Of a stretch of 64,000 nt of DNA, positions 1 to 64,000 are shown one piece after another. The position numbers and the translations under genes are program-made. The notes beneath the pieces were generated by a model that saw nothing but the letters and a program-made list of their open reading frames with translations, had not been told where the DNA came from and ran no database searches. Position 1 is the first letter of the stretch. Every line of letters starts with the position of its first letter. The stretch comes from Nitrospirota bacterium. Its GTDB lineage: Bacteria; Nitrospirota; Nitrospiria; Nitrospirales; Nitrospiraceae. Where the stretch lies: contig JBFMAX010000013.1 in assembly GCA_040755395.1 (NCBI GenBank), positions 1 through 64,000 of the forward strand, read 5' to 3'.

Positions 1-25
1 CCGGTGCTGTGCTCTGCTCCTTCAC
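1..25 (-). CDS. Possible 5' end of a gene leaving the window
   Basis: On the minus strand a strong ribosome-binding site (AAAGGAGG) lies about 9 nt before a GTG at position 25, and the frame stays open to the window edge (8 codons: MKEQSTAP). An in-frame ATG at 43 is an alternative start. Nothing can be said about the product. The call rests only on the ribosome-binding site and the open frame. Confidence 0.3.
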
Positions 26-127
26 GGCGGTGCCTCCTTTCATGGCCGGAATGCCTCCGGCTGGGTTTGGTCACCCGAAAGGTTGCCACCGCCTTTTTCC
101 TATTTCCACACTTTCTGACTATACCTC

Positions 128-226
128 ATGAGGAATGTGGAATGAGGAATGATGAATTTAGGAATGAGGAATGCCGGCTGAGGAACGCGGGGAGAGACGC
201 TCTTCAAAAAATTCCACATTCCTCAT
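128..226. repeat. Palindromic repeat with perfect 16-bp arms
   Basis: ATGAGGAATGTGGAAT (128-143) and its exact reverse complement (211-226) flank about 67 bp that holds further direct copies of GAATGAGGAATG. Arms and internal repeats suggest a dispersed repeat or hairpin element. It lies just downstream of the small gene ending at 232 and could act as its transcript end. No coding sequence is seen here. Confidence 0.7.
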
Positions 227-231
227 TTCTT

Positions 232-501
232 CTACAGGTCTCGGATCGCGCCCTGAAGCACCGTGATTTGGGTGACGGGGTCGCCGGCGCTTTTCAGCTC
301 CGCGCGGATCTGATCTTTGAGGTAGGAAGAATAGCCGACCTTGTCGAGCAGCAAGTCGAGAAACCGCTCGGCCGGCAGCAGGCTTTGCGCCTTCAACTCC
401 TCGATCGTCTCCTCGCTCACCGGCACGTAGGTCGAACCCACGTGAAAAATGACGTTGTAGTACCGGTCTCTGCCGATTCGCTCAAATCGTAAGCCCTTCA
501 C
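232..501 (-). CDS. Small hypothetical protein (89 aa)
   Basis: Not recognised. The reading frame opens at GTG 519, but the GTG at 501 is preferred because GGAGG lies 6-7 nt before it (in the sequence ATGGAGGCTTCGC). The product would begin MKGLRFERIG and is a soluble, charged protein without signal peptide, membrane segment or cysteine motif. A middle stretch (VGSTYVPVSEETIEEL) followed by two amphipathic helices is all that can be described. It lies downstream of, and on the same strand as, the PII-like gene of the carbon-uptake operon, with about 130 bp between them, so it may be transcribed with it, but no functional link is shown. Confidence 0.6.
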   Translation of the reverse strand: MKGLRFERIGRDRYYNVIFHVGSTYVPVSEETIEELKAQSLLPAERFLDLLLDKVGYSSYLKDQIRAELKSAGDPVTQITVLQGAIRDL

Positions 502-634
502 GCGAAGCCTCCATTCCACCGGCCGGCCAAGGCGCTCATTCTAGACAAACCCATCGGTGAAAGACAAGGCCGGGTAGATGACCGCGCGACTCAACGCGCG
601 CTTCTCGCCCGACCCAAGCCGATCGAATCCGGGG

Positions 635-976
635 TTAGCCCCCGCTGTCCTTTTTCCCGAAATATTCCCGCCGGCTGACGGCAACGTCCGCGACGAACAT
701 CACGCCGGAGTGTCGTTCGAACAAGGGTCGCAGTCCGGCCAGAATCGGCTCGACCTTTTCTTCCGGGACGACGGTCATGATCATCACCAGGCTTTCCTGC
801 TCGCTGAACATGAAATGCGCTTCGCGGAACCCATGATGGCCTTTCCCCGACACATTGCCGATGATCGTGTACCCGGTCGCGTTCACCCTGTCCAACAAGT
901 CGGTGACGAACGCCCGGTGTTCTCCGGCGACGATGACACGGATCTCCTTCATGGGATGCAGCGTGAGGGCGCTCAT
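635..976 (-). CDS. PII-like regulatory protein of the carbon-uptake operon
   Basis: A 113-aa protein of PII-like ferredoxin fold (pattern KEIRVIVAGEHRAFVTDLLD, a loop region, then VVPEEKVEPILAGLRPLF and a final beta strand with VMFVADVAVSRREYF). An upstream extension of the frame exists, but ATG 976 is chosen because AAAGGAG lies 8 nt before it. It starts 59 nt after the dabA stop and is the last gene of the operon. PII-like proteins encoded beside bicarbonate transporters usually bind adenine nucleotides and gate or sense uptake. That role here is inferred from context. The classical PII uridylylated T-loop tyrosine is not evident, so it is not GlnB/GlnK itself. Confidence 0.8.
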   Translation of the reverse strand: MSALTLHPMKEIRVIVAGEHRAFVTDLLDRVNATGYTIIGNVSGKGHHGFREAHFMFSEQESLVMIMTVVPEEKVEPILAGLRPLFERHSGVMFVADVAVSRREYFGKKDSGG

Positions 977-1034
977 GCGGTCGGCTCCTTTCCTCTCCAA
1001 TCCAGTGCGGGGGCACCGGGACCGGTGCGCGCCG

Positions 1035-4000
1035 TCAGCGACCCGTTGCAAGGAAATCGCAACGGGTGCCCCGGCTCCACTCGCCCGTCGGCCCATAGCG
1101 ATACAAGGCTCCATCCGATGGATCCAGCGCGGCGAGGTGCACCCACTCGTGATGATACAGGTGCCGCAACAGTTCGTGCCGCGCGATCAGCTTCTCGATG
1201 TTGGCGCGGGGAGCCTCGACCACGGTCAGCAGCCGCACGGGCTCGTGATAGGGAACCTCGCCGTTCATCACCGTCTGCCAGGCCAGGCCGAGCCGCAGAT
1301 CGCTCCAGGGTCCGGACATGATCCCGACTCGTCCCACGACGTTATGATACACCTTGCTGCCGCTGCCGTAGACCTCGTTATCCACGGTGGAGAAATAATG
1401 TTCCATATTGATCCATTGCGCCACGACTTGCGGCGCCGTCAGCAAGACTTCCAGAAGGCGGCTGGTCGGGTCTTCGCGGTAGTCGTACGAATGCAGGAAC
1501 ACGCGTCCGCCGAGGTCGAGGCCCTTCGTCAGTTCGCGCGGCCCGATGATGAAGGCCGCGTTGCCGGACAGCCCCCATTCCGGCCGGGTCTGGCTCCAGT
1601 CGGCGGCTCGGTCGCGCACATGCGCGACCGCCTGCGGAATGGACGGCGTCCGCGCCAGATCCGGGAAGCGGGTGCACCGCTCCTGGCTGGTCAGCCGAGC
1701 GGCTTCCCGCAAATCATCCAGCAAGCGGGCCACGTCCTTCCGGTGGGTCAGCGGGACGTCTTCGAGGTCGAACAGTTGCACCTCGTCCGTCGTCGTGTCG
1801 ATCTGACCGGCGAGAAAGTAGGTGTCGGAAGGTATGTCGATCCCGTTCTTGGCGAGCCGCGCCCTGACCTGCGGTTTGTTGGCCATTCCGGCGAGCACCC
1901 GGGCGTTGGGCTTGCCTTCGTTGCCGCCGCAGGCGCCGCAATCCAGCGCCGACTCGAACGGGTTGTTGTCCGAGGTGCTCCCATGCGCGCAGAACAAGAC
2001 GAGCCGCGCGAAGTTGCGGGTCAGGCCCATCATCCGGAGCGCGGTCTCGACCGTGAACACCTGCTCTTCCAGCGTGAAGCCGGTTCGCGTGATCCGTTCC
2101 CGTTGGCGCGAGGCCGCCCGATGATTGACGTCGTATCGTCGGCGCAGGGTCTCCACGAAGTTCGCCAGCGCGTCCGGCGGCAGCCCGGTGCGCCGAACGA
2201 GATCCGGCACCTGGGCGTCGAGCGCTCCGTCGCCGTTCAACGCCCGCCGGCGCAGGGCTTCCACCAGTTCGGGCGAGACCCGCGAGCCGTGCAGGCCGAG
2301 CTCATTGCGCAAGGCCTTCCAGACGATCGCCCGCTGTTCCGCGACGACCATCTCTTCGGTGTCCGCCGGGGTCAGTTTATCGACGGTCACGGTGGTGGCG
2401 ATGGGCGGCACGAAAATCCGGCGCAGCCAGGCGGTCCAGCGGCGATACCACGCGGAGAAGAAGGTCTTGCCGAACAAGGGGAGACCGTAGAACCAGCCCA
2501 GCGATTCCACCATGACATAGGGAGTCACTACGTTCTCTTTGAGATCGTGCAACAGGGTGTGTCCCGCATGGACCAGTTTGGCTCTCGATTCATGCTTGGG
2601 CACCATGTGATCGAGGTAACTGCGGGGAAACTCGCGCACTTCGTTCTTGGCCCGCATGATCACAGGAAACTGTTCGGTCTCATGGTCCTTCCCCCATGCC
2701 CGGAACCGAATGAAAACGGCGAAGAACCCGGCAAAGCCATAGGTCTCGTTCGCGCCGGTCGATTCCAGATGACGCCGGAACGGCTCGGATCGCACATCGA
2801 TGCAAAAGACCGATTGAGATTGGGGTCTGACCGGAACGGACCCCTCCCGCTCGCTCGTGCGCGAAAGGGAGGCCGTCCGCATAAGTTGGCCGAACGCCTG
2901 GTCGTGGTACCCGGCTTCGAATGCCTTGAGCCAGAGGGAACCGTGGGCCGATTCGGGGAACTCGTCCATCCAGCGCGCCAGCATGGCCAGATGATCCGGA
3001 GTGCCCTCCAGCAGGACCGTCGGCACGATGTCCAACGCCTGAGCCAGCGCCAGCAGGCGCCGGGCCGTCGCCAACCGGAAGGCCCGATCCCGGCGCGGGC
3101 CCATCTCCGTCTGAACGCGGTCGGCTGCCTCTTTCCACCCGTCGTCGCCCCGGCGGGCCAGCCGATCGACCAGGTCGACATAGGGGGCCGGCAAGCGTCC
3201 GGCGGCCCGTTCCTTGCGCAAGAAGTACGCTTCGGGGTGCTGCTCCATGTAGCGCGTCACCGCGGTGAAGGTCCCCTCGATGCCGAGCTCATCGCGACAG
3301 ACTTTCCGGACCAGTTCGCGCACATACCAGAGGCGGACGGCCAGGAATTTCACGAGACTGATCGGGCACGCCTGCTGCCAGGCATAGTCGGGCCTTTCCT
3401 CGCGCCACTTGATGAAGCTGGGCCAGCCGGGGAGCGCCGTGAGTTGGAGCGAGAGGTAGTCTTGCCGAAGCTCGTGGGGAACGGCGAGGATGTCCAGGCT
3501 CTCCAACACGGCGTCCTCGGGGTGTTCGGGCAGCGCCTCGATTTTCCGCCGACTGTCCGCAATGCCGCAGGGCGACCACTCCCGCGCCGCAAGGGATTTC
3601 CACGCGACATAGAACCCCCGTTCCCGCCCCGGCATCGACCAGGCGGCGTGGCCTTCGTCCAAGAAGGCTTCGCACCACTTCACCATTTCACTGTTGACCT
3701 GGGCGACGATGGACGTGCCGCAGGTGCGGTCGCACCAACTCGACAGGGTCAGGGCGCGTCCTAAGGACGAGAGGTCCTCTTTCACCGCCGCGGCCATCTG
3801 GTCGTACACCGGCGGGACCGACACCGCGGGAGCCAGATGGTCGGCCAAGGCGCGGACCAGGTCCTCGTTCGGTCCGCCGTCCACCAGGGCGTCGAGCGGT
3901 TCGTCCGGCAGTGCGCACAACCCATGGGTCAGGCAGGCCCGTAGGACCTCGCGATGTGCGATGCGGCACGGGCCGACGATCACGTGCTGCTCGCGGGCCA

Positions 4001-4280
4001 ACGGGCGTAACGCCTCCTCGAGATGATGGAGGCGAATCCGGCCGGATCGGAGATAGCGCCGATACAGGTCGCCCGTGAGATAGCCCCTCCCTCCGAGGAA
4101 CCGCGCGCCCCGCGCGACCGCTTCGTCGAACGGCAGATATTCGAGGCTGTGCAGCGGATTATGGTGCACGAACGTGCGCATCGGCCAATAGTGCGCGATC
4201 ACTTCGCCGGCCACGCGGACGATGCCGCGCAATTCCATGCGGCGGGTTTCCGTGTCGATGCCGCGCGCTACCTGGTCCAT
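1035..4280 (-). CDS. dabA: DabA, inorganic-carbon uptake subunit (DUF2309)
   Basis: A 1081-aa DUF2309 protein, the cytoplasmic zinc subunit of the DAB dissolved-inorganic-carbon accumulation complex, which is proposed to couple membrane energy to vectorial hydration of CO2 to bicarbonate. The carbonic-anhydrase-like site is intact: C493 and D495 in SVFCIDVRSE, H766 in FCAHGSTSDNNP and C781 in ALDCGACGG. The H-to-C distance of 15 and the C-x-D pattern match the site described for Halothiobacillus DabA (C351, D353, H524, C539). The start overlaps the upstream membrane-subunit gene by 13 bp, showing translational coupling. The last codons lie in a palindromic repeat (1041-1067), so the C-terminal tail GTRCDFLATGR is repeat-derived. 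It is longer than many homologues (about 800 aa), as expected for the long form. Confidence 0.95.
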   Translation of the reverse strand: MDQVARGIDTETRRMELRGIVRVAGEVIAHYWPMRTFVHHNPLHSLEYLPFDEAVARGARFLGGRGYLTGDLYRRYLRSGRIRLHHLEEALRPLAREQHVIVGPCRIAHREVLRACLTHGLCALPDEPLDALVDGGPNEDLVRALADHLAPAVSVPPVYDQMAAAVKEDLSSLGRALTLSSWCDRTCGTSIVAQVNSEMVKWCEAFLDEGHAAWSMPGRERGFYVAWKSLAAREWSPCGIADSRRKIEALPEHPEDAVLESLDILAVPHELRQDYLSLQLTALPGWPSFIKWREERPDYAWQQACPISLVKFLAVRLWYVRELVRKVCRDELGIEGTFTAVTRYMEQHPEAYFLRKERAAGRLPAPYVDLVDRLARRGDDGWKEAADRVQTEMGPRRDRAFRLATARRLLALAQALDIVPTVLLEGTPDHLAMLARWMDEFPESAHGSLWLKAFEAGYHDQAFGQLMRTASLSRTSEREGSVPVRPQSQSVFCIDVRSEPFRRHLESTGANETYGFAGFFAVFIRFRAWGKDHETEQFPVIMRAKNEVREFPRSYLDHMVPKHESRAKLVHAGHTLLHDLKENVVTPYVMVESLGWFYGLPLFGKTFFSAWYRRWTAWLRRIFVPPIATTVTVDKLTPADTEEMVVAEQRAIVWKALRNELGLHGSRVSPELVEALRRRALNGDGALDAQVPDLVRRTGLPPDALANFVETLRRRYDVNHRAASRQRERITRTGFTLEEQVFTVETALRMMGLTRNFARLVLFCAHGSTSDNNPFESALDCGACGGNEGKPNARVLAGMANKPQVRARLAKNGIDIPSDTYFLAGQIDTTTDEVQLFDLEDVPLTHRKDVARLLDDLREAARLTSQERCTRFPDLARTPSIPQAVAHVRDRAADWSQTRPEWGLSGNAAFIIGPRELTKGLDLGGRVFLHSYDYREDPTSRLLEVLLTAPQVVAQWINMEHYFSTVDNEVYGSGSKVYHNVVGRVGIMSGPWSDLRLGLAWQTVMNGEVPYHEPVRLLTVVEAPRANIEKLIARHELLRHLYHHEWVHLAALDPSDGALYRYGPTGEWSRGTRCDFLATGR
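1041..1067. repeat. Palindromic repeat family A (copy 1), inside dabA 3' end
   Basis: ACCCGTTGC (1041-1049), a 9-nt loop and GCAACGGGT (1059-1067). The same architecture recurs at 17919-17945 and 27815-27841, with variants at 24220-24249 and 54617-54656. Here it lies within the last codons of dabA. Confidence 0.85.
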
Positions 4281-5575
4281 GCGGGAAACTCCAGGGTGAC
4301 CGTTCGCTGTGGCGGAGCAGGGCCGGATTCGAACAGCCGGGACGGCATCACGCCGAGCATCAGCAGGAGGGCGATCACGAGGGCGAGCGAAGCCGACTCG
4401 GGACCCCGCAGATCCTGATGGCGCAGGGTCGTTCGTTCCTGGCCGAACAGGAGGCGGTGCGCAAGATCGAAGAAATACCAGGATGCGCAGAGCCAGGCGA
4501 TCACGACGACGATCAGGCCGCTGGTCGCGGTATGGGACGGCGCGAGCAGCATGCCGACCAAGCCTGAGAACACGCCGAAGGGCGGCAGACCCAGCGCGGC
4601 GAGCACGAGGAGCGAGAGCGCCACGGCGAAGCGAGGCATCGGGCGCGCGAGGCCGCTCAACGCCCGAAGATCAACGTCGCCGTAACGGGCGCGCAGGGCG
4701 TACCACGCGAGCAGCAATCCGCCGCCGGCCAGCCCGACCGCGCTCAGGTAGACGGCCGTCTGGGGCGGGGCCGTGCGGGTCTCGGCCAGGTACCACCACA
4801 GAATGGAGAGGAACGCCAGATCGCCGTAAGCGATGAGCGCGGCCGGACGCGATTGAGCCAGCGCTTTCAGCGACCCGTAGAGGGTTCCCGCGAGAGCCAG
4901 CCCCGCCGCCGCCTGCGCCAGCGCGTCCGGCCAGTGGGGAATCGCCCCACGCAGCCCGTGGAACCCGAGCACCGGCAGGAGCAGGGCGAGAAAGGCGGGC
5001 AGGTTGCCCGGCAGTCCCGTGACGGCGGCAAGGTAGCCGTGGTGAAACGGCACGAGCGGCAGCGCGATCGCGCAGCCCACGACGAAGGCGAGGGAGGAGA
5101 CGGGAGGAGCCGCGAGGAGGGCGGTCGCGAGGCTCAGGACGCCGAGGCCGAGGGTCCCGATCCCCCACCAGGCAGCGGGCTCGGGAAGGGCCCTTTGGAC
5201 GGACAGGAGCAGCGCAACGAGCGCGAGAACGAGCAGCAGAAGGATCTGCCCTAGAGGACCTTCCCCCGCGAGCGCGCCCAGCCCTATTCCGAGCAAGAGC
5301 AGGGTCAGCAACCAGGCCGTTCGGTTGCTCCCATGCGCCGGTTGTCCCAGCAGCGACACGAAGGCGCCCAGAGGCGGAAGCAAGAGAAACGGCAGCCCTT
5401 CGGCCGCGGCGGAGAGCGACCCGAAGCTCCAGCACACCGTGAGGAGACTCGCCGCGGCGACCAGGAGCCCCCAGACCTTGAGCACCCGCGGGTTGCCCCA
5501 CAGGAGCAGCCCCAGCGCCGCGCCCAGGACGGGCGTTGCGACGACCAGCAGAGGCGCAGTCGCCCAAGCCGTCAT
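4268..5575 (-). CDS. Second antiporter-like membrane subunit of the DAB operon
   Basis: A 435-aa, almost entirely hydrophobic protein with the overall pattern of the NuoL/M/N antiporter family (proton-conducting transporter domain). The segment CAIALPLVPFHHGYLAA aligns with the family's TM7 sequence (SAQxPLHxWLP), but the pumping lysine normally just before it is absent (alanine/leucine here). The ATG at 5575 forms an ATGA overlap with the upstream dabB-like gene and has GGGGGAGG ahead of it, so it is preferred over an ATG 7 codons upstream. The 3' end overlaps dabA by 13 bp. Most described DAB systems have one NuoL-like subunit, so this extra, shorter one may be structural or a half-channel. 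Assignment to the family is from sequence, and its role is inferred. Confidence 0.75.
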   Translation of the reverse strand: MTAWATAPLLVVATPVLGAALGLLLWGNPRVLKVWGLLVAAASLLTVCWSFGSLSAAAEGLPFLLLPPLGAFVSLLGQPAHGSNRTAWLLTLLLLGIGLGALAGEGPLGQILLLLVLALVALLLSVQRALPEPAAWWGIGTLGLGVLSLATALLAAPPVSSLAFVVGCAIALPLVPFHHGYLAAVTGLPGNLPAFLALLLPVLGFHGLRGAIPHWPDALAQAAAGLALAGTLYGSLKALAQSRPAALIAYGDLAFLSILWWYLAETRTAPPQTAVYLSAVGLAGGGLLLAWYALRARYGDVDLRALSGLARPMPRFAVALSLLVLAALGLPPFGVFSGLVGMLLAPSHTATSGLIVVVIAWLCASWYFFDLAHRLLFGQERTTLRHQDLRGPESASLALVIALLLMLGVMPSRLFESGPAPPQRTVTLEFPAWTR

Positions 5576-7272
5576 GACATCCTCCCCCAAGACCATCGGT
5601 CGAGCCGGTCGGCTGCGCGCATGACGGCCCGGCCCAGCTTAGCGTAGAGCTCATCAAGATAGAGGCGGTTCATGAACAGCACGTACAGATATGAATGGCC
5701 CCGTTCCGCCCAGGCCGGCATCCGCACCGGCCGCCCGCGCGTTCGCGCGTACAGGAAAAACCACCCGAGGACGATCAGGAGGGTCGTGGTCGCGACGAGC
5801 CCGTCGAAGAGGAAGCCGGGCAGCGCGGCGGCCCGGAAGTACGAGGCCGTCTCCGCCGGATCGGGATAGAGGAAGGTGGTGAAGGATTCGGCGGCGAACA
5901 GGTAGGTGAACACGACGACAAGCAGCGTCGCCAGCATGGCCGCGGACACTTTCCATGAGGCGACGGCCCGCAGGCGGGTCAGCGTCAGGATCGCCTGGGA
6001 CGACGTGACCCAACTGAAGAACAGGAAAATCACGGTCCCCTGGGAGTCGCGGATCGGGATGCGCAAGATGCCGTGGGTCACCAGCAGGATCACCAGCGGG
6101 ATCAGCAGAGTCGTGACGAATCCCGTGGACCAGGCGAGCCGGGAAAATTCGGCTTCCTCCGGCGGACGGGCGACGGGCGGCAAGACCGGCTCCTGCCGGG
6201 CCTTGTGAATCACGTTGCCGCAGTTGAGGAAGACGGTCGCCTTGAAGAGCCCGTGCGCGATGAGATGGAAGATCGCGAGCGAAAACGCGCCCAGGCCGCA
6301 CTCCATGATCATGTAGCCCATCTGGCCGATGGTGGAGAAGCCGAGCGTTTTCTTGATGTCGTTCTGCGCCAGCATCATCGCCGCGCCGAGGATCGCCGTG
6401 AGCGAGCCGACCACGAAGGCGACGTGAAGGGCCGTGGAGCTCAACCCGTAGAGGGGCGCGAGGCGGTTCATCAGAAAGCCCCCGGCGTTGATGATGCCGG
6501 CATGCAGCAACGCATGGACCGGCGTCGGGGCGTACAGGGAGCGCGGAAGCCAGATATGAAGAGGAAACTGCGCCGACTTGCTCATCGCGCCGACAAACAG
6601 CAGCAGCGTCACCGCGGTGGGGCCGCCGACCTCGACGCCGGACGCAAGAACCAAGGCGCCCGGCGTCTCGGCGGCCCGCGCGAAGAGCTCGTCGAACTCC
6701 AGGGTGCCGTAGAGCGAGTGCGCGAGCACGATCCCGGCGAGAAAGGCGACATCGCCGACGCGCAGCAGCGTGAACGTTTTGAACGCGCCCTCGAGCGTGG
6801 CGGCATGAGAGAGGTTGTGCGCGAGCAAATAGAGCAGGTAGCTCAGCAGTTGCCAGCACACAAAGAGCATGAGGAGATTGGCGCTCGACACCATGCACAG
6901 GAGGGCGAAGGTCGTGAAGCCGATGAGCGCCAGAAACCGGCGGTAGCCGCGATCCTGATACAGGTAGCCGACGGAGTAGCGGTAAATGACCGCGCCCACC
7001 CCGGCGATGAGCACCATCATGACCGCGCTGAGCCGGTCGATGCGGAAACCCAGCGGGAGGCCCAGAGTCCCGGCGGAGGCGGGATCATAGAATCGAATGT
7101 CGACTGGTCCATACGAGACGACGGCACCCAACGTCGCGATGGCGCCGAGAAAGGCCGCGGCCATGGGCGCCACGCCCAGCTTTGCGCGGTGATGCTGCGT
7201 CGCGGGCTCCCCGATCAGGACAAAGAAGACCGTCAACAGCGGCAACAGCGGGACGAGGATCAAGAGCGACAT
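5572..7272 (-). CDS. dabB: DabB-like NuoL-family membrane subunit
   Basis: A 566-aa NuoL/proton-conducting transporter homologue with about 14 predicted membrane segments, the expected membrane partner of DabA for inorganic-carbon uptake. The TM7 motif is intact (GAMSKSAQFPLHIWLPRSL, with the channel lysine at K232), followed by PTPVHALLHAG. The TM5 position that is glutamate in NuoL/NuoM (WE) reads glutamine here (FVCWQLLSYL, Q141). The ATG at 7272 is chosen because it begins the first hydrophobic helix (MSLLILVPLLPLL) and has AAAGGA upstream. The frame opens 37 codons earlier without a plausible N-terminus. It is the first gene of the operon and overlaps the next by 4 bp (ATGA). An intrinsic terminator sits about 60 bp upstream, inside the probable leader. 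Confidence 0.88.
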   Translation of the reverse strand: MSLLILVPLLPLLTVFFVLIGEPATQHHRAKLGVAPMAAAFLGAIATLGAVVSYGPVDIRFYDPASAGTLGLPLGFRIDRLSAVMMVLIAGVGAVIYRYSVGYLYQDRGYRRFLALIGFTTFALLCMVSSANLLMLFVCWQLLSYLLYLLAHNLSHAATLEGAFKTFTLLRVGDVAFLAGIVLAHSLYGTLEFDELFARAAETPGALVLASGVEVGGPTAVTLLLFVGAMSKSAQFPLHIWLPRSLYAPTPVHALLHAGIINAGGFLMNRLAPLYGLSSTALHVAFVVGSLTAILGAAMMLAQNDIKKTLGFSTIGQMGYMIMECGLGAFSLAIFHLIAHGLFKATVFLNCGNVIHKARQEPVLPPVARPPEEAEFSRLAWSTGFVTTLLIPLVILLVTHGILRIPIRDSQGTVIFLFFSWVTSSQAILTLTRLRAVASWKVSAAMLATLLVVVFTYLFAAESFTTFLYPDPAETASYFRAAALPGFLFDGLVATTTLLIVLGWFFLYARTRGRPVRMPAWAERGHSYLYVLFMNRLYLDELYAKLGRAVMRAADRLDRWSWGRMS

Positions 7273-7330
7273 GCCCGGCGTCGTGTCCTTTCGCGGGACG
7301 GGCGCCTCGTTCGCGGGACAAACAAGGGCC

Positions 7331-7379
7331 CAAAAAACAAAAGCCAACCGGTCCCTCCGCGAGGGAATCCGGCTGGCTT
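7331..7379 (-). terminator. Intrinsic terminator in the dab operon leader
   Basis: Read on the minus strand, AAGCCAGCCGGATTCCCTC, loop GCG, GAGGGACCGGTTGGCTT forms a long GC-rich stem (one G-U wobble and a small bulge), followed directly by TTGTTTTTTG. It lies downstream of the promoter at 7512-7540 and about 60 bp before the dabB start, so it would end transcription before the operon unless relieved: an attenuator arrangement. The alternative is the 3' end of a short leader RNA. Confidence 0.75.
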
Positions 7380-7505
7380 GCACTGCAACCGACCGTCGAC
7401 GAAGCCGGCCGCCCTACCGCCGTCTGAATTCCGACACACAGTCTCGGATGGGTCCACCGGTTCCGAGGGGAGATCGGGAGCGGGGCACCATCGCGTCTTG
7501 CGATG
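7346..7505 (-). promoter_or_regulatory. Candidate attenuation leader of the dab operon
   Basis: The probable transcript start is near 7505. Leader segment AACCGGT (minus strand, 7456-7462) is complementary to ACCGGTT in the 3' arm of the terminator (7346-7352), with a CCC/GGG extension on each side, so an alternative fold could disrupt the terminator. No known riboswitch class and no obvious leader peptide was recognised. ACCGGT is self-complementary, so the pairing could be chance. Confidence 0.4.
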
Positions 7506-7511
7506 CTGCTC

Positions 7512-7540
7512 TTTATAGCTGAGACTCGCGGCGGCGGCAA
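7512..7540 (-). promoter_or_regulatory. sigma70-type promoter for the dab operon
   Basis: On the minus strand: -35 box TTGCCG (7535-7540), 17-nt spacer, -10 box TATAAA (7512-7517). Spacing and sequences are close to consensus. It points at the dabB-dabA operon and would give a leader of about 230 nt. Confidence 0.6.
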
Positions 7541-7632
7541 AAGAAATTTCGTCCCATGTCTAGGTCTTAAGGCCCATGGCCCATACCCGAGCCGCGAGTG
7601 GAATAGTTGTCGATGCGCGGGACGGAACGCTT

Positions 7633-7638
7633 TATAAT
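7633..7638 (+). promoter_or_regulatory. -10 element upstream of the DUF2294 gene
   Basis: A perfect TATAAT lies 32 nt before the DUF2294 start codon. The best -35 candidate (TTGTCG, 7607-7612) gives a 20-nt spacer, longer than ideal, so only the -10 box is called. It would drive the DUF2294/carbonic anhydrase genes, divergent from the dab operon. Confidence 0.45.
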
Positions 7639-7669
7639 CCAAGCCGCCCTTTCCGGCCGGCGAGGATCG

Positions 7670-8047
7670 ATGAATCACCCCGAAAAGCGCACCAAAGGCG
7701 AAGTCGAGGCCGCCATTCGCAATGCGGTCATCAAGTTCGAGCAGGAGTTCATGGGACGAGGCCCGGACGACGTGCGGGCCTTCATCGTCCGGGACATGGT
7801 CGTGGTCCGCTTGAAAGGCGTCCTGACGCCGGCGGAGCGACAACTCGCCAAAACGCCCGACGGCGTGGACATGGTGAAACGGCTGCGACAGAATCTGATC
7901 GCGCAGGGACGGGACAGGCTGTTCGACCAGGTGAGCGAGATCACCGGGGCCAGCACGGTCGCGCTCTTCACGGACATCGACGCCCAGGTGGGCGAGCGGG
8001 TGTTCGTGTTCACGCTCGATCGCGATCTGGAATCCAGCTTCCGCTGA
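7670..8047 (+). CDS. DUF2294 domain protein
   Basis: A 125-aa protein matching DUF2294: an N-terminal helix (KGEVEAAIRNAVIKFEQEFM), the strand pair GPDDVRAFIVRDMVVVRLKG, then LTPAERQLA and a C-terminal strand FVFTLDRDLES. The ATG at 7670 is preferred over an earlier in-frame ATG because GGCGAGG lies just ahead and the conserved domain begins there. It ends 9 nt before the carbonic anhydrase start, so the two are almost certainly co-transcribed, divergently from the dab operon. The biochemical role of DUF2294 is not established to my knowledge. Its position between DAB and carbonic anhydrase suggests a part in inorganic-carbon handling (inference). Confidence 0.85.
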   Translation: MNHPEKRTKGEVEAAIRNAVIKFEQEFMGRGPDDVRAFIVRDMVVVRLKGVLTPAERQLAKTPDGVDMVKRLRQNLIAQGRDRLFDQVSEITGASTVALFTDIDAQVGERVFVFTLDRDLESSFR

Positions 8048-8056
8048 AGGTGCGCC

Positions 8057-8704
8057 ATGCAAAAGCTGATTGAGGGATTCAAGAAATTCCAGACCGAAGT
8101 CTTTCGGGCCAAGAAGGGGCTGTTCGACCGGCTCGCGCATCAGCAACATCCCCGGGCGCTGTTCATTACCTGCTCGGACTCGAGAATCGATCCCTGTCTC
8201 CTCACCCAAACGGAGCCGGGCGAGCTGTTTATCTTGCGGAACGCCGGAAACCTGGTGCCGTCCTACGGCGCCACCGTCGGCAGCACCACCGCGACGATCG
8301 AATACGCGGTCGGCGTGCTGGAGGTCCGCAACATCATCGTCTGCGGGCATACGGACTGCGGCGTGGTGAAGGCGTTGCTCGATCCGGACCAGGTCGGCGA
8401 TCTGCCGGCGGTCAAAGCGTGGCTGACGCAGGCCGAGGCCACCCGCCGTGTGGTGAAAGAGAACTACGCCCACCTCAACGGCGAGGCCCTGCTGGTGGCC
8501 ACCATCCAGGAAAACGTCCGCATCCAGGTCGAGCATCTGCAGACGCACCCGACCGTCGCAGCCCGGTTGCGGAGGGGTGCCCTGGAGCTGCACGGATGGG
8601 TCTATTCCATCGCGACCGGCGACGTTTGGGCGTACGATTTCGACAAGGACCGGTTCGTGTCGCTGTTGGACGTCCGGCCGGACAACCGTCGAGCCGGGCG
8701 ATAA
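8057..8704 (+). CDS. Beta-class carbonic anhydrase
   Basis: A 215-aa beta-carbonic anhydrase interconverting CO2 and bicarbonate with a zinc site. C39 and the catalytic D41-R43 pair lie in TCSDSRIDP, and H98 and C101 in CGHTDCGVV. Length and motif spacing are normal for the plant/bacterial beta class. There is no signal peptide, so it is cytoplasmic. A cytosolic enzyme next to a DAB transporter would feed CO2 from accumulated bicarbonate to carboxylases, or balance the two pools. It is translated 9 nt after DUF2294. The next gene (selO) follows after 19 nt and may be in the same transcript. Confidence 0.95.
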   Translation: MQKLIEGFKKFQTEVFRAKKGLFDRLAHQQHPRALFITCSDSRIDPCLLTQTEPGELFILRNAGNLVPSYGATVGSTTATIEYAVGVLEVRNIIVCGHTDCGVVKALLDPDQVGDLPAVKAWLTQAEATRRVVKENYAHLNGEALLVATIQENVRIQVEHLQTHPTVAARLRRGALELHGWVYSIATGDVWAYDFDKDRFVSLLDVRPDNRRAGR

Positions 8705-8723
8705 TGTCCGTTGGTCTCAGGCC

Positions 8724-10190
8724 ATGCCCCGAACACTGGAAACCTTGCGCTTCGACAACACCTACGCCCGCCTGCCGGAGGCGTTCTACGCCAAGTTGAA
8801 TCCCACCCCGTTCGACCATCCGCCCTATCTGGTCAGTTTCAATCCCGCCGCCGCGGCGCTGACCGATCTCGATCCCGAGGAAGCGCGGCGGCCCGAGTTC
8901 ACCGGCGTCTTCGGCGGCAGCCTGCTGGTGCCCGGCATGGAGCCGCTGGCGATGCTGTACGCCGGCCATCAGTTCGGGGTCTATGTGCCGCAACTCGGGG
9001 ACGGGCGGGCGATTCTGCTGGGGGAAGTGCGCGACGAACGCGGGGAGAAGTGGGATCTGCATTTGAAAGGCGCCGGGCAGACGCCGTTTTCACGGGACGG
9101 CGACGGGCGCAAGGTCCTGCGGTCGGCCATCCGCGAGTATTTGTGCAGCGAGGCGATGCACGGGCTGGGCATTTCCACGACGCGCGCGCTGTGTATCGTG
9201 GGCAGCGACGACAAGGTGTATCGCGAACAGGTCGAGACCGGCGCGATGCTGCTGCGGATGGCGCCCTCGCATGTGCGCTTCGGCACGTTCGAGGTGTTTT
9301 ACTACCGCCGGCAACACGAGCAACTCAAGCTTCTCGCCGAGTATGTGATCGAGCAGCATTTCCCGCATCTGCGCAGGGCCGACGACCGCTACGCCCGATG
9401 GTTCCACGACGTGGTGACGGGGACGGCGCAGCTCATCGCCAAGTGGCAGGCTGTCGGCTTTGCCCACGGAGTGATGAACACCGACAATATGTCGATCCTG
9501 GGCCTGACGCTCGATTACGGGCCGTTTGGGTTCATGGACGACTATGATCCCGGCTTCATCTGCAACCATTCCGATCATAACGGCCGCTATGCCTTCGACC
9601 GGCAGCCGTACATCGGTCTCTGGAACCTGAGCTGCCTCGCACAGACTTTGCTCCCGTTGGCGCCGAAAGAAGAGCTGAAAGCCGCCCTCGACACCTATGA
9701 GACGACGCTGAACCGTTGCTATCTCGACTCGATGCGGGCGAAGCTGGGCCTGGAACAATCGAGATCGGAAGACGAGACCCTGATCCACGATCTGCTCGCG
9801 CTGATGCAGGCAGGCCGCGCGGACTATACGATGGTCTTCAGGGCGCTGGGCGACTTCAGGCCCCTCGCTCTTCCCTCTCGGGTGCGCGACTTCTTTCTGG
9901 ATCGCGACGCCTTCGACGCATGGGCCCAGCGGTACGCCGCGCGGCTGCGCGAGGAGGACAGCCGGGATGAAGAACGCCAGCGGCGCATGAGCCGGATCAA
10001 CCCGAGGTACGTGTTACGGAACTATCTGGCCCAGCAGGCCATTGAGAAGGCGCAACAGAAGGATTTCTCGGAGATCGACCGCCTCCTGACCCTTCTCCGA
10101 GATCCCTACACCGACCAGCCGGGCATGGAACCCTACGCCGCCGCTCCGCCTGACTGGGGCAAGCATCTGATCGTGAGCTGCTCTTCGTGA
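8724..10190 (+). CDS. selO: Protein adenylyltransferase SelO (YdiU/UPF0061)
   Basis: A 488-aa pseudokinase-fold AMPylase that transfers AMP from ATP to Ser/Thr/Tyr of target proteins, linked to redox stress. Residues matching the known Pseudomonas SelO active site with a constant +2 offset are present: K115 (LHLKGAGQTPFSR), E138, R178 (LLRMAPSHVRFG), D254 and N255 (GVMNTDNMS), and D264 (LDYGPFGFMDD). The ATG at 8724 begins the conserved N-terminus (MPRTLETLRFDNTY). The frame extends upstream into carbonic anhydrase but without family homology. The C-terminal selenocysteine/cysteine region is short and ends in SCSS, with cysteine in the usual position near the end. The downstream esterase starts 4 nt after the stop. 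Confidence 0.93.
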   Translation: MPRTLETLRFDNTYARLPEAFYAKLNPTPFDHPPYLVSFNPAAAALTDLDPEEARRPEFTGVFGGSLLVPGMEPLAMLYAGHQFGVYVPQLGDGRAILLGEVRDERGEKWDLHLKGAGQTPFSRDGDGRKVLRSAIREYLCSEAMHGLGISTTRALCIVGSDDKVYREQVETGAMLLRMAPSHVRFGTFEVFYYRRQHEQLKLLAEYVIEQHFPHLRRADDRYARWFHDVVTGTAQLIAKWQAVGFAHGVMNTDNMSILGLTLDYGPFGFMDDYDPGFICNHSDHNGRYAFDRQPYIGLWNLSCLAQTLLPLAPKEELKAALDTYETTLNRCYLDSMRAKLGLEQSRSEDETLIHDLLALMQAGRADYTMVFRALGDFRPLALPSRVRDFFLDRDAFDAWAQRYAARLREEDSRDEERQRRMSRINPRYVLRNYLAQQAIEKAQQKDFSEIDRLLTLLRDPYTDQPGMEPYAAAPPDWGKHLIVSCSS

Positions 10191-10194
10191 TCGC

Positions 10195-10914
10195 ATGCGC
10201 ATCGAGCAATTCGGCGGGGTGACGATCCGGATCACCGGCGGGACGGATGGGAAAGGCGAAGGGCATGGCCCGGTGGTCATCCTACTGCACGGGTTCGGCG
10301 CGCCCGGGGATGATCTCGTCTCGCTCGGGGACGCCATTGGCGCCCCGGCCGGGACCCGGTTCGTCTTTCCCCAAGGGCCGCTCTCCCTCAATCTCGGTTT
10401 CGGCGACTCCCGGGCCTGGTGGATGATCGACTGGAACCGGGTCAACCAGGACATCGCCGCGGGCCGTTTCCGTGATTTGTCGCGGGAAGTACCCAAGGGC
10501 CTGCCCGCGGCGAGACAGGGGGTGCTGGCGATGCTCAAGGAGTTAGAGCGTCGTTTCGGGGTCGATCCCAGGAAGACCGTCCTCGGCGGATTCTCGCAGG
10601 GCGCCATGCTGGCCTGCGACGTGATGTTGAGGACGGATGATCCGTTCGCCGGACTGGTGTTGCTCTCGGGCACGTTACTAGCTCAGGATGAGTGGGCGCC
10701 GTTGATGCCGAAACGGCGAGGACTGCCGGTCTTCCAGAGCCACGGCACACACGATCACATCCTGCCGCATCTGATGGCCGAGCGGCTGCGGGATGAATTG
10801 ACGCAGGCCGGGCTGCGGGTGGAGTGGCACAGCTTTCGAGGGGGTCACGAAATTCCGGATAGGGTCGTGACGCAGCTCGGCGCGTTCATCAGAAGCGTGC
10901 TGAATCGAACATGA
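10195..10914 (+). CDS. Alpha/beta hydrolase, phospholipase/carboxylesterase family
   Basis: A 239-aa serine esterase of the YpfH/carboxylesterase type. The catalytic triad is visible: nucleophile S134 in GGFSQGAML, D187 in HGTHDHILP and H218 in RGGHEIP. The oxyanion region is LLHGFGAPGDD. There is no signal peptide, so it is cytoplasmic. The start codon is 4 nt after the selO stop, indicating translational coupling. The substrate cannot be predicted. Family members cleave short acyl esters or lysophospholipids. Confidence 0.9.
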   Translation: MRIEQFGGVTIRITGGTDGKGEGHGPVVILLHGFGAPGDDLVSLGDAIGAPAGTRFVFPQGPLSLNLGFGDSRAWWMIDWNRVNQDIAAGRFRDLSREVPKGLPAARQGVLAMLKELERRFGVDPRKTVLGGFSQGAMLACDVMLRTDDPFAGLVLLSGTLLAQDEWAPLMPKRRGLPVFQSHGTHDHILPHLMAERLRDELTQAGLRVEWHSFRGGHEIPDRVVTQLGAFIRSVLNRT

Positions 10915-10979
10915 GCGAGATCGCGGCGTTTGAACTCACAGGCGCCGACGGCGCAGAGCGGGTTTTCAGTGAACAGTTT

Positions 10980-11031
10980 ACAGCTCTCGGCTGTCAGTTC
11001 CGGAAGTTGAGAACTGACGACTGACAGCTAT
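10980..11031. repeat. Palindromic repeat family B (TCAGTTC/GAACTGA)
   Basis: An imperfect inverted repeat around GGCTGTCAGTTC and GAACTGACGACTGACAG, between the convergent esterase and SYLF genes. Related AGCTGTCAGC-type palindromes occur at 60559-60664 and 61603-61682. It may serve as a bidirectional transcript end. Confidence 0.6.
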
Positions 11032-11783
11032 TTGTCTTTCCCCGCCGTGGCCTTCATCACCGCTTCGCGCAGGCCCGCCGAGTGGGGATGGTTCACCTCG
11101 CGGCGGATGAGGATATCGGCGGGCCGAACGGTCTTGCCGTAGTAGGAGCTGTTCCACTCGTCCCGAAAGGCGATGACGGCGCCTTCCAACGACACGCCCG
11201 CGAAGAGGCCTTTGGCCCGCGCGAAGGACAGCAGATCGGCGCTGAGGTTGGGAGCGGTCGCGCCTTCCACGCCGGCACCCACCGGCCCGACGGCGATGGA
11301 GGCATCGGCGCCGAGCTTGAAGGTGCTGGTCAGCATGGATTCGACGCCCTTCTTGGTCATGATGAGCAGAATCACTTCGGCGGCCTGCGCGCCGAACTGG
11401 AAGCCGAAACTGCCGGCCCCCATCGTGTAGAACGCCGGTTCGCTCCACCCGCCGGTTTGCTCGTCCCGAACCAGCAAGACGCCGCTTCCCCCTGCGCCGC
11501 CGAAGAAGAAGGCGGCCTTCAAAAACTGGGGCACGATGAACAGACCCTTGGCCTCCTTCACATGATCCCGAAACCAGCTCATGTTGGAATCGGCCAGAAA
11601 GCCCTCCAGGGTCATCCGCGCACGATCCACCAGGTCTTGTTGTTCGCGATCCTCGGCCCACGTCGAATCGGGTACCGTCCCCGATAACGCGGTCAAGGCG
11701 ACGGCGAGGAAAAGCCTCGCGACAGGCCGGGCGATGGGTCTCGGAAGAAAGACTCGGAATGCCTGTCCCTGCGGTCTGAACAT
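11028..11783 (-). CDS. SYLF-domain (YSC84) lipid-binding protein, secreted
   Basis: A 251-aa protein with an N-terminal signal peptide (hydrophobic core LFLAVALTALSG, likely cleavage before AEDREQQD) and a SYLF/Ysc84 domain over roughly residues 50-250. Typical sequence: AKGLFIVPQFLKAAFFFGG, GVLLVRDEQTGGWSEPAFY, and the GSFGFQFGAQAAEVILL strand. Bacterial SYLF proteins are periplasmic or outer-membrane associated and bind phosphoinositide-like or other lipids. Their exact role is unknown. It stands alone, convergent with the esterase. Confidence 0.9.
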   Translation of the reverse strand: MFRPQGQAFRVFLPRPIARPVARLFLAVALTALSGTVPDSTWAEDREQQDLVDRARMTLEGFLADSNMSWFRDHVKEAKGLFIVPQFLKAAFFFGGAGGSGVLLVRDEQTGGWSEPAFYTMGAGSFGFQFGAQAAEVILLIMTKKGVESMLTSTFKLGADASIAVGPVGAGVEGATAPNLSADLLSFARAKGLFAGVSLEGAVIAFRDEWNSSYYGKTVRPADILIRREVNHPHSAGLREAVMKATAGKDK

Positions 11784-11935
11784 GACCCCTCCATCTTGCG
11801 CGATGTTCGCCTCGCATCACGGGACCATCACTTCTCGGCGTTCTGCTATTGTCGCCGACGGCCCGGCCTTGGGCAACCCCGCGGCGGAACGAAGTGGTCA
11901 TGCGTCCGTGTTGATCATCGAGGCGCGGCCGTGAA

Positions 11936-13240
11936 TTACGGAACCGGAAGGCGCTCGAGCTCGGCGTGACGACGGAGCCCGGGCAGCGCCCGGCGCAGCC
12001 CGGCGGCCGCGGCCAGCGTGACCAGCCCGCCGAGGGCGACCGTAAGCGGCGCGCCGATCCACGCGCCGGAGATGCCGCCCAACAGGCTGCCGAAGACGGT
12101 GAGCCCCAGCGAGGCGGTGGTGTAGAGGCTGACCACCCGCCCGCGCATGCCGTCCGGCGCGAGCGATTGCAGCAGCGTGTTGCTCGCGGCCAAAGTGCCG
12201 ACCATCGCGAAGCCGATCGCGGCCAGGGCCGGGAGGGAGAGCCACAGCGACCGGCTGGCGGCGAACAGAAGCAGGCTGCCGCCGAACAGGGTCACCGCGC
12301 GGCAGATGGATGAGGCGAGGCCGGTCACCGAGGGCCGGCGCGCGAGCTTGAGCGCGCCGGTCAAGGCGCCCACGCCCGTTGCGGCCATCAGCCAGCCGAG
12401 CCCGGCCGGGCCGACCCGGAGCACTTCACCTGCGAAGACGGGCAGGAGCGTGGCGAAAGGCATGGCGGCGACGCTCACGACGGCGACCGCAGCCAGCACC
12501 GCGCGGACGTGAGGAGTTGTGCGGGCATAGGTCAGACCTTCGCGGAGCTGGCTCGCAGCGTCGCCCGGCGGGAGAGGCGGAAGCGGAGCGATCCGCATCG
12601 CCTTCAGGCAGCCGAGGACCACCAGGTAGCTCAGGGCGTTGATCAGGAAGCAGGGGCCTTCGCCCACGGTCGCGACGAGCACGCCCGCGATGGAAGGGCC
12701 CACGATCCGGGCGGCGTTGAACATCGAGGAATTCAATCCGATGGCGGACGGGATATCCGGCGACGGGACCAGATCGGTCATGAACGTCTGCCGGGTCGGA
12801 ATTTCCAGCGCGCTGATCAAACCCATCAGCAGCGCCAGCGCAAGAATCCAGGGGACCGTCACGAGGCCGGTGAGCGTGAGCGCCGCCAGGGTCGCCGCCT
12901 GGAGCAGCAACAGGGTTTGGGTGAGGACCATCAGCCGATAGCGAGGGACTCGGTCCGCCACCAGGCCGGCCGCGAGCGACAGGAAGAGGATCGGCGCCCG
13001 GGCGAGGAATTCCGTCACGCCCAGGAGAAGCGGCGACTCCGTCAGCCGATAGACGAGCCAGGCTTGCGCCAGGCTGTGCATCCAGGAGCCGCACAGGGAA
13101 AACCCATGGCCCGCCGCAAAGAGGGCGAAGTTGCGATGGCTCAAGGCGCGCCAGGGCGATGCGGAAGGCAGGTGCTCGTTCAAGAGGATATCTCGGATTG
13201 ATGAAACGGAAATGGTTCTGGCCTTGCTCCTGTGTACCAT
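11936..13240 (-). CDS. MFS transporter (MFS_3 / enterobactin-exporter-like)
   Basis: About 434 aa with 12 predicted membrane segments. The MFS_3 signature is clear: [20 protein letters not shown], the loop motif [13 protein letters not shown], and [20 protein letters not shown] in TM5. The family exports siderophores, drugs or other small molecules, and the substrate here is unknown. The N-terminal 25 or so residues before the first conserved segment ([14 protein letters not shown]) suggest the true start may be an internal codon. It is divergent from the ABC-F gene, with about 155 bp between the starts. Confidence 0.88.
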
Positions 13241-13395
13241 ATCACGTGACCTACAGACAGGGGACGCGTTTGCGCCCTGTCGTCCACACCGATGCTGTGT
13301 TAGACTACCGCGCTGCCGGCTCAGTTGTGAGTCGTCGGACAGTCAAACGGACGCTCTCCGAGAGTACGGCGGAAGAAAGGATTGGTTCGGAATCC

Positions 13396-15078
13396 ATGAG
13401 CGCGAACGACAAGCAGGTGATTTTTTCCTTGATCGGCGTCGGCAAGGTCTATCCGCCGAAAAAGCAGGTGCTGCGGGACATTTATCTGGGCTTCTATTAC
13501 GGCGCCAAGATCGGCGTGCTGGGCTTGAACGGGTCGGGCAAGAGCACGCTGTTGCGCATTATCGCTGGCGCGGAGAAAGGCTATCTCGGCGAGATCACGA
13601 TGTCCAAGGGCTACACGGTCGGACTGCTGGAACAGGAACCGCAGCTCGATCCGACCAAGACAGTGAAGGAGGTCGTCGAAGAGGGTCGCAAGGACGTGAT
13701 CGCCCTGCTGAAAGAATACGAAGACGTGAGTAACAGGATCGGCGAGGCCTCGCCCGAGGAAATGGAAAAACTGTTGGACAGGCAGGCGCAGCTTCAGGAA
13801 CGGATCGAGGCGGCCAACGGCTGGGAGCTGGAAAACGAGCTGGAGGTCGCGATGGACGCGCTTCGCTGTCCACCGGCCGATCAGAAGGTCGGCACGCTCT
13901 CCGGCGGGGAGAAGCGCCGGGTCGCGCTCTGCCGCCTGTTGATCCAGGAACCGGATATCCTCTTGCTCGACGAACCGACGAACCATCTCGACGCCGAATC
14001 GGTGCAGTGGCTGGAGCAGCATTTGCAGCAGTACAAGGGCACGGTCATCGCCGTCACGCACGACCGGTACTTTCTCGACAACGTGGCCGGCTGGATCCTG
14101 GAGCTCGATCGCGGCCACGGGATTCCCTTTCAGGGCAACTACTCGTCGTGGCTCGAGCAGAAGCAGGCGCGGCTGGAGAAGGAAGAGAAGGCCGAATCCA
14201 AGCGGCGGAAGACCTTGGAGCGCGAGCTGGAATGGATTCGGATGTCGCCCAAGGCGCGCCAGGCCAAGGGCAAGGCGCGGCTCAACCGCTATGAAGAGCT
14301 GGTGAGCCAGCAGCAGGAACGGAGGGCCGAGGACCTGGAGATTTACATTCCGCCGGGGCCGCGCCTCGGCGACGTGGTGGTGGAGGCGAGAGGCGTCAGC
14401 AAGGCCTACGCCGACAAGGTCCTGTTCGAAAACCTCAGTTTCAGCCTGCCGCGCGGCGGCATCGTCGGCGTCATCGGACCGAACGGCGCCGGCAAGACAA
14501 CCCTGTTCAAGCTGATCGTCGGCAAGGAGAAGCCGGACGCGGGCACGATCAGGCTCGGCGAGACCGTGAAGCTCGGCTACGTGGACCAGGACCGCACGCT
14601 CGACGGCAACAAAACCGTCTGGGAGGTCATCTCCGACGGGAACGACACGATCAAGCTCGGCAAGGTCGAGGTCAACTCGCGGGCGTACTGCGCGCGATTC
14701 AACTTCAGCGGCGCCGACCAGCAGAAGAAGGTGAAGGACCTCTCGGGAGGGGAGCGGAACCGGGTGCATCTCGCGCGGATGCTCAAGGAAGGCGCGAACC
14801 TTCTCCTCTTAGACGAGCCGACGAACGATCTCGACGTGAACACCCTGCGCGCGTTGGAGGAGGGCCTCGAATCCTTCGGCGGCTGCGCTGTCGTGAGCAG
14901 CCACGACCGCTGGTTCTTGGACCGTATCGCCACCCACATCCTGGCGTTCGAGGGCGACAGCCGCGTCGTCTGGTTCGAAGGCAACTACAGCGAATATGAA
15001 GCCGACCGAAAGAAGCGGCTCGGCAAAGAAGCCGAACGGCCGCACCGGATCCGGTATCGGAAACTGACCAGGGGCTAG
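13396..15078 (+). CDS. ettA: ABC-F protein, EttA-like translational throttle
   Basis: A 560-aa soluble protein of two ABC ATPase domains (E. coli EttA is about 555 aa). Walker A motifs are GLNGSGKST (residues 43-51) and GPNGAGKTT in the second half. Signature motifs are TLSGGEKRR and DLSGGERNR, Walker [12 protein letters not shown] and [11 protein letters not shown]. An arm subdomain ([13 protein letters not shown]) and a charged inter-domain linker ([20 protein letters not shown]) place it with EttA rather than Uup or antibiotic-resistance ABC-Fs. EttA binds the ribosomal E site and regulates entry into elongation in response to the ATP/ADP ratio. The ATG at 13396 is chosen because homology starts there. 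The upstream open frame (from 13159) is not conserved. Confidence 0.93.
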
Positions 15079-15187
15079 ACCCGTTCTTCTAGATGGTTTA
15101 CTCTATGCGAGGCTTACGACATCAGCAGCGAACGGAAAGCATCGAAAGCGGAGGACAGATACCAGAGTTTGCCCCCATCTTGACGCT

Positions 15188-16282
15188 ATGAAGCTCAAAA
15201 GGATCGTACTGAAGGGTTTCAAGTCGATAAGAGAGCTCGATCTCGAATTACGCTCGCTGAACGTGCTGATCGGAGCTAATGGAGCAGGGAAAAGCAATTT
15301 CATCGCGTTGTTCCACCTGCTCAACCAGATGGTCATGGGCAATTTCCAGAATGCCGTTGCGAAGGCCGGCGGAGCCGGGACCTTTCTATACTTCGGTGAA
15401 AAGACGACGAAGCAGATTGATGTCGACCTTTACTTTGGACAGAACGGTTACTCCTGTTCTTGGGCCGCGACTGCCGACGGGTCTCTGTTTTTTGCAAAGG
15501 AACTGTGCCGTTTTTGGGGTGATCATACAACTGCTCCCTCTGGCCATCGTGAACCTCTCGGTTCTGGGCATCGTGAGAGTAAACTGAGTGAAGCTGAAAG
15601 GCCTCCGGGTTCACCGGTTCAAGGCTACGTCAGCGATGCTTTAAGAAGCTGGAAGGTCTATCACTTCCACGATACCAGCGAAACAGCCCCCGTGAAGAAG
15701 TCCGGGGAAATCAACGATAACCTGTTCCTCCGACCAGACGCCGGGAACCTTGCCGCGTTCCTTTTTCGCCTGAGAGAAAGCCGACAGCGAGATCACTATG
15801 AGGCGATTCGTGACACCGTCCGCCAGGTGACGCCGTTCTTTGATGACTTTGTCCTCAGACCTGATCCTCTGAACGAGAATATGATTCGCCTCGAGTGGAG
15901 GGAGAGAGGGTCCGATTACCCGTTCATGGCATACCATCTCTCCGATGGGACGTTGCGATTCATGTGTCTCGTGACTTTGCTGATGCAGCCGACTCCGCCC
16001 TCGACCGTGCTCATCGATGAGCCGGAACTTGGGCTTCATCCATACGCTATCGTCGTGCTGGCATCTCTGTTGAAAAGCGCTTCACGACGGACTCAGGTAG
16101 TGGTGTCAACGCAATCGGTGCCGTTAGTGAATCAATTGGATCTCGAGGATATCGTTGTGGTCGAGAGAGTCGAACGGCAGTCCGCGTTTAGGCGTTTGGA
16201 CGTTGAGGAAATCAAGGGTTGGCTCGAAGACTATAGGATCGGAGACCTCTGGGAGAAGAACCTGTTGGGCGGCAGGCCATAA
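15188..16282 (+). CDS. AAA ATPase of a two-gene defence-like module
   Basis: A 364-aa SMC/AAA_21-type ATPase. Walker A is GANGAGKSN (29-37), preceded by FKSIRELDLELRSLNVLIG typical of OLD/RecF-like ATPases. A signature-like SDGTLRFMCL and Walker B VLIDEPELGLHP follow, then VVVSTQSVPLVNQ at the switch region. It is followed after 3 bp by a DUF4276 gene. AAA plus DUF4276 or other Toprim-like partners form phage-defence modules of the Abi/OLD/PARIS sort, in which the ATPase senses infection and controls a nuclease-like effector. Lines counted in this pair run about 50-57% GC against about 67% in the next gene, pointing to horizontal acquisition. Defence activity is inferred. Confidence 0.85.
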   Translation: MKLKRIVLKGFKSIRELDLELRSLNVLIGANGAGKSNFIALFHLLNQMVMGNFQNAVAKAGGAGTFLYFGEKTTKQIDVDLYFGQNGYSCSWAATADGSLFFAKELCRFWGDHTTAPSGHREPLGSGHRESKLSEAERPPGSPVQGYVSDALRSWKVYHFHDTSETAPVKKSGEINDNLFLRPDAGNLAAFLFRLRESRQRDHYEAIRDTVRQVTPFFDDFVLRPDPLNENMIRLEWRERGSDYPFMAYHLSDGTLRFMCLVTLLMQPTPPSTVLIDEPELGLHPYAIVVLASLLKSASRRTQVVVSTQSVPLVNQLDLEDIVVVERVERQSAFRRLDVEEIKGWLEDYRIGDLWEKNLLGGRP

Positions 16283-16285
16283 AGG

Positions 16286-16915
16286 GTGAAGAAGGTCTTC
16301 GTGTACGTGGAGGGTCCAACGGAGGAACGGTTCGTCAAGCAGTTGATGGTTCCGTATCTGGAACAGCGAGGTATCTTTCTTCACCCGATCGGTTGGAATG
16401 GACAAGGAAAGTACAGCAAGGTGCGGAAAGATTTGTTCAGACTCTTGGGAGACGCAAGTGCCGCGCTTGTGACAACGATGCTCGACTACTACGGACTTCC
16501 AAACAGTTTCCCGGGGAGAAGCGAGCCTGAGGGCAGCGATTGCTATCAGCATGTACGGTTCGTCGAGAATGCAATCGGTGCTGATATTAGCAATCAAAAG
16601 TTCCGACCCCACCTTACCCTGCATGAGTTCGAGAACCTTCTGTTTGCTTCACCAGGCGACATGGCAGCGGGGTTACCCGGTGGGCAAGGCCTTGAGCAGA
16701 TGTTTCGCGGCATTCGCAGCCAATATAGGACTCCTGAAGAGATCAACGATAGCTCAAGCACTGCCGCACATATGAGGATTTCTGGCGTGTACCCACAGTA
16801 CCAAAAAGCGCTTCATGGGCCGCAGATTGCCGAACGAATTGGCCTGGACAAGATCCGTACAGAATGTCCTCATTTCAACGAATGGATCTCCTTCTTGGAA
16901 TCTCTCAGCGAGTAA
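16286..16915 (+). CDS. DUF4276 protein (Toprim-like partner of the AAA ATPase)
   Basis: A 209-aa protein beginning with GTG, 3 bp after the ATPase stop. It carries the DUF4276 pattern: VYVEGPTEERFVKQLM (E9, E13), TTMLDYYGLP (D67) and HLTLHEFENLLFA. These acidic residues resemble the metal-binding Glu/Asp set of Toprim (OLD-type) nucleases. With the ATPase it would form a two-component defence operon, probably an abortive-infection type effector. The base composition is lower in GC than the flanking genes. No third component is seen: the next gene is an unrelated RmlD-like reductase in normal high-GC sequence. Confidence 0.85.
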   Translation: MKKVFVYVEGPTEERFVKQLMVPYLEQRGIFLHPIGWNGQGKYSKVRKDLFRLLGDASAALVTTMLDYYGLPNSFPGRSEPEGSDCYQHVRFVENAIGADISNQKFRPHLTLHEFENLLFASPGDMAAGLPGGQGLEQMFRGIRSQYRTPEEINDSSSTAAHMRISGVYPQYQKALHGPQIAERIGLDKIRTECPHFNEWISFLESLSE

Positions 16916-17008
16916 GTTCTTTACGAGCAGCAGAATTTACGGGTCGGACTTACAACTGGCTTCAGTGATCGACGGTTGCGTGTAGCCACCAGACTAACCC
17001 TCTGTGCA

Positions 17009-17887
17009 GTGAGCCAAGGCAGTTCTTCCCTTGTTCTCGTCACCGGCGCCGCCGGCCTCATTGGCAGCTACCTCGTCAAGGCCGCCGCGCGGTGGGCGCC
17101 GGAATGGCGGGTCTACGGCCTGACCCGTTCCGCTCTCGATCTCACCGACACGGCCCGGGTCCGCGACCGGTGGCGGACGCTCCAGCCGAGCCTCGTCATT
17201 CACTGCGCGGCGCTGAGCCGGACGGAAGCCTGCGAGCGGGAGCCGGCGCTGGCGCACAGGCTCAACGTCGACGTCACGGCGCGGCTCGCCGACCTGTCCG
17301 CGGACATCGCCTTTCTCTTCTTCTCCAGCGACCAGGTCTTCGACGGCCGCACGGGCCGGTACGGGGAAACCGACGAACCTCATCCGCTGAATGTGTACGC
17401 CGAAACCAAACTGGCGGCCGAACGGGTTGTTCTGGCGAATCCGAAGCATACGGTCGTGCGGACGTCGCTGAACGCGGGCTGGTCGCCGACCGGAGACCGC
17501 AGTTTCGTCGAAGAGATGCGGCGAACGTGGCAGGCCGGGCGGAGGCTCACGCTGTTCACCGATGAATTTCGTTGCCCGATTCCCGCCGGGGTCACGGCGC
17601 GGGCCGTCTGGGAATTGGTGCGGAAGCAGCAGCCGGGACTGTACCATCTGGCCGGCGCCGAGCGGCTGTCGCGATGGGACATCGGACGGTTGCTGGCCGC
17701 GCAGTGGCCGGAGCTGCAAGCTGAAATGGCGCCCGGATCGGTTCGGGACTACGCCGGGCCATACCGTCCCCCGGACTTGTCCCTGAACTGCGATAAGATC
17801 CAAGCGCTGCTGTCGTTTCGGTTGCCGGGATTCGGCGAGTGGCTGGCCGGCCGCGCGGGCCGTGATGACGATCTTTGGGACTACTAA
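17009..17887 (+). CDS. RmlD-like NAD(P)-dependent sugar-nucleotide reductase
   Basis: About 292 aa, short-chain dehydrogenase fold of the RmlD substrate-binding type (dTDP-4-dehydrorhamnose reductase family). Rossmann motif VTGAAGLIGSYLV near the N-terminus, ALDLTD, HCAALSRTEACE, catalytic YAETK, and the RmlD-like C-terminal GLYHLAGAERLSRWDIGR. The GTG at 17009 is preferred to an earlier TTG because the Rossmann strand follows it directly. No other rhamnose genes lie nearby, so its substrate is open: it could reduce another nucleotide sugar. Confidence 0.85.
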   Translation: MSQGSSSLVLVTGAAGLIGSYLVKAAARWAPEWRVYGLTRSALDLTDTARVRDRWRTLQPSLVIHCAALSRTEACEREPALAHRLNVDVTARLADLSADIAFLFFSSDQVFDGRTGRYGETDEPHPLNVYAETKLAAERVVLANPKHTVVRTSLNAGWSPTGDRSFVEEMRRTWQAGRRLTLFTDEFRCPIPAGVTARAVWELVRKQQPGLYHLAGAERLSRWDIGRLLAAQWPELQAEMAPGSVRDYAGPYRPPDLSLNCDKIQALLSFRLPGFGEWLAGRAGRDDDLWDY

Positions 17888-17918
17888 AACCCGTGAAGCG
17901 TGATGCGTGAAGCGGGGC

Positions 17919-17945
17919 ACCCATTGCATTACTGGAGCAATGGGT
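17919..17945. repeat. Palindromic repeat family A (copy 2)
   Basis: ACCCATTGC (17919-17927), a 9-nt loop, GCAATGGGT (17937-17945). The compensating changes (G-C to A-T in both arms) relative to copy 1 indicate the hairpin is maintained. It lies in the 5' untranslated region of the DUF1295 gene. Confidence 0.8.
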
Positions 17946-17981
17946 CCCGGTGAAGCGCAACCCCGGGAAAAGGAGCACGCG

Positions 17982-18776
17982 ATGACGGGGTCCGACCCTC
18001 TCGCCCTGGTCGTGACGGGTTATCTGGCGATGGCCGTCCTCATGGCGGGGCTGTGGGCTCTGCAACTCCGCGTGCGGAACGCCTCGATCGCGGACGCCGG
18101 CTGGTGTCTGGGGCTCGGCCTCGTCGTCTGCTGGTACGCGTGGGCCGCCCACGGAGACACGGATCGTCGATGGCTCGTCGCGATCATGGGATCGATCTAT
18201 GCCTTTCGCCTCGGGTTCTACATCCTGGTCGATCGCGTGCTCGGCAAAGCGGAGGATGCACGGTATCGGCGGCTCCGGCAGGAGTGGGGCGAACGGCAAG
18301 AGGTCCGGCTGTTCCTCTACTTTCAGCTCCAGGCCGCCGCGGTCGCCCTGTTTTCGTTGCCCTTTCTGGTCCTCATGCAGAACCCGCGGCCGACCTTCAG
18401 CCTGTGGGAGTTGGCCGGCGCGCTCGTGTGGCTCGTCGCCGTCACCGGCGAAGCGGTCGCGGATCGGCAACTGGCGCAGTTTCGCGCCAAGCCCTGGAAC
18501 CGTGACAGAGTCTGCCGCGAAGGGTTGTGGCGGTATTCGCGCCACCCCAACTACTTCTTCGAATGGCTGCACTGGTGGAGCTACGTCGTGATGGGCGTTG
18601 GGCTGCCGAACTGGTGGGTGACGCTCCTGGGGCCGGTCGTGATGGGCTGGGCGCTGCTCAAGGTGACGGGCATTCCACCGGCCGAGGAACAGGCCGTCGC
18701 CAGCCGCGGGGAGGAGTACCGCATCTACCAGCGAACCACGAGCGCCTTCTTCCCGTGGTTTCCCAAGTCCGGCTGA
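17982..18776 (+). CDS. DUF1295 membrane protein (steroid 5-alpha-reductase/ICMT-like)
   Basis: A 264-aa membrane protein with about 6-7 hydrophobic segments and the DUF1295 signature: NASIADAGWCLGLG near the N-terminus, QLAQFRAKPWNRDRVCREGL, then WRYSRHPNYFFEWLHWWSY, and a C-terminal RGEEYRIYQRTTSAFFPWFP. Members resemble steroid reductases and isoprenylcysteine methyltransferases and modify lipids. The donor (NADPH or SAM) cannot be decided from sequence. The ATG at 17982 has AAAAGGAG 8 nt ahead, so the longer upstream frame is rejected. A family A hairpin lies in its leader. Confidence 0.85.
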   Translation: MTGSDPLALVVTGYLAMAVLMAGLWALQLRVRNASIADAGWCLGLGLVVCWYAWAAHGDTDRRWLVAIMGSIYAFRLGFYILVDRVLGKAEDARYRRLRQEWGERQEVRLFLYFQLQAAAVALFSLPFLVLMQNPRPTFSLWELAGALVWLVAVTGEAVADRQLAQFRAKPWNRDRVCREGLWRYSRHPNYFFEWLHWWSYVVMGVGLPNWWVTLLGPVVMGWALLKVTGIPPAEEQAVASRGEEYRIYQRTTSAFFPWFPKSG

Positions 18777-18779
18777 TCC

Positions 18780-19004
18780 TTACCGGCTTTGACTCAGTGC
18801 GGCCAGCCTGTCCTTGGCCTTCTTCGCCGCGTCGCTGTTCGGGTAGTCGCGGAGGATCTCTTCGTACAGTTCCTTGGCGTGCGCCTGGTTGTTCTGCTTT
18901 TCTTCGAATTGCGCGGTCTCGAACAACTCGTCCGCCTTGTTGCCGGTGCAGCTCGCCGCGGCGAGCGCGAGCGCAAAGAACCACCCGATCACGGTGCGCG
19001 TCAT
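18780..19004 (-). CDS. Small TPR-type lipoprotein (74 aa)
   Basis: The N-terminus is a lipoprotein signal (ALALAAASC, cysteine at about residue 19). The mature part is a single TPR-like helical pair (KADELFETAQFEEKQNNQAH, then AKELYEEILRDYPNSDAAKKAKDRL), as in the start of BamD/YfiO or YbgF-like proteins but much shorter. The start at 19004 has GAGGTGG ahead. It is probably anchored in the outer membrane. The function is unknown. It converges with the DUF1295 gene, with 3 bp between the stops. Confidence 0.8.
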   Translation of the reverse strand: MTRTVIGWFFALALAAASCTGNKADELFETAQFEEKQNNQAHAKELYEEILRDYPNSDAAKKAKDRLAALSQSR

Positions 19005-19084
19005 GCGACCACCTCTTTCCGGAAGCTCTCATGGTAGATGCGGCGTGTCGGGCTCGTCCAGCGGGAAAACGCCGGGAGAGGCGA

Positions 19085-20662
19085 TCACAGCATCAGGAGT
19101 TTGGTGATCGGGCTGTCGGGTTGGCGCGGGGTCTGGCGAGCGTGATACGAGTGGGCGCGCAATTTGTCCCGGTCGAGCCGCACGCGCCCGCCGTCCGCCT
19201 CGTGCAGCTTCTGCCAGGATTCGAGCAGATTCAGGCAGGCGTGGTCGATGTGGCGGAGCGAGTCGAAGCGAACCTGGATGTCCGTGCCGGGCGGGACCAG
19301 TTCGAGCGCCGTGGCGAGCTTCGGGAGACTCACGAACGTGGCGATGCCTTTGAGATCCAGCGTCAACGCGCCGGTGCGGACATCGGACGAGAGTTCCGTC
19401 TCGAGGTTCTGCGTGGTGTAAATCAATTTGGCGACGGCCAAGCCTACGCCGACCAGCACCCCTGTCAGCAGATTGGTCGCCACGATCGTGCCGAGCGTCC
19501 CCGCGTAGATCAACACCTCGCTTCGGCCGTGCGTCCTCAATTCGCGGATCGCTCCGACGTTGATGAGCTTGTAGCCGGTGAAGACCAGCACGGCGCCCAG
19601 GCTCGCCGTAGGAATCAGACGAAGCATGAAGGGAAGAAACGAGACGAAGAGCAGCAGCCAGGTCCCGTGAAGGATGGCGGAGGCGCGGGTCCGGGCGCCG
19701 GCGTGGACGTTGGCCGCGCTGCGGACGATGACGCCCGTCATGGGCAGCGCGCCGAGGAGCCCGCAGAGCATGTTGCCCACGCCCTGGCTGAACAGTTCGC
19801 GGTTATAGCGGGTGCGGCGGCCCGTGTGGAGGTGGTCCACCGCCGTTGCCGACAGCAGGGTTTCCACGCTGGCGATGAGCGCGAGCGCCAGCGCTTCCGC
19901 CAGCGTCGCGGTGTCCAGGAGATGGCGAAGGTTCTCGGCCGTCGGGAACTGGATGATGCTCAGGAGATCGTCGCGGACCTTGACGTGGCTGATCGGGAGA
20001 TCGAACATCGTCGAGACCGAGGCGGCCAGCGCTACGCCGATCAACAGCGCGGGAATGGCTCTCGCCTTCTTGGGCGCCAGGAGATTCCAAAGGACGATGG
20101 CCCCGATCGTGAGCACTCCGATCCGCGCGGCGACGTGATGGTTTGTGGCGACGTCGTGATCCGGCACGAGCCCCTTCCACACGGCGGCGGGAATGGTCAG
20201 AATGTTTTCGATCCCGCTGCCTTTCGGCGTGTCGTCGATCATGACGTGAAACTGGCTGGCGAAGATCAGCACGCCGATGCCGGCCAGCATCCCGTGGATC
20301 ACCGCGGGAGAGACGGCCCGGAACCATTGTCCCAACTGGAGCCAGGCCGACGCGATCTGAATGACGCCGGCCATCAGGACGATCACGGCCAACTTCTCCA
20401 GGCCGTGGGTCTGGATCAGCTCATAGACGATCACGCTCAGACCGGCCGCCGGCCCGCTGACCTGCAGCGGACAGCCCGACAGCCACCCGACGACGAGCCC
20501 GCCGACGATGCCGGTGATGATGCCGGTCGCCGGCGGCGCGCCGGAGGCGACTGCAATGCCCATGCAGAGCGGCAGCGCCACCAGGAACACGACGATCGAC
20601 GCGAACAGATCCCGCTTCAAATCGGCGGGGGTGAAGTTGTGGAGGTCAGCGTTGAATCCCAT
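19085..20662 (-). CDS. SulP-family anion transporter (possible bicarbonate uptake)
   Basis: A 525-aa SulP protein: N-terminal LKRDLFASIVVFLVALPLCMGIA, the conserved PPATGIITGIVGGLVVGWLSG stretch, a membrane domain of 10-14 helices, then a short C-terminal STAS-like domain (LDLKGIATFVSLPKLATALE). SulP proteins carry sulfate, bicarbonate (BicA) or other anions, usually with sodium or protons. With DAB and carbonic anhydrase in the same window, bicarbonate is a plausible substrate, but sulfate cannot be excluded. The STAS domain is followed by a non-conserved tail. Confidence 0.88.
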   Translation of the reverse strand: MGFNADLHNFTPADLKRDLFASIVVFLVALPLCMGIAVASGAPPATGIITGIVGGLVVGWLSGCPLQVSGPAAGLSVIVYELIQTHGLEKLAVIVLMAGVIQIASAWLQLGQWFRAVSPAVIHGMLAGIGVLIFASQFHVMIDDTPKGSGIENILTIPAAVWKGLVPDHDVATNHHVAARIGVLTIGAIVLWNLLAPKKARAIPALLIGVALAASVSTMFDLPISHVKVRDDLLSIIQFPTAENLRHLLDTATLAEALALALIASVETLLSATAVDHLHTGRRTRYNRELFSQGVGNMLCGLLGALPMTGVIVRSAANVHAGARTRASAILHGTWLLLFVSFLPFMLRLIPTASLGAVLVFTGYKLINVGAIRELRTHGRSEVLIYAGTLGTIVATNLLTGVLVGVGLAVAKLIYTTQNLETELSSDVRTGALTLDLKGIATFVSLPKLATALELVPPGTDIQVRFDSLRHIDHACLNLLESWQKLHEADGGRVRLDRDKLRAHSYHARQTPRQPDSPITKLLML

Positions 20663-20778
20663 GGCCGAAGCCTGCGTCGCGATTCTCGCAGGTGCAAAGT
20701 CTCAGCAAAGGGTAGCGGAAGGAATCGAAGGGACCAAGCGAATTCCATCATCCTATTGGTGAGTCCGACCGGGCGGGA

Positions 20779-21135
20779 TTACAAACCCTTGGGCCGGGTC
20801 CCGGTGCGGGAAGCCGAAAGGTCGATTCCATACCGCGGGGCCGTGATCGCCTCGCTCCGGCAGCGGGGACAACGACTCGGTCTGGTCAGACGCGACCGGT
20901 CCCGAAAGATATAGCCGCAATCCTGGCATGCGGACGGTTCCAGCATGAAGCGGCGCGACCGATCGCGGGCGACGGTTTTCACGATGTGGGTCAGATGCTC
21001 TTCGACCTGGCGTTCGGAGATGCCGACCAGTTGGGCCAGTTGCCGTGACGTGAGCCGCGCGTCGAGGAGCAAATCCATCATACGCTGGCGAGCGGTCTGT
21101 TCCGGCGGAAGCATGGATGGTGCGGGCGGAAGCAT
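20779..21135 (-). CDS. HTH protein with C-terminal zinc ribbon, putative regulator
   Basis: About 118 aa (ATG 21135; ATG 21114 is equally possible, neither with a good ribosome-binding site; a longer frame to 21324 would overlap the divergent GDPD gene). Residues form a winged-helix/HTH unit (RQLAQLVGISERQVEEHLTH), then a zinc ribbon with CQDCGY and CPRC about 18 residues apart. This combination matches predicted transcriptional regulators of the COG3357 type. Targets are unknown. The neighbouring SulP gene on the same strand and the divergent GDPD gene are candidates. Confidence 0.75.
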   Translation of the reverse strand: MLPPAPSMLPPEQTARQRMMDLLLDARLTSRQLAQLVGISERQVEEHLTHIVKTVARDRSRRFMLEPSACQDCGYIFRDRSRLTRPSRCPRCRSEAITAPRYGIDLSASRTGTRPKGL

Positions 21136-21229
21136 GGGGCTGTGATGGTACGCGAATCGAAGGCGCGAAGCCAAGCCATCCGTTGACGCTTCTCTACCGG
21201 AAGAGGAAGAAGGTCGCACGGAACACGTT

Positions 21230-22264
21230 ATGAAACTGTGGCTGACCATCGCGCTCGGCGCCCTCGCCCTGGCTGGGGTTTCGTTGGCGCTGGGAGCGGC
21301 GCTGAGCGCGCCCTCGCGCGGCAAACGGTTGGCTCAGGCCCTAAGAATTCCCCATCCCGCCGTCATCGCCCACCGAGGCGCATCCTTTTACGCGCCGGAG
21401 GGCACTCGTCCCGCGTATCTGCTCGCTCGCGAGATGGGCGCCGATTATCTGGAGCTGGATCTCCAACGGTCCCGTGACGGCGTGCTCGTTGTCTTCCATG
21501 ACGACGATTTGTCCCGCACCACCAACGTGGCCGAAATTTTCCCCGGCCGCGAGCAAGCGCCGGTCGGCTCCTTTACGTTCGAAGAGCTGCAGCGCCTGGA
21601 CGCCGGCTCGTGGTTCAACCGGCGGTTTCCGAAACGAGCGCGGCCGGCGTTTGGCGGCCTGCGCATCCTGCGGCTGGATGAGGTGCTCACCATCGCCGAG
21701 GGCGAAGACCGGCGCCCGGGCCTGTACATCGAAACCAAATCCGCGCACCGCTATCCTGAGATCGAGCGGCAATTGATCGAGACGCTTGCCGCGCAGGGGT
21801 GGATCGATCGGGCGGCCGCCGGTCCGCAATCGCGCGTGATCCTCCAGTCGTTCGAGCTCGACAGCCTCGCCCGGTTGCAAGCTCTGGCGCCTCAGGTGCC
21901 CAGGGTCTTCCTGATCGACGAAACGCTGATCGCCCGCGAAGGATGGGACTTGCTGTTCAAGAAGGCGAGGGCGGCGGCGTCCGGGATCGGGACCTGGGGC
22001 CTTCGTCATGCGCTCAGCCCGCGCTGGGATCGGGGCGCAGCACCGGTGCGCTACCTCACGACCTGGCCCTGGTACACGGGCCAAGCCCACCGAGCCGGCC
22101 TCTTAGTCCATTCCTGGACCGTCAACGACCGGTGGGAACTGTTGGCGCTCCATCTGTTCGGCGTGGACGGGTTCTTTACCGATCGTCCCGACCTGGCGCT
22201 GGCCGTGTGTCATCGCAGCCCGGCGCCGGAACCGGATCGGCTCTGGGAGAAAATCGGCTACTGA
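21230..22264 (+). CDS. Glycerophosphodiester phosphodiesterase
   Basis: A 344-aa GDPD-family TIM barrel that hydrolyses glycerophosphodiesters to glycerol-3-phosphate and an alcohol. Catalytic residues: H48-R49 in IAHRGAS, E75 and D77 in LELDLQ, H90 in VFHDDDLSRTTN; then IETKS and SWTVND further on. An N-terminal hydrophobic segment (LGALALAGVSLALGAAL) with no clear cleavage site suggests an inner-membrane anchor or periplasmic export. It is transcribed divergently from the zinc-ribbon regulator. Confidence 0.92.
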   Translation: MKLWLTIALGALALAGVSLALGAALSAPSRGKRLAQALRIPHPAVIAHRGASFYAPEGTRPAYLLAREMGADYLELDLQRSRDGVLVVFHDDDLSRTTNVAEIFPGREQAPVGSFTFEELQRLDAGSWFNRRFPKRARPAFGGLRILRLDEVLTIAEGEDRRPGLYIETKSAHRYPEIERQLIETLAAQGWIDRAAAGPQSRVILQSFELDSLARLQALAPQVPRVFLIDETLIAREGWDLLFKKARAAASGIGTWGLRHALSPRWDRGAAPVRYLTTWPWYTGQAHRAGLLVHSWTVNDRWELLALHLFGVDGFFTDRPDLALAVCHRSPAPEPDRLWEKIGY

Positions 22265-22504
22265 TCAGGAAAAAAATAGACGTTTAAACCCCTCGTCGCT
22301 CGCCTCGTGCCTCTCGCCCAATCACTATTTTCCTGCCCTATGTTCGGCGAGACGAAGGCCCACGAAGGCTGTGTAAGAAATTTCCTACTGTGACGACCAA
22401 CGACAGACCCGGCGATCTGTCAGTTGAACAAATCGGCAGGGTCTGGCAGGATCATCCCCCTAAGTCCCCGGTCGTATCGGGTCTCCAGGAAAAGGTCTCG
22501 GCGC

Positions 22505-24049
22505 ATGAAAGTCCTCGCGGTTCATCCCGGTCCGCTCATGTACACCAAGATCTATCTGCGGCTTGAGCCGCTCGGTCTGGAGTTGGTCGCGCAGGCCGCC
22601 AGACAGGCCGGTTACGACGTCCGGCTGCTGGATCTGCAGGTGGAGACGCACCGCGACTACGTGAGGCTGCTCGACGAGTGGAGCCCCGACGTCGTCGCTT
22701 TTTCCTGCAATTATCTGGCGAACGTGCCGGAAATCGTCGACCTGGCCAAATTGACCAAACAGAAACTGCCCGACTGCTTTTTCTTCGTCGGAGGTCACAG
22801 CGCGTCCTTTATCGCGCAAGAATTTCTGGAGCACGGAGCGGGGGCCATCGACTGTGTGCTGAAAGGGGAGGGTGAGGCCGCCGTCACCAAGCTCCTGCTG
22901 GCCGTCGAACACGATCGTCGCGCCGTCGCCAAGGTGCCCGGCATCGTCGCCCAGTCCGGTGAAGGGTTGCCGCCGCAGTTTGTCGAGAGCCTCGATCACC
23001 TGCGCCCCGCCCGAGATCTACTGCGCCATCGCCGCAAGTACTTCATCGGCGTACTCGACCCCTGCGCCTCCATCGAATTCGCGCGCGGTTGTCCCTGGGA
23101 CTGTTCCTTCTGCAGCGCCTGGACCTTTTACGGACGGAGTTATCGCGTCGTCAGCCCGGAACGGGCCGTCGAGGATCTTAAACGGATCGAGGAGCCGGGC
23201 ATTTTCATCGTCGACGATGTGGCGTTCATCCAGGCGAAACATGGATTCGAGATCGGGGAGGCAATCGCCCGACAGGGCATCAAGAAGCAGTACTATTTGG
23301 AAACGCGCGGCGACGTGCTGCTACGGAACAAGGAGGTGTTCCAGTTCTGGAAGAGGCTGGGGCTGCAATACATGTTTCTGGGCATCGAGGCGATCGACGA
23401 AGAAGGCCTCAAAATGCACCGCAAGCGCATCTCGCTCGGCAAGAACTTCGAGGCGCTGGAGTTCGCCCGGTCGCTGGGCATCACGGTCGCCATCAACCTG
23501 ATCGCGGATCCCGGCTGGGATCGGAAACGGTTCGAGGTCATCCGGGAATGGTGTCTGGAAATTCCGGAAATCGTGAACATCAGTGTCAACACCCCCTATC
23601 CGGGAACGGAGAGCTGGCGCACCGAAACGCGGAAGTTCCAGACGCGGGACTATCGGCTCTTCGACATCCAGCATGCGGTGTTGCCGACGCGGCTGCCGCT
23701 CCCCGAGTTTTACGAGGAGCTGGTCAAGACTCAACAGGTGCTGAACAAGAAGCACCTGGGCTGGACCGCCCTCAAGTCCACCGCCAAGATCGCGGCCGGC
23801 CATTTGCTGCGCGGCCAGACGAATTTCGTGAAGATGCTGTGGAAGTTCAACAGCGTGTACAACCCCAAGCTGCAGCTCGCCGACCACCAGCGCCCCGTCG
23901 CGTACGAGATGAAGCTGCCCGAGGCGATTCATGGAAAGGTCGATTCCAAACTCCTGTATATTCTGCCGCCCCCCGGCCGCCACGGTCGGGCCATCGACGA
24001 CTCGACCGAGCAGTTTGTCGACGCCACCCGGATGGGAACGGGCGTCTAG
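22505..24049 (+). CDS. hpnR: Hopanoid C-3 methylase HpnR-like radical SAM enzyme
   Basis: A 514-aa class B radical SAM methyltransferase. An N-terminal cobalamin-binding domain (residues 1-150, with VVAFSCNYLANVPE and FFVGGHSASF) is followed by the radical SAM core with the cluster motif GCPWDCSFC (C196, C200, C203). The opening sequence MKVLAVHPGPLMYTKIYLRL and overall length agree with HpnR, which adds the C-3 methyl group of 3-methylhopanoids. The ATG at 22505 is chosen by homology and AGGAAAAGG ahead. It stands alone, with no squalene-hopene cyclase in the window. Another B12 radical SAM methylase of the same clade is the alternative. Confidence 0.85.
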   Translation: MKVLAVHPGPLMYTKIYLRLEPLGLELVAQAARQAGYDVRLLDLQVETHRDYVRLLDEWSPDVVAFSCNYLANVPEIVDLAKLTKQKLPDCFFFVGGHSASFIAQEFLEHGAGAIDCVLKGEGEAAVTKLLLAVEHDRRAVAKVPGIVAQSGEGLPPQFVESLDHLRPARDLLRHRRKYFIGVLDPCASIEFARGCPWDCSFCSAWTFYGRSYRVVSPERAVEDLKRIEEPGIFIVDDVAFIQAKHGFEIGEAIARQGIKKQYYLETRGDVLLRNKEVFQFWKRLGLQYMFLGIEAIDEEGLKMHRKRISLGKNFEALEFARSLGITVAINLIADPGWDRKRFEVIREWCLEIPEIVNISVNTPYPGTESWRTETRKFQTRDYRLFDIQHAVLPTRLPLPEFYEELVKTQQVLNKKHLGWTALKSTAKIAAGHLLRGQTNFVKMLWKFNSVYNPKLQLADHQRPVAYEMKLPEAIHGKVDSKLLYILPPPGRHGRAIDDSTEQFVDATRMGTGV

Positions 24050-24083
24050 CCTACCCCATCGACCCGTGTAGAAGATGGCGAGC

Positions 24084-24136
24084 AGCGAATAGCCAACAGC
24101 GAGTAGCTCCGCGCTGCTTGCTGTTAGCTGTTCGCT
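24084..24136. repeat. Palindromic repeat family C
   Basis: AGCGAATAGCCAACAGC (24084-24100) and the near-perfect reverse complement GCTGTTAGCTGTTCGCT (24120-24136; 15 of 17 pairs). Related half-elements lie at 27905-27932 and 53611-53640. It is placed just after the hpnR stop. Confidence 0.75.
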
Positions 24137-24184
24137 ACGTGCCAGGGACATTTTATGGCGAACCCAAGGACCACGAAGACTGGT

Positions 24185-24345
24185 ATGAAAATGCGGGTCC
24201 TGTCACCGACCAGCCGGGTACCCGTTGCTCCTCTCCGTTTGCAACGGGTGCAAGCTCACACCCCGCCCACACCCGCCGGGCGGGTACCCGAGGGACCCCG
24301 CTGCGCGCGGACAGGCGCCCAGGTCGGTGCCACCCGCATTTTCAT
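24185..24345. repeat. Large nested palindrome (about 160 bp)
   Basis: Outer arms ATGAAAATGCGGGT (24185-24198) and exact complement (24332-24345), then ACCGACC (24205-24211) with GGTCGGT (24322-24328). An inner family A hairpin has ACCCGTTGC at 24220-24228 and GCAACGGGT at 24241-24249. Part of it (24195-24302) is similar, in opposite orientation, to 44422-44481. It could be a MITE-like element. No coding sequence is supported. Confidence 0.75.
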
Positions 24346-24433
24346 GCTCCAGGGTGGCCACTTGGTGGTCATGAATTACTGGTATACTAATCGCCCTGGC
24401 CAGATCTTCTGACTATGCGTTGGATACAGAACC

Positions 24434-25891
24434 ATGAAGGCATTGAACTGGGATGAACTGGCTGAATTGGCCTTGTCACGCGTCCGGGCGGCCGGGGCGG
24501 AGTACGGCGACATCCGCATCCTCGACAGCGCGATGCAGACCGTCCACGGCGAGGATCGGCGGATCGCGAAGATTCGGGACGGCCGCGACAGCGGCTTCGG
24601 CGTGCGCGTGCTCTACCGCGGGGCCTGGGGGTTTGCGGCCAGCTCGATTTTGTCGCTGGAGGAGGTGCCGCGGGTTGCAAAGCTGGCGATCGAAATCGCA
24701 AAGGGATCGGCCGATCTGCTCAGCGAGCCGGTGCGCCTGGCCGACGAGCCGGTCCATCGAGACAGGGTGATCACGCCTCGGCAGATCGATCCGTTCTCCG
24801 TGCCGCTGGAAGACAAGACGACGCTGCTGCTCGATGTGATGGAGTACGTCCACCGGCAGCCCGGCGTCGTCCGCAGCCGCGCGAACCTCTGGGCCCGTCG
24901 CGATCTCAAGTTGTTTGTTTCCAGCGAGGGCTCGCGGTTGGAGTTCGATCTGTTGGCGGTGCAGGGCGACTTCGAGGCGACCGCGGTGCACGACGGGCGC
25001 TTCGCCTCGCGCAGTTTCAGCACGCCGCACCTCCGCACCGGCTATGAGTTGATCGCCGACGCCAATTTCTTGGCCGAAGCGCCGCGCATCGCCGCGCAGG
25101 CGGTGGAGAAAGTCAAGGCTCCGCCGGTGGATCCGGGGCGCTACGATCTCGTGCTCGATCCGGAGCACCTGTCGCTCACCATCCACGAATCCTGCGGCCA
25201 TCCCAGCGAGCTGGATCGCGCGTTGGGCTACGAGGCGAACTACGCGGGGACGAGTTTTCTCACGCCCGACAAGCGCGGCGCCTTCCGCTACGGGTCGCCC
25301 CACGTGAATCTCGTGGCCGACAATACCGAACCGGAGACGCTCGCCGCCACGGGATACGACGACGACGGGGTGGCCTGCCAGCAGTGGGACATCGTGCGCG
25401 AAGGGATCTTCGTCGGCTACTGCACGAACCGCGAGACGGCGCCCAAGATCGGCGAGCCGCGTTCGCGCGGGTCGAACCGGGCGGACGGGTGGGGCAGCGT
25501 GCCGATCGTGCGGATCGCCAACATCGGGCTCGAGCCGGGCGTGGCCTCGTTGAACGATCTGATCGCCGATGTGAAACGCGGCATCTACATCGAAGGGCAT
25601 GGTTCCTACAGCATCGACCAGCGGCGGTATAACTTCCAGTTCGGCGGCGACGCCTTCTGGCTCATCGAGCACGGCCGGCGCGCCCACATGCTCCGGGACG
25701 TGATCTATTACGGCATCACGCCGGAGTTCTGGAGCAGGTGCGACGGCGTGGCGGATCGCTCGCACCGCCGCCGGTACGGTTTCATCACCTGCGGGAAAGG
25801 TCAGCCCGGCCAGTCCGGCTGGATGACCCACGCCGCCGCGCATGCGCGCTTTCGGAACGTGAACGTGATTCGGGGACAGGCCGCACCATGA
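24434..25891 (+). CDS. tldD: Metalloprotease subunit TldD
   Basis: A 485-aa TldD protein, the catalytic half of the TldD/TldE heterodimeric zinc protease that trims unfolded or leaderless peptides (microcin B17, CcdA in E. coli). The active-site motif HESCGH is at 251-256, within LTIHESCGHPSELD. The C-terminal third has the usual GTNR-like YCTNRETAPKIGE and SRGSNRADGW segments. The tldE start overlaps the stop (ATGA), so subunits are made in a coupled way. A small secreted-peptide gene lies downstream (27465). Confidence 0.93.
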   Translation: MKALNWDELAELALSRVRAAGAEYGDIRILDSAMQTVHGEDRRIAKIRDGRDSGFGVRVLYRGAWGFAASSILSLEEVPRVAKLAIEIAKGSADLLSEPVRLADEPVHRDRVITPRQIDPFSVPLEDKTTLLLDVMEYVHRQPGVVRSRANLWARRDLKLFVSSEGSRLEFDLLAVQGDFEATAVHDGRFASRSFSTPHLRTGYELIADANFLAEAPRIAAQAVEKVKAPPVDPGRYDLVLDPEHLSLTIHESCGHPSELDRALGYEANYAGTSFLTPDKRGAFRYGSPHVNLVADNTEPETLAATGYDDDGVACQQWDIVREGIFVGYCTNRETAPKIGEPRSRGSNRADGWGSVPIVRIANIGLEPGVASLNDLIADVKRGIYIEGHGSYSIDQRRYNFQFGGDAFWLIEHGRRAHMLRDVIYYGITPEFWSRCDGVADRSHRRRYGFITCGKGQPGQSGWMTHAAAHARFRNVNVIRGQAAP

Positions 25892-27228
25892 CCGAGGGCT
25901 CGGCCGCTGCGCCGAAACTGACCGACCGGGATGAATTCCGTTTTCTCGCCGACCTGGTATTCAAGCGTTCGAGCGGCGATCAGACCTTCGTCGCGCTCCA
26001 AGACCAGCACGGCGGCACCGTCCGTTTCGCCAACAATCAGGTCATCCAGAACGTCGACACCCGGCGCATCTCCTTCAGCGTCACGGTCGCGTTCGGCCGA
26101 CGGCACGGAACCGCCGGCACGACGGACCTGACCGCTGGTTCGGTCCAAGAGGCGCTTACACGAGCCGAACGGCTCGCGCGGGTCGCTCCCGAAGACCCCG
26201 AATACCTGCCGCCGGTCGAACCGCAATCCTACCCGACGGTGCCGACAGCTCGGCCGGAAACGGCGGCCGCCGGCCCGTCCGGCCGCTTGGCCCACGCGAG
26301 ACAAGCCATCGAGTTGTGCCGAGCCGAGCGGCTCACAGCAGCCGGCATCGTCTCGTCCTGCGCCGCGGCCGTCGGCGTGGCCGCGAGCAACGGCCTGTTC
26401 GCCCACGAGGAACGGACCGAGGCCCGATTCAGCCTGACGGCGCAGGAGGGTGAGGCGACCGGCTGGGCATCGGCGGCGCACCGGTCGATCGATCGGCTTG
26501 CCGTGCGCGAACGGACACGGTTCGCCATCGACAAGGCGAAACAGTCCGTCGAGGCGAAAGAGATGCCGGCCGGCCGCTACACGGTCATTCTCGAAGCGCC
26601 GGCGGTGGCCGGCCTTCTGACCTGGTTCATCTGGATGCTGGACGCCAAGGCGTTCTATAAAGGAACCAGCCCGTTCAGCGGCAAGCTGGGCCAACGGATC
26701 GTCGATCCGCGGCTGTCGCTGAAGAACCGACCCGACCATCCGGATTTGCTCGGCTACGGATTCACAAGCGAAGGCCTACCGGTGAACAACTCGACGTGGA
26801 TCGATGGGGGCGTGCTCCGGCAACTGTCGTACGATCGGTTCACCGCCAAGGAGCATGGCGTCGACCGCATCGCGACGCTGGAATCGCCGCTGCTCTCCGG
26901 CGACGAATGGGCGAAGGCCGGCGTCGGAGACCTCATCCGCAGCACGGCGCGCGGCGTGCTGGTCACCACCTTCTGGTATATCCGCACCGTCAATCCCACC
27001 GACCTGACCCTGACCGGCATGACCAGGGACGGCACGTTTCTGGTCGAGGACGGCCGGATCACGACGGCGGTGCGCAACTTCCGGTTCCATGACAGTCCGC
27101 TGCGGGCCTTCAATGAGATCGAGGCGTTCACCGTGCCTGAGGAGGCGGTTACCACCGAGACCGGCAAGCTGCTCGTGCCCGCCATGAAAATTCGCGACTT
27201 CAATTTCTCCAGCGTGACCCGGTTCTGA
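25888..27228 (+). CDS. tldE: TldE/PmbA-family protease subunit
   Basis: A 446-aa TldD/PmbA family protein without the HExxxH motif, hence the non-catalytic partner TldE. Family segments: VALQDQHGGTVRFANNQ near the N-terminus, GRYTVILEAPAVAGLLTW at the start of the C-terminal domain, GYGFTSEGLPVNNSTWIDGG and a final AMKIRDFNFSSVTRF. The ATG at 25888 overlaps the tldD stop by 4 bp; the longer frame from 25738 lies inside tldD and is not used. Partner and substrate specificity would come from this subunit in other bacteria. Confidence 0.9.
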   Translation: MTEGSAAAPKLTDRDEFRFLADLVFKRSSGDQTFVALQDQHGGTVRFANNQVIQNVDTRRISFSVTVAFGRRHGTAGTTDLTAGSVQEALTRAERLARVAPEDPEYLPPVEPQSYPTVPTARPETAAAGPSGRLAHARQAIELCRAERLTAAGIVSSCAAAVGVAASNGLFAHEERTEARFSLTAQEGEATGWASAAHRSIDRLAVRERTRFAIDKAKQSVEAKEMPAGRYTVILEAPAVAGLLTWFIWMLDAKAFYKGTSPFSGKLGQRIVDPRLSLKNRPDHPDLLGYGFTSEGLPVNNSTWIDGGVLRQLSYDRFTAKEHGVDRIATLESPLLSGDEWAKAGVGDLIRSTARGVLVTTFWYIRTVNPTDLTLTGMTRDGTFLVEDGRITTAVRNFRFHDSPLRAFNEIEAFTVPEEAVTTETGKLLVPAMKIRDFNFSSVTRF

Positions 27229-27464
27229 TCACACACAGTCTGAAAGCCTTCCAAGAGAATCATCTTGTTCAGCCGTGTAGGGTCCTTCCTTCACCGTAAC
27301 TACGCGTCCGCCGGAGTCCCGTCTATACCTAGGGTCGACAGTGCTGTAACTCCTCGGAACCGCGTCGAGTTCTGAAGACCGCGCTCAATCGGCACGGCTG
27401 CCGCGACGGCACAATCCTTGCCAATCTGCTTCCCGTGGCAATTCACAACAAGGGAGGTGTCATA

Positions 27465-27635
27465 ATGAACCGACTTCTACTTCTGGGTTTCGCCGTTCTG
27501 ACGGTCTTGACTCTCGCCACGCCGGTCATTGCCCAGGGCCCGCCGTTCACGCCTCCTGGGCCTCCCAGGCCTGTGCCCGCGCCGCTACCGGATGAGGCGT
27601 GCACGCAAGTGCCGGAACTGTGTGTAGTGCAGTAG
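27465..27635 (+). CDS. Small secreted proline-rich peptide (56 aa)
   Basis: Starts at ATG 27465 with a very strong ribosome-binding site (GGGAGGTG, 8 nt ahead). Residues 1-23 are a signal peptide (LLLLGFAVLTVLTLATPVIA). The mature part, about 33 aa, is proline-rich (GPPFTPPGPPRPVPAPLP) and ends with a two-cysteine tail (EACTQVPELCVVQ), which could form a disulfide after export. The gene is 237 bp after tldE on the same strand. Family unknown. It might be a structural or adhesive peptide, or a substrate of the adjacent protease, and the latter is speculation. A strong hairpin follows the stop. Confidence 0.65.
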   Translation: MNRLLLLGFAVLTVLTLATPVIAQGPPFTPPGPPRPVPAPLPDEACTQVPELCVVQ

Positions 27636-27651
27636 TGCAGTAGTGCAGTAG
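27624..27651. repeat. 8-bp tandem repeat, three copies
   Basis: GTAGTGCA is repeated three times (27624-27647) plus GTAG. The first copy encodes the last residues of the small secreted peptide, and the stop codon lies at the start of the second copy. Copy-number change would not move the stop. Confidence 0.9.
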
Positions 27652-27663
27652 GTGCGCCGCGAA

Positions 27664-27696
27664 GCCGGCCGCTTCGACTGCATTGAAGCGGCCGGC
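27664..27696 (+). terminator. Strong hairpin after the small peptide gene
   Basis: A perfect 12-bp stem GCCGGCCGCTTC (27664-27675) / GAAGCGGCCGGC (27685-27696) with a 9-nt loop. No T-run follows, so it may be a terminator or transcript-stabilising stem. Confidence 0.55.
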
Positions 27697-28130
27697 CCTG
27701 CCTCCCGTTTGTCGCCTCTCCGTCTCCTACCGTATTCCCATTGACTAATGGCGTCGGGCAAGAGTACACAGTCTTCATGAGCTTTGGGCTTACCCTGTTT
27801 GACCCGTTGCTTGCACCCGTTGCAGGAAAAGAGCAACGGGTACCCGCAATGGGTGCCCCAGCAAGATGAAAATAGAGCCGACAGCCAGCCGCGAATGGCA
27901 TAGAGCTATTTGCTGTTCGCTATTCGCTATTTTCTAAGGGAATCATGACCCCTACCGTTCGAGCCCGTCGCCGTCTCTTCGCTCCTGAGACCTTTCGTCA
28001 TGGGTATGACCCGCCGTTCGGGCGTCTGTTCTCCGCCGTGTTCCTCGATTCTTGACCGGCTCAGACTCATCTCGACCATCTTCCGACGTGAGCGGCGGCC
28101 TCGGGGCTCCCCTGAAACGCTCGCCGCACT
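27697..28130. other. Gene-free stretch with dispersed repeats
   Basis: No credible gene. It holds CAGTCTTCATGAGCTTTGGG (start of a 27-mer shared with 63269-63295) at 27769, a double family A palindrome (ACCCGTTGC at 27802 and 27815, GCAACGGGT at 27833, GCAATGGGT at 27846) and a family C half-element (27905-27932). Open frames here are on the wrong strand of the following gene and lack ribosome-binding sites. Confidence 0.7.
27802..27854. repeat. Palindromic repeat family A (copy 3, nested double)
   Basis: Inner hairpin ACCCGTTGC (27815-27823), 9-nt loop, GCAACGGGT (27833-27841). An outer ACCCGTTGC (27802-27810) can pair with GCAATGGGT (27846-27854). Confidence 0.85.
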
Positions 28131-28142
28131 GGAGGTGCCGTC

Positions 28143-28877
28143 ATGGCGCGAATGTTCAAAGAGGCTCCCGTGAAACTCATCCGGATTCTTCCTGCGGACC
28201 GCCCGATGCCCGGACGCCATCCGTTCGCGCGAACCATCATTTTGCTGAAACTGGAGCAGAGAACGGCCGCCGCTCGCGAGTGGATCGGGCAGGTCGCTCG
28301 GTGGCCCCGGCATCTCGCCGCCTGGGCCTCCCGCGGGCGCACGATCGTTCGGAAGATTCGGGAACACCTCGCTCCACGATGCGCGTCAGCGTGGGTGGCG
28401 TTGCGCTGCGCGGTGGGGATCTGCCGGGTGCGGATGGCCGCCGCGGCGCGGCGGTGGACGTCGGCCGTCAAGGAAAGGTTCGCAGAGATGCCACCGAAGC
28501 TGGATCGTATGCGGAGCGTCATCACGGAGAAAGGCCGTCGTCTGGCGCGGCGGCTCATGGAGCAGGCGCAAGCCATCCATGCGTCGAGGAGTGACGACGC
28601 TCGGGTTCAGGACCTCGTCCGTGAGGTGATCGCCTTGCGGGAGCAGGTCGCGGCTCAGCAGCGGGAGTTGGCGCAGATCACCGCGCGAGTTGGAGACCTC
28701 AACGCGATGATCCGCTCGCAGCAAGGAGTTCTCGTCCAGTTCGGCGACGAACTGGACACGGCGTCGATACGCGCGACGCCGCCCGACTCCGTGGGGACCC
28801 GAAGGCCTGCGAACCGGGCGGCACGGTCGGCCGGGCCTCGGCACTGCGTCGCAGAGCCTGCCGCCGCGGAAGCCTGA
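28143..28877 (+). CDS. Basic coiled-coil hypothetical protein (244 aa)
   Basis: Not recognised. The start has GGAGGTG about 5 nt ahead, which supports it. The protein is strongly basic in its first 150 residues (many Arg, Trp-containing helices such as REWIGQVARWPRHLAAW), then has a predicted coiled coil (VQDLVREVIALREQVAAQQR, continuing to LVQFGDELDT) and a low-complexity tail. No signal peptide or catalytic motif is visible. It ends 14 bp before the TPR lipoprotein gene and may be co-transcribed. It could bind nucleic acid or membranes, but this is only an impression from charge. Confidence 0.6.
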   Translation: MARMFKEAPVKLIRILPADRPMPGRHPFARTIILLKLEQRTAAAREWIGQVARWPRHLAAWASRGRTIVRKIREHLAPRCASAWVALRCAVGICRVRMAAAARRWTSAVKERFAEMPPKLDRMRSVITEKGRRLARRLMEQAQAIHASRSDDARVQDLVREVIALREQVAAQQRELAQITARVGDLNAMIRSQQGVLVQFGDELDTASIRATPPDSVGTRRPANRAARSAGPRHCVAEPAAAEA

Positions 28878-28891
28878 GCGGGCGTGTCGTC

Positions 28892-30565
28892 ATGAGGATG
28901 GTGAGTGCGGCGTCTCGATCTGCGGCGTGGGGGCTTTTGGCCGTCCTGATCGTGGCGCTCGCTTCGGGAGCGTGTTCGAGCGCGAGACAGACCGTGTCGG
29001 GTCAAGTGTCCCCCGCAGTGCCGCTGTACGACAATCTGGGCAGCCTCCACCATCCCATCACGACGCCTTCGCAGAAGGCCCAGCAGTATTTCGATCAAGG
29101 CCTGCGGCTGGTGTATGCCTTCAATCACGAGGAGGCGATCCACTCGTTTGAGGAAGCGACGCGGCACGATCCCGCCGCGGCCATGCCTTACTGGGGTGTC
29201 GCGCTGGCGCTGGGGCCGAACATCAACGCGCCGATGGACAAGGAACAGGAACGCCGCGCGTATCACGCCCTGCAACAGGCCCTGACTCGACGCGAGCATG
29301 CCGGCCCCAAGGAACGCGCTTACATCGAGGCGCTCGCCACCCGCTATTCGCCGGATTCGAACGCAAAACGGGAGACGTTGGATCAAGCCTACGCGGATGC
29401 GATGCGGGAGGTCTGGAAACGGTACCCGGATGACACCGATGCGGGGACGCTCTTCGCCGAGGCGCTGATGGACTTGCAGCCGTGGAACTTCTGGACCCCC
29501 GACGGCCAACCCAAGGGAAACACGGAAGAGATCGTGGCGACCCTCGAACGCGTCTTGACGCTGAACCCTGACCATCCGGGGGCCTGTCACTATTACATCC
29601 ATGCGGTCGAGGCATCGCCGAGGCCGGAACGCGCGCTTTCCTGCGCCGAGCGGCTTCCGGCGCTCGTCCCGGGTGCGGGCCATCTCGTCCATATGCCGGC
29701 CCACATTTATCTGCGACTGGGCCGGTATCGGGAAGCGGCGGAGCGGAACATGCATGCAGCCGCAGTCGATCAAGCCTATTTGAAGCACCGGCACCTCACC
29801 GGCATCTATCCGACGGGCTACTATCCGCATAATCTCCACTTCCTCTGGGCGGCGCTCACCATGGAAGGTCGGAGCCGGGAGGCCATCCAGGCCGCCCGCG
29901 ATCTCCATCGAGTGGTCTCGTGGGACGAGGCGCGCAAAGATCCGTCGATGGAAGAGTTCACCCCTACGCTGCTCTTTGCGCTGGCCCGGTTCGGCAAGTG
30001 GAACGACGTGTTGGCCGTCCCGCCGCCTCCGGCCGAGCTGGTGTATACGGCGGCGATCTGGCGCTACGCGCGCGGATTGGCCTACGCGGCCACGGGTCGG
30101 TTCGACGAAGCGGATGCGGAACGGACGAGGCTGGCTGAGATGGCCAAGTCCATGCCTAAAGACAGGACCCTGGGCGGGAGTCAGGTAGCGACGCTGATGC
30201 GGATCGCCGACGAAGTCCTGGCAGGAGAGATCGCCGCTCGCCGCGGCGATCATGAGCAAGCCGTCTCGCGCTTGACAGCGGCGATCAAGCTGGAAGATGC
30301 GTTGCGCTACTATGAACCGCCGCTCTGGCATTATCCGGTCCGCCATTCATTGGGGGCCGTCCTGCTCGAAGCGGGCCGCCCGGCCGAGGCGGAGCGGATC
30401 TACCGGGAGGACCTGGCGCAACATCCGGAAAACGGCTGGGCGCTGTTCGGACTGGCCCAGAGTTTGAAGAAGCAGAACAAAACGGACGAAGCCGCGGCTG
30501 TGGAGGAGCGATTCAAGAAGGCGTGGGCGCGCGCCGACGTGACGCTGACCTCGTCGAGATTCTGA
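28892..30565 (+). CDS. TPR-repeat lipoprotein
   Basis: A 557-aa protein with a lipoprotein signal (VALASGAC, Cys about residue 28) followed by TPR-type helical repeats: QQYFDQGLRLVYAFNHEEAI, then AHIYLRLGRYREAAERNMHA, and a C-terminal pair RPAEAERIYREDLAQHPENG. A conserved middle with YYIHAVEASPRPERAL and LPALVPGAGHLVHMPAH is typical of a family of large bacterial TPR proteins of unknown function. Likely periplasmic and membrane-anchored, probably a protein-protein interaction scaffold. Confidence 0.85.
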   Translation: MRMVSAASRSAAWGLLAVLIVALASGACSSARQTVSGQVSPAVPLYDNLGSLHHPITTPSQKAQQYFDQGLRLVYAFNHEEAIHSFEEATRHDPAAAMPYWGVALALGPNINAPMDKEQERRAYHALQQALTRREHAGPKERAYIEALATRYSPDSNAKRETLDQAYADAMREVWKRYPDDTDAGTLFAEALMDLQPWNFWTPDGQPKGNTEEIVATLERVLTLNPDHPGACHYYIHAVEASPRPERALSCAERLPALVPGAGHLVHMPAHIYLRLGRYREAAERNMHAAAVDQAYLKHRHLTGIYPTGYYPHNLHFLWAALTMEGRSREAIQAARDLHRVVSWDEARKDPSMEEFTPTLLFALARFGKWNDVLAVPPPPAELVYTAAIWRYARGLAYAATGRFDEADAERTRLAEMAKSMPKDRTLGGSQVATLMRIADEVLAGEIAARRGDHEQAVSRLTAAIKLEDALRYYEPPLWHYPVRHSLGAVLLEAGRPAEAERIYREDLAQHPENGWALFGLAQSLKKQNKTDEAAAVEERFKKAWARADVTLTSSRF

Positions 30566-30674
30566 CTGTCTGCTGCTTCGCCGGCAGCCGACCGGTTGAC
30601 CCTCCCGCTCAAAGCTGCCACCATACGTTCGCGCGTTACCTCCGGCTGACCGTCCCGATTCCCAGAGAACCGAG

Positions 30675-31073
30675 ATGGGACACGTCGTTCGAGTTGCGAC
30701 GTCGCGACCCAAGCAAATCGTCGATCTGACCGCTCGCGTGAACGAGCTGATCCGGCACGCCAAGCTGCAGGAAGGCCTCTGTTCGTTGTTCCTCGCGCAC
30801 ACGACCGCGGCGCTCACGACCGGCGAAGTGGGAGAGGGAACGGAAGACGATTTGCTCGATGTGGTGGAGCAGATGATCCCGAAGATCCGGTTTCGGCATG
30901 CGCATGATCCGGCTCATGCCTGGTCCCATATGGCGGCGTCGATTCTGGGACCGTCGCTGACCCTGCCGATCCGGGACGGGACGCTGGCGTTGGGGACGTG
31001 GCAATCGGTGCTGTTGGTGGAGCTGGACGGGCCGAGGCACCGCGAGGTCCACGTCATGTGGTCGCCGTCGTGA
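30675..31073 (+). CDS. YjbQ/UPF0047 family protein
   Basis: A 132-aa protein of the YjbQ/UPF0047 family, reported as secondary thiamine-phosphate synthase in E. coli genetics. Conserved pieces: GLCSLFLAHTTAAL, EDDLLDVVEQMIP, HAWSHMAASILGPSLTLPI with the family's histidine, and GTWQSVLLVELDGPRHREV near the end. Its true role is uncertain across bacteria. The stop overlaps the GTG start of the LOG-like gene, forming the first step of a translationally coupled set. Confidence 0.88.
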   Translation: MGHVVRVATSRPKQIVDLTARVNELIRHAKLQEGLCSLFLAHTTAALTTGEVGEGTEDDLLDVVEQMIPKIRFRHAHDPAHAWSHMAASILGPSLTLPIRDGTLALGTWQSVLLVELDGPRHREVHVMWSPS

Positions 31074-31573
31074 GGCGCAGACCGGTGATCGGCGTCATGG
31101 GGCCGGGCAAGGCCTCTCGCGCGCAGCTCAGGTCGGCTATGGAGCTGGGAGAAGGGGTCGCGCGCAACGGGTGGGTCCTGTTGACCGGCGGGCGCGCCGC
31201 CGGCGTGATGGACGCGGTGAACCGGGGAGCGAAGCGGATCCCCGGCAGTTTGACGATCGGGGTCCTGCCGACGGCCGGCACGCGCGTGTCGCGCTTCGTG
31301 GACGTGGCGATCGTCACCGACATGGGCAACGCCAGGAACAACATCAACGTCCTCTCCAGCGATGTGGTGGTGGCTTGCGGGCCAGGCGGGCCCGGGACGA
31401 TTTCCGAAGTGGCGCTGGCTCTGAAGGCGCGCAAGCCGGTGATCCTGCTGAACGGAGATCCGTTGGAGGAGAAGATGTTCACGAAGCTCGGCGGCAAGCT
31501 GGTTCGCTCGGCGCGCACGCCGCAGGCGGTCGTCGACATGATCGGACGGCATCTGAATCGGAGGAAAGCATGA
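31070..31573 (+). CDS. LOG/TIGR00725-family nucleotide-binding protein
   Basis: A 167-aa Rossmann-like protein of the LOG (lysine decarboxylase-like) superfamily. It has RRPVIGVMGPGKAS, GWVLLTGGRAAGVMDAVNRGA, GNARNNINVLSSDVVVACG, and the PGGxGTxxE-type motif as GPGGPGTISE. LOG proteins cleave nucleoside 5'-monophosphates to free base (cytokinin activation); many bacterial ones have unknown substrates. The GTG at 31070 overlaps the yjbQ stop (GTGA) and is preferred over an earlier start inside yjbQ. The stop overlaps the next start (ATGA). Confidence 0.85.
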   Translation: MRRRPVIGVMGPGKASRAQLRSAMELGEGVARNGWVLLTGGRAAGVMDAVNRGAKRIPGSLTIGVLPTAGTRVSRFVDVAIVTDMGNARNNINVLSSDVVVACGPGGPGTISEVALALKARKPVILLNGDPLEEKMFTKLGGKLVRSARTPQAVVDMIGRHLNRRKA

Positions 31574-32577
31574 GCAGCGTGTGGAATCGGGCGCTGGCGG
31601 CGGGATGCGTGGCGGTCGTGGTGAGCATGGGCGAGGTCGGGGCTGGCATGGCGTCCGCCGAAACGGCCAGCGGGATCGAGTTGGCGAAACGGGCCACGGT
31701 CGGACTCTTTTCGCCGGAGCACGAGACCTTCAAGCAAACCGGTAAGGGGCATTTTGTGATGCAGGCCAGCGGCATCCATCTCCATGATGGCTACATCGTG
31801 ACGGCGCACCATGCGGTCGAACGGGATGACCGGGGCAAGCGCCTCGTGCAGGAGGAGATCCGGGTGCTGACGGCGGACCTCGAGGAATTGCCGGCCAAGC
31901 TGGTCGGGGTCAGCGCGTTTCTGGACATCGCGGTCTACCGTCTGACGGACGGCGCAGACCGATTGCCGAACGTGGGCTTTGCGGAACGCGAGCCTCAAGC
32001 CGGCGACGCCGTTTTGACGATCGGCTATCCGCTGGGGTGGGGCCCGGCCTTCGGGTTCGGTCGGATCGGCAACCCGAACACCTTTCTTCCGACGGCGGAA
32101 GGCCGGCTGATGCAGCTCGCGCTCGCGGCGTGCAGCGGAAATTCCGGCGGCGGGCTGTTCAACGAGCAGGGCGAGTTGGTTGGCGTCATGCATGCCATTA
32201 TCGAGACGGACAAGGAGGAAGGTCCGGGACGCTGCAGCCAATTCGCCTTCGCCGTGCCGGGGCCGTTGGCGCACCGTGTGGTCACGGCCCTGATTCGCGG
32301 CGAACAGCCGGCGTTCTCGCGGCTCGGCATCGGTCTGACGGCGGTTCAGATGGGCACCCGGTGGCGGGTCGCGGCCTCCGAGGTGATGGGGCCGGCGCGC
32401 GACGCCGGCATCCAGAAAGGCGACGTCATTCTGGCGATCGACGAGACCGAGATCACCGCCGGCGCCCAGTTGAAAAATTATCTGATCGAGCGGACGACGC
32501 CAGGCCAGAAAGTGGCGGTCAAAGTGCTGCGCGGGCAAAAGGAGCAGACCATCGTCGTCACACTGGGGAGATCCTAA
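31570..32577 (+). CDS. HtrA-like periplasmic serine protease with PDZ domain
   Basis: A 335-aa trypsin-like protease: signal peptide (residues 1-30, ending MASA), catalytic domain with H81 (VTAHHAVE), D119 (FLDIAVYRL) and S192 (CSGNSGGGLF), and a C-terminal PDZ domain (residues about 235-335, LGIGLTAVQMG and QKGDVILAIDETEITAG). HtrA/Deg proteins degrade or refold damaged envelope proteins. The ATG overlaps the LOG-gene stop (ATGA), with GAGGAAAG ahead. A periplasmic methionine sulfoxide reductase follows 85 bp later, so envelope protein repair is a plausible common theme. Confidence 0.9.
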   Translation: MSSVWNRALAAGCVAVVVSMGEVGAGMASAETASGIELAKRATVGLFSPEHETFKQTGKGHFVMQASGIHLHDGYIVTAHHAVERDDRGKRLVQEEIRVLTADLEELPAKLVGVSAFLDIAVYRLTDGADRLPNVGFAEREPQAGDAVLTIGYPLGWGPAFGFGRIGNPNTFLPTAEGRLMQLALAACSGNSGGGLFNEQGELVGVMHAIIETDKEEGPGRCSQFAFAVPGPLAHRVVTALIRGEQPAFSRLGIGLTAVQMGTRWRVAASEVMGPARDAGIQKGDVILAIDETEITAGAQLKNYLIERTTPGQKVAVKVLRGQKEQTIVVTLGRS

Positions 32578-32662
32578 CCGTTCGGGCGGTCCGTAAACAG
32601 CGAACCGGAGTGTAAGCGAAGCCTTCGACCTTCGACAACCAGACGAGGGAGGGAAGAGACTC

Positions 32663-33265
32663 ATGAAGATCCCGTCACTGCTCCGACTCTCGATCGTTGC
32701 GGCCCTTGTCGCCGGATCGTTCAGCGGACAGGCGGCGACCCAATTAGCCAAAGCCACCTTTGCCGGCGGGTGCTTCTGGTGCATGGAGGAAGTATTCGAG
32801 GCAGTGGAGGGCGTCGTCTCGGTCACGTCGGGCTATACCGGCGGACAACAAGCCCATCCGAGTTACGAGGATGTGTCGGCGGGCGGGACCGGCCATGCCG
32901 AGGCCGTCGAGATCGTTTATGATCCCTCACGGGTGAGCTACGAGAAGCTCCTGCAGGTATTTTGGCGGAACATCGACCCCACCACGCCGGACCGGCAGTT
33001 CTGTGACAAAGGCCATCAGTACCGTTCCGCGATTTTTTATCATGACGAGACGCAGCACAGGCTGGCGGAGGAATCGAAGCTGGCGGTGGAAACAACCAAG
33101 CCGTTCAAAGAACCCATCGTCACCGAGATCGTCCCGGCCTCGGAGTTCTATCCGGCCGAAGACTATCATCAGGACTTCTACAAGAAGAATCCCATCCGCT
33201 ACAAATTCTACAAATTCAACTGCGGGCGGGCGCAGCGGCTCGCACAGCTTTGGGGGAAGATGTGA
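32663..33265 (+). CDS. msrA: Peptide methionine sulfoxide reductase MsrA, exported
   Basis: A 200-aa MsrA that reduces methionine-S-sulfoxide in proteins. Catalytic C37 in AGGCFWCMEEVFE, then SGYTGGQQAHPSYEDV and FCDKGHQYRSAIFY. The C-terminal resolving cysteine is present in KFNCGRAQ. Residues 1-24 form a signal peptide, so this is a periplasmic form, in keeping with the neighbouring protease. A good ribosome-binding site (GAGGGAGGGAAG) precedes the ATG. Confidence 0.95.
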   Translation: MKIPSLLRLSIVAALVAGSFSGQAATQLAKATFAGGCFWCMEEVFEAVEGVVSVTSGYTGGQQAHPSYEDVSAGGTGHAEAVEIVYDPSRVSYEKLLQVFWRNIDPTTPDRQFCDKGHQYRSAIFYHDETQHRLAEESKLAVETTKPFKEPIVTEIVPASEFYPAEDYHQDFYKKNPIRYKFYKFNCGRAQRLAQLWGKM

Positions 33266-33285
33266 CTACGGACTGAGAACGGGGC

Positions 33286-33624
33286 ATGCCTCGCACGATT
33301 CGGTCTCTCCGACTATTCGGCTACGTGTGGAACACCGTGGCGAGCATCGTGTGGGCGGTGGAACTGGCGCGCAATGGGTATTTGGTGATCTTCCGTCCGA
33401 TCCCCGACCTCATTCTGGCCGCCCAGCGACTGTACCTTCCCTGGGAATCGCTCTGGCAACCGCTCGACGAGCTGTTCGGCGTCGCGATCGTGGGCGCGAC
33501 GATCGGCGTCCTGTTTTTCGCGCCGGGGTTCGGCGCGCTCATTTTCGCCACCTGGCTCGAGGACCGAGCGCAGGCGGCGAAGGCTCTCCCGGCTCCAGCC
33601 CAAAGCGAGAGGCCTGAGGCGTGA
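33286..33624 (+). CDS. Small membrane protein, hypothetical (112 aa)
   Basis: Begins 20 bp after msrA, so probably co-transcribed. It has an N-terminal segment of medium hydrophobicity (YVWNTVASIVWAVELA) and a clear central to C-terminal membrane helix pair (LFGVAIVGATIGVLFFAPGF, GALIFATWLE) ending in a charged, Ala/Pro-rich tail. Not recognised. Function unknown. Confidence 0.7.
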   Translation: MPRTIRSLRLFGYVWNTVASIVWAVELARNGYLVIFRPIPDLILAAQRLYLPWESLWQPLDELFGVAIVGATIGVLFFAPGFGALIFATWLEDRAQAAKALPAPAQSERPEA

Positions 33625-33801
33625 GGGTGGAGGCTAGCCCACCTCTCGGGGAAGGCTTCGGTGCACAAGTGTACGGGGAAAAGTCTCCGCCATGGTCGCT
33701 CCGTGCACATCCGCGACGCGGCGGCGCCGTCCAGGCGGTGGGGTTTCGCAAGCGTGATCGGGAGGTTAGCCTAGGAATCGGGATCGGCATGAATCTTGAG
33801 G

Positions 33802-34440
33802 ATGGGGAGTGGCTGTCGAGGCAGGGAGCTCGGAAGCGGATCAGCCAATTGGCGGAGCGTGGCAACCCCGAATCCCAGAGGTCGGCTCATCAGGACAGGT
33901 TTCCAGCACGGGCTGTGCGCGTCGCTGGTCGTGTGCGCGCTGGTGTTCGCGATCCCCGTGCCGACCCAGTCGGACTTGGACGGACGGCCGCGCTACACCA
34001 AACCGGAGTTGCGTCGCGCTATCAACTGGTACGCCAAAAAATATCGGCTCGATCCGGCGTTGCTGCGCGCCGTCATCAAGGCGGAATCGGATTTTCGTCC
34101 TGACGCGGTGTCCCACAAGGGAGCCGTCGGGCTCATGCAGCTCATGCCCAAGACCGCTGCCTCCCTCCGCGTCGCCGATCCGCTCGATCCCATCCAGAAC
34201 ATCCGCGCCGGCGCCAGACAACTCCGCCGTCTGCTGAATCGCTACCACGGCGACCTACCCTTAGCCCTCGCGGCCTACAACGCCGGCGTGCAGCGTGTGA
34301 AAGGGGGCAAGGTGCCGAAAATCCGCGAGACCCGCGCCTATGTCCGCAAAGTGCTGCGCTACTATCATGCCTCCAAACCGGGCCGACTCCACCACGCGGG
34401 CGAACAGAAGGTGCAGGGTTCAACAGCCAAGCCCCGATGA
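33802..34440 (+). CDS. Lytic transglycosylase, SLT family (paralogue 1)
   Basis: About 212 aa. An export segment (LCASLVVCALVFAIPVP, around residues 38-54) is followed by an SLT domain: ALLRAVIKAESDFRPDAVS with catalytic E95, GLMQLMPKTAASLRV, and LALAAYNAGVQRVKGGKVP. It cleaves peptidoglycan with formation of 1,6-anhydro-muramyl products. The start is uncertain: ATG 33802 is listed, but GTG 33859 would place the signal peptide nearer the N-terminus. It is about 60% similar by eye to the transglycosylase at 37395. Confidence 0.88.
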   Translation: MGSGCRGRELGSGSANWRSVATPNPRGRLIRTGFQHGLCASLVVCALVFAIPVPTQSDLDGRPRYTKPELRRAINWYAKKYRLDPALLRAVIKAESDFRPDAVSHKGAVGLMQLMPKTAASLRVADPLDPIQNIRAGARQLRRLLNRYHGDLPLALAAYNAGVQRVKGGKVPKIRETRAYVRKVLRYYHASKPGRLHHAGEQKVQGSTAKPR

Positions 34441-34510
34441 CCTTCGCTCCCGTCCTCTCGGGCGGACCGGCTCGATACGTCCCGCGGGGCAGCGTGCACA
34501 CGACTCGCAT

Positions 34511-35003
34511 TCAGTACAGGAACGACAGGATGGAGACTTGTCGTTCCCACAGCCAAAGGTTGAGATATCCCACCAGGGCGATGATCGGCCCGGTCAAGAG
34601 GAGCGTGACACACACATCACCGATGGTGAGTGAAGGGGCCTCGATCCGGCAGGCCCCATGCTCTCCTTGGGCCATGGCGCGAATCAGCAGCGCGGTGTTC
34701 TTCGCATGGCTCTTGAACCAGAAGGAATAGGCGTCTCCGAAGAAGGGAATCGAACTGAAGACGCCGTTGAGCAGCAGGTTAAAGGCCATCCCGATCAACA
34801 CGACCATCTGGACCCCCCAACTGCCTGGCGATCAGCAGAATGACCGCGCCCGATACGGTTGCAATGAGATCGCCCACGACGGGAATGACGCCGACCATGG
34901 GGTCAAGCCCGAAGCGAATGCCGGCGGGGGACAGACGAAACGCATCATCCAGCAGATGGGCGAGCAATTCGGCTTGCCGTTCCTTGGCGCGCACCGTGGC
35001 CAT
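34511..35003 (-). pseudogene. DUF4112 membrane protein, frameshifted
   Basis: The 5' part (LAHLLDDAFRLSPAGIRFGL, GVIPVVGDLIATVSGAVILL) and the 3' part (NGVFSSIPFFGDAYSFWFKS HAKN) are the two halves of a DUF4112 protein in different frames. They join at a run of six C on the plus strand (34813-34818, G6 in the gene). Removing one base gives a continuous 163-aa protein through ARQLG-VQMVVLIGMAFNLL. This is a recent frameshift, a homopolymer sequencing error, or phase variation at a G-tract. DUF4112 function is unknown. It follows the transglycosylase gene convergently. Confidence 0.8.
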
Positions 35004-35097
35004 GGTTCTATTGTACTCCTGGCGGCCCGTCTCGGAGCGGCTGATCGGGGAACAAACGGACGACTCCCGCTGTGGCGCGTGCGATGAGCGGCGCGGC

Positions 35098-36453
35098 CTA
35101 TCCGTGCTTCGGCGATGTGCGCCAGATGAAATAGAGCGGGATACCGGCCAGCACCGTCGCGAGGCCCAGTGCGGACTCGATCGGTCGTTGGATCAGGCTA
35201 TAGCCGACGATGATCAGTGAGAGCGCGACCAGCAGACCGGGCAGCGCGGGATACAGCGGCACCCGATAGGGACGGGGCAGGTCCGGTTGCCGGCGTCGGA
35301 GCACGATCAGCGCTCCGACGGTGAAGGCCATAAACACCGCAAGGACCAGCCCGCTGTAGATCACCAGTTGCTCGAAGGTGCCCGTGAGAATCAGCAACGA
35401 GGCCCAGCCGCTCTGGAGCAGGATGGCCCGCACGGGCGCCCCGGTCCTTCCATCGAGGACCGCGAACCAGGAGGCGAAGACCCCGTCCCGCGCCATGGCC
35501 CAGTACACGCGCGGACCGGCCCAGACCATGGCGCTCACCGCACCGGCGATCGAGAGGCAGAGCAGCGCCGCGACGAAGCGTCCGCTCGCCGGACCCCAGA
35601 GGGCGGCGGCGGCTTTTTCGGCCACCGGCAGCACCGGCGGTTGCGCGAGCGAGGTGACCGGCAGGGCGTACAGGTACACGAGATTCAGCAGCAGATACAT
35701 CGCGCCCACAAAGGCGGTGCCGCCGATCATGATCTTGGGAAGGGTCCGCCCCGGTTCGGCGATTTCGCCCGCGATATACCCCGCGACGTTCCACCCCAGG
35801 TAGCTGTATATCACGAAGATCAGCGCGACCATCAGGGCGCCTATGCCGGGATCGGCGTCGGGCGCCCGCACGGTGAAATTCTTCCAACTGCCTGTGCCGA
35901 GCGAAAGTCCCCCGAGGACCAGCCCAAGGATGGCGAGGACCTTCGTCGTCGTCAGCACCCGTTGCAGCCGCCCTCCGGCTCCTACGCCGGCGGCATGGAC
36001 GGCGGTCAGGCTCCACAGCAGAAGCAAGGCGAGCCCTTTGGCCGCCCACCCGTTGTCGTCGGCGATCGGGGCGACGCGCAGGAAGTAGGAGGCGAAGCTC
36101 ACGGCCGAAGCCGCGATGGCTGCGCCGAAGCCGATGGTAAACGAGGTCCATCCGCTCAGAAACCCGGCCAATGGCCCGTACGCGCGGCGCAGATAGACGT
36201 AGTCGCCGCCCGCCTGCGGAAGCGCCGCGCCGAGCTCGCCGTAGGACATCGCTCCGGCGAGGGCGAAGCCGGCGCCGACCAGCCAGAGCGCCAGGATCAG
36301 GACCGGGTCGCCCAGGTCGCGCGCCATGAACCCGGTCGTGGTGAAGATGCCGCCGCCGATGATGTTGCTCACCAGCACGCAGGTCGCGGTGAACCAGCCG
36401 ACTTGGCGCCGGCCAGCCGGTTCATGGCGGTCGGCTGAAGACGTCCGGTTCAT
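35098..36453 (-). CDS. APC-family amino acid permease
   Basis: A 451-aa, 12-helix permease of the APC superfamily. TM1 has the substrate-binding GxGIF pattern (NIIGGGIFTTTGFMA), followed by GALMVALIFVIYSYLGWNVA (TM6 region) and GAVSAMVWAGPRVYWAMARDG. It probably imports or exchanges amino acids or polyamines, but the substrate is not predictable. The ATG overlaps the stop of the upstream methyltransferase gene (ATGA), so the two are translated in a coupled way. Confidence 0.9.
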   Translation of the reverse strand: MNRTSSADRHEPAGRRQVGWFTATCVLVSNIIGGGIFTTTGFMARDLGDPVLILALWLVGAGFALAGAMSYGELGAALPQAGGDYVYLRRAYGPLAGFLSGWTSFTIGFGAAIAASAVSFASYFLRVAPIADDNGWAAKGLALLLLWSLTAVHAAGVGAGGRLQRVLTTTKVLAILGLVLGGLSLGTGSWKNFTVRAPDADPGIGALMVALIFVIYSYLGWNVAGYIAGEIAEPGRTLPKIMIGGTAFVGAMYLLLNLVYLYALPVTSLAQPPVLPVAEKAAAALWGPASGRFVAALLCLSIAGAVSAMVWAGPRVYWAMARDGVFASWFAVLDGRTGAPVRAILLQSGWASLLILTGTFEQLVIYSGLVLAVFMAFTVGALIVLRRRQPDLPRPYRVPLYPALPGLLVALSLIIVGYSLIQRPIESALGLATVLAGIPLYFIWRTSPKHG

Positions 36454-37073
36454 GAGCGGATCGGGCCGAACACCAGAAAGTGCTGCTTAGGCAGGAAGTC
36501 GAATTCCCGGATCAGGCGATAACCCGCCGCTTCCATTTCGCGAAGCACCGTCTCTTTCGGCGTCGCATGGCCGAACAGCCAGCCGCTGTCCTTGTACTCG
36601 ATCACGGCGATGCGACCGCCGGGCCGCAGCGCACGTGCGAGCGACTGAAAGTAGGCGGTCCGATCGGGGAGGTGATGGTAGGTGTTGCAGGTGAAGATCA
36701 AATCCACGCCGGCGACGGGCAGTCGGGCATCGGTCGGCGTCGCCCGGACCAGTTCGACATTGGCCACCCCGCGCTGCGCCCTCTCCTGCTCGATGAGGCG
36801 TAGAGCGGTCTCGTCCACATCCACGGCGTAGACTTTGCCCTCCGGACCGACGGCCTCGGCCAAGCGCCACGTGAAGTAGCCGCCGCCCGCGCCAAGATCA
36901 GCGACGCGCGAGCCGGGAGCGATCGACAGGGCCTGGATCACCGTCTTGGGCTGCTGCCAGGCATCCCGCGACGGATCGTTCATCCGCTGATAGGCCCACT
37001 CGGCGCAGCCGCCGGTCACGACCAGTAACCACAAGATCACCAAGTGGAGCGCAAGACGAAGTCGACTGATCAT
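36450..37073 (-). CDS. SAM-dependent methyltransferase with lipoprotein signal
   Basis: About 207 aa from ATG 37073, which has AGAGAGG ahead; an upstream open frame lacks homology. The N-terminus is a lipoprotein signal (LVILWLLVVTGGC), unusual for an SAM-dependent enzyme. A class I methyltransferase domain follows, with motif I VADLGAGGGYFTWRLAEAVG, motif II YAVDVDE, and FTCNTYHHLPDRTAYF at the active-site region. Family members exist as exported methyltransferases of unknown substrate, although SAM is not expected in the periplasm. It is coupled to the APC permease. Confidence 0.85.
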   Translation of the reverse strand: MISRLRLALHLVILWLLVVTGGCAEWAYQRMNDPSRDAWQQPKTVIQALSIAPGSRVADLGAGGGYFTWRLAEAVGPEGKVYAVDVDETALRLIEQERAQRGVANVELVRATPTDARLPVAGVDLIFTCNTYHHLPDRTAYFQSLARALRPGGRIAVIEYKDSGWLFGHATPKETVLREMEAAGYRLIREFDFLPKQHFLVFGPIRS

Positions 37074-37394
37074 GGAGTGCCTCTCTCGGTGCCGGAAGAG
37101 CGAGTGAACTTGTAGCACAGTGAACGTGCGCCAAGAAACACGTCCTTGGCTTGACCGTTTCTGAGTGCCCCGTTTCGCGGTGCCGAGGATTGCGCCCACG
37201 TCTGCCAAAACGCGGTCCTGTGGCGAAACGCCTTCCTCCGAAAGAAGGGGAAGCCCCTCTTCGCAACATCCTGTTTTTTCGGCGCTGGACATTCTTGTCC
37301 CTCCGGTCGTTTCGGCACGGAACCTGATCCTACGCCGGGTGGCAGCGCATGGAGCTGCCGCTCAGCGAAAAGTGACCCATGTATCGGAGGGATT

Positions 37395-38036
37395 ATGGGC
37401 AACACAACTCCATACAAGACGGGCAAGAGCAGCCGCGGGTGGATAGGCCGGGCTTGGTATGTCGCGCTCGTGTTGAGCGTGATGGTCCTGGTGCCGCCCG
37501 CCGCGACCAGCGAGGTGTATCACGCTCTTCAGCCGGACGGAACGCTCAGCCTGACCAACGTGCCCACCGATCGACGCTATCAACCGCTTCCGTTCGGAAC
37601 CATGTCCATCCGAACCCGCCTCTCTCAGCGCGAATTGGAACAGGCCATCGCCTGGTATGCCAGGCAGTATCGGTTGCATCCCGCCCTCCTACGGGCGGTC
37701 ATCAAGGCCGAGTCGGACTTCGACCCCGCCGCCGTATCTCGGACGGGGGCGCAGGGGCTGATGCAACTGATGCCGCGCACGGCGGCGTCGCTCAAGGTAC
37801 GCGATCCCTTCAATCCGGTCGAAAATATCCGGGGTGGGGCCAAGCATCTCCGCTATCTCCTCGACCGTTTCAACGGCGACCTGACACTGGCCCTGGCCGC
37901 GTATAATGCCGGCGAATATCGGGTGAAGCGGCATCAGCAGGTGCCGCCGATCCGCGAGACCCGCTTCTACGTCAAGAAAGTCCTCACGTACTACCACGCT
38001 TACCGGACCGGCAAGGTCCAGCCCGCGTACAGATAG
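37395..38036 (+). CDS. Lytic transglycosylase, SLT family (paralogue 2)
   Basis: A 213-aa exported protein: signal peptide (VALVLSVMVLVPPAATS), a short DUF4124-like strand region (VYHALQPDGTLSLTNVPTD), then an SLT domain with catalytic E106 in AVIKAESDFDPAAVS, GLMQLMPRTAASLKV and LALAAYNAGEYRVK. ATG 37395 has CGGAGGGA ahead. It is the better-preserved paralogue of the gene at 33802, with the same C-terminal RETRFYVKKVLTYYHA helix. It is followed by a strong hairpin. Confidence 0.92.
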   Translation: MGNTTPYKTGKSSRGWIGRAWYVALVLSVMVLVPPAATSEVYHALQPDGTLSLTNVPTDRRYQPLPFGTMSIRTRLSQRELEQAIAWYARQYRLHPALLRAVIKAESDFDPAAVSRTGAQGLMQLMPRTAASLKVRDPFNPVENIRGGAKHLRYLLDRFNGDLTLALAAYNAGEYRVKRHQQVPPIRETRFYVKKVLTYYHAYRTGKVQPAYR

Positions 38037-38096
38037 CATCGATCATTCGACGAACCCATGAGAAGGTAAAGAGCCGGCACGCTGTCGGTTTACTGA

Positions 38097-38126
38097 GGGG
38101 CGCAGGGCCCAAGAACCCTGCGCCCC
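38097..38126 (+). terminator. Hairpin after the lytic transglycosylase
   Basis: GGGGCGCAGGG (38097-38107), 8-nt loop, CCCTGCGCCCC (38116-38126): a perfect 11-bp GC stem 60 bp after the stop. There is no T-run, so termination may be weak or factor-aided. Confidence 0.6.
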
Positions 38127-38231
38127 CGCTTCATAAGTGCGCAGCCGTTCTCGCGTGAGGCCGGGCTTGACCTCTCCGTGCGCCTATGTCAGGAAGGAGG
38201 ACGCGGAGCGTCGGCGCAAAGGAGAATTCGG

Positions 38232-39389
38232 ATGGCGCGCGAAGGCAATCAGCGCATGGCTGGGCTGGCCCAATCGGAGATTCGGGCCATGACGACGGCC
38301 TGCGCGCGGGTGAAAGGCATCAACATGGCGCAGGGGGTATGCGATACCCCGGCGCCGAGCCTGGTGATCGAGGCGGCCGAACGGGCCATGCGACAAGGCG
38401 TCAACACCTACACCCGTTACGACGGCCTCGCGGAACTGCGCCAAGCCCTCGCGCGCAAGCTCGCCGAATACAACGGCATTACGGCCGATCCTGAAACGGA
38501 GATTACCGTGAGCGCCGGCGCCACCGGCGCGTTTCACTGCGCCTGCCTGGCGTTGCTCAATCCCGGCGACGAGGTCATCGTCTTCGAGCCGTACTATGCC
38601 TACCACATCAGTGCCCTAGTCACGGTGGAAGCGATCCCCCGCGTGGTGCGCACGCAGGCTCCGGACCGGACCTTCTCGCCGGACGATGTGGAGCGGGCCG
38701 TCACCAGCCGGACCGCGGCCATCGTGGTGAACACGCCGGCCAACCCCTCCGGCAAGGTGTTCAGCAGGCAAGAACTGGAAGCGATCGCCGACCTGGCCCG
38801 CCGCCATGATCTGTTCGTGTTCACCGATGAAATCTACGAATATTTTCTCTTCGACGGCCGGAAGCACGTGAGCCTCGGGGCGCTGCCCGGCATGGCGGAG
38901 CGCACGATCACGATTTCCGGGTATTCCAAGACCTTCAGCATCACCGGCTGGCGGATCGGGTACAGCGTCGCGCAGGCCAAGTGGGCCTCGCTGATCAACG
39001 CGATGAACGATCTGCTCTATGTCTGCGCGCCGGCGCCGCTCCAGGTCGGCGTGGCCGTCGGCATTCAGGAATTGGAGTCGTCGTTCTATCAGGGCTTGGC
39101 CCGCGAGTATCAGGCGAAACGGGACCGATTCTGCCAGGCGCTGAGCAAGGCCGGTCTGCCGCCCTCCGTACCGCAAGGCGCCTACTATGTGTTGGCCGAC
39201 GTGTCGCGCCTGCCCGGCGCGACAGGCAAGGACCGCGCGATGCACCTGCTCGAGCGGACCGGCGTGGCCGGCGTGCCCGGCGAAGCGTTCTTCGAGGGAC
39301 CCGAGGGGCACCGCTTCATCCGCTTCAGCTTCGCGAAGACGGACGCCGATCTGGAGGAAGCCTGCCGCCGGATCGAGAAGCTGGGCTAG
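38232..39389 (+). CDS. PLP-dependent class I/II aminotransferase
   Basis: A 385-aa fold-type I aminotransferase of the aspartate/kynurenine/alanine group. PLP lysine K233 in ISGYSKTFSITGWRIGY, N171 in NTPANPSGK, D199 in VFTDEIYEYF, and the C-terminal arginine in HRFIRFSF. ATG 38232 is chosen because GGAG lies 8 nt ahead and the family N-terminus begins here. The amino-acid donor is uncertain: aspartate or branched-chain and aromatic substrates are all possible. It has no biosynthetic neighbours. Confidence 0.93.
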   Translation: MAREGNQRMAGLAQSEIRAMTTACARVKGINMAQGVCDTPAPSLVIEAAERAMRQGVNTYTRYDGLAELRQALARKLAEYNGITADPETEITVSAGATGAFHCACLALLNPGDEVIVFEPYYAYHISALVTVEAIPRVVRTQAPDRTFSPDDVERAVTSRTAAIVVNTPANPSGKVFSRQELEAIADLARRHDLFVFTDEIYEYFLFDGRKHVSLGALPGMAERTITISGYSKTFSITGWRIGYSVAQAKWASLINAMNDLLYVCAPAPLQVGVAVGIQELESSFYQGLAREYQAKRDRFCQALSKAGLPPSVPQGAYYVLADVSRLPGATGKDRAMHLLERTGVAGVPGEAFFEGPEGHRFIRFSFAKTDADLEEACRRIEKLG

Positions 39390-39390
39390 C

Positions 39391-40266
39391 CTACGCGAGC
39401 CTTCCCGCTTCATCCCCCGGACTCTCGACCGGCGCGCCCGGCGGCGGGTTGTTGTGGCCGGGTCTGGGCGACACCGTGTAGTGGATTCGATCGGTCGCGC
39501 GCACGTCGCGCGGCCTGTTCTTGATCGGGTCCAGGTTGCGGCTGATGTTCGCCTGGGGATCGACGAGCGCATCGAGCGCGACAACGGCGGCGCGGCTGAT
39601 CGGGCAGCCGACCGCCAGCGCCTTCTTCAGCATCCACCGGAGCGCGATGTTGTTCAGCCCGAGATTGCCGTTCCCGCCGCCGATGTCGGAGTGGACGCCG
39701 CGGAACCACACTTCGTAACCGCCGCGAACCCGCGTCGGGCGAAACGTCTGGCGGCGTTCGTCCAACGCAAGCGCGTGAAAACAGTGGCTCACATTGCCCG
39801 GCAGGCTGAGGCGATAGCCCAAGTTGATGCGGCTGAACGGGATGCCGAGATCGATCGGGATGCCGAAGGCCGCCACCACGTCCCACAGACCGAGAAAGCG
39901 GATCACAGGTCGCGCCTCGATCACTCGGTCGTCCCGATCCCGCACGCCGCGGCTCGCGATTGTATTGGCGAAATGGAGAGCCAGCGCGGCGCCTCGGCTG
40001 AACCCGACGATGTCGATGTCGCGATCGCCGTCAGCGAAGTACTGCGCCAGTTGCTCCGCCGCCCGGTTGATCCGCTCTTTGCCGCCGACGCCGAACGCGC
40101 CGCCGATGATCTTGCCGATGATTCCGTACCGCGTCCCCACTCCCTTCGTGTAAAACTCGGATCGGCCTTCGTAGGCGTCGCGGAATTTCACGACGTTGGT
40201 GTTTTTGCCGTACTCTCCCGCATCCTTTTCCGCATTCCAGGTCCCGTCGAACGCGTACAAGGCCAT
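39391..40266 (-). CDS. DUF2235 alpha/beta hydrolase (Tle1-like)
   Basis: A 291-aa DUF2235 protein. It opens with LYAFDGTWN (DGTWN motif), has nucleophile S90 in VGFSRGAALALHF, an Asp-containing HSDIGGG segment, and a DUF2235-type LGLWDVVAAFG. Relatives include T6SS phospholipase effectors (Tle1), but no secretion genes, VgrG or immunity gene lie nearby, so a house-keeping or orphan hydrolase is as likely. The start has AAAGGAGGTG ahead. It is convergent with the aminotransferase, with 1 bp between the stops. Confidence 0.85.
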   Translation of the reverse strand: MALYAFDGTWNAEKDAGEYGKNTNVVKFRDAYEGRSEFYTKGVGTRYGIIGKIIGGAFGVGGKERINRAAEQLAQYFADGDRDIDIVGFSRGAALALHFANTIASRGVRDRDDRVIEARPVIRFLGLWDVVAAFGIPIDLGIPFSRINLGYRLSLPGNVSHCFHALALDERRQTFRPTRVRGGYEVWFRGVHSDIGGGNGNLGLNNIALRWMLKKALAVGCPISRAAVVALDALVDPQANISRNLDPIKNRPRDVRATDRIHYTVSPRPGHNNPPPGAPVESPGDEAGRLA

Positions 40267-40906
40267 CGCGCACCTCCTTTCCAGTCGGCACGGGCTGAGA
40301 GGACCAAGACGCAGCCGAGGCCCAATGCGCGCCGAAAATGTGCCCTGACCGTCGCCGCATCGTCTCGAGGAGATTGCCTGACTCGCGGCCGATGCTGGCG
40401 ATCATACAGCACTTCGTCCCAACGGTCATCTACGATGTCGCCGGCATTCAGGTTGCGTTTCTGCCGTCCATCAGTCTTCGGCTCAGCTTGAGCCTCGTTG
40501 ATGAGGCCTTGCGTAGGACAGCGACCCGCGCGACCGCTCCGTCATAGATCTCAGTTCCCTGAAACAGGACCTTGGCGACCGCCGCATGGGTTGCCGGCAC
40601 GGATCCGTTTCCCGACTACGACGACAACAGGGCTCTCCGGACCGTCGCCGCGCGTCGCGAACGCTGCGCTCCTTGCTTCACCTGTACATTCGTGTTAGGG
40701 TGGCACTCGATCGCGGAAGACCTCCTGTGTCGGGGGGCGGCATTCCCCCAGTAAGCACGGAGCCTGACGCGATCTTTTTGTTTCCATGCCGCCGTAGCCC
40801 ACGTCGCTGAGCATACTCCCGAAGCGGATTCGTCCATCGCTCGCCCTGCCAGCCCGACGCGGCCGCGGGAATCGTTCCCTCACAACAAGCACAAAGAGGT
40901 GAGTCG
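40267..40906. other. Gene-free stretch, nothing recognised
   Basis: About 640 bp upstream of the DUF2235 gene with no frame having both a ribosome-binding site and recognisable sequence. A short hairpin with GGGGG and CCCCC arms lies near 40734-40750. It may be the decayed end of an older gene, but nothing specific can be assigned. Confidence 0.5.
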
Positions 40907-41784
40907 TTGTTTCAAGCATCGTGGTCAACGGTCCGAGGATTCCTCCGTGACGCCGCAGGAAGTCTCTATCACATCGTCGTCGTCACCTTGAGCGCGGGCA
41001 TTGCGCTTCTGCTCCCGGCAGGGGCCAGGCAGTTCCTGTCCTTCTGGTCTTGGATCGAGCACGGCAAGCTCTCCCTCGTCGCGGTGGAAATGGCGGTGGC
41101 GATCGGCGCCGGCCTCGTTTCGTCCTTCCCGCAGCGCGCGCGTGGGGCGGAGCGGCACATTAGGAAACTCAAGGAAGAACGGAGCACAGGCCGAACCGTC
41201 ATGATCATGGGGTCAAGCGGGTACAGCACTTTTATGGATCAAGTGGGAGATCTGGCGTCGGTGCTCGACAAATGCCTCGGGGCGAAAAATTCTGCTGGTG
41301 AACCCCTACAGCCAGGAAGCAAGCGCGCATCCAGGCCATCGCTCATCCCGAGTACACGCTGGCCGCCTTTCGCGAAGAAGTCCGGCAAAGCATTGAGCTT
41401 CTTAAGCGGCTGAAGGCGATGGGAAAGGCGGTCAGACTGAAGCTCTACGCGGAGCCGCCGTTGGTCAAGATGGTGATTCTCGGCGATTACCTCTGGCTCC
41501 AGCACTACCATGCCGATCTGGATGTCCGGACCATGCCAGAGTATGTTCTGCGGCACAACCAAAAGGACCACGGCCTCTATACGCTCTAGGCCCATTGCTT
41601 CGAGCAGCGATGGGAGAGCGCCGAGATTCCGGAGTATGATCTCGAGACGGACGAACTGGTCTATCGAGGCCGGAATGGCGGCGAGACCCGGCGGGAGCGG
41701 TTTGCGATCGAGCGGGCGCCTGGAGAAGCCGGGCCTTCAACAGAATCACTCGCCCTCGCTCCCGAGCCGGTTCGACTCGGCTGA
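40907..41784 (+). pseudogene. Membrane-anchored protein gene, several frame lesions
   Basis: A hydrophobic N-terminal part (IVVVTLSAGIALLLP, then LVAVEMAVAIGAGLV) leads to a soluble domain beginning VMIMGSSGYSTFMDQVGDL. The frame then shifts in an A5 run near 41285-41289, and again by 41326. It continues as IQAIAHPEYTLAAFREE, ending in ILGDYLWLQHYHAD and PEYVLRHNQKDHGLYTL. An in-frame TAG at 41587-41589 interrupts it; sequence beyond reads on to TGA 41782-41784. Two insertions and one nonsense codon make sequencing error unlikely to explain all. The family was not recognised. Confidence 0.6.
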
Positions 41785-42230
41785 GCCGACGGAGTCAAAT
41801 CCGAGACAAGCCGGCCGTGCGACGGGATTCCTATCGAGCGACGCAAATCGTCACGTTCGTTCGGCGGTTCAAGCGACGGCCCAACTCCATCCAGCGGAAC
41901 GCCGCAACCAAGTCCGATCTCCTGCGAGCCAACCCGTTTCATCCGTCCCTTCCGCGCCGAGAAACAGTCGCATTGTTCCTATCAAACAGACGGCGCCGAG
42001 GGGTACCTTGTTTGTCCTTCGCGAGAAATCGATCAGACACGCAGCGGGGGGCATCAACCGAGAAGGAAGGCTGCGAGCGCTGACCGCCGACGCAGAACGT
42101 CTGCGGTTTCCGTTCCCGACAAAGATGTTGTGGGAGAGCCGGAACGTGTCATATCTTATCTTCGCGGGTGTCGTGATAGTCCTAGAGGATACCCGCGTGT
42201 CTTCGTGACCGAACCCACTCACAAGAAAGG
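41785..42230. other. Gene-free stretch
   Basis: About 450 bp between the pseudogene and the FKBP gene. No convincing gene or repeat. It contains the promoter region for the isomerase, but no clear -35/-10 pair was found. Confidence 0.5.
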
Positions 42231-42237
42231 ACGACCC

Positions 42238-42912
42238 ATGCGCATCGTCACCGCCTGCATCGTGACCCTGCTCTACGTTGCAACCTCTACAGCCGTCGCC
42301 GCCGGACAGGACCCCGCCACCGACGAGCAGAAAGCCTTATACGCCATCGGCTTGGCCATCAGCGAATCTCTCGGCAATTTTTCGCTGAGCGAGGCCGAAT
42401 TGGAGTTCGTCAAGGCCGGTCTCACGGACGGCGTCCTCAAACGGCCCCGCAAAGTCGATCTGCAGGCCATGACCCCGAAGATTCAGCAACTGCAACAGAC
42501 GCGGGCGGCGGCGATCGCGGAGGCCGAGAAAAAAGCCGCGGCTGCGTTCCTCGCGAAGGCGGCGGCGGAATCAGGAGCGAAGAAAACCGAGTCGGGCGCG
42601 ATCGTCACGACGCTGAAGGAGGGGAGCGGCGCGACGCCGAAAGCGACGGACACGGTGAAGGTCCACTATCACGGGACGCTCATCGACGGTACGGTGTTCG
42701 ACAGCTCGATCAAGCGAGGGGAGCCGGCGACGTTTCCCCTGAACCAAGTCATCAAGTGTTGGACCGAGGGCCTGCAACACATCAAAGTCGGGGGCAAGAG
42801 CCGCCTGATCTGTCCCGCCAACCTGGCCTACGGGGATCGCGGGTCACCGCCGCGGATCAAGCCCGGCGCCACGCTGATCTTCGAAGTCGAGCTGCTCGAC
42901 ATCGTGAAGTAG
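42238..42912 (+). CDS. FKBP-type peptidyl-prolyl isomerase, periplasmic
   Basis: A 224-aa FkpA/Mip-like protein: signal peptide (residues 1-22, [10 protein letters not shown]), an N-terminal helical dimerisation region (residues 25-110, with Ala/Lys-rich [18 protein letters not shown]), and a C-terminal FKBP domain with [35 protein letters not shown], and [11 protein letters not shown]. It catalyses proline isomerisation of envelope proteins. ATG 42238 has AGAAAGGACG ahead; the longer frame from 42130 is rejected. Confidence 0.93.
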
Positions 42913-42998
42913 TCGCGAGCGGATATTCTTCAAGGCCGATGAACTGCCCGTGCAGGCGTTCCGGAACCGTGACCGAGTACGGGAAAGGAGAAGAAGGT

Positions 42999-43067
42999 TT
43001 ACGGGCGGATCACAGACAGACCGAGCACTTCCTCGAACGGATCGTAATTCCGATCATTGTGGAGCAG
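42999..43067 (-). pseudogene. C-terminal remnant of a VapC (PIN) toxin
   Basis: On the minus strand, ending at TAA 42999-43001, the frame reads LLHNDRNYDPFEEVLGLSVIRP, the usual last residues of VapC PIN-domain ribonucleases (HxDRDF then a final PFEEHLGL-like end). The rest of the toxin is missing. It lies directly downstream of the vapB-like remnant, so a vapBC pair has lost most of the toxin by deletion. Confidence 0.6.
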
Positions 43068-43279
43068 CGATCATGAAGCTGTCTTGATTCGACCTTGACG
43101 GCTTTCGCCGGGGCTCTCTCCCACTCCACCTTACCGCGAAGACGACGAAGACCCTCTTGGCCTTTGACCCTAATCAGGAGACGAAGTCCCTTTTCGACCA
43201 CGGCGCGCTTCGTCGAGAGGCCGGTGGCTCGCATAGCCTGCCGCATCAAACCGTTGTCGATTACAACATTGGTACGCCT
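43010..43279 (-). pseudogene. VapB-type antitoxin remnant without a start codon
   Basis: The frame contains the VapB antitoxin pattern RTNVVIDNGLMRQAMRATGL, STKRAVVEKGLRLLIRVKGQ and LRRLRGKVEWE. The N-terminal ATG that should precede RTNVVID is AGG on the minus strand (near 43277-43279), with a good ribosome-binding site (GGAGGCGCGT) still in place and a stop codon just upstream. Translation from an internal ATG (43249) would lose the first DNA-binding strand. After WER the sequence leaves the family, consistent with a deletion joining it to the vapC tail. Confidence 0.65.
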
Positions 43280-43670
43280 ACGCGCCTCCTATCGGCGATG
43301 TGTACGGATTGCACGATCCTGCACACGCATGCGTGAAGAAGCAAGCCGGCGAGTGACAACACGACTCTTGCGACCCCATGCACCATCCCCATTTTCATGC
43401 TAACGGCCTAGACTGCCCAGCGGACCTGTCTGCGTGTGCACCACAGGCAGGCCGCCTCTGATTCCAATGGATCGATCCGGGATAGCCTGCTGGCTGATCG
43501 CCGGATAGACTGCGGGATTCGCAGTCTATCTCGGACAGCTCCGCGGCGCGATCTCTTGATAAGTGTCGGATTTCCTTTTAGACTCGCCATCCACTGGGCT
43601 GCGTAGGTTCCCGTGCCAGGCTGCACGAGCAGCCTGCAGCAGATTTAATAGTTTGGCAGACCGGTGGCTA
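43280..43670. other. Gene-free stretch
   Basis: About 390 bp with no credible gene. It includes a perfect inverted repeat at 43504-43530. Base composition is mixed. It lies between two remnants of mobile or accessory genes. Confidence 0.5.
43504..43530. repeat. Perfect 11-bp inverted repeat
   Basis: GATAGACTGCG (43504-43514), loop GGATT, CGCAGTCTATC (43520-43530). It could be a terminator stem or protein-binding palindrome. Confidence 0.6.
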
Positions 43671-43674
43671 TGTC

Positions 43675-43860
43675 GTGAAGATACGAACCATTGAAGAGAT
43701 CAAGCAGGCTTTTCGAGAGATGGGCCTGACTGAGACCACGTGGGGGAGGTTGCAGGTGTCTGAAACGGAGGTCGCGTCCGAACAAAGGGAGCACGTGTTC
43801 ATCCGAATCGAGACGACTACGAAGCCCCTGGAGGCGAAACCTGATGCCGACTTGGCATAG
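43675..43860 (+). CDS. Small hypothetical protein (61 aa)
   Basis: A GTG-started frame giving MKIRTIEEIKQAFREMGLTE, then ETTWGRLQVSETEV and a charged C-terminus. Not recognised. It overlaps the start of the truncated protease gene by 17 bp, so it was probably the upstream member of the same operon. It may now be non-functional, since its partner is broken. Confidence 0.45.
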   Translation: MKIRTIEEIKQAFREMGLTETTWGRLQVSETEVASEQREHVFIRIETTTKPLEAKPDADLA

Positions 43861-44045
43861 CCTGCTCAACGAAATCAAGGCACGCGGCAGCACGTACGAT
43901 GTTGTCCGTCGGGAGCGGCTGAAGGCGCTCGCCGAAAAGACCGGTCGTAACGTCATCGTCTACTACTCAGGGTGGCTACAGAAGCCGAAGTTTCCAGGAA
44001 CGCAGGTGACTGACGCGGACAAAAATGGATTCGTGACAGTCATCG
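43844..44045 (+). pseudogene. Serine dehydrogenase proteinase (SDH_sah) gene, truncated
   Basis: ATG 43844 with GGAGGCG ahead starts the conserved N-terminus of the SDH_sah family (ClpP/SppA-like membrane-linked proteases): MPTWHSLLNEIKARGS, AEKTGRNVIVYYSGWLQKP and DADKNGFVTVI. Homology stops after about 67 codons, exactly where an IS transposase tail begins (44046). The catalytic serine and lysine regions are gone. The open frame continues to 44188 but encodes unrelated residues. Confidence 0.7.
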
Positions 44046-44153
44046 TACAACGAGCACCGGCCCCACCAGGGCCGGTGGTGCTACGGCAAGACCCCGATGC
44101 AGACGTTCCTGGACAGTGTGCCCGTGGCGAAGGAGAAGATGATCGCGGCATAA
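44046..44153 (+). mobile_element. 3' remnant of an integrase-type IS transposase
   Basis: In the frame ending at TAA 44151 the sequence reads YNEHRPHQGRWCYGKTPMQ then TFLDSVPVAKEKMIAA, the C-terminal end of a DDE integrase-core transposase (IS481/IS3 group; YNxxRPHQG is the last conserved element after the third acidic residue). The rest of the transposase is missing. The AT-rich sequence just downstream (TCTTGACATTTACAA, near 44191) may be part of the element's end. Confidence 0.7.
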
Positions 44154-44500
44154 ACAACGAAGGCGAGGACTCATTGACCGCGAGATGAAGTCTTGACATT
44201 TACAATTTAACAATTGGATTAGCTCTTGCGTGCGCGGTCTGCGAGTACAACTGTCAATGCTCCTCCCGAGCTTGCTTTTCTCCGAGAGGTGGCGAGGTGG
44301 ATCTCTCACCGCGCGCCTCGATCGACTACAGCCTGATTCCCTGCTCTTCCCCCTCCGAGCTTGTGGCATTTGTTCATATATGGATGGCGGGTGGCGCTGA
44401 CCTGGGAGCCCAGCCGTTTGGAGCGGGGTCCCCACACCGGGCGGGGTGCGAAGCCGGCTGGGCTGGTCAGTGACAGGACCCGGCCCTCCACACTCTTCCT
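44154..44500. other. Gene-free stretch with repeat
   Basis: AT-rich at first, then a GC-rich palindrome (44407-44481). No gene supported. Confidence 0.5.
44407..44481. repeat. Inverted repeat related to the 24.2-kb palindrome
   Basis: Arms AGCCCAGCCG (44407-44416) and CGGCTGGGCT (44455-44464). GGTCAGTGACAGGACCC (44465-44481) matches 16 of 17 bases of the reverse complement of 24195-24211, and AGCGGGGTCCC is shared as well. Confidence 0.65.
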
Positions 44501-45136
44501 TCACTCGAACAAGCTTCTCAACGCCCGCTTGATCTGTTCCAATCCCTCGCGCAGGTCGCGTTCCAAAGCGTCGGCTTTGGCCTGCACCATCCGGCGCTTG
44601 GCCTTTAACTGGTCCTTGAAGGCTTGCAGCTTGGCGAGGATCTCCTGTTTTTTCTCCTCCAGCTTGGCCTGCTGCGTCGCTTTCTCGCTCTCAAACCGGC
44701 TTTTGAGCGCCTCAAACTCAGCCTCAAGAGTGCTGGCCAGACCCACGAGATCCTCCCACAGTTTGCCCGACTCGAACGCGGCCCCCTTCAATTTCTCGTC
44801 CGCGATGGATTCGAATTCGCTCAAGGCCTTGAGAATCTTGGTCCGCTGCTCCTCGAAGGCGTCGCGGGCTTCCGCCTTGCCGAGCGACAGTTGTACTTGG
44901 AGATGGTCGAGCTTGGCTTGGACCTCCCTCTTCACCTGCTCGGCGACCTCTTTCGATTTCTGGACTTCGGCCTGGACTTGCTTGAGCAGGTCCCGGAGCT
45001 GCTGCTTGCGCTGCTCCAGCCGCTCCAGCGCCTGCTCCTTTGTCTGCGTGAGCTGCGCCTCCAGCGCCAGCGCCTGATGTTCCAACGCGTCCAGCTTTTT
45101 ATCGATCGACGCTCTCAATTCCTTGATCCGCGACAT
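44501..45136 (-). CDS. Long coiled-coil protein (211 aa)
   Basis: Almost entirely coiled coil: heptads rich in Glu, Lys, Gln, Leu and Ala from MSRIKELRASIDKKLDALEH through ALERLEQRKQQLRDLLKQVQ to the C-terminal LREGLEQIKRALRSLFE. No signal peptide, cysteine or enzymatic motif. ATG 45136 has GAGGAGGG ahead. It resembles apolipoprotein- or LEA-like helical bundles but cannot be assigned. Probably cytoplasmic and oligomeric. Confidence 0.75.
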   Translation of the reverse strand: MSRIKELRASIDKKLDALEHQALALEAQLTQTKEQALERLEQRKQQLRDLLKQVQAEVQKSKEVAEQVKREVQAKLDHLQVQLSLGKAEARDAFEEQRTKILKALSEFESIADEKLKGAAFESGKLWEDLVGLASTLEAEFEALKSRFESEKATQQAKLEEKKQEILAKLQAFKDQLKAKRRMVQAKADALERDLREGLEQIKRALRSLFE

Positions 45137-45239
45137 GGGGCCCTCCTCTGTGTGCGTCAGGAAATGAAGACAGGCTACGTTCCGTGGGCAGTTGTGTCAA
45201 CGCACCGGAGGGTGACACGGGTCGCCCGGCGTCAGCCTC

Positions 45240-45599
45240 TCATGCCATCGGCGCTTCGATGGGAATGAGGCGCTTATGGAGAGGATCGACGCCGAGCCCA
45301 AGCGTTTCGAGCGTTGTGGCGCCGAGGAGGATGAGAGAATTCGGCTTTCCGCAGAGGACCAACGTCGCAGTCTCGACGCCGTTGATGGCGATGTCCGCCT
45401 TTGCGACAGGCACAATGTCTTTCGTCCCGTCCGCATAGCGCACGGCGCGCGTGCCGGCCGGCGCGATACCGATCGTTTGCGCAAGGTCCACCGGGACCTG
45501 TGTAAACAACGCACCGGTGTCGACCAGCCCCTCGAGCTCGAGCCGTTGCTCCGGTTGGACAGGGTTCTTCAGTACGAATTTGACCGTGAACGTTCCCAT
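45240..45599 (-). CDS. Retropepsin-like aspartic protease domain protein
   Basis: A 119-aa clan AA protein: LELEGLVDTGALFTQVP with the active-site DTG (D27), RYADGTKDIVPVAKADIAIN in the flap region, and a second-half LILLGATTLETLGLGVDP typical of these domains. Single-domain retropepsins act as dimers. Bacterial ones are mostly uncharacterised, and some are remnants fused to other proteins. ATG 45599 is preferred over the extended frame. Confidence 0.8.
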   Translation of the reverse strand: MGTFTVKFVLKNPVQPEQRLELEGLVDTGALFTQVPVDLAQTIGIAPAGTRAVRYADGTKDIVPVAKADIAINGVETATLVLCGKPNSLILLGATTLETLGLGVDPLHKRLIPIEAPMA

Positions 45600-45867
45600 A
45601 CGCAGCCTGATTGTAGTCCGCCCGCCACTCCCTGTCAAAACCGAGACCGCGCCCAATCCGAAAGTATGCCCGTTGAACACGCGCGACATCGCGCCCTGAA
45701 AACTTCCTTGGGTGCCCGTTGTTTTTTCACATTGGGTCCGAGCGTACTCGCTTTTCCCCTGAGGAGGCTTGGTAGGCCCCTCAGCGCGCGCATCGAACGA
45801 CCACCGCTTTATCGGTGGGTCTGAGGGCTAACGATGAATGCTCCTTCCAAGCTTGCCCGCTGCTCAC

Positions 45868-47331
45868 TCACCACCCTAACTGCCACCGATGCCCGTGCCG
45901 TTCGATCAGCTTGTCGGCTTCGCTGGGGCCCCACGTGCCGGCGGTGTAGAAATGGATGGTCTTCTCGCCTTGCAACAACGGGTCGTACAGGCGCCAGGCC
46001 GTTTCGGTGAAGTCCGCGCCGACGAACAGCGTCTGGTCGCCGATCATCACGTCGCGGAGCAGGGTTTCGTAGGCTTCCGGGAGCTGGCCGAAGGCTTTCT
46101 CATAGTCGAACTGCAGCGCATGATCGGTCAGGCGGAACGGCCGCCCCGGGCTTTTCACCGAGAAGCAGAGGGAGAATCCTTCGCTGGGTTGCAGGGTGAT
46201 GACCAGCTTGTTGGGGGCGATGCTGCCCGGTTCGAGCGACCTGAACACCTGCGCCGGCGCTTCCCGGAATGTCACCGCGATCTGGGTCAACTTGCGCGGC
46301 AGGCGCTTGCCGGTCCGCAGGTAGAAGGGCACGCCTTTCCATCGCCAGTTGTTGATATCGACTTTCAGCGCCACGTAGGTTTCGGTCAGCGAATCTCCCG
46401 GCACCTCGGCTTCTTCACGATAGCCTTTGATCGTCTGACCCGCGATTTCCCAGGCGGCGTATTGCCCGAAGACCACGTTCTCCGGAGCAATGGGGGATAC
46501 CGAATGGAGGACTTTCAGCCGCTCCGTCTGGATCGCGCCGGCGTCGAAGGAGACCGGGACCTCCATCGCGACGACCGTCATGAGTTGGGTCAGATGATTC
46601 TGGACCATGTCGCGGAGCGCGCCGGCCTGCTGGTAGTAGGCGCCGCGGTGTTCGACGCCGATATCTTCAGCCACCGTGATTTGCACGTTCTCCACCGTGT
46701 TGCGGTTCCAGAGCGATTCGAAGATCGGGTTGGCGAAACGGAACGCCAGGAGATTCTGCACCGTCTCTTTTCCCAGGTAATGATCGATCCGATAAATCTC
46801 GGGCTCTTCGAGGTACCGGTGCAGCAACGTATTCAAGGCGCGGGCGGAGTGGAAGTCATGCCCGAAGGGTTTTTCGACCACGACCCGAACCCAGCCGTGG
46901 CTCTTGAGGAGTCCGGCTTGGTCCAATCCTTCAACGGCGCCGGAGACGGCGGCCGGAGGCAACGCCAGGTAGAACACGCGGTTCTCGGGCATGTTGTGCG
47001 TCCGCTCCAGCCGTCGAATGTACACTGCCAACGCCTCATAATCCTCAGGCCTTCCTTGATGCAGCGTGTGATAGTAGAGGCACTCGTCGCACCACGAGCG
47101 CAGCTCTTTATCGCTTGGCCAGCCCGCTTTGCGCAGCCCTTCGTAGGCCCAGAGCCGGAACCCCTCTTCCCCGGTCTCGGGCAGCGCGGCCCCGACGATC
47201 AAGGTGTTGCGTTTCTCCAGGATTCCCTGGTTCCGCAGGTGGTACAGCGCGGGCAGGAGCTTGCGCCGCGTCAGATCGCCGGTCGCGCCCAAAATGATGA
47301 AGATATGGGGTTCAACGGGCTGGTCGAGCAT
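45868..47331 (-). CDS. zwf: Glucose-6-phosphate dehydrogenase
   Basis: A 487-aa enzyme oxidising glucose-6-phosphate to 6-phosphogluconolactone with NAD(P)+, the entry to the oxidative pentose phosphate pathway. The nucleotide motif is GATGDLTRR (15-23), EKPFGHD at 153-159, and the substrate-binding signature RIDHYLGKE at 181-189 with K188. Length is normal. It starts 19 bp after a hydroxyisobutyrate-dehydrogenase-like gene on the same strand. No pgl or gnd is adjacent. Confidence 0.95.
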   Translation of the reverse strand: MLDQPVEPHIFIILGATGDLTRRKLLPALYHLRNQGILEKRNTLIVGAALPETGEEGFRLWAYEGLRKAGWPSDKELRSWCDECLYYHTLHQGRPEDYEALAVYIRRLERTHNMPENRVFYLALPPAAVSGAVEGLDQAGLLKSHGWVRVVVEKPFGHDFHSARALNTLLHRYLEEPEIYRIDHYLGKETVQNLLAFRFANPIFESLWNRNTVENVQITVAEDIGVEHRGAYYQQAGALRDMVQNHLTQLMTVVAMEVPVSFDAGAIQTERLKVLHSVSPIAPENVVFGQYAAWEIAGQTIKGYREEAEVPGDSLTETYVALKVDINNWRWKGVPFYLRTGKRLPRKLTQIAVTFREAPAQVFRSLEPGSIAPNKLVITLQPSEGFSLCFSVKSPGRPFRLTDHALQFDYEKAFGQLPEAYETLLRDVMIGDQTLFVGADFTETAWRLYDPLLQGEKTIHFYTAGTWGPSEADKLIERHGHRWQLGW

Positions 47332-47349
47332 GCCGAATGGTCCTCGTGG

Positions 47350-48225
47350 TTACGCGCCATCCCCGCGCGCAGGGTTCACAGCCTCATACAGGGCGGAGTA
47401 GTCCACCTCGTCCAGACCCCGGCCGATCGTCTTCTCCAGCAGGCGGCGAATCCCGTCCAGGCCGCCCGTGTCGAGCTGGTGGCCCCTCGCCTCGGCCAGA
47501 AAGAGATCGACGTCCTTGAGGAGGTGACGGGTCGAGAAGTTCGGATCGGCGTAGTCACGACGGAGCAACCGGGGCAGTTTCTTGTCGTAGGCTGGCGCGT
47601 AAAGCGCGCTCTCGCGGAGAATGGCCATAAACGTCTCCACATCGATCCCGTGGCGTTGCACGAGCCCCAGACTCAAGGCGAAGGCTGCGATCTCGGCGGC
47701 GATCAACTGGTTCAGCGCCAGCTTAAGCGCCGCGGCCTTGCCGACCGAGCCGATCAGCCGGGGCCCGCGGCTCAGCGAGCGGAACAGAGCCGCCCACCGG
47801 GCGAACTGCTCCGGGCTGCCGCCGACCATGACGTGCAACGTCCCGGCCTTGGCTTCCGCGATGCTCCCCAAAACCGGCGCTTCGAAATAGTCGCCGCCGG
47901 CTGCGCTCACCTCTCGCTGCAACGCTTGACTCTCCGATGGGCCGATGGTGCCCATCTGGATGACGGTGCGGCCGGAGAGGTCCTTCCTTGTCGGGCCCGC
48001 AAGCAGGACGCTGCGGATCGCCGCCGCGTCGGCCAGCATCAGGACAATACACTCGGCGGATCGGATCGCCTCTTCCGGCTGCGAGTCGACCTGGATTCCC
48101 AACTCGCGCAACGGCTCGGCCTTGGTCCGGGTGCGGTTGTACACGATGACCTGATGGCCGGTCGCCTTCAGCCGCTCGGCGATCGGCCGCCCCAGAAGCC
48201 CTGTCCCCAACACCGCGACACGCAT
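47350..48225 (-). CDS. NAD(P)-dependent dehydrogenase, HIBADH/GLYR family
   Basis: A 291-aa beta-hydroxyacid dehydrogenase: Rossmann motif VAVLGTGLLGRPIAERL, NRTRTK for NADP preference, MGTIGPSESQALQREVSAAG, and the catalytic-lysine region GKAAALKLALNQLIAAE. Members reduce succinic semialdehyde, glyoxylate or tartronate semialdehyde, or oxidise 3-hydroxyisobutyrate. It lies 19 bp upstream of zwf and so is probably co-transcribed, perhaps as an aldehyde-detoxifying partner. ATG 48225 has GGGAGGTC ahead. Confidence 0.9.
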   Translation of the reverse strand: MRVAVLGTGLLGRPIAERLKATGHQVIVYNRTRTKAEPLRELGIQVDSQPEEAIRSAECIVLMLADAAAIRSVLLAGPTRKDLSGRTVIQMGTIGPSESQALQREVSAAGGDYFEAPVLGSIAEAKAGTLHVMVGGSPEQFARWAALFRSLSRGPRLIGSVGKAAALKLALNQLIAAEIAAFALSLGLVQRHGIDVETFMAILRESALYAPAYDKKLPRLLRRDYADPNFSTRHLLKDVDLFLAEARGHQLDTGGLDGIRRLLEKTIGRGLDEVDYSALYEAVNPARGDGA

Positions 48226-48316
48226 GGAGTGACCTCCCAATCAAAACGTGTCATGTGATAGTACCATAGGCAGGCTGATTTCCCGTGCCGGCTCAGCTAG
48301 ACTGACTCGGGCAGCG

Positions 48317-49210
48317 ATGAACATTTGGGACATCCCCACCGGAACCATTCTGAATCCCACCGGCGGCTATCTGGGTGAGGGCTTCACCCACACGATCAAC
48401 TTGTACCGCGGCTGCGCGCTCGGCAACTCGCTCTGCGGGCTCTATTGCTATGCTCAATGGAATCCGCATCATACGCAGGGCCGGGCGTGGGGGCGTTTCC
48501 TCGACGTGAAGACCGGATTCGTGGAGGCCTATCGGGTCCAGTACGATCGGTTGAAAGAGCCGGTTCGCGGACACCCCAAGCCCCTGCGGATCTTTCTCTC
48601 CAGCGTGACCGAGCCCTATCCTCCGCAGGAGCGTTTGGCGCGACGAATGCGCCGGCTGTTGGAGGAGATGCTTGCGCGGACGCCCGATGTGCTCGTGATC
48701 CAATCTCATACCCCGCTGGTCCTCGATGACCTCCCCCTCTTGCTCTCGCTGCACCGGCGTTGCCGGCTGCAGATCAATATCACGGTGGAGACGGACAAGG
48801 AGACTCTGCCGCCGCCGTTCCCTCGCCATGCCTACTCGCCCGCGGCGCGGATCGCAGCGCTTCGCGCGTTGCGGCGGGCCGGCTTATTCACCGTGGCCAC
48901 CGTGAGCCCGTTGCTCCCGCTGGACGATCCGTCGGCGTTCGCGCGACAACTCGAAGCGGCCTGCGACCGCGTGATCCTCGATCACTATCTTCTCGGCGAC
49001 GGCAGTCGCGAGGGGCACCGGACCAAGCAGACGAAGTTGCCGATGCTGTTGGACGCCAACGGGTGGGGCGCCTGGACTGGCTTGGCGCCGTTCGAAGACG
49101 TGGTCAAGACGTTCCGCCGGGTCTTCGGCGACGCCCGGGTCGGCATCAGCCGCGCGGGATTCAACGCCGTGCACGGCGGCGCGCAGGACATCGCTCCCGC
49201 GGCTGAATAA
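48317..49210 (+). CDS. Radical SAM protein (spore photoproduct lyase-like)
   Basis: A 297-aa radical SAM protein of the SPL/Rv2578c-like group. The N-terminal cluster region is LYRGCALGNSLCGLYCYA, with cysteines at the usual spacing plus an insertion. IFLSSVTEPYPPQE and a middle QINITVETDKE follow, then FTVATVSPLLPLDDP. The function of the group is unknown; a role in repair or modification is only suggested by similarity to spore photoproduct lyase. ATG 48317 chosen by homology. It is divergent from the dehydrogenase gene. Confidence 0.85.
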   Translation: MNIWDIPTGTILNPTGGYLGEGFTHTINLYRGCALGNSLCGLYCYAQWNPHHTQGRAWGRFLDVKTGFVEAYRVQYDRLKEPVRGHPKPLRIFLSSVTEPYPPQERLARRMRRLLEEMLARTPDVLVIQSHTPLVLDDLPLLLSLHRRCRLQINITVETDKETLPPPFPRHAYSPAARIAALRALRRAGLFTVATVSPLLPLDDPSAFARQLEAACDRVILDHYLLGDGSREGHRTKQTKLPMLLDANGWGAWTGLAPFEDVVKTFRRVFGDARVGISRAGFNAVHGGAQDIAPAAE

Positions 49211-49249
49211 GGGCCGGTTGTCGGAAGGGCTTGCGGAAGGGACGGTGTG

Positions 49250-49750
49250 ATGGAGTCGCGCGTCACGATCGTGCAATGGACAGAGGCAGAGCCGGGCATT
49301 CGTGCCATCCGGGAGGCGGTATTCATGCGCGAGCAGGGCGTGCCGGAGGAGTTGGAATGGGACGGCCTCGACCCGGCTTGTCTCCATGTCCTGGCCTGGA
49401 ACGAAGCCGGCGCCGCGGTCGCCACCGCGCGCCTGCAACCGGAGGGTAAGATCGGCCGCATGGCGGTGTTGAAGGAATGGCGGGGGCGCGGCCTGGGGCG
49501 GGCGATGCTGCGGACCTTGCTGCAGGCCGCGATCGAACGCGGCCTCACGGTGGTTGAATTGGCCGCGCAGACCCAGGCGATCGGCTTCTACGAGCGGGCG
49601 GGGTTTCGTGCGATTGGCGAGGTCTTCATGGATGCGGGTATTCCGCACCGGAAGATGGTGCTGGACCTCCGTTCGTATCGTATTGGTGAAACGGATCGTG
49701 GGATTAGGTCCGGGTCTGGCTGCGGCGATGAGCCATCAGCGTGCGGATGA
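49250..49750 (+). CDS. GNAT-family N-acetyltransferase
   Basis: About 166 aa (ATG 49250; a GTG at 49247 is adjacent). A standard GNAT core: EAVFMREQGVPEELEWDGLD, ATARLQPEGKIGRMAVL and the acetyl-CoA loop EWRGRGLGRAMLRTLL (Q/RxxGxG/A), then FYERAGFRAIGEVFMDAGIP. The last 20 or so residues are not conserved and overlap the convergent cysQ gene by 47 bp, an unusual antisense overlap. Substrate unknown. Confidence 0.88.
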   Translation: MESRVTIVQWTEAEPGIRAIREAVFMREQGVPEELEWDGLDPACLHVLAWNEAGAAVATARLQPEGKIGRMAVLKEWRGRGLGRAMLRTLLQAAIERGLTVVELAAQTQAIGFYERAGFRAIGEVFMDAGIPHRKMVLDLRSYRIGETDRGIRSGSGCGDEPSACG

Positions 49751-50501
49751 GGTCGTTCACCCGCCCGGCGGACCCAGGCGCCACGGCCACCGTGCCTTGC
49801 ATCGACGGCCGCGGTTGGTTGAAGCGGAACGGCTTGCCGGCTCCGTCCGTCACGGTTCCGCCAGCCTCTTGGATCAGAAGCACCCCGCCCGCCAGGTCCC
49901 ATTCGTGCTCGCGCTCGAACGTGATCGCCGCGTCGACCCGCCCCGCAGCCACCAGCGCCAGCGCATAGGCGATCGAGTGCATCGGGCGGCAGTCGGCGGT
50001 CTCCTCCGCGGCCGCGAACCGGCCGGCCGAGAGCTCCCAGGGATTGACCAGGATCGCCGGTTGCCCGGTTCTCCTTGCCGGGGCCAGCGGATTCCCGTTC
50101 AGCCGGAATCCTTGTCCGCGGGCGGCCGTGAAGAGTTCATCGGTGACGGGGTTCAAGACGGCGGCGACGACTGGCTGGTCGCCTTCCACGAGGGCGGCCG
50201 AGATGCAGAATTCCGGCAAGCCTCTGACAAAGGCTTTGGTGCCGTCGATCGGGTCGATGACCCATACCCGCTTTTTCTCCAGGCGGATCGGAGTGTCGGG
50301 CGACTCCTCGGAGAGCCAGCCGTCGTCCGGGAAGGTTCGCGTCAACGTTTCGTGCAACAGCCGATTGACCTCCAGGTCCGCCGAGGTGACAGGGGACCGG
50401 TCGGCCTTGATGTGCGTGTCGAAACCGTCGCGCGCCAGTTCGAGGGCTCGCGCCCCCGCCCGGCGGATCGCGTCTTGGAGCAGGTCAAATTCTCGTTGCA
50501 T
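49704..50501 (-). CDS. cysQ: 3'(2'),5'-bisphosphate nucleotidase / inositol monophosphatase
   Basis: A 265-aa FIG-superfamily phosphatase. Metal-binding motif WVIDPIDGTKAFVRG (D83, D86) and E65 in WLSEESPD, plus EWDLAGGVLLIQEAGG near the C-terminus. The KADRSPVTSADLEVN opening suits CysQ, which dephosphorylates PAP made in sulfate assimilation. Inositol monophosphatase activity is the alternative. Overlaps the GNAT gene at its 3' end. Confidence 0.9.
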   Translation of the reverse strand: MQREFDLLQDAIRRAGARALELARDGFDTHIKADRSPVTSADLEVNRLLHETLTRTFPDDGWLSEESPDTPIRLEKKRVWVIDPIDGTKAFVRGLPEFCISAALVEGDQPVVAAVLNPVTDELFTAARGQGFRLNGNPLAPARRTGQPAILVNPWELSAGRFAAAEETADCRPMHSIAYALALVAAGRVDAAITFEREHEWDLAGGVLLIQEAGGTVTDGAGKPFRFNQPRPSMQGTVAVAPGSAGRVNDLIRTLMAHRRSQTRT

Positions 50502-50716
50502 CCGGATAAGGCTCCCAGGTGAAGGATGTTCGCTTGCCCCTTGCCTGGGTTGCAGCGGCCGGTCTTAGCGTCTGTGGAAGAAGCATAGCAGGTTCGATGC
50601 GGGCGGCTGCAACGATCGGTGAGCGCAAGCAGGGTGGGACACCCTCCTACGCCGGTGCCGACTCGACGCGGGCCGCGGGATTGCTCATATTCCGGACGGC
50701 CGCTGGCGCGCTGAGG

Positions 50717-51334
50717 TTACTGGTCCATGAACAGCCAGGGGACCTCCGCCTTTCGTCGCTTCTCGTAGGCGGCGATGGCCGGCTCGTGCTGCAGGGTGAG
50801 ACCGATGGCGTCCAGTCCTCGGTAGAGGCAGTCTTTCCGGAAAGGATCCACGTCGAAATGGTAACGCACGCCTTCCGGCGTGGTCACCGTCTGGGCGGCG
50901 AGATCGACGGTCACCTGATAACCCGGTCGGGCCAAAACGGATTGGAACAGCGCCTGCACCTCGTCCGCCTTCAGCGCCACCGGCAGGATGCCGTTCTGAA
51001 AACAGTTGTTGTAGAAGATGTCCGCGAAACTGGGCGCGATGACGCAGCGGAAGCCCTGATCCAATAGCGCCCAGGGCGCATGTTCCCGCGAGGAGCCGCA
51101 GCCGAAATTGTCGCGCGTGAGCAGGATCGTCGCGCCCTGGTAGCGCGGCTGATTGAGGAAAAAGTCCGGGTCGGGCGTGCCGTCGCTCTTTCTCCGCCAG
51201 TCGTAAAACAGGCCTTCCCGCAGTCCCGTCCGCTTGATCGTCTTCAGGAACTGCTTCGGGATGATCTGATCGGTATCCACGTTGACCCGATCCAACGGGG
51301 CGACGAGGCCGGTATGTGTCGTAAAGGGCTGCAT
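50717..51334 (-). CDS. leuD: 3-isopropylmalate dehydratase small subunit
   Basis: A 205-aa LeuD, the swivelling small subunit of isopropylmalate isomerase in leucine synthesis. Family sequence: [39 protein letters not shown] and [20 protein letters not shown] 51334 is preferred to the upstream GTG (51340), with GGAG ahead. It is downstream of leuC but separated from it by about 300 bp carrying a MITE-like element. Confidence 0.95.
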
Positions 51335-51363
51335 GTTCACTCCGTTTCAAGGCCAGTGGCGAG

Positions 51364-51487
51364 CAGGATGTTGAAAAAGTCCGCCAGCTTTGTTCTCGCA
51401 TCGCTCAGAGGCTCAACGTACGGCAAAGAGTACGCCTCGCCTCTTCGCTCGCTGCGGCCGCGCTGGACGGCCTTTTTGAACATCCTG
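51364..51487. mobile_element. MITE-like palindromic element between leuC and leuD
   Basis: Terminal inverted repeats CAGGATGTTGAAAAAGTCC (51364-51382) and GGCCTTTTTGAACATCCTG (51469-51487), 17 of 19 positions complementary, enclose a further inner palindrome around GTAC sites. A related end (GGTTTTTCAACAGCCTG, 51548-51564) lies farther on. No transposase is encoded. It interrupts the leuCD operon. Confidence 0.75.
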
Positions 51488-51564
51488 TGGACTGTTCTGA
51501 TGCCATCTGTGACCGCTGGCTGGAGCAGCGTTCCTGGATGCTCAAAAGGTTTTTCAACAGCCTG

Positions 51565-51637
51565 CGAGAGGCGAGAGGCAATGGGCACCTGCAAAGCTGT
51601 CCCCCTTGCCTCGGGCCTCTTGCCTCGCGCCGTGACA
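51565..51637. repeat. GCCTCGGGCC-type inverted repeat
   Basis: GAGAGGCGAGAGGCAATGGG pairs imperfectly with the later TTGCCTCGGGCCTCTTGCCTC just before the leuC stop. A related sequence lies near 63313-63392. Confidence 0.5.
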
Positions 51638-53041
51638 TCAGGACCACGTCCTGATGTCCACAAAGTGCCCTTCGATCGCGGCGGCCACGGCCATGGCCGG
51701 GGACACCAGATGAGTGCGGCCGCCCGCGCCCTGCCGGCCTTCGAAGTTCCGGTTGCTGGTGGAGGCGCAGCGCTCGCCCGGTTGCAGCACGTCGGCGTTC
51801 ATCGCCAGACACATGCTGCAGCCCGCCTCGCGCCATTCGAAGCCGGCTTCTTTGAAGATTTGGTCGAGCCCCTCCTGCTCGGCCTGCCGCTTCACAAGCC
51901 CGGACCCCGGGACCACCAGGGCGTGGACGCCTCTCGCCACCTTCTTGCCTTTGGCAAAGCCGGCCGCCAGCCGAAGGTCCTCGATACGGGAATTGGTGCA
52001 GGAGCCGATGAAGACTTTGTCGATTCGGATCTCGGTGATCGGAGTGCCGGGTTTGAGCGCCATATATTCCAACGCCCGCTCGGTCGCCTTGCGGGTTTTC
52101 TCGTCCGGCATTTCGCTCGGGTCCGGCACCCGGCCGTCCACGCCGACCACCATGCCGGGACTGGTCCCCCAGGTCACTTGCGGCGCGATGTCCTCGGCCC
52201 GCAAGACGACCGTCCGATCGTACACGGCGTCGGGGTCGGTCACGAGCCGGCGCCAAGCTTGAACCGCCTGCTCGAACATCCGGCCCTTCGGCGCCATCGG
52301 TCGCCCTTCGAGATAGGCGACGGTCTTGTCGTCCGGCGCGACCATGCCGGCGCGCGCTCCGCCTTCGATCGACATGTTGCAGAGCGTCATACGGCCTTCC
52401 ATGCTTAGATCGCGGATCGTCGAGCCCGTGTACTCCACCACGTAGCCGGTGCCGCCCGCCGTCCCGATCTTGCCGATGATCGCCAGGATCACATCTTTCG
52501 CCGAGCAACGCTCCGAGAGCCGTCCCTCCACGCGAATCTCCATCGTCTTGGGCCGTTTCTGGATCAGGCATTGGGTCGCCAGCACATGCTCCACCTCGCT
52601 GGTCCCGATCCCGAAGGCCAGCGCGCCGAACGCGCCGTGCGTCGAGGTGTGGGAGTCGCCGCAGACGATCGTCATGCCGGGCAGCGTGAAGCCCTGCTCG
52701 GGCCCGATCACGTGCACGATGCCCTGGCGCACGTCGTTCATGCCGAACAGCGTGATGCCGAACTCTTTACAATTGTCTTCCAGCGTTTGAATCTGTTTCG
52801 CGCTGACCGGGTCGGCGATCCCGAAACGGCGGTCGGTGGTCGGCACATTGTGATCGGGCACCGCCAGCGTCGCGCCGGGTCGCCGGGGACGGCGGCCCGC
52901 CAGTTTGAGGCCTTCAAACGCCTGCGGCGACGTGACCTCGTGAACCAGGTGCCGGTCGATATACAGCAAGGTCGTGCCGTCCGGCTCCTCCCGGACGACG
53001 TGCGCGTCCCAAATCTTTTCAAACAGGGTCTTTCCGGGCAT
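51638..53041 (-). CDS. leuC: 3-isopropylmalate dehydratase large subunit
   Basis: A 467-aa aconitase-family subunit with a 4Fe-4S cluster, converting 2- to 3-isopropylmalate. Cluster cysteines lie in [15 protein letters not shown] and in [10 protein letters not shown]. Also [19 protein letters not shown] and the N-terminal [14 protein letters not shown]. Starts at ATG with GAGG ahead. Its partner leuD follows after a MITE-like insertion. Confidence 0.95.
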
Positions 53042-53130
53042 GTGGGAACCTCAAGACGCGGATCGATCAATAATGGGAAAGGCAGTATAACAGCTTTGCC
53101 TCGTGGTCTGGAAGCGGCCGGGCCGGGCTG

Positions 53131-53592
53131 CTACGAAGCTTGCGGGTACTTGGCGAAGCAGATCATGTCCATCCGGTTGTAATGGTTCGGCAGCAGCGTC
53201 TCGGGCCGGTACCCGAGATTCAAGAACAGATGCACGTTGCGCGAGGTACGGAGCATCGTGCAGACGTAGAGTTTGTGGGCGCCGGTCACCACTCGCTCGA
53301 TCTCTTGCATCAGCGCCTTGCCGATGCCGCGTCCCTGGTGGGAGGGTTTCACCGACAGGAGCCGGATCACGCAGACACCTCCGACCACCCAGAAGCGCAC
53401 CGAACCGACCACAACCCCGTCCCATTCCGCGGCGAGGATTGTCTTCTCCTGCGCATCCCGTTTTAAGTCGTCCATCGTCTCGGTCGTCCAGGCGCTCGTA
53501 GAATAGAGTCCGGCATACTCGCCGAAGGCTTCCCGCTGGATCTCCAAAATGGAGTCGAAATCCTGTTCGCAAGCCGGCCGAATGGTCAGCAT
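53131..53592 (-). CDS. GNAT-family N-acetyltransferase
   Basis: A 153-aa acetyltransferase: MLTIRPACEQDFDSILEIQR at the N-terminus, VVGSVRFWVVGGVCVIRLLSV, acetyl-CoA loop PSHQGRGIGKALMQEIER, and LYVCTMLRTSRNVHLFLNLGY. The start has GGAGAAGCG ahead. Lies just upstream of leuC on the same strand with 90 bp between stop and leuC start. Substrate unknown. Confidence 0.9.
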   Translation of the reverse strand: MLTIRPACEQDFDSILEIQREAFGEYAGLYSTSAWTTETMDDLKRDAQEKTILAAEWDGVVVGSVRFWVVGGVCVIRLLSVKPSHQGRGIGKALMQEIERVVTGAHKLYVCTMLRTSRNVHLFLNLGYRPETLLPNHYNRMDMICFAKYPQAS

Positions 53593-53610
53593 CGCTTCTC
53601 CTGCCTCCTA

Positions 53611-53640
53611 ACAACAGCGAGCAGCAAATAGCAAACAGCA
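53611..53640. repeat. Family C half-element
   Basis: AACAGCGAGCAGCAAATAGC followed by AAACAGCAG, related to the palindrome at 24084-24136. Confidence 0.6.
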
Positions 53641-53703
53641 GCCACCGGCGACGGGCTTTCATGGCTCAAGTTTTGCGGGCGCACGGTCGACGCAAGCACA
53701 TGT

Positions 53704-53853
53704 ATGGCACACAAGGTTTCAGCGGACCGGATCGTGATTCCGCGCTGGACCATCAAGCGCTATCCCCGGGCGCTCGTCTGTCCCGACTGCGGCTCTAAAT
53801 GGTGCGCATCCGGGCCGATCGGCGTCAAGTCGTCTTTTGCACCTGCCGCCTGA
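53704..53853 (+). CDS. Very small zinc-knuckle-like protein (49 aa)
   Basis: ATG 53704 begins MAHKVSADRIVIPRWTIKRY, followed by PRALVCPDCGSKWCASGPIG and a short tail. The CPDC and later C look like half a zinc ribbon. No good ribosome-binding site. Could be a genuine small protein or a decayed fragment. Confidence 0.3.
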   Translation: MAHKVSADRIVIPRWTIKRYPRALVCPDCGSKWCASGPIGVKSSFAPAA

Positions 53854-54055
53854 GGGATGAACGCATCATTCACGAATCACGGCGGTCAGAGCCGGCGCCG
53901 CCAGCCTGTCCACCCGAACGCGTTGCCTTCCCACCGATCTCTTTCAGTCGACTTTCGGCTTGCCCTGATTTTCCAGCCGCTTAGACTCGTTTGCTACCAT
54001 TGATGGGAACAGCGCCCGAGCGCGACCGCCGTCTCGGCCGGAAGGAGGAATGCCC

Positions 54056-54580
54056 ATGAAAATGCGATACGCGATCATGCCCGTCCTGATCGTCTACGTC
54101 ATGCTGGTTCCCGCGATCGGCGACGCCAGTGACAGACCGGCTGCCGCCGATAAACCGTTTTCACGTTTCTGCAAAGCCCGCGATCTCGTCGGAACCTGGC
54201 GCCTGGTGAAATACACCACCCAATATGAGTTCAAGGACCCGAACGCGCCGTATCTGTTGCCCTATCAAGTCTTTCAGTTCACCGCGGACGGGAGCATGAA
54301 ATCGGCCCATTCCCCCAAGCCGTTCCAGGAAAATCCGGGCAAACTGTTTCAGGCGATCCCGGCCATCGTGACGTACGGGCTCGAGCGCGAGGGCATGGTC
54401 ACAGTGCGGGCCAAGGGGGCGGCGACCGCCGCGGAGACCTGGCATTGTGTCGCGATCATCAGGGATCGCAAGGACGAACAACACCGGGTCTTCATGAAAC
54501 GCGGCGATCTCGTCATGACCCTGGTGGGAAAGAACGGCCAGCCGCTGTTTGTGCGGCAGCTCCGGAAGAGCGGAACGTGA
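54056..54580 (+). CDS. Secreted hypothetical protein (174 aa)
   Basis: ATG 54056 has GGAGGA at ideal distance (an ATG 6 nt earlier is too close). Signal peptide (IMPVLIVYVMLVPAIGDAS). The mature part has CKARDLVGTWRLVKYTTQYE and later GDLVMTLVGKNGQPLFVRQL, a strand-rich pattern resembling lipocalin-like domains, with a single exported cysteine pair (RFCK, WHCVA). Function unknown. Followed by a strong terminator. Confidence 0.75.
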   Translation: MKMRYAIMPVLIVYVMLVPAIGDASDRPAAADKPFSRFCKARDLVGTWRLVKYTTQYEFKDPNAPYLLPYQVFQFTADGSMKSAHSPKPFQENPGKLFQAIPAIVTYGLEREGMVTVRAKGAATAAETWHCVAIIRDRKDEQHRVFMKRGDLVMTLVGKNGQPLFVRQLRKSGT

Positions 54581-54616
54581 CAGCTCGTTGAATCCGCCGC
54601 CGGACACGTGCTACGA

Positions 54617-54660
54617 ACAACGGGCGCGCGAGCCACAACGCTCGCGCACCCGTTGTCGTT
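54617..54660 (+). terminator. Intrinsic terminator (family A-like stem)
   Basis: ACAACGGGCGCGCGAGC (54617-54633), 6-nt loop, GCTCGCGCACCCGTTGT (54640-54656): a 17-bp stem with one mismatch, then CGTTTTCC. The core CAACGGG/CCCGTTG resembles the family A palindromes. It lies 37 bp after the secreted-protein stop. Confidence 0.75.
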
Positions 54661-54685
54661 TTCCATACGTGTCAAGGCTGTGGTC

Positions 54686-55156
54686 ATGGCGACCGATCCG
54701 GTCTGGGCTTCCCCTCTGCTTGTGAACTGGTGCCGATGGCTGCTGGACAGTTTTCGCCATTGGACCGGCCGCGAATTGCTGGAACGGGCGGGGACGGCGG
54801 AGGACCAGGCGCGGGTCTTGTTCGCGGCGCCCTTCGTGGTCGTTTCACACGGGACGGAGGACGACCCGATCCTCAATTACGGGAACCAGGCGGCGCTGGA
54901 CCTCTGGGAATGCACATGGGAGCAGTTGACGAAGACCCCTTCGCGGCTCACCGCCGAACCGGTGGACCGGACCGAGCGGGAACGGATGTTGGCGCGGGCG
55001 GCCGCGCAAGGTTTCATCGAGGACTATCGAGGGGTGCGCGTCTCCCGCAGCGGCCGCCGGTTCCTGGTCGAACACGCTGTCGTCTGGACCGTCATCGACC
55101 CGGCGGGCGTGAACCGGGGTCAGGCCGCGACCTTCTCCCGCTGGAGTTATCTGTGA
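54686..55156 (+). CDS. MEKHLA-domain protein
   Basis: A 156-aa stand-alone MEKHLA domain, a PAS-related fold first described in plant HD-ZIP regulators. Typical sequence: LFAAPFVVVSHGTEDDPILNYGNQAALDLWE in two conserved blocks, then LTKTPSRLTAEPVDRTERE and GRRFLVEHAVVWTVID. Bacterial single-domain versions are probably small ligand or redox sensors; function not established. ATG 54686 begins the conserved part. Confidence 0.88.
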   Translation: MATDPVWASPLLVNWCRWLLDSFRHWTGRELLERAGTAEDQARVLFAAPFVVVSHGTEDDPILNYGNQAALDLWECTWEQLTKTPSRLTAEPVDRTERERMLARAAAQGFIEDYRGVRVSRSGRRFLVEHAVVWTVIDPAGVNRGQAATFSRWSYL

Positions 55157-55159
55157 CCT

Positions 55160-55494
55160 CGGACTCGTCGAGCAACTGAAACCGCGGAATCGACCGTCCA
55201 TCCCCCTGCACCGTCTCGAGAACATCGCCTCCGGCTTTACCCGGAGACCGTGGTCTCCGTACAGCGCGCGATAGACGACGAACTCCTCTCCCGTCTCCGA
55301 ACCTGGCGCACCCCATGACCTGGTATTCCTCGCCTTTGTCGTGGCGATGGCGACCGGGTTTGATCATGGTGTACCATGCCCCGTCAGGTGTGAGGCGATC
55401 GCACACGATACGGACGGGGCTGAGGATGCACAAGCGTCGTGGCCTCATCGTGATCGACAACGGGTCGGCCGGCGATGCCAGGAGCCTCCGCGTC
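55160..55494. other. Gene-free stretch
   Basis: About 335 bp before the TPR lipoprotein gene. Open frames here lack ribosome-binding sites and homology. No repeat recognised. Confidence 0.5.
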
Positions 55495-56214
55495 ATGCGC
55501 GCGCGACCGAGCACGGCGTTTGTGCTGCACGCGCTCTGGCTGCTGGCGGCGACCCTGTCCGCCTGCGCCCAGGAAACCTGGGAGTCCGCCATGCAGGCCG
55601 GTCACCAGGCGGTCCAACGAGGTGATTACCCCGAGGCGGAACGGATCTATGCCGCCGCCGTCACAAAGGCCGAGGCGTTCGGGCGCAAGGACCGACGTGT
55701 CGCCGTGACGTTGAGTGAGTTGGCGCACGTCTATGCGACGCAAGGCAAGTACGTGGAGGCTGAGCCGGCCTATCTTCGGGCGCTCGAGATTTATCAGGAC
55801 GTGCATGGCGAAGCTCATCCTGATGTGGCGGCAACGCTCAACAACCTGGGCGTGTTGCATCGGATGCATGGCCAGTATGCCCAGGCGGAGCCGTTGCTGG
55901 AGCGGGCGTTGGCGATCAAGGAGAAAGTCCTGGGCCGAGATCATCCCGATGTCGCCTTGGGTTTGAGCAATTTGGCGATGGTGCACGTAGCGCAGGGGCA
56001 TTATGCGCAGGCCGAGCCCCTTTATCAGCGGGCGCTGGCGATCAGGGAAAAGGCCCTGGGAGCGGAGCATCCCGACGTGGCCAAGAGTCTCGAGGACTAC
56101 GCCGCCATGCTGCGGAAGGCGCGGCGAAGCGATGATGCGGCGAAACTTGAAGAGCGGGCGACGGCGATCCGGAGCAAACAGGGCCGCGCGTCCGCGGTCA
56201 AACCCCAGGGTTGA
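55495..56214 (+). CDS. TPR lipoprotein, kinesin-light-chain-type repeats
   Basis: A 239-aa protein from ATG 55495 (AGGAG ahead). Lipoprotein-type signal (LWLLAATLSAC). Four or so 42-residue TPR_12 repeats: LAHVYATQGKYVEAEPAYLR, LGVLHRMHGQYAQAEPLLER, LAMVHVAQGHYAQAEPLYQR, each followed by ALxIxEKxxGxxHPDVA. Likely a periplasmic interaction protein. Repeats are near-identical in spacing, a sign of recent internal duplication. Confidence 0.85.
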   Translation: MRARPSTAFVLHALWLLAATLSACAQETWESAMQAGHQAVQRGDYPEAERIYAAAVTKAEAFGRKDRRVAVTLSELAHVYATQGKYVEAEPAYLRALEIYQDVHGEAHPDVAATLNNLGVLHRMHGQYAQAEPLLERALAIKEKVLGRDHPDVALGLSNLAMVHVAQGHYAQAEPLYQRALAIREKALGAEHPDVAKSLEDYAAMLRKARRSDDAAKLEERATAIRSKQGRASAVKPQG

Positions 56215-56257
56215 AGTCCAAGGCGCCCACAGTGTAGCGTACCGGCTCGGTCGTGCA

Positions 56258-56491
56258 ATGGACGAACAGCAAAAGACGCATGCCCGGCAGCGCGCAGTGA
56301 TCGCCCGATCGGTCGGGATCGTCGCGATCGCCTTGGGGTTCGTGAGCGGTATGCATGGATTGGATCATCCAGATTCCATCTGGCTCAGGACCGCGCTGGG
56401 GTTGCTCGTGACCGGCATGATGGCCCAGGGCTATGCGTTGTACTGCACGCTTCGGCGGATGAGAGAGAAAGAGGATTCGAAGACGCCATGA
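56258..56491 (+). CDS. Small membrane protein (77 aa)
   Basis: MDEQQKTHARQRAVIARSVG followed by two hydrophobic helices (IVAIALGFVSGM, LRTALGLLVTGMMAQGYALY) and a basic tail. The stop overlaps the next start (ATGA), giving translational coupling to the lipoprotein at 56488. Not recognised. Confidence 0.65.
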   Translation: MDEQQKTHARQRAVIARSVGIVAIALGFVSGMHGLDHPDSIWLRTALGLLVTGMMAQGYALYCTLRRMREKEDSKTP

Positions 56492-56955
56492 CCGGCTGGC
56501 GACGCAGCGGACCAGCGGAACGGGCCGGAAGACAAGCGCTCCTGTCGACCGTCGCGGCCGCTCTGTGCCTGACCCTGACCGCCTGCGGAGGCCCCTGGCG
56601 GGATAGCTATTTGACGCGGGGGATCAACCGGCTCACTCAGGAAGAGATCGCGGAGAAACTCGGGCCGCCTCATACCGCCAAGACGCCGGCGCTCGGCGGC
56701 GAGAGCGTATGGACCTATCGATTTCCCATGAGCGACAAGGAGCTGCATCCCTGGAGCTTCGACAACGTGACCAAGGGCGCGTTGAGCGTCACGCAGCAGG
56801 CCGCCGCGCTCATCGGCAAGGGCGGCGGCGAGGGCGCGCGCGAGACGCTCTATTGTTACCGCTACGTGCTGACCTTCGACGAGTCGAAGGTCCTCAAGAG
56901 TTGGAAACGGGAAGACTGCGTGCCGAGGAACCAGGAGAAAGCGGCATCGCAGTAG
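56488..56955 (+). CDS. BamE/SmpA-like small lipoprotein (155 aa)
   Basis: Lipoprotein signal ending LTLTAC (Cys about residue 33), then GINRLTQEEIAEKLGPPHTA and VWTYRF, a pattern like SmpA/OmlA (BamE) folds, in which a short helix pair precedes a beta sheet. Two further cysteines (LYCYRY, REDCVPR) may form a disulfide. Coupled to the upstream small membrane protein. A BamE role is only a fold-level suggestion. Confidence 0.65.
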   Translation: MTGWRRSGPAERAGRQALLSTVAAALCLTLTACGGPWRDSYLTRGINRLTQEEIAEKLGPPHTAKTPALGGESVWTYRFPMSDKELHPWSFDNVTKGALSVTQQAAALIGKGGGEGARETLYCYRYVLTFDESKVLKSWKREDCVPRNQEKAASQ

Positions 56956-57012
56956 GCGAAGGTATTCGTTGCGCCGGACGGGAATCGCCGTCCCGGTCGA
57001 GAACGGGGCAGG

Positions 57013-57855
57013 ATGACCATGAGCCTCGTCCAGCAGTGGTTTCCGAATCTCGACAGCGCCTTCCTGGCCGACGTCGTCAAGTCGCTCCTTCTCCTCCTCA
57101 TTCTCTTGATCCTCCGGGCCATCCTGGTCCGGTCGATCACTAAAAGCCCCCGCCTCTCGACGGACTCCAAGCTGCGGTGGGTCGTGACCATCCGCAACAC
57201 CGTCGTCTTTGTCTTCCTCCTGGGGCTGATCTTCATTTGGGCCCACGAGCTGCAGGCCTTCGCGGTCTCCCTGGTCGCCATTGCCGTCGCCCTGGTCCTG
57301 GCCACCAAGGAGCTGATCCTCTGCGTCAGCGGCGCGGCCTTGCGAGCCGGCGCGAACGCCTATTCGGTGGGCGATCGAATTCAGATCGCCGGCTATCGCG
57401 GCATCGTGCTCGATCAGGACCTGTTTGCAACGACTCTGCTGGAGATTGGGCCCGGCCAGGCGTCGCATCTCTCCACCGGGCGAGCCGTGGTCTTCCCCAA
57501 CAGTCTTCTGTTCACCCATCCGCTGGTCAATGAGACCTACACCGAGGAGTATGTGCTGCACGTCACGACGGTGCCGTTGGGAAACGGAGACGATTGGCAG
57601 AAAGCGGAACAAGTTCTGCTGGAGGTCGCCAAAGCCGAGTGCGCGCCATACCTGGACGACGCGAAGCGCCACATGCAATCGTTGGAGGAAAAGAACCTGC
57701 TGGAAGCGCCGTCGTTGGACCCGCGCGTGATCGTGCAGATCCCCGAGCCGGGGCGCATCAACCTGCACCTGCGTTTCCCGGCGCCGGCCCGCGGCCGGTC
57801 GCGCATCGAACAGGCGATCCTACGAGGATACCTCTCGGCGATGGCCAAGACCTGA
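57013..57855 (+). CDS. MscS-family mechanosensitive channel
   Basis: A 280-aa small MscS-type channel: three hydrophobic helices, pore-lining helix VSLVAIAVALVLATKELILC followed by VSGAALRAGANAYSVGDRIQ and the beta domain with VVFPNSLLFTHPLVNETYT. It opens under membrane tension to release osmolytes. The start is ATG 57013 or ATG 57019 (both in frame). Confidence 0.9.
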   Translation: MTMSLVQQWFPNLDSAFLADVVKSLLLLLILLILRAILVRSITKSPRLSTDSKLRWVVTIRNTVVFVFLLGLIFIWAHELQAFAVSLVAIAVALVLATKELILCVSGAALRAGANAYSVGDRIQIAGYRGIVLDQDLFATTLLEIGPGQASHLSTGRAVVFPNSLLFTHPLVNETYTEEYVLHVTTVPLGNGDDWQKAEQVLLEVAKAECAPYLDDAKRHMQSLEEKNLLEAPSLDPRVIVQIPEPGRINLHLRFPAPARGRSRIEQAILRGYLSAMAKT

Positions 57856-57861
57856 CGAAGG

Positions 57862-58881
57862 TCAGAAGCCCGTTCCTGTGGTCAAGAGCCGAATCCGATA
57901 CAGCAGGCTCCCGCCGGTGAGGTAGAGGGTCGAACCGTCGTCGCCCCAGGCCAGGTTCGAGACGGGCGTCCCCGTCTCGATGCTGCCGAGGTGCGTGCCG
58001 TCCGGCGCAAACACGCTGACCCCGCCGGGCCGCGCGCCGAAGAGATTGCCGGCCTGGTCGATCTTGAGCCCGTCCGGGCCGAAAAACGGGTCCTTCCGCC
58101 AGCGCGTCGCGTCAAAGAACACGCGGCCGTTCGTCACTGTGCCATCAGCCTTGACATCGTAGGCCAGCCAGGCCGCGCGTTTCGGATCGACATCCGTGAC
58201 GTAGAGCGTCTTCTCATCGGGCGAGAACGCGATGCCGTTCGGCGCCTTGATGTCCTTGATCAACAGTGTCAACGTGCCGTCGCGCGACAGCCGATAGACG
58301 CCCTGGAACGGTGTTTCCTTGCGGGGGTCGTCGAACGCCTTCGGCAGGCCGAACGGAGGATCGGTGAAATACAGGTCGCCGTTCGATTTGAACACGAGGT
58401 CGTTCGGGCTGTTGATCCGCTTGCCCTCGAAGCGATCGGCGAGCACGGTCAGGCGGCCGTCCGGCTCAAGACGCGCGATCCGTCGGTCGCCGTGTTGGCA
58501 CAGGACAAGCCGACCCGTCCGGTCGAAAGAGAGTCCGTTCGAGCCCGGTTCTTTGCCTTGAAAGGGCGCGGCCCCGCTGTAGCCGCTCGGCTTCAGCAAC
58601 AGGCTCACGCCTTCGCCGTCTTTCCACTTGTAGACCGCATTGCCGGGGATGTCCGAGAACAGAAGGTAGCCGCCCTGTTTGTTCCAGACCGGCCCTTCCA
58701 ACCAAGTGAAGCCGTCGGCGATCATTTCAAGCTTCGCATGTTTCGGCACGAGTTTATCGAAACGCGGGTCCAGCCGAACGACGGTGACGTCCGACTCCGC
58801 GGCCGCCATCGAGGCCCCCAGCGCGAAGATTACGATCCTACAGACAGCGCGGCACATGCGGGTAAAGGCGGGTTTCATCAT
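57862..58881 (-). CDS. SMP-30/gluconolactonase-like protein (paralogue 1)
   Basis: A 339-aa secreted six-bladed beta propeller (signal peptide FALGASMAAAES). SMP-30/LRE family sequence: WLEGPVWNKQGGYLLFSDIP, INSPNDLVFKSNGDLYFTDP, LPKAFDDPRKE, and KAPNGIAFSPDEKTLYVTD. It may hydrolyse sugar lactones with a divalent metal. It lies 7 bp after the longer paralogue and shares a 101-bp block identical with it (58328-58428). Confidence 0.9.
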   Translation of the reverse strand: MMKPAFTRMCRAVCRIVIFALGASMAAAESDVTVVRLDPRFDKLVPKHAKLEMIADGFTWLEGPVWNKQGGYLLFSDIPGNAVYKWKDGEGVSLLLKPSGYSGAAPFQGKEPGSNGLSFDRTGRLVLCQHGDRRIARLEPDGRLTVLADRFEGKRINSPNDLVFKSNGDLYFTDPPFGLPKAFDDPRKETPFQGVYRLSRDGTLTLLIKDIKAPNGIAFSPDEKTLYVTDVDPKRAAWLAYDVKADGTVTNGRVFFDATRWRKDPFFGPDGLKIDQAGNLFGARPGGVSVFAPDGTHLGSIETGTPVSNLAWGDDGSTLYLTGGSLLYRIRLLTTGTGF

Positions 58882-58888
58882 CCGGCTT

Positions 58889-60532
58889 TCAATCGAGCGG
58901 CGGCCTGATGCCGGAAATGTTCAATCGGATGCGGTAAAGGCCGGTCAGCGCGGTGACGTACAGTGTCTTGCCGTCATCGTCCCCCCAAGCCATGTTGTGG
59001 GGGTCTTCGGGGCCCTTGATCGTGCCCAGGTGCTTGCCTTCCGGGGAAATGATCCAGAGCCCGCCCGGCCCCGTGCAATAGACATTGCCGCGCTGATCCA
59101 CCTTCATCCCGTCCAGCGCGTCCTCGCCCGGCGCGTTGGTCATATCAAAGAAGACCCGGCCGTTCGAGAGACTGCAATCCGGCCGGACCTCATAGCGCAT
59201 GATGATCTTCCTCTTGTCATTCCAGTTGTTGACAAACAGATACGTCTCATCTGGCGAGAGCGCGATCCCGTTCGGCGCATCGAGGTCGGTACTGACCAGC
59301 TTCACCTGCCCGTCCTTCACGCAATAGACGCCGCTGAAGGGCAGTTCCTTGCGCGGATCGTCGAACGCCTTCGGCAGGCCGAACGGAGGATCGGTGAAAT
59401 ACAGGTCGCCGTTCGATTTGAACACGAGGTCGTTCGGGCTGTTGATCCGCTTGCCCTCCAAGCGATCCGCCAACACGGTGACGTTGCCGCGCGGTTCGAC
59501 GCGGATGACCCGGCGAGTGCCATGCTGATTGATGGTGAGCCGGCCTTGCTTGTCGAGCGTGAGCCCGTTCGAGCCGGGCTGGTGATATTCGCCGACGTTG
59601 AATCCGCTGTAGCCGCTCTTCGTGCGAAAGACGGACACCTGGCCGTCCGGCGACCATCGGTAGATCGTATTGTTGTTCGGATCGCTGAAAAGCAGATAAC
59701 CGGGCATGGAATCCTTCCTCGGCACCCACACCGGTCCCTCGGTGAAAAGAAACCCGCCGGCCAGCTTTTCGAGTTGGGCATTCGAGGGGACGATCTCGTC
59801 CAAGGCCGAGTCGGCTTTGAGAATCTCGGTCCTGACGAACTGCGCCGCGCCGACCGAGTGCATCTTGTAGAACTCGAGCGTGGCTGACCGGACCCAGATA
59901 AAGTTCCCGGGCGGATTCGAGAGCGGCCCATTGATCCCGAACACCGCCAACTGAATGCGCTGGCCCGGTCTCGCATAGCGCGTCAGCACGACGCGATTGG
60001 GGGCGTTGAAGCCTTTAATAAGCTGACCGCCGGGCTGGCCGAGGACGAGCGGCAATTCGCCGTCCACCCATACCTCCGCGTAGTCGTCTACCGCGATCTC
60101 GAACACGATCGCGGAGCCGGTCGGGTCGAATGAACCGATCCGGTCTGGAACCGTGACGGCGATTCGATACCAGTTGAAGCAGAGCCGGCCGGTTGAGCGC
60201 CGCTCCTCCAACTGGGGCGGCCGCAGCGCTTCCCACGTCGAGTCGTCGAAGTCCGCTGCGCCGGCGTGGGGCTCGTAGTCGTAAGTCATGTTCGGGGGGC
60301 CGGACGGTCCGAGGTCGGGGCCGGGTCGGTGATGCGCGACCTGGACGATCCTGGTGTCGCTGTACCGCCACTGACCTTTGACCAAGGCCACGCCCTCGTC
60401 GGTCATCAGATCGACAATCACGTCGGGCCGGACGGCCGGGGCATCTTGCGTGGTTTGGGCTGACGCGATGGCGAGGCCACAGACGATGATCGTACCGGCT
60501 ACCCCCATAAGTATGCAGGCTTTTGCTCTCAT
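58889..60532 (-). CDS. SMP-30-like protein with N-terminal jelly-roll domain (paralogue 2)
   Basis: A 547-aa exported protein (signal peptide IIVCGLAIASAQ). Residues about 30-230 form a jelly-roll, carbohydrate-binding-like domain (FDDSTWEALRPPQLEE, FEIAVDDYAEVWVDGELP), as in beta-galactosidase accessory domains. Residues 250-547 are the SMP-30 propeller (PSNAQLEKLAGGFLFTEGPV, INSPNDLVFKSNGDLYFTDP). Probably binds or hydrolyses extracellular sugar lactones. ATG 60532 has GGAGG ahead and is preferred to the GTG at 60535. Shares the 101-bp identical block 59358-59458 with the gene downstream. Confidence 0.88.
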   Translation of the reverse strand: MRAKACILMGVAGTIIVCGLAIASAQTTQDAPAVRPDVIVDLMTDEGVALVKGQWRYSDTRIVQVAHHRPGPDLGPSGPPNMTYDYEPHAGAADFDDSTWEALRPPQLEERRSTGRLCFNWYRIAVTVPDRIGSFDPTGSAIVFEIAVDDYAEVWVDGELPLVLGQPGGQLIKGFNAPNRVVLTRYARPGQRIQLAVFGINGPLSNPPGNFIWVRSATLEFYKMHSVGAAQFVRTEILKADSALDEIVPSNAQLEKLAGGFLFTEGPVWVPRKDSMPGYLLFSDPNNNTIYRWSPDGQVSVFRTKSGYSGFNVGEYHQPGSNGLTLDKQGRLTINQHGTRRVIRVEPRGNVTVLADRLEGKRINSPNDLVFKSNGDLYFTDPPFGLPKAFDDPRKELPFSGVYCVKDGQVKLVSTDLDAPNGIALSPDETYLFVNNWNDKRKIIMRYEVRPDCSLSNGRVFFDMTNAPGEDALDGMKVDQRGNVYCTGPGGLWIISPEGKHLGTIKGPEDPHNMAWGDDDGKTLYVTALTGLYRIRLNISGIRPPLD

Positions 60533-60558
60533 CACCCCCTCCGGCCGTTTGTCGTGTC

Positions 60559-60664
60559 TTCTAGCTATCAGCTGTCAGGTCTCAGCTTCCCCTCACCCTG
60601 CCCTCTCCCTCAAGGGGAGAGGGACTGAGTCCTGAGCTGACCGCTGAGAGCTGATCACTGATGG
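60559..60664. repeat. Composite palindrome (family B with CCCTCTCCC stem)
   Basis: CCCTCTCCC (60601-60609) / GGGAGAGGG (60615-60623) lies inside outer TCAGCTGTCAG-type arms (60567-60583 and 60634-60653). It separates two minus-strand genes and could act as the transcript end for the GlcG-cupin gene. Confidence 0.65.
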
Positions 60665-60669
60665 CTTCG

Positions 60670-61581
60670 TCACCGTACTTTCACCACGTAATAGTCGAAT
60701 GGCGCTTCCACTTCCTTGAACCAATGCGGCACGTTGTTAGGGATGATGACGACGTCGCCGGGCGCCAGCCTGCGCGTCTCGCCGCCTTCGACGGTCGGTG
60801 CGCGGAATTCATGCGGCGCGATGGTTTTGACGCCGACCGGCGTCCCGCCCGTGATCAGGGTCGCCGAACCCTTGAGCACGTACACGATGTCCGTGTCCAA
60901 TTCATGGATCTCCACGAGGCCGGGCTTATCTCGGTGGCTCGCGTGCACCATGTAGTTGCGCGCGGCGTGCATCATCTGTTCGTCGTCACCCACCAGCAAC
61001 GCGCCCTTCGCAAACGCGGCGGCGACCTTCGGGCTCCCGATATAGGTCACGGGCAGCGGCGCCTGTCCGTTCGCCAGGCCGGCCATGTCCATCGATTCCA
61101 GCGACTTGGCGCCTATGATCGCGAGCTCCTCGTCCTGTTGGGCGCTCGCGGCGCCGCTCACACCGACGGCGCCCACGACTTTCCCCTCCCATTCGAGCGG
61201 GACTCCGCCTTGCAGGGGCGTGAAGTTCTGGAGGTCGCCGCCCAACGTCACCATCGAGGTGCGTCCGCTCTTGATGGCATCCTCAAACATCTTCGTCGGT
61301 TTCTTAAACAGCGCCGCCGTGCGCGCCTTGCCGATGGCGATGTTCGCGCTGGCGGCGAAGGTCTGGTCCAATCGTTCAAGCGCGAGCAAATTGCCGCCTT
61401 CATCGACGACGGCGATGGAGCCGCCCGGCGCGTTGACGCGCTTGGCCTCGGCGACCGTCGCCGCGATGACTTTCTTCGCGCCTTCCAGCGTGAGCCCGCG
61501 TTTGTCGGCCACGGACTCGGCGCGGACAAATGCCGCCGTTCCGATGACTATTCCCATTAGAAGTAGCATCGTCCGTTTCAT
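60670..61581 (-). CDS. GlcG/HbpS-cupin fusion protein, secreted
   Basis: A 303-aa exported protein (signal GIVIGTAAFVRAES). Residues about 25-190 are a GlcG/HbpS (DUF336) domain: SIAVVDEGGNLLALERLDQT, FTPLQGGVPLEWEGKVVGAV and GVSGAASAQQDEELA. Residues 210-303 are a cupin: KPGLVEIHELDTDIVYVLKG, then GDVVIIPNNVPHWFKEVEAP. HbpS-like domains bind haem or cobalamin. The fusion with a cupin suggests a small redox or ligand-binding enzyme. ATG has AAAGGAG ahead. Confidence 0.88.
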   Translation of the reverse strand: MKRTMLLLMGIVIGTAAFVRAESVADKRGLTLEGAKKVIAATVAEAKRVNAPGGSIAVVDEGGNLLALERLDQTFAASANIAIGKARTAALFKKPTKMFEDAIKSGRTSMVTLGGDLQNFTPLQGGVPLEWEGKVVGAVGVSGAASAQQDEELAIIGAKSLESMDMAGLANGQAPLPVTYIGSPKVAAAFAKGALLVGDDEQMMHAARNYMVHASHRDKPGLVEIHELDTDIVYVLKGSATLITGGTPVGVKTIAPHEFRAPTVEGGETRRLAPGDVVIIPNNVPHWFKEVEAPFDYYVVKVR

Positions 61582-61602
61582 GGAGGGTCTCCTTTCCCCA
61601 GC

Positions 61603-61682
61603 GATCAGCCTTCAGCCGTCGGCTGTCAGCTCCAGACTTCAGATGAAGCTGAGAGCTGACTGCTGACCGCTGATCGCCGGCC
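61603..61682. repeat. Palindromic repeat family B
   Basis: AGCGATCAGC and GCTGATCGC outer arms with inner GTCAGCTC / GAGAGCTGAC segments, between two minus-strand genes. Related to 10980-11031 and 60559-60664. Confidence 0.65.
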
Positions 61683-61683
61683 C

Positions 61684-62133
61684 TTAACGGCTCATAGCCA
61701 TGCTGCCTGCATGCATCCTTTCGCCCGAGGCGGTCATGATGGGCTTGGCGAACGATGCTTCGCCGAGCAACACTTCCGCCCACGCACACCAGATCTGTAC
61801 CTTGGCGACGTCATGGACGTACGGCGGGAGGACGATGGTGCGGTTTTCCTTGTCCCCTTTGATCTTCAGCCGCTGCAACAGGAAGACGTTGCCCTTCGAG
61901 TCCACGACCTGCCAGTGCGGTGCCGGCGTGTCCGGAATCTTGAAGTCGTCGGACCAGGTCAATGTGTCGTTGCCGCCCTGCCGCGAATGAGCGGCCGTCC
62001 CGCTGTCGGCTTTGACACCCTCGAATTTCGTGGTCGTATGGGCGTCGGCGGCGAAGACGCTGGTTGCGCCGAGCAGCCCGACCGCGAACATCCCCGTGAG
62101 CAATGCCATCTGCAAAGAATAAACGTGATGCAT
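61684..62133 (-). CDS. DM13-like domain secreted protein (149 aa)
   Basis: Signal peptide (MALLTGMFAVGLLGATSVFA) then a DM13-like domain: TLTWSDDFKIPDTPAPHWQV, a middle KGDKENRTIVLPPYVHDVAK, and VQIWCAWAEVLLGEASFAK with the conserved cysteine. DM13 domains are suggested to take part in extracytoplasmic redox reactions. Start has AGAGGAGGA ahead. Upstream of the GlcG-cupin gene on the same strand with a palindrome between. Confidence 0.75.
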   Translation of the reverse strand: MHHVYSLQMALLTGMFAVGLLGATSVFAADAHTTTKFEGVKADSGTAAHSRQGGNDTLTWSDDFKIPDTPAPHWQVVDSKGNVFLLQRLKIKGDKENRTIVLPPYVHDVAKVQIWCAWAEVLLGEASFAKPIMTASGERMHAGSMAMSR

Positions 62134-62481
62134 GGGAATCCTCCTCTGTGAATAGGTGATTCATCGGCCTTGAAGAGCGGCGACATCTCTCGGTGCACTC
62201 TTCAATTCAGTCGGTGAGTCGAGGCGAGGAGGCGAAGCTTACATGTCCGATCGGCGAAACGAACGAGACGCCCCGCTCTGCGATCCCTATTCTCCGGTCC
62301 CTTGCCCTTGTTGGCCGGTTCCTCCTTTGCTAGAATCGTTCGCCTTGGGCAGCGGGGGTCTGCGCAACGCCTGTTCAGTCACGACCATTTCTCGCAGAGG
62401 GCTCATGATTGGATAGAAGCTCGCTGCGGCCGCCTTCCTGCGTTCTATCCGATCGGTCCTGTCTTTGGCGCAGCCCGTTCC

Positions 62482-63255
62482 ATGAAGATCGCCACGTTCA
62501 ACGTCAACTCCATCCGCAAACGGCTGCCGATCGTCCTGGACTGGTTGGACCGGCACAAGCCCGACGTGCTCTGCCTGCAGGAGACCAAGGTGCAGGATAT
62601 GGAGTTCCCGCTGCTGGCGCTGGCGGAAACCGGCTATGAGGCAAACTTTCGCGGGATCAAGGGGTACAACGGCGTGGCGGTCCTCAGCCGCGCGAAGCCG
62701 GACGCGGTCTTTTACGGGTTCGACGACGGAGGAGACCCCGATGACTCACGGCTCATGCGGGTCGTCATCCGGCGCATTCCGATCGTCAACACCTACGTGC
62801 CCCAGGGTTACGAGATCGACTCGCCGAAGTATGCCTATAAGTTGAAATGGTTCGAGCGGCTTCGCCGCTATTTCGCCAAGCACCTTTCGCCGGAGAAGCC
62901 GGCCGTCTGGTGCGGAGACATGAACGTGGCGCCGAGACCGATCGACGTGCACAGCCCGGAAAAACACCTCACGCATGTGTGCTATCACGAAGACGCGCGG
63001 AAGGCGTATGAGAGCACGGTGAAGTGGGGATGGCAGGACGTCTTCGTCAAGCTCTATCCGGACCGCCGGCAGTACACGTTCTGGGATTATCGGGCGCCGA
63101 GTTCACTGGAGGCGAACAAGGGCTGGCGTATCGACCATATCCTGGCCACGGCGCCGCTCGCCGCAAAGTGCGTGAAAGCGGATGTGGACATCGAGCCGCG
63201 ACGAGCGAAGGACCCTTCGGATCACACGTTTCTGTGGGCGGAGTTTTCCGTCTAG
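62482..63255 (+). CDS. xth: Exodeoxyribonuclease III
   Basis: A 257-aa AP endonuclease/3'-exonuclease of DNA base-excision repair. Catalytic set: N7 in ATFNVNSIR, E34 in CLQETKVQD, the NTYVPQGYEID loop, CGDMNVAPRPIDVHSP and the final SDHTFLWAEF. ATG 62482 begins the fold; the longer frame from 62302 has no homology. Stands alone. Confidence 0.94.
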   Translation: MKIATFNVNSIRKRLPIVLDWLDRHKPDVLCLQETKVQDMEFPLLALAETGYEANFRGIKGYNGVAVLSRAKPDAVFYGFDDGGDPDDSRLMRVVIRRIPIVNTYVPQGYEIDSPKYAYKLKWFERLRRYFAKHLSPEKPAVWCGDMNVAPRPIDVHSPEKHLTHVCYHEDARKAYESTVKWGWQDVFVKLYPDRRQYTFWDYRAPSSLEANKGWRIDHILATAPLAAKCVKADVDIEPRRAKDPSDHTFLWAEFSV

Positions 63256-63268
63256 CGCGCCGCTAAAG

Positions 63269-63295
63269 CAGTCTTCATGAGCCTTGGGCTCACCC
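63269..63295. repeat. Dispersed 27-bp repeat (second copy)
   Basis: Matches 27769-27795 at 25 of 27 positions; begins CAGTCTTCATGAGC. The two copies lie about 35 kb apart in unrelated intergenic regions, next to other repeats. Confidence 0.75.
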
Positions 63296-63416
63296 GCGCA
63301 TGATGAACATCATGAGCAGGCAAGAGGCTAGGGGCTTGGGGAAGGGGGGGAGACTCCGGCCTCTAGCCTCGGGCCGCGAGCCTCGCGCCTATTTTCAAAG
63401 AGAAGGAGAAAAAGAA

Positions 63417-63509
63417 GTGGACATCGGGCTCAGGGGAGCGAAAAACTCCTCGGATCACACCGTCAATCTCAGCGGAGGAGTTCGGTCTTTCCGGAAGCGC
63501 GATGTCCAC
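63417..63509. repeat. Nested inverted repeat
   Basis: Outer arms GTGGACATCG (63417-63426) and CGATGTCCAC (63500-63509), perfect; inner arms AACTCCTC (63434-63441) and GAGGAGTT (63475-63482), perfect. Could be a structured RNA or MITE-like element. Confidence 0.65.
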
Positions 63510-63581
63510 GCAGGGAAAACGTATTCGGCGGGCCGGTCGTTCCAGTCTCCGGATTCCGTCGGCGGCTCCGCCGCCATAAAG

Positions 63582-63755
63582 TCAAGCCGCGTTCAAGGCC
63601 GGCTGCTTGACCGTGCGCTGGCTCAACAATCGGTTGTGCGCGATCAGCGGATCGGTGATCGCGCCGCAGTTGATGCACCGCCAGATGTATGTTTCGGGTG
63701 AGAAATCCGGGCGCCATTCCTCCACCATCAGCCCCTTACAGCGTTCACAGGTCAT
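63582..63755 (-). CDS. Small zinc-ribbon protein (57 aa)
   Basis: ATG 63755 has a strong AAGGAGGTG ahead. MTCERCKGLMVEEW and WRCINCGAITDP form a four-cysteine zinc ribbon with about 20 residues between the two CxxC pairs. Such tiny proteins may bind RNA or other proteins. Function unknown. Confidence 0.8.
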   Translation of the reverse strand: MTCERCKGLMVEEWRPDFSPETYIWRCINCGAITDPLIAHNRLLSQRTVKQPALNAA

Positions 63756-63918
63756 GGCAGCCACCTCCTTGGGTCGTGCCCAGGTCCCCTCGGGGCCTGT
63801 CCTCACGGCTGGAAGGCTAACACCGCAAGATTAGAGCGATGTTAAGGACAGGTTAAAAATGTCTAATCTGAATGTCGATGAAGCGCGCACCGGGTGAGGG
63901 CAAAAAGATCCTGAGCTT

Positions 63919-64000
63919 TCAAGAGGATGGAGGATCGTCGACGAGCAGGATCCCGGTCATGCCCTTGTGCCCGCGGACCCGGCAATGAAACAGATAGGCG
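63919..64000 (-). CDS. Cupredoxin/multicopper oxidase, C-terminal fragment
   Basis: The minus-strand frame running in from the window edge ends AYLFHCRVRGHKGMTGILLV DDPPSS at TGA 63919. The FHC-x4-H-x2-M pattern is the type 1 copper site at the end of multicopper oxidases and two-domain copper proteins. Only 26 codons are visible, so the exact family cannot be decided. Confidence 0.75.
   Translation of the reverse strand, partial: AYLFHCRVRGHKGMTGILLVDDPPSS

Follow-up and report, generated by a model that had tools for sequence, protein, structure and literature searches.

An operon of the DAB type in a Nitrospirota genome raises the question of what a second antiporter-like protein, encoded between dabB and dabA and here called Mid, contributes to CO2 uptake. 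The window, meaning the whole stretch of 64,000 nucleotides that was analysed, carries on its minus strand dabB, Mid, dabA and a P-II gene in that order, each overlapping or abutting the next, with two divergent genes beside them:

dabB, 5572..7272, minus strand: NuoL-like membrane subunit of 566 aa; PF00361 at 167 bits plus PF00662; matches 9rd0_B (DabB2) with E 3e-37
Mid (third subunit), 4268..5575, minus strand: NuoM-type antiporter-like protein of 435 aa with 14 TM helices; PF00361 at 34 bits
dabA, 1035..4280, minus strand: beta-carbonic-anhydrase-like subunit of 1081 aa; PF10070 at 891 bits; matches 9rd0_A (DabA2) with E 2e-108
P-II family protein, 635..976, minus strand: 113 aa, last gene of the run; PF00543 at 81 bits; found downstream of dabA in relatives too
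MpsC-family protein, 7607..8047, plus strand: divergent neighbour; PF10057 at 121 bits
beta-carbonic anhydrase, 8057..8704, plus strand: divergent neighbour; PF00484 at 160 bits

The first-pass annotation had described a 435-aa protein of the NuoL/M/N type that overlaps both of its neighbours, and this description holds: the start codon of Mid (5575-5573) forms an ATGA overlap with the dabB stop codon (5574-5572), while its 3' end, with the stop codon at 4270-4268, overlaps the start of dabA (4280) by 13 nt. In the profile search the PF00361 match of Mid reaches 34.3 bits against a cut-off of 21.5, and the nearest profile models are those of NuoM (TIGR01972, E 6e-22). A PF00361 gene between dabB and dabA, the trait of DAB1-type three-gene DACs, is thus present in the window in the form of Mid. 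Around the operon, an MpsC-family gene lies near the DAC loci of many Nitrospirota relatives, and a beta-carbonic anhydrase gene adjoins the DAC also in L005, L006 and L007.

The reading that we favour, with a probability of roughly 0.58, is that Mid is a NuoM-derived, non-conducting scaffold beside DabB in a three-subunit DAC of the DAB1 type, and that it probably serves as a structural neighbour and not as a pump. Three-gene DACs as such are already known. In DAB1 of Halothiobacillus neapolitanus, hneap_0909 (dabB1), hneap_0908 and hneap_0907 (dabA1) likewise place a membrane protein between dabB and dabA, the middle gene being filed under PF00361 in PMC7714395 and described in PMC13144422 as a small hypothetical TM protein, and the system with its interstitial gene is functional in E. 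coli, where it complements a carbonic-anhydrase-free strain (PMC7714395; eLife 2020). Mid of the window is full-length, with 435 aa and 14 TM helices, and its likeness to hneap_0908 is a comparison with the published description of the latter. Operons with extra NuoM subunits were also noted in the 2017 COGNAT study (PMC5700660). The proposal that the membrane part consists of an active and an inactive half stands as far as the residues are concerned, with proton-path residues kept in DabB, NuoM charges missing from Mid and ten fusions of the two, but as an architecture it is not new, given the DAB1 precedent (PMC7714395, PMC13144422) and the COGNAT work (PMC5700660). New relative to the cited literature, in which we found no such statement, are the loss of channel residues from the third subunit, its fusion to DabB and its commonness in Nitrospirota.

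For the two canonical subunits, DAB2 of H. neapolitanus (PDB 9rd0) was used as the reference for residue comparison. The DabA zinc-site residues C493, D495, H766 and C781 align to C351, D353, H524 and C539 of DabA2, all of them kept; the finger glutamate Glu444 is kept as E592 within VMVES, and Leu658 of DAB2 is kept as well. In DabB all seven proton-path residues (K235, H260, K310, S316, H339, H343 and K347) are retained, while Ile151 and Ser256 of DabB2 are replaced by Gln and His, respectively. Since the zinc-site, finger and proton-path residues are all present, both the catalytic and the proton-conducting machinery appear complete even without Mid. By its residue signature the DabA-DabB pair is thus a putative DAC/DAB complex for which PMF-driven carbon accumulation is predicted. 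DAB2 itself is described as a PMF-driven vectorial carbonic anhydrase that hydrates CO2 (PMC13144422), so that the term "bicarbonate pump", under which the operon had first been described, should read PMF-driven vectorial CO2 hydration. Likewise, calling the TM7 lysine "the pumping lysine" overstates its part in DAB, because ion-pair mutants of DAB2 including DabB2 K235A, which lacks this lysine, still complement, with yields reduced by 30-60% (PMC13144422). In DabB of L104, L105 and L106 the ion-pair residues are exchanged (R182 for Q, D185 for G and K235 for R), hence the TM7 lysine is not universal even in DabB; whether a DabB has lost the pair R182/D185/K235 shows no simple relation to the presence of Mid.

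DabA of the window is about 210 aa longer than DabA2 (1081 vs 870 aa), with about 140 aa of additional sequence ahead of the first zinc cysteine and about 94 aa separating the finger from the zinc histidine. Mid was considered as the cause of this length and rejected, as two-gene P-II loci carry a long DabA as well.

Mid itself has the fold of an antiporter-like subunit. An AlphaFold model built from 41 sequences (pLDDT 87.1, pTM 0.89) has 14 TM helices of which TM7 (159-171/179-187) and TM12 (314-327/334-344) are broken, the trait of NuoM/NuoN-type proteins. Complex I ND4/NuoM chains are its first fold matches (Foldseek, VIA-align), with Z of about 40 and 2.6-2.9 A over about 410 residues; NuoN, Mrp and NuoL chains follow within a few Z units. 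Because these scores are so close, the NuoM parentage of Mid rests on sequence and not on fold, NuoM/ND4 being also the best PDB-chain match by sequence.

What sets Mid apart from NuoM/ND4 is the loss of the channel residues K234, K265, H348 and E407, together with a presumed lack of a redox arm in the window system. At TM7, CAIALPLVPFHH begins at residue 168 and places A171 at the lysine position, while the KSAQ motif of DabB begins at K232; both motifs had been read correctly in the first-pass annotation. The loss extends beyond this lysine to the Lys of TM8, the His of TM11 and the Glu of TM12, and the alignment to E. coli NuoM, uncertain for TM5, gives A, V, V and L at the four positions. 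Across 22 Mids and ten fused C-terminal parts from eight families these positions hold uncharged, mostly non-polar residues, where one fused row has a gap at the TM7 position and another ends before TM12; the TM7 lysine is missing in 31 of 31 alignable Mid or fused sequences, and in sequence terms its absence is a family trait. Of the signature of proton-conducting NuoM/N/L proteins (TM7 Lys, TM8 Lys/His, TM12 Glu/Lys), Mid of the window thus has A171, V and L, and the family is uncharged there. An alternative conserved Lys, Glu or Asp channel in mid-membrane was sought in the 22 Mids and ten fused parts and in the 41-sequence alignment, and none was found. Within the membrane region a single ionisable residue, H178 at the TM7 break, is conserved; the other invariant or nearly invariant ones in the 41-sequence alignment (R245, R297, R381, D388 and E393) lie at helix ends or in loops according to the model.

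The gene is nevertheless maintained. Its dN/dS is about 0.14 (range 0.09-0.25 over 25 close pairs), similar to dabB and dabA, which indicates maintenance by selection and, with its conservation, rules out a spurious ORF or pseudogene. Mid was found in 79 of 246 Nitrospirota genomes, 107 of which have DabA, and in the 73 of these 79 whose Mid contig also has a listed dabA, the two genes are never more than 157 bp apart; a gene this frequent and always beside dabA is not arranged so by chance. The closest loci in genome_contigs, from Nitrospira-type MAGs, show the order dabB-Mid-dabA, with P-II following where the contig reaches far enough. Absence of the gene beside a working DAB system, named in the first-pass annotation as a refutation for close relatives, was encountered in part: a second, putative DAB locus lies on contig C9 of the same genome, an assembly of 74 contigs and 4.1 Mb, organised as dabB-dabA-P-II without Mid, whose DabA and DabB are 50% and 53% identical to those of the window.

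A physical association of Mid with DabB is likely given their natural fusion. In ten loci from five families (L067, L068, L070, L071, L074-L078 and L085) DabB and a C-terminal Mid part (about residues 150-425) form one uninterrupted ORF, complete at roughly 880-930 aa, and L069 adds an eleventh locus and a sixth family, its ORF being cut by the contig end. The DabA tree includes five of the fused loci, which come together in a single supported clade within the three-gene group, so that the fusion looks like a single event, and a DabB-Mid unit likely exists, judging from these ORFs. The fused forms, like a 253-aa homologue in Nitrobacter, keep only about TM7-14 of Mid. The half of NuoM that faces NuoL, the distal subunit, in complex I lies within about TM7-14. 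The model of a fused protein is weaker than that of Mid (pLDDT 75.5, pTM 0.82); in searches against single chains its DabB part matches NuoL/ND5, and DabB2 is absent among the best 50 fold matches listed, which is uninformative on relationship.

The simplest role to assign to Mid is that of a non-conducting scaffold or seal. DabA would bind CO2 and hydrate it at the zinc site, while DabB and the finger glutamate of DabA would pass protons down the proton-motive force and thereby make the hydration to bicarbonate one-way, as in DAB2. Mid, a presumed descendant of NuoM that would no longer conduct protons, may sit against DabB as NuoM sits against NuoL, which is suggested by the fusion and the gene order, and may hold and seal the flank at which complex I would continue its charge chain. 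Such a scaffold or seal would help assembly or coupling. For this scaffold role speak the loss of the channel charges from a NuoM-like fold kept at high confidence and the intact residues of DabA and DabB; against it stands that DAB2 works without a third subunit (PMC13144422). As the two-gene DAB2 works and the second locus lacks Mid, Mid is not universally needed.

The most interesting alternative, though a doubtful one, is that Mid is a CO2 conduit, a former proton channel that has become non-polar and leads CO2 from the membrane to DabA while the DabB half conducts protons. Its interest derives from the cyanobacterial NDH-1MS complex (NdhD3, NdhF3, CupA), for whose charge-stripped antiporter-like subunit NdhF3 such a role was proposed (PMC6981117). 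Like the window, NDH-1MS combines NuoL-like and NuoM-like subunits, one of them charge-stripped, with a CO2-hydrating protein; however, it is redox-driven and has an unrelated catalytic subunit, CupA, in place of which the window locus encodes a DabA-type subunit, and the charge-stripped partner is NuoL-like in NDH-1MS but NuoM-like in the window. If true, a CO2-feeding Mid would mirror NDH-1MS, and the same design would have been invented independently. However, DAB2, whose DabA has substrate tunnels of its own, takes up CO2 without such a subunit (PMC13144422). CO2 passes freely through membranes, and a large part of the fold's N-terminal half is missing from the fused and 253-aa forms. Extended to three-subunit DACs at large, in which two complex-I antiporter folds would divide the work, DabB carrying the protons and a charge-stripped NuoM-derived subunit forming a hydrophobic path or gate by which CO2 reaches DabA, the idea is improbable.

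A regulatory role for Mid, or one in docking a partner such as the P-II protein of the downstream gene, is also unlikely, and so is that of an assembly factor outside the mature complex. P-II follows dabA in most of the long-DabA loci examined, and Mid evolves faster than its partners (median identity 52%, vs 72% for dabB and 68% for dabA), both of which would fit such a function. However, P-II also accompanies two-gene loci that lack Mid, the one on contig C9 among them, and a transient factor is hard to reconcile with the permanent fusion to DabB in ten loci.

That Mid moves ions by another route, such as Na+ or H+ via H178 and loop residues, and so contributes a second ion per cycle, is very improbable. 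The COGNAT proposal holds that several membrane subunits in an operon move several ions (PMC5700660), the clade-C locus L108 has a NuoM-like partner with intact channel residues, and H178 is invariant; yet the middle of the membrane in Mid is devoid of conserved Lys, Glu or Asp, and H178, whose counterpart in NuoM and NuoN is the His at the TM7 break, can have a structural role. A functionless remnant in decay can be dismissed as hardly credible, for although channel residues are lost and Mid is absent from the second locus and from five of the 60 DabA-bearing genomes of the window's family, it is under purifying selection, kept in the other 55 with its frame open in nearly all loci, and retains its invariant residues down to about 25% identity.

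With regard to history, two-gene P-II loci and orphan dabA genes nest inside the three-gene group on the DabA tree, which suggests that the two-gene P-II loci lost Mid, although an alternative tree with all Mid-bearing rows together survives (AU p 0.081). A tblastn search of the window Mid against plasmids returned no homologues. Outside Nitrospirota, the Nitrobacter hamburgensis plasmid NC_007959 encodes twice the series dabB, a 253-aa "hypothetical" protein, DUF2309 and P-II; the 253-aa protein is a homologue of Mid residues 164-410 (hhalign 95.8%, E 7e-9), while a Pfam search with it gave no match. In L104-L107, which we take to be Leptospirillum-type loci, a membrane protein of about 470 aa occupies the position of Mid, and its homology to Mid is plausible, the profile alignment being weak (hhalign 9.9%); three of these third subunits keep a TM5 Glu, and that of L107 has a possible TM12 Glu. 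The orphan dabA copies of the window's family without dabB (L091:12902-16438, L092:1751-5137, L094:1300-4596, L095:16186-19503 and L099:5102-8410) lie directly downstream of a gene that by eye resembles PAPS-reductase/CysD-type ones, several of them near a PAS kinase and an NtrC-type regulator, and keep the zinc residues and the finger Glu where tested. A DabA ORF of more than 1400 aa without dabB (L109:3782-8143) has Asp in place of the finger Glu and His in place of Leu658.

Compared with the solved DAB2, the window system shares homologous DabA and DabB with common zinc ligands, finger Glu and proton-path residues, but DAB2 has two subunits only. MpsAB of Staphylococcus aureus, with MpsC, likewise consists of DabB and DabA homologues with an MpsC-family gene beside the operon, but is a two-part complex without Mid for which Na+ coupling was proposed. 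In COGNAT clade B a NuoL homologue precedes YbcC (DabA) with P-II at the 3' end, as in the window, and no mention of a degenerate NuoM-like gene was found for this clade in the available portion of the paper (PMC5700660). Clade C has a NuoM gene (PMC5700660), and the NuoM homologue of the clade-C-like L108, unlike Mid, keeps its channel residues. That DAC operon (L108:21-6344) has the order NuoM-like gene, dabA, dabB; its NuoM-like protein retains all channel residues while its DabA has the finger Glu444 changed to Leu and Leu658 to His, so that coupling may differ there. In Leptospirillum sp. CF-1, the och operon for oxidative stress and chromate contains a NuoL-like and a DUF2309 gene, a pair with the make-up of a two-gene DAC; in the available portion of that report no mention of a carbon-uptake role for them was found (PMC9080137).

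Taken together, the interstitial gene of three-gene DACs, so far unnamed and uncharacterised, is indicated by this survey to encode in Nitrospirota a protein with a NuoM-type fold and a dead proton channel that is kept in much of the phylum and is sometimes fused to DabB. It thereby becomes possible to test concretely why a second antiporter-like subunit is present in some CO2 pumps and missing from others. The finding also bears on the transfer of compact CO2-uptake systems to crops or chassis bacteria, for which it matters how many subunits are needed.
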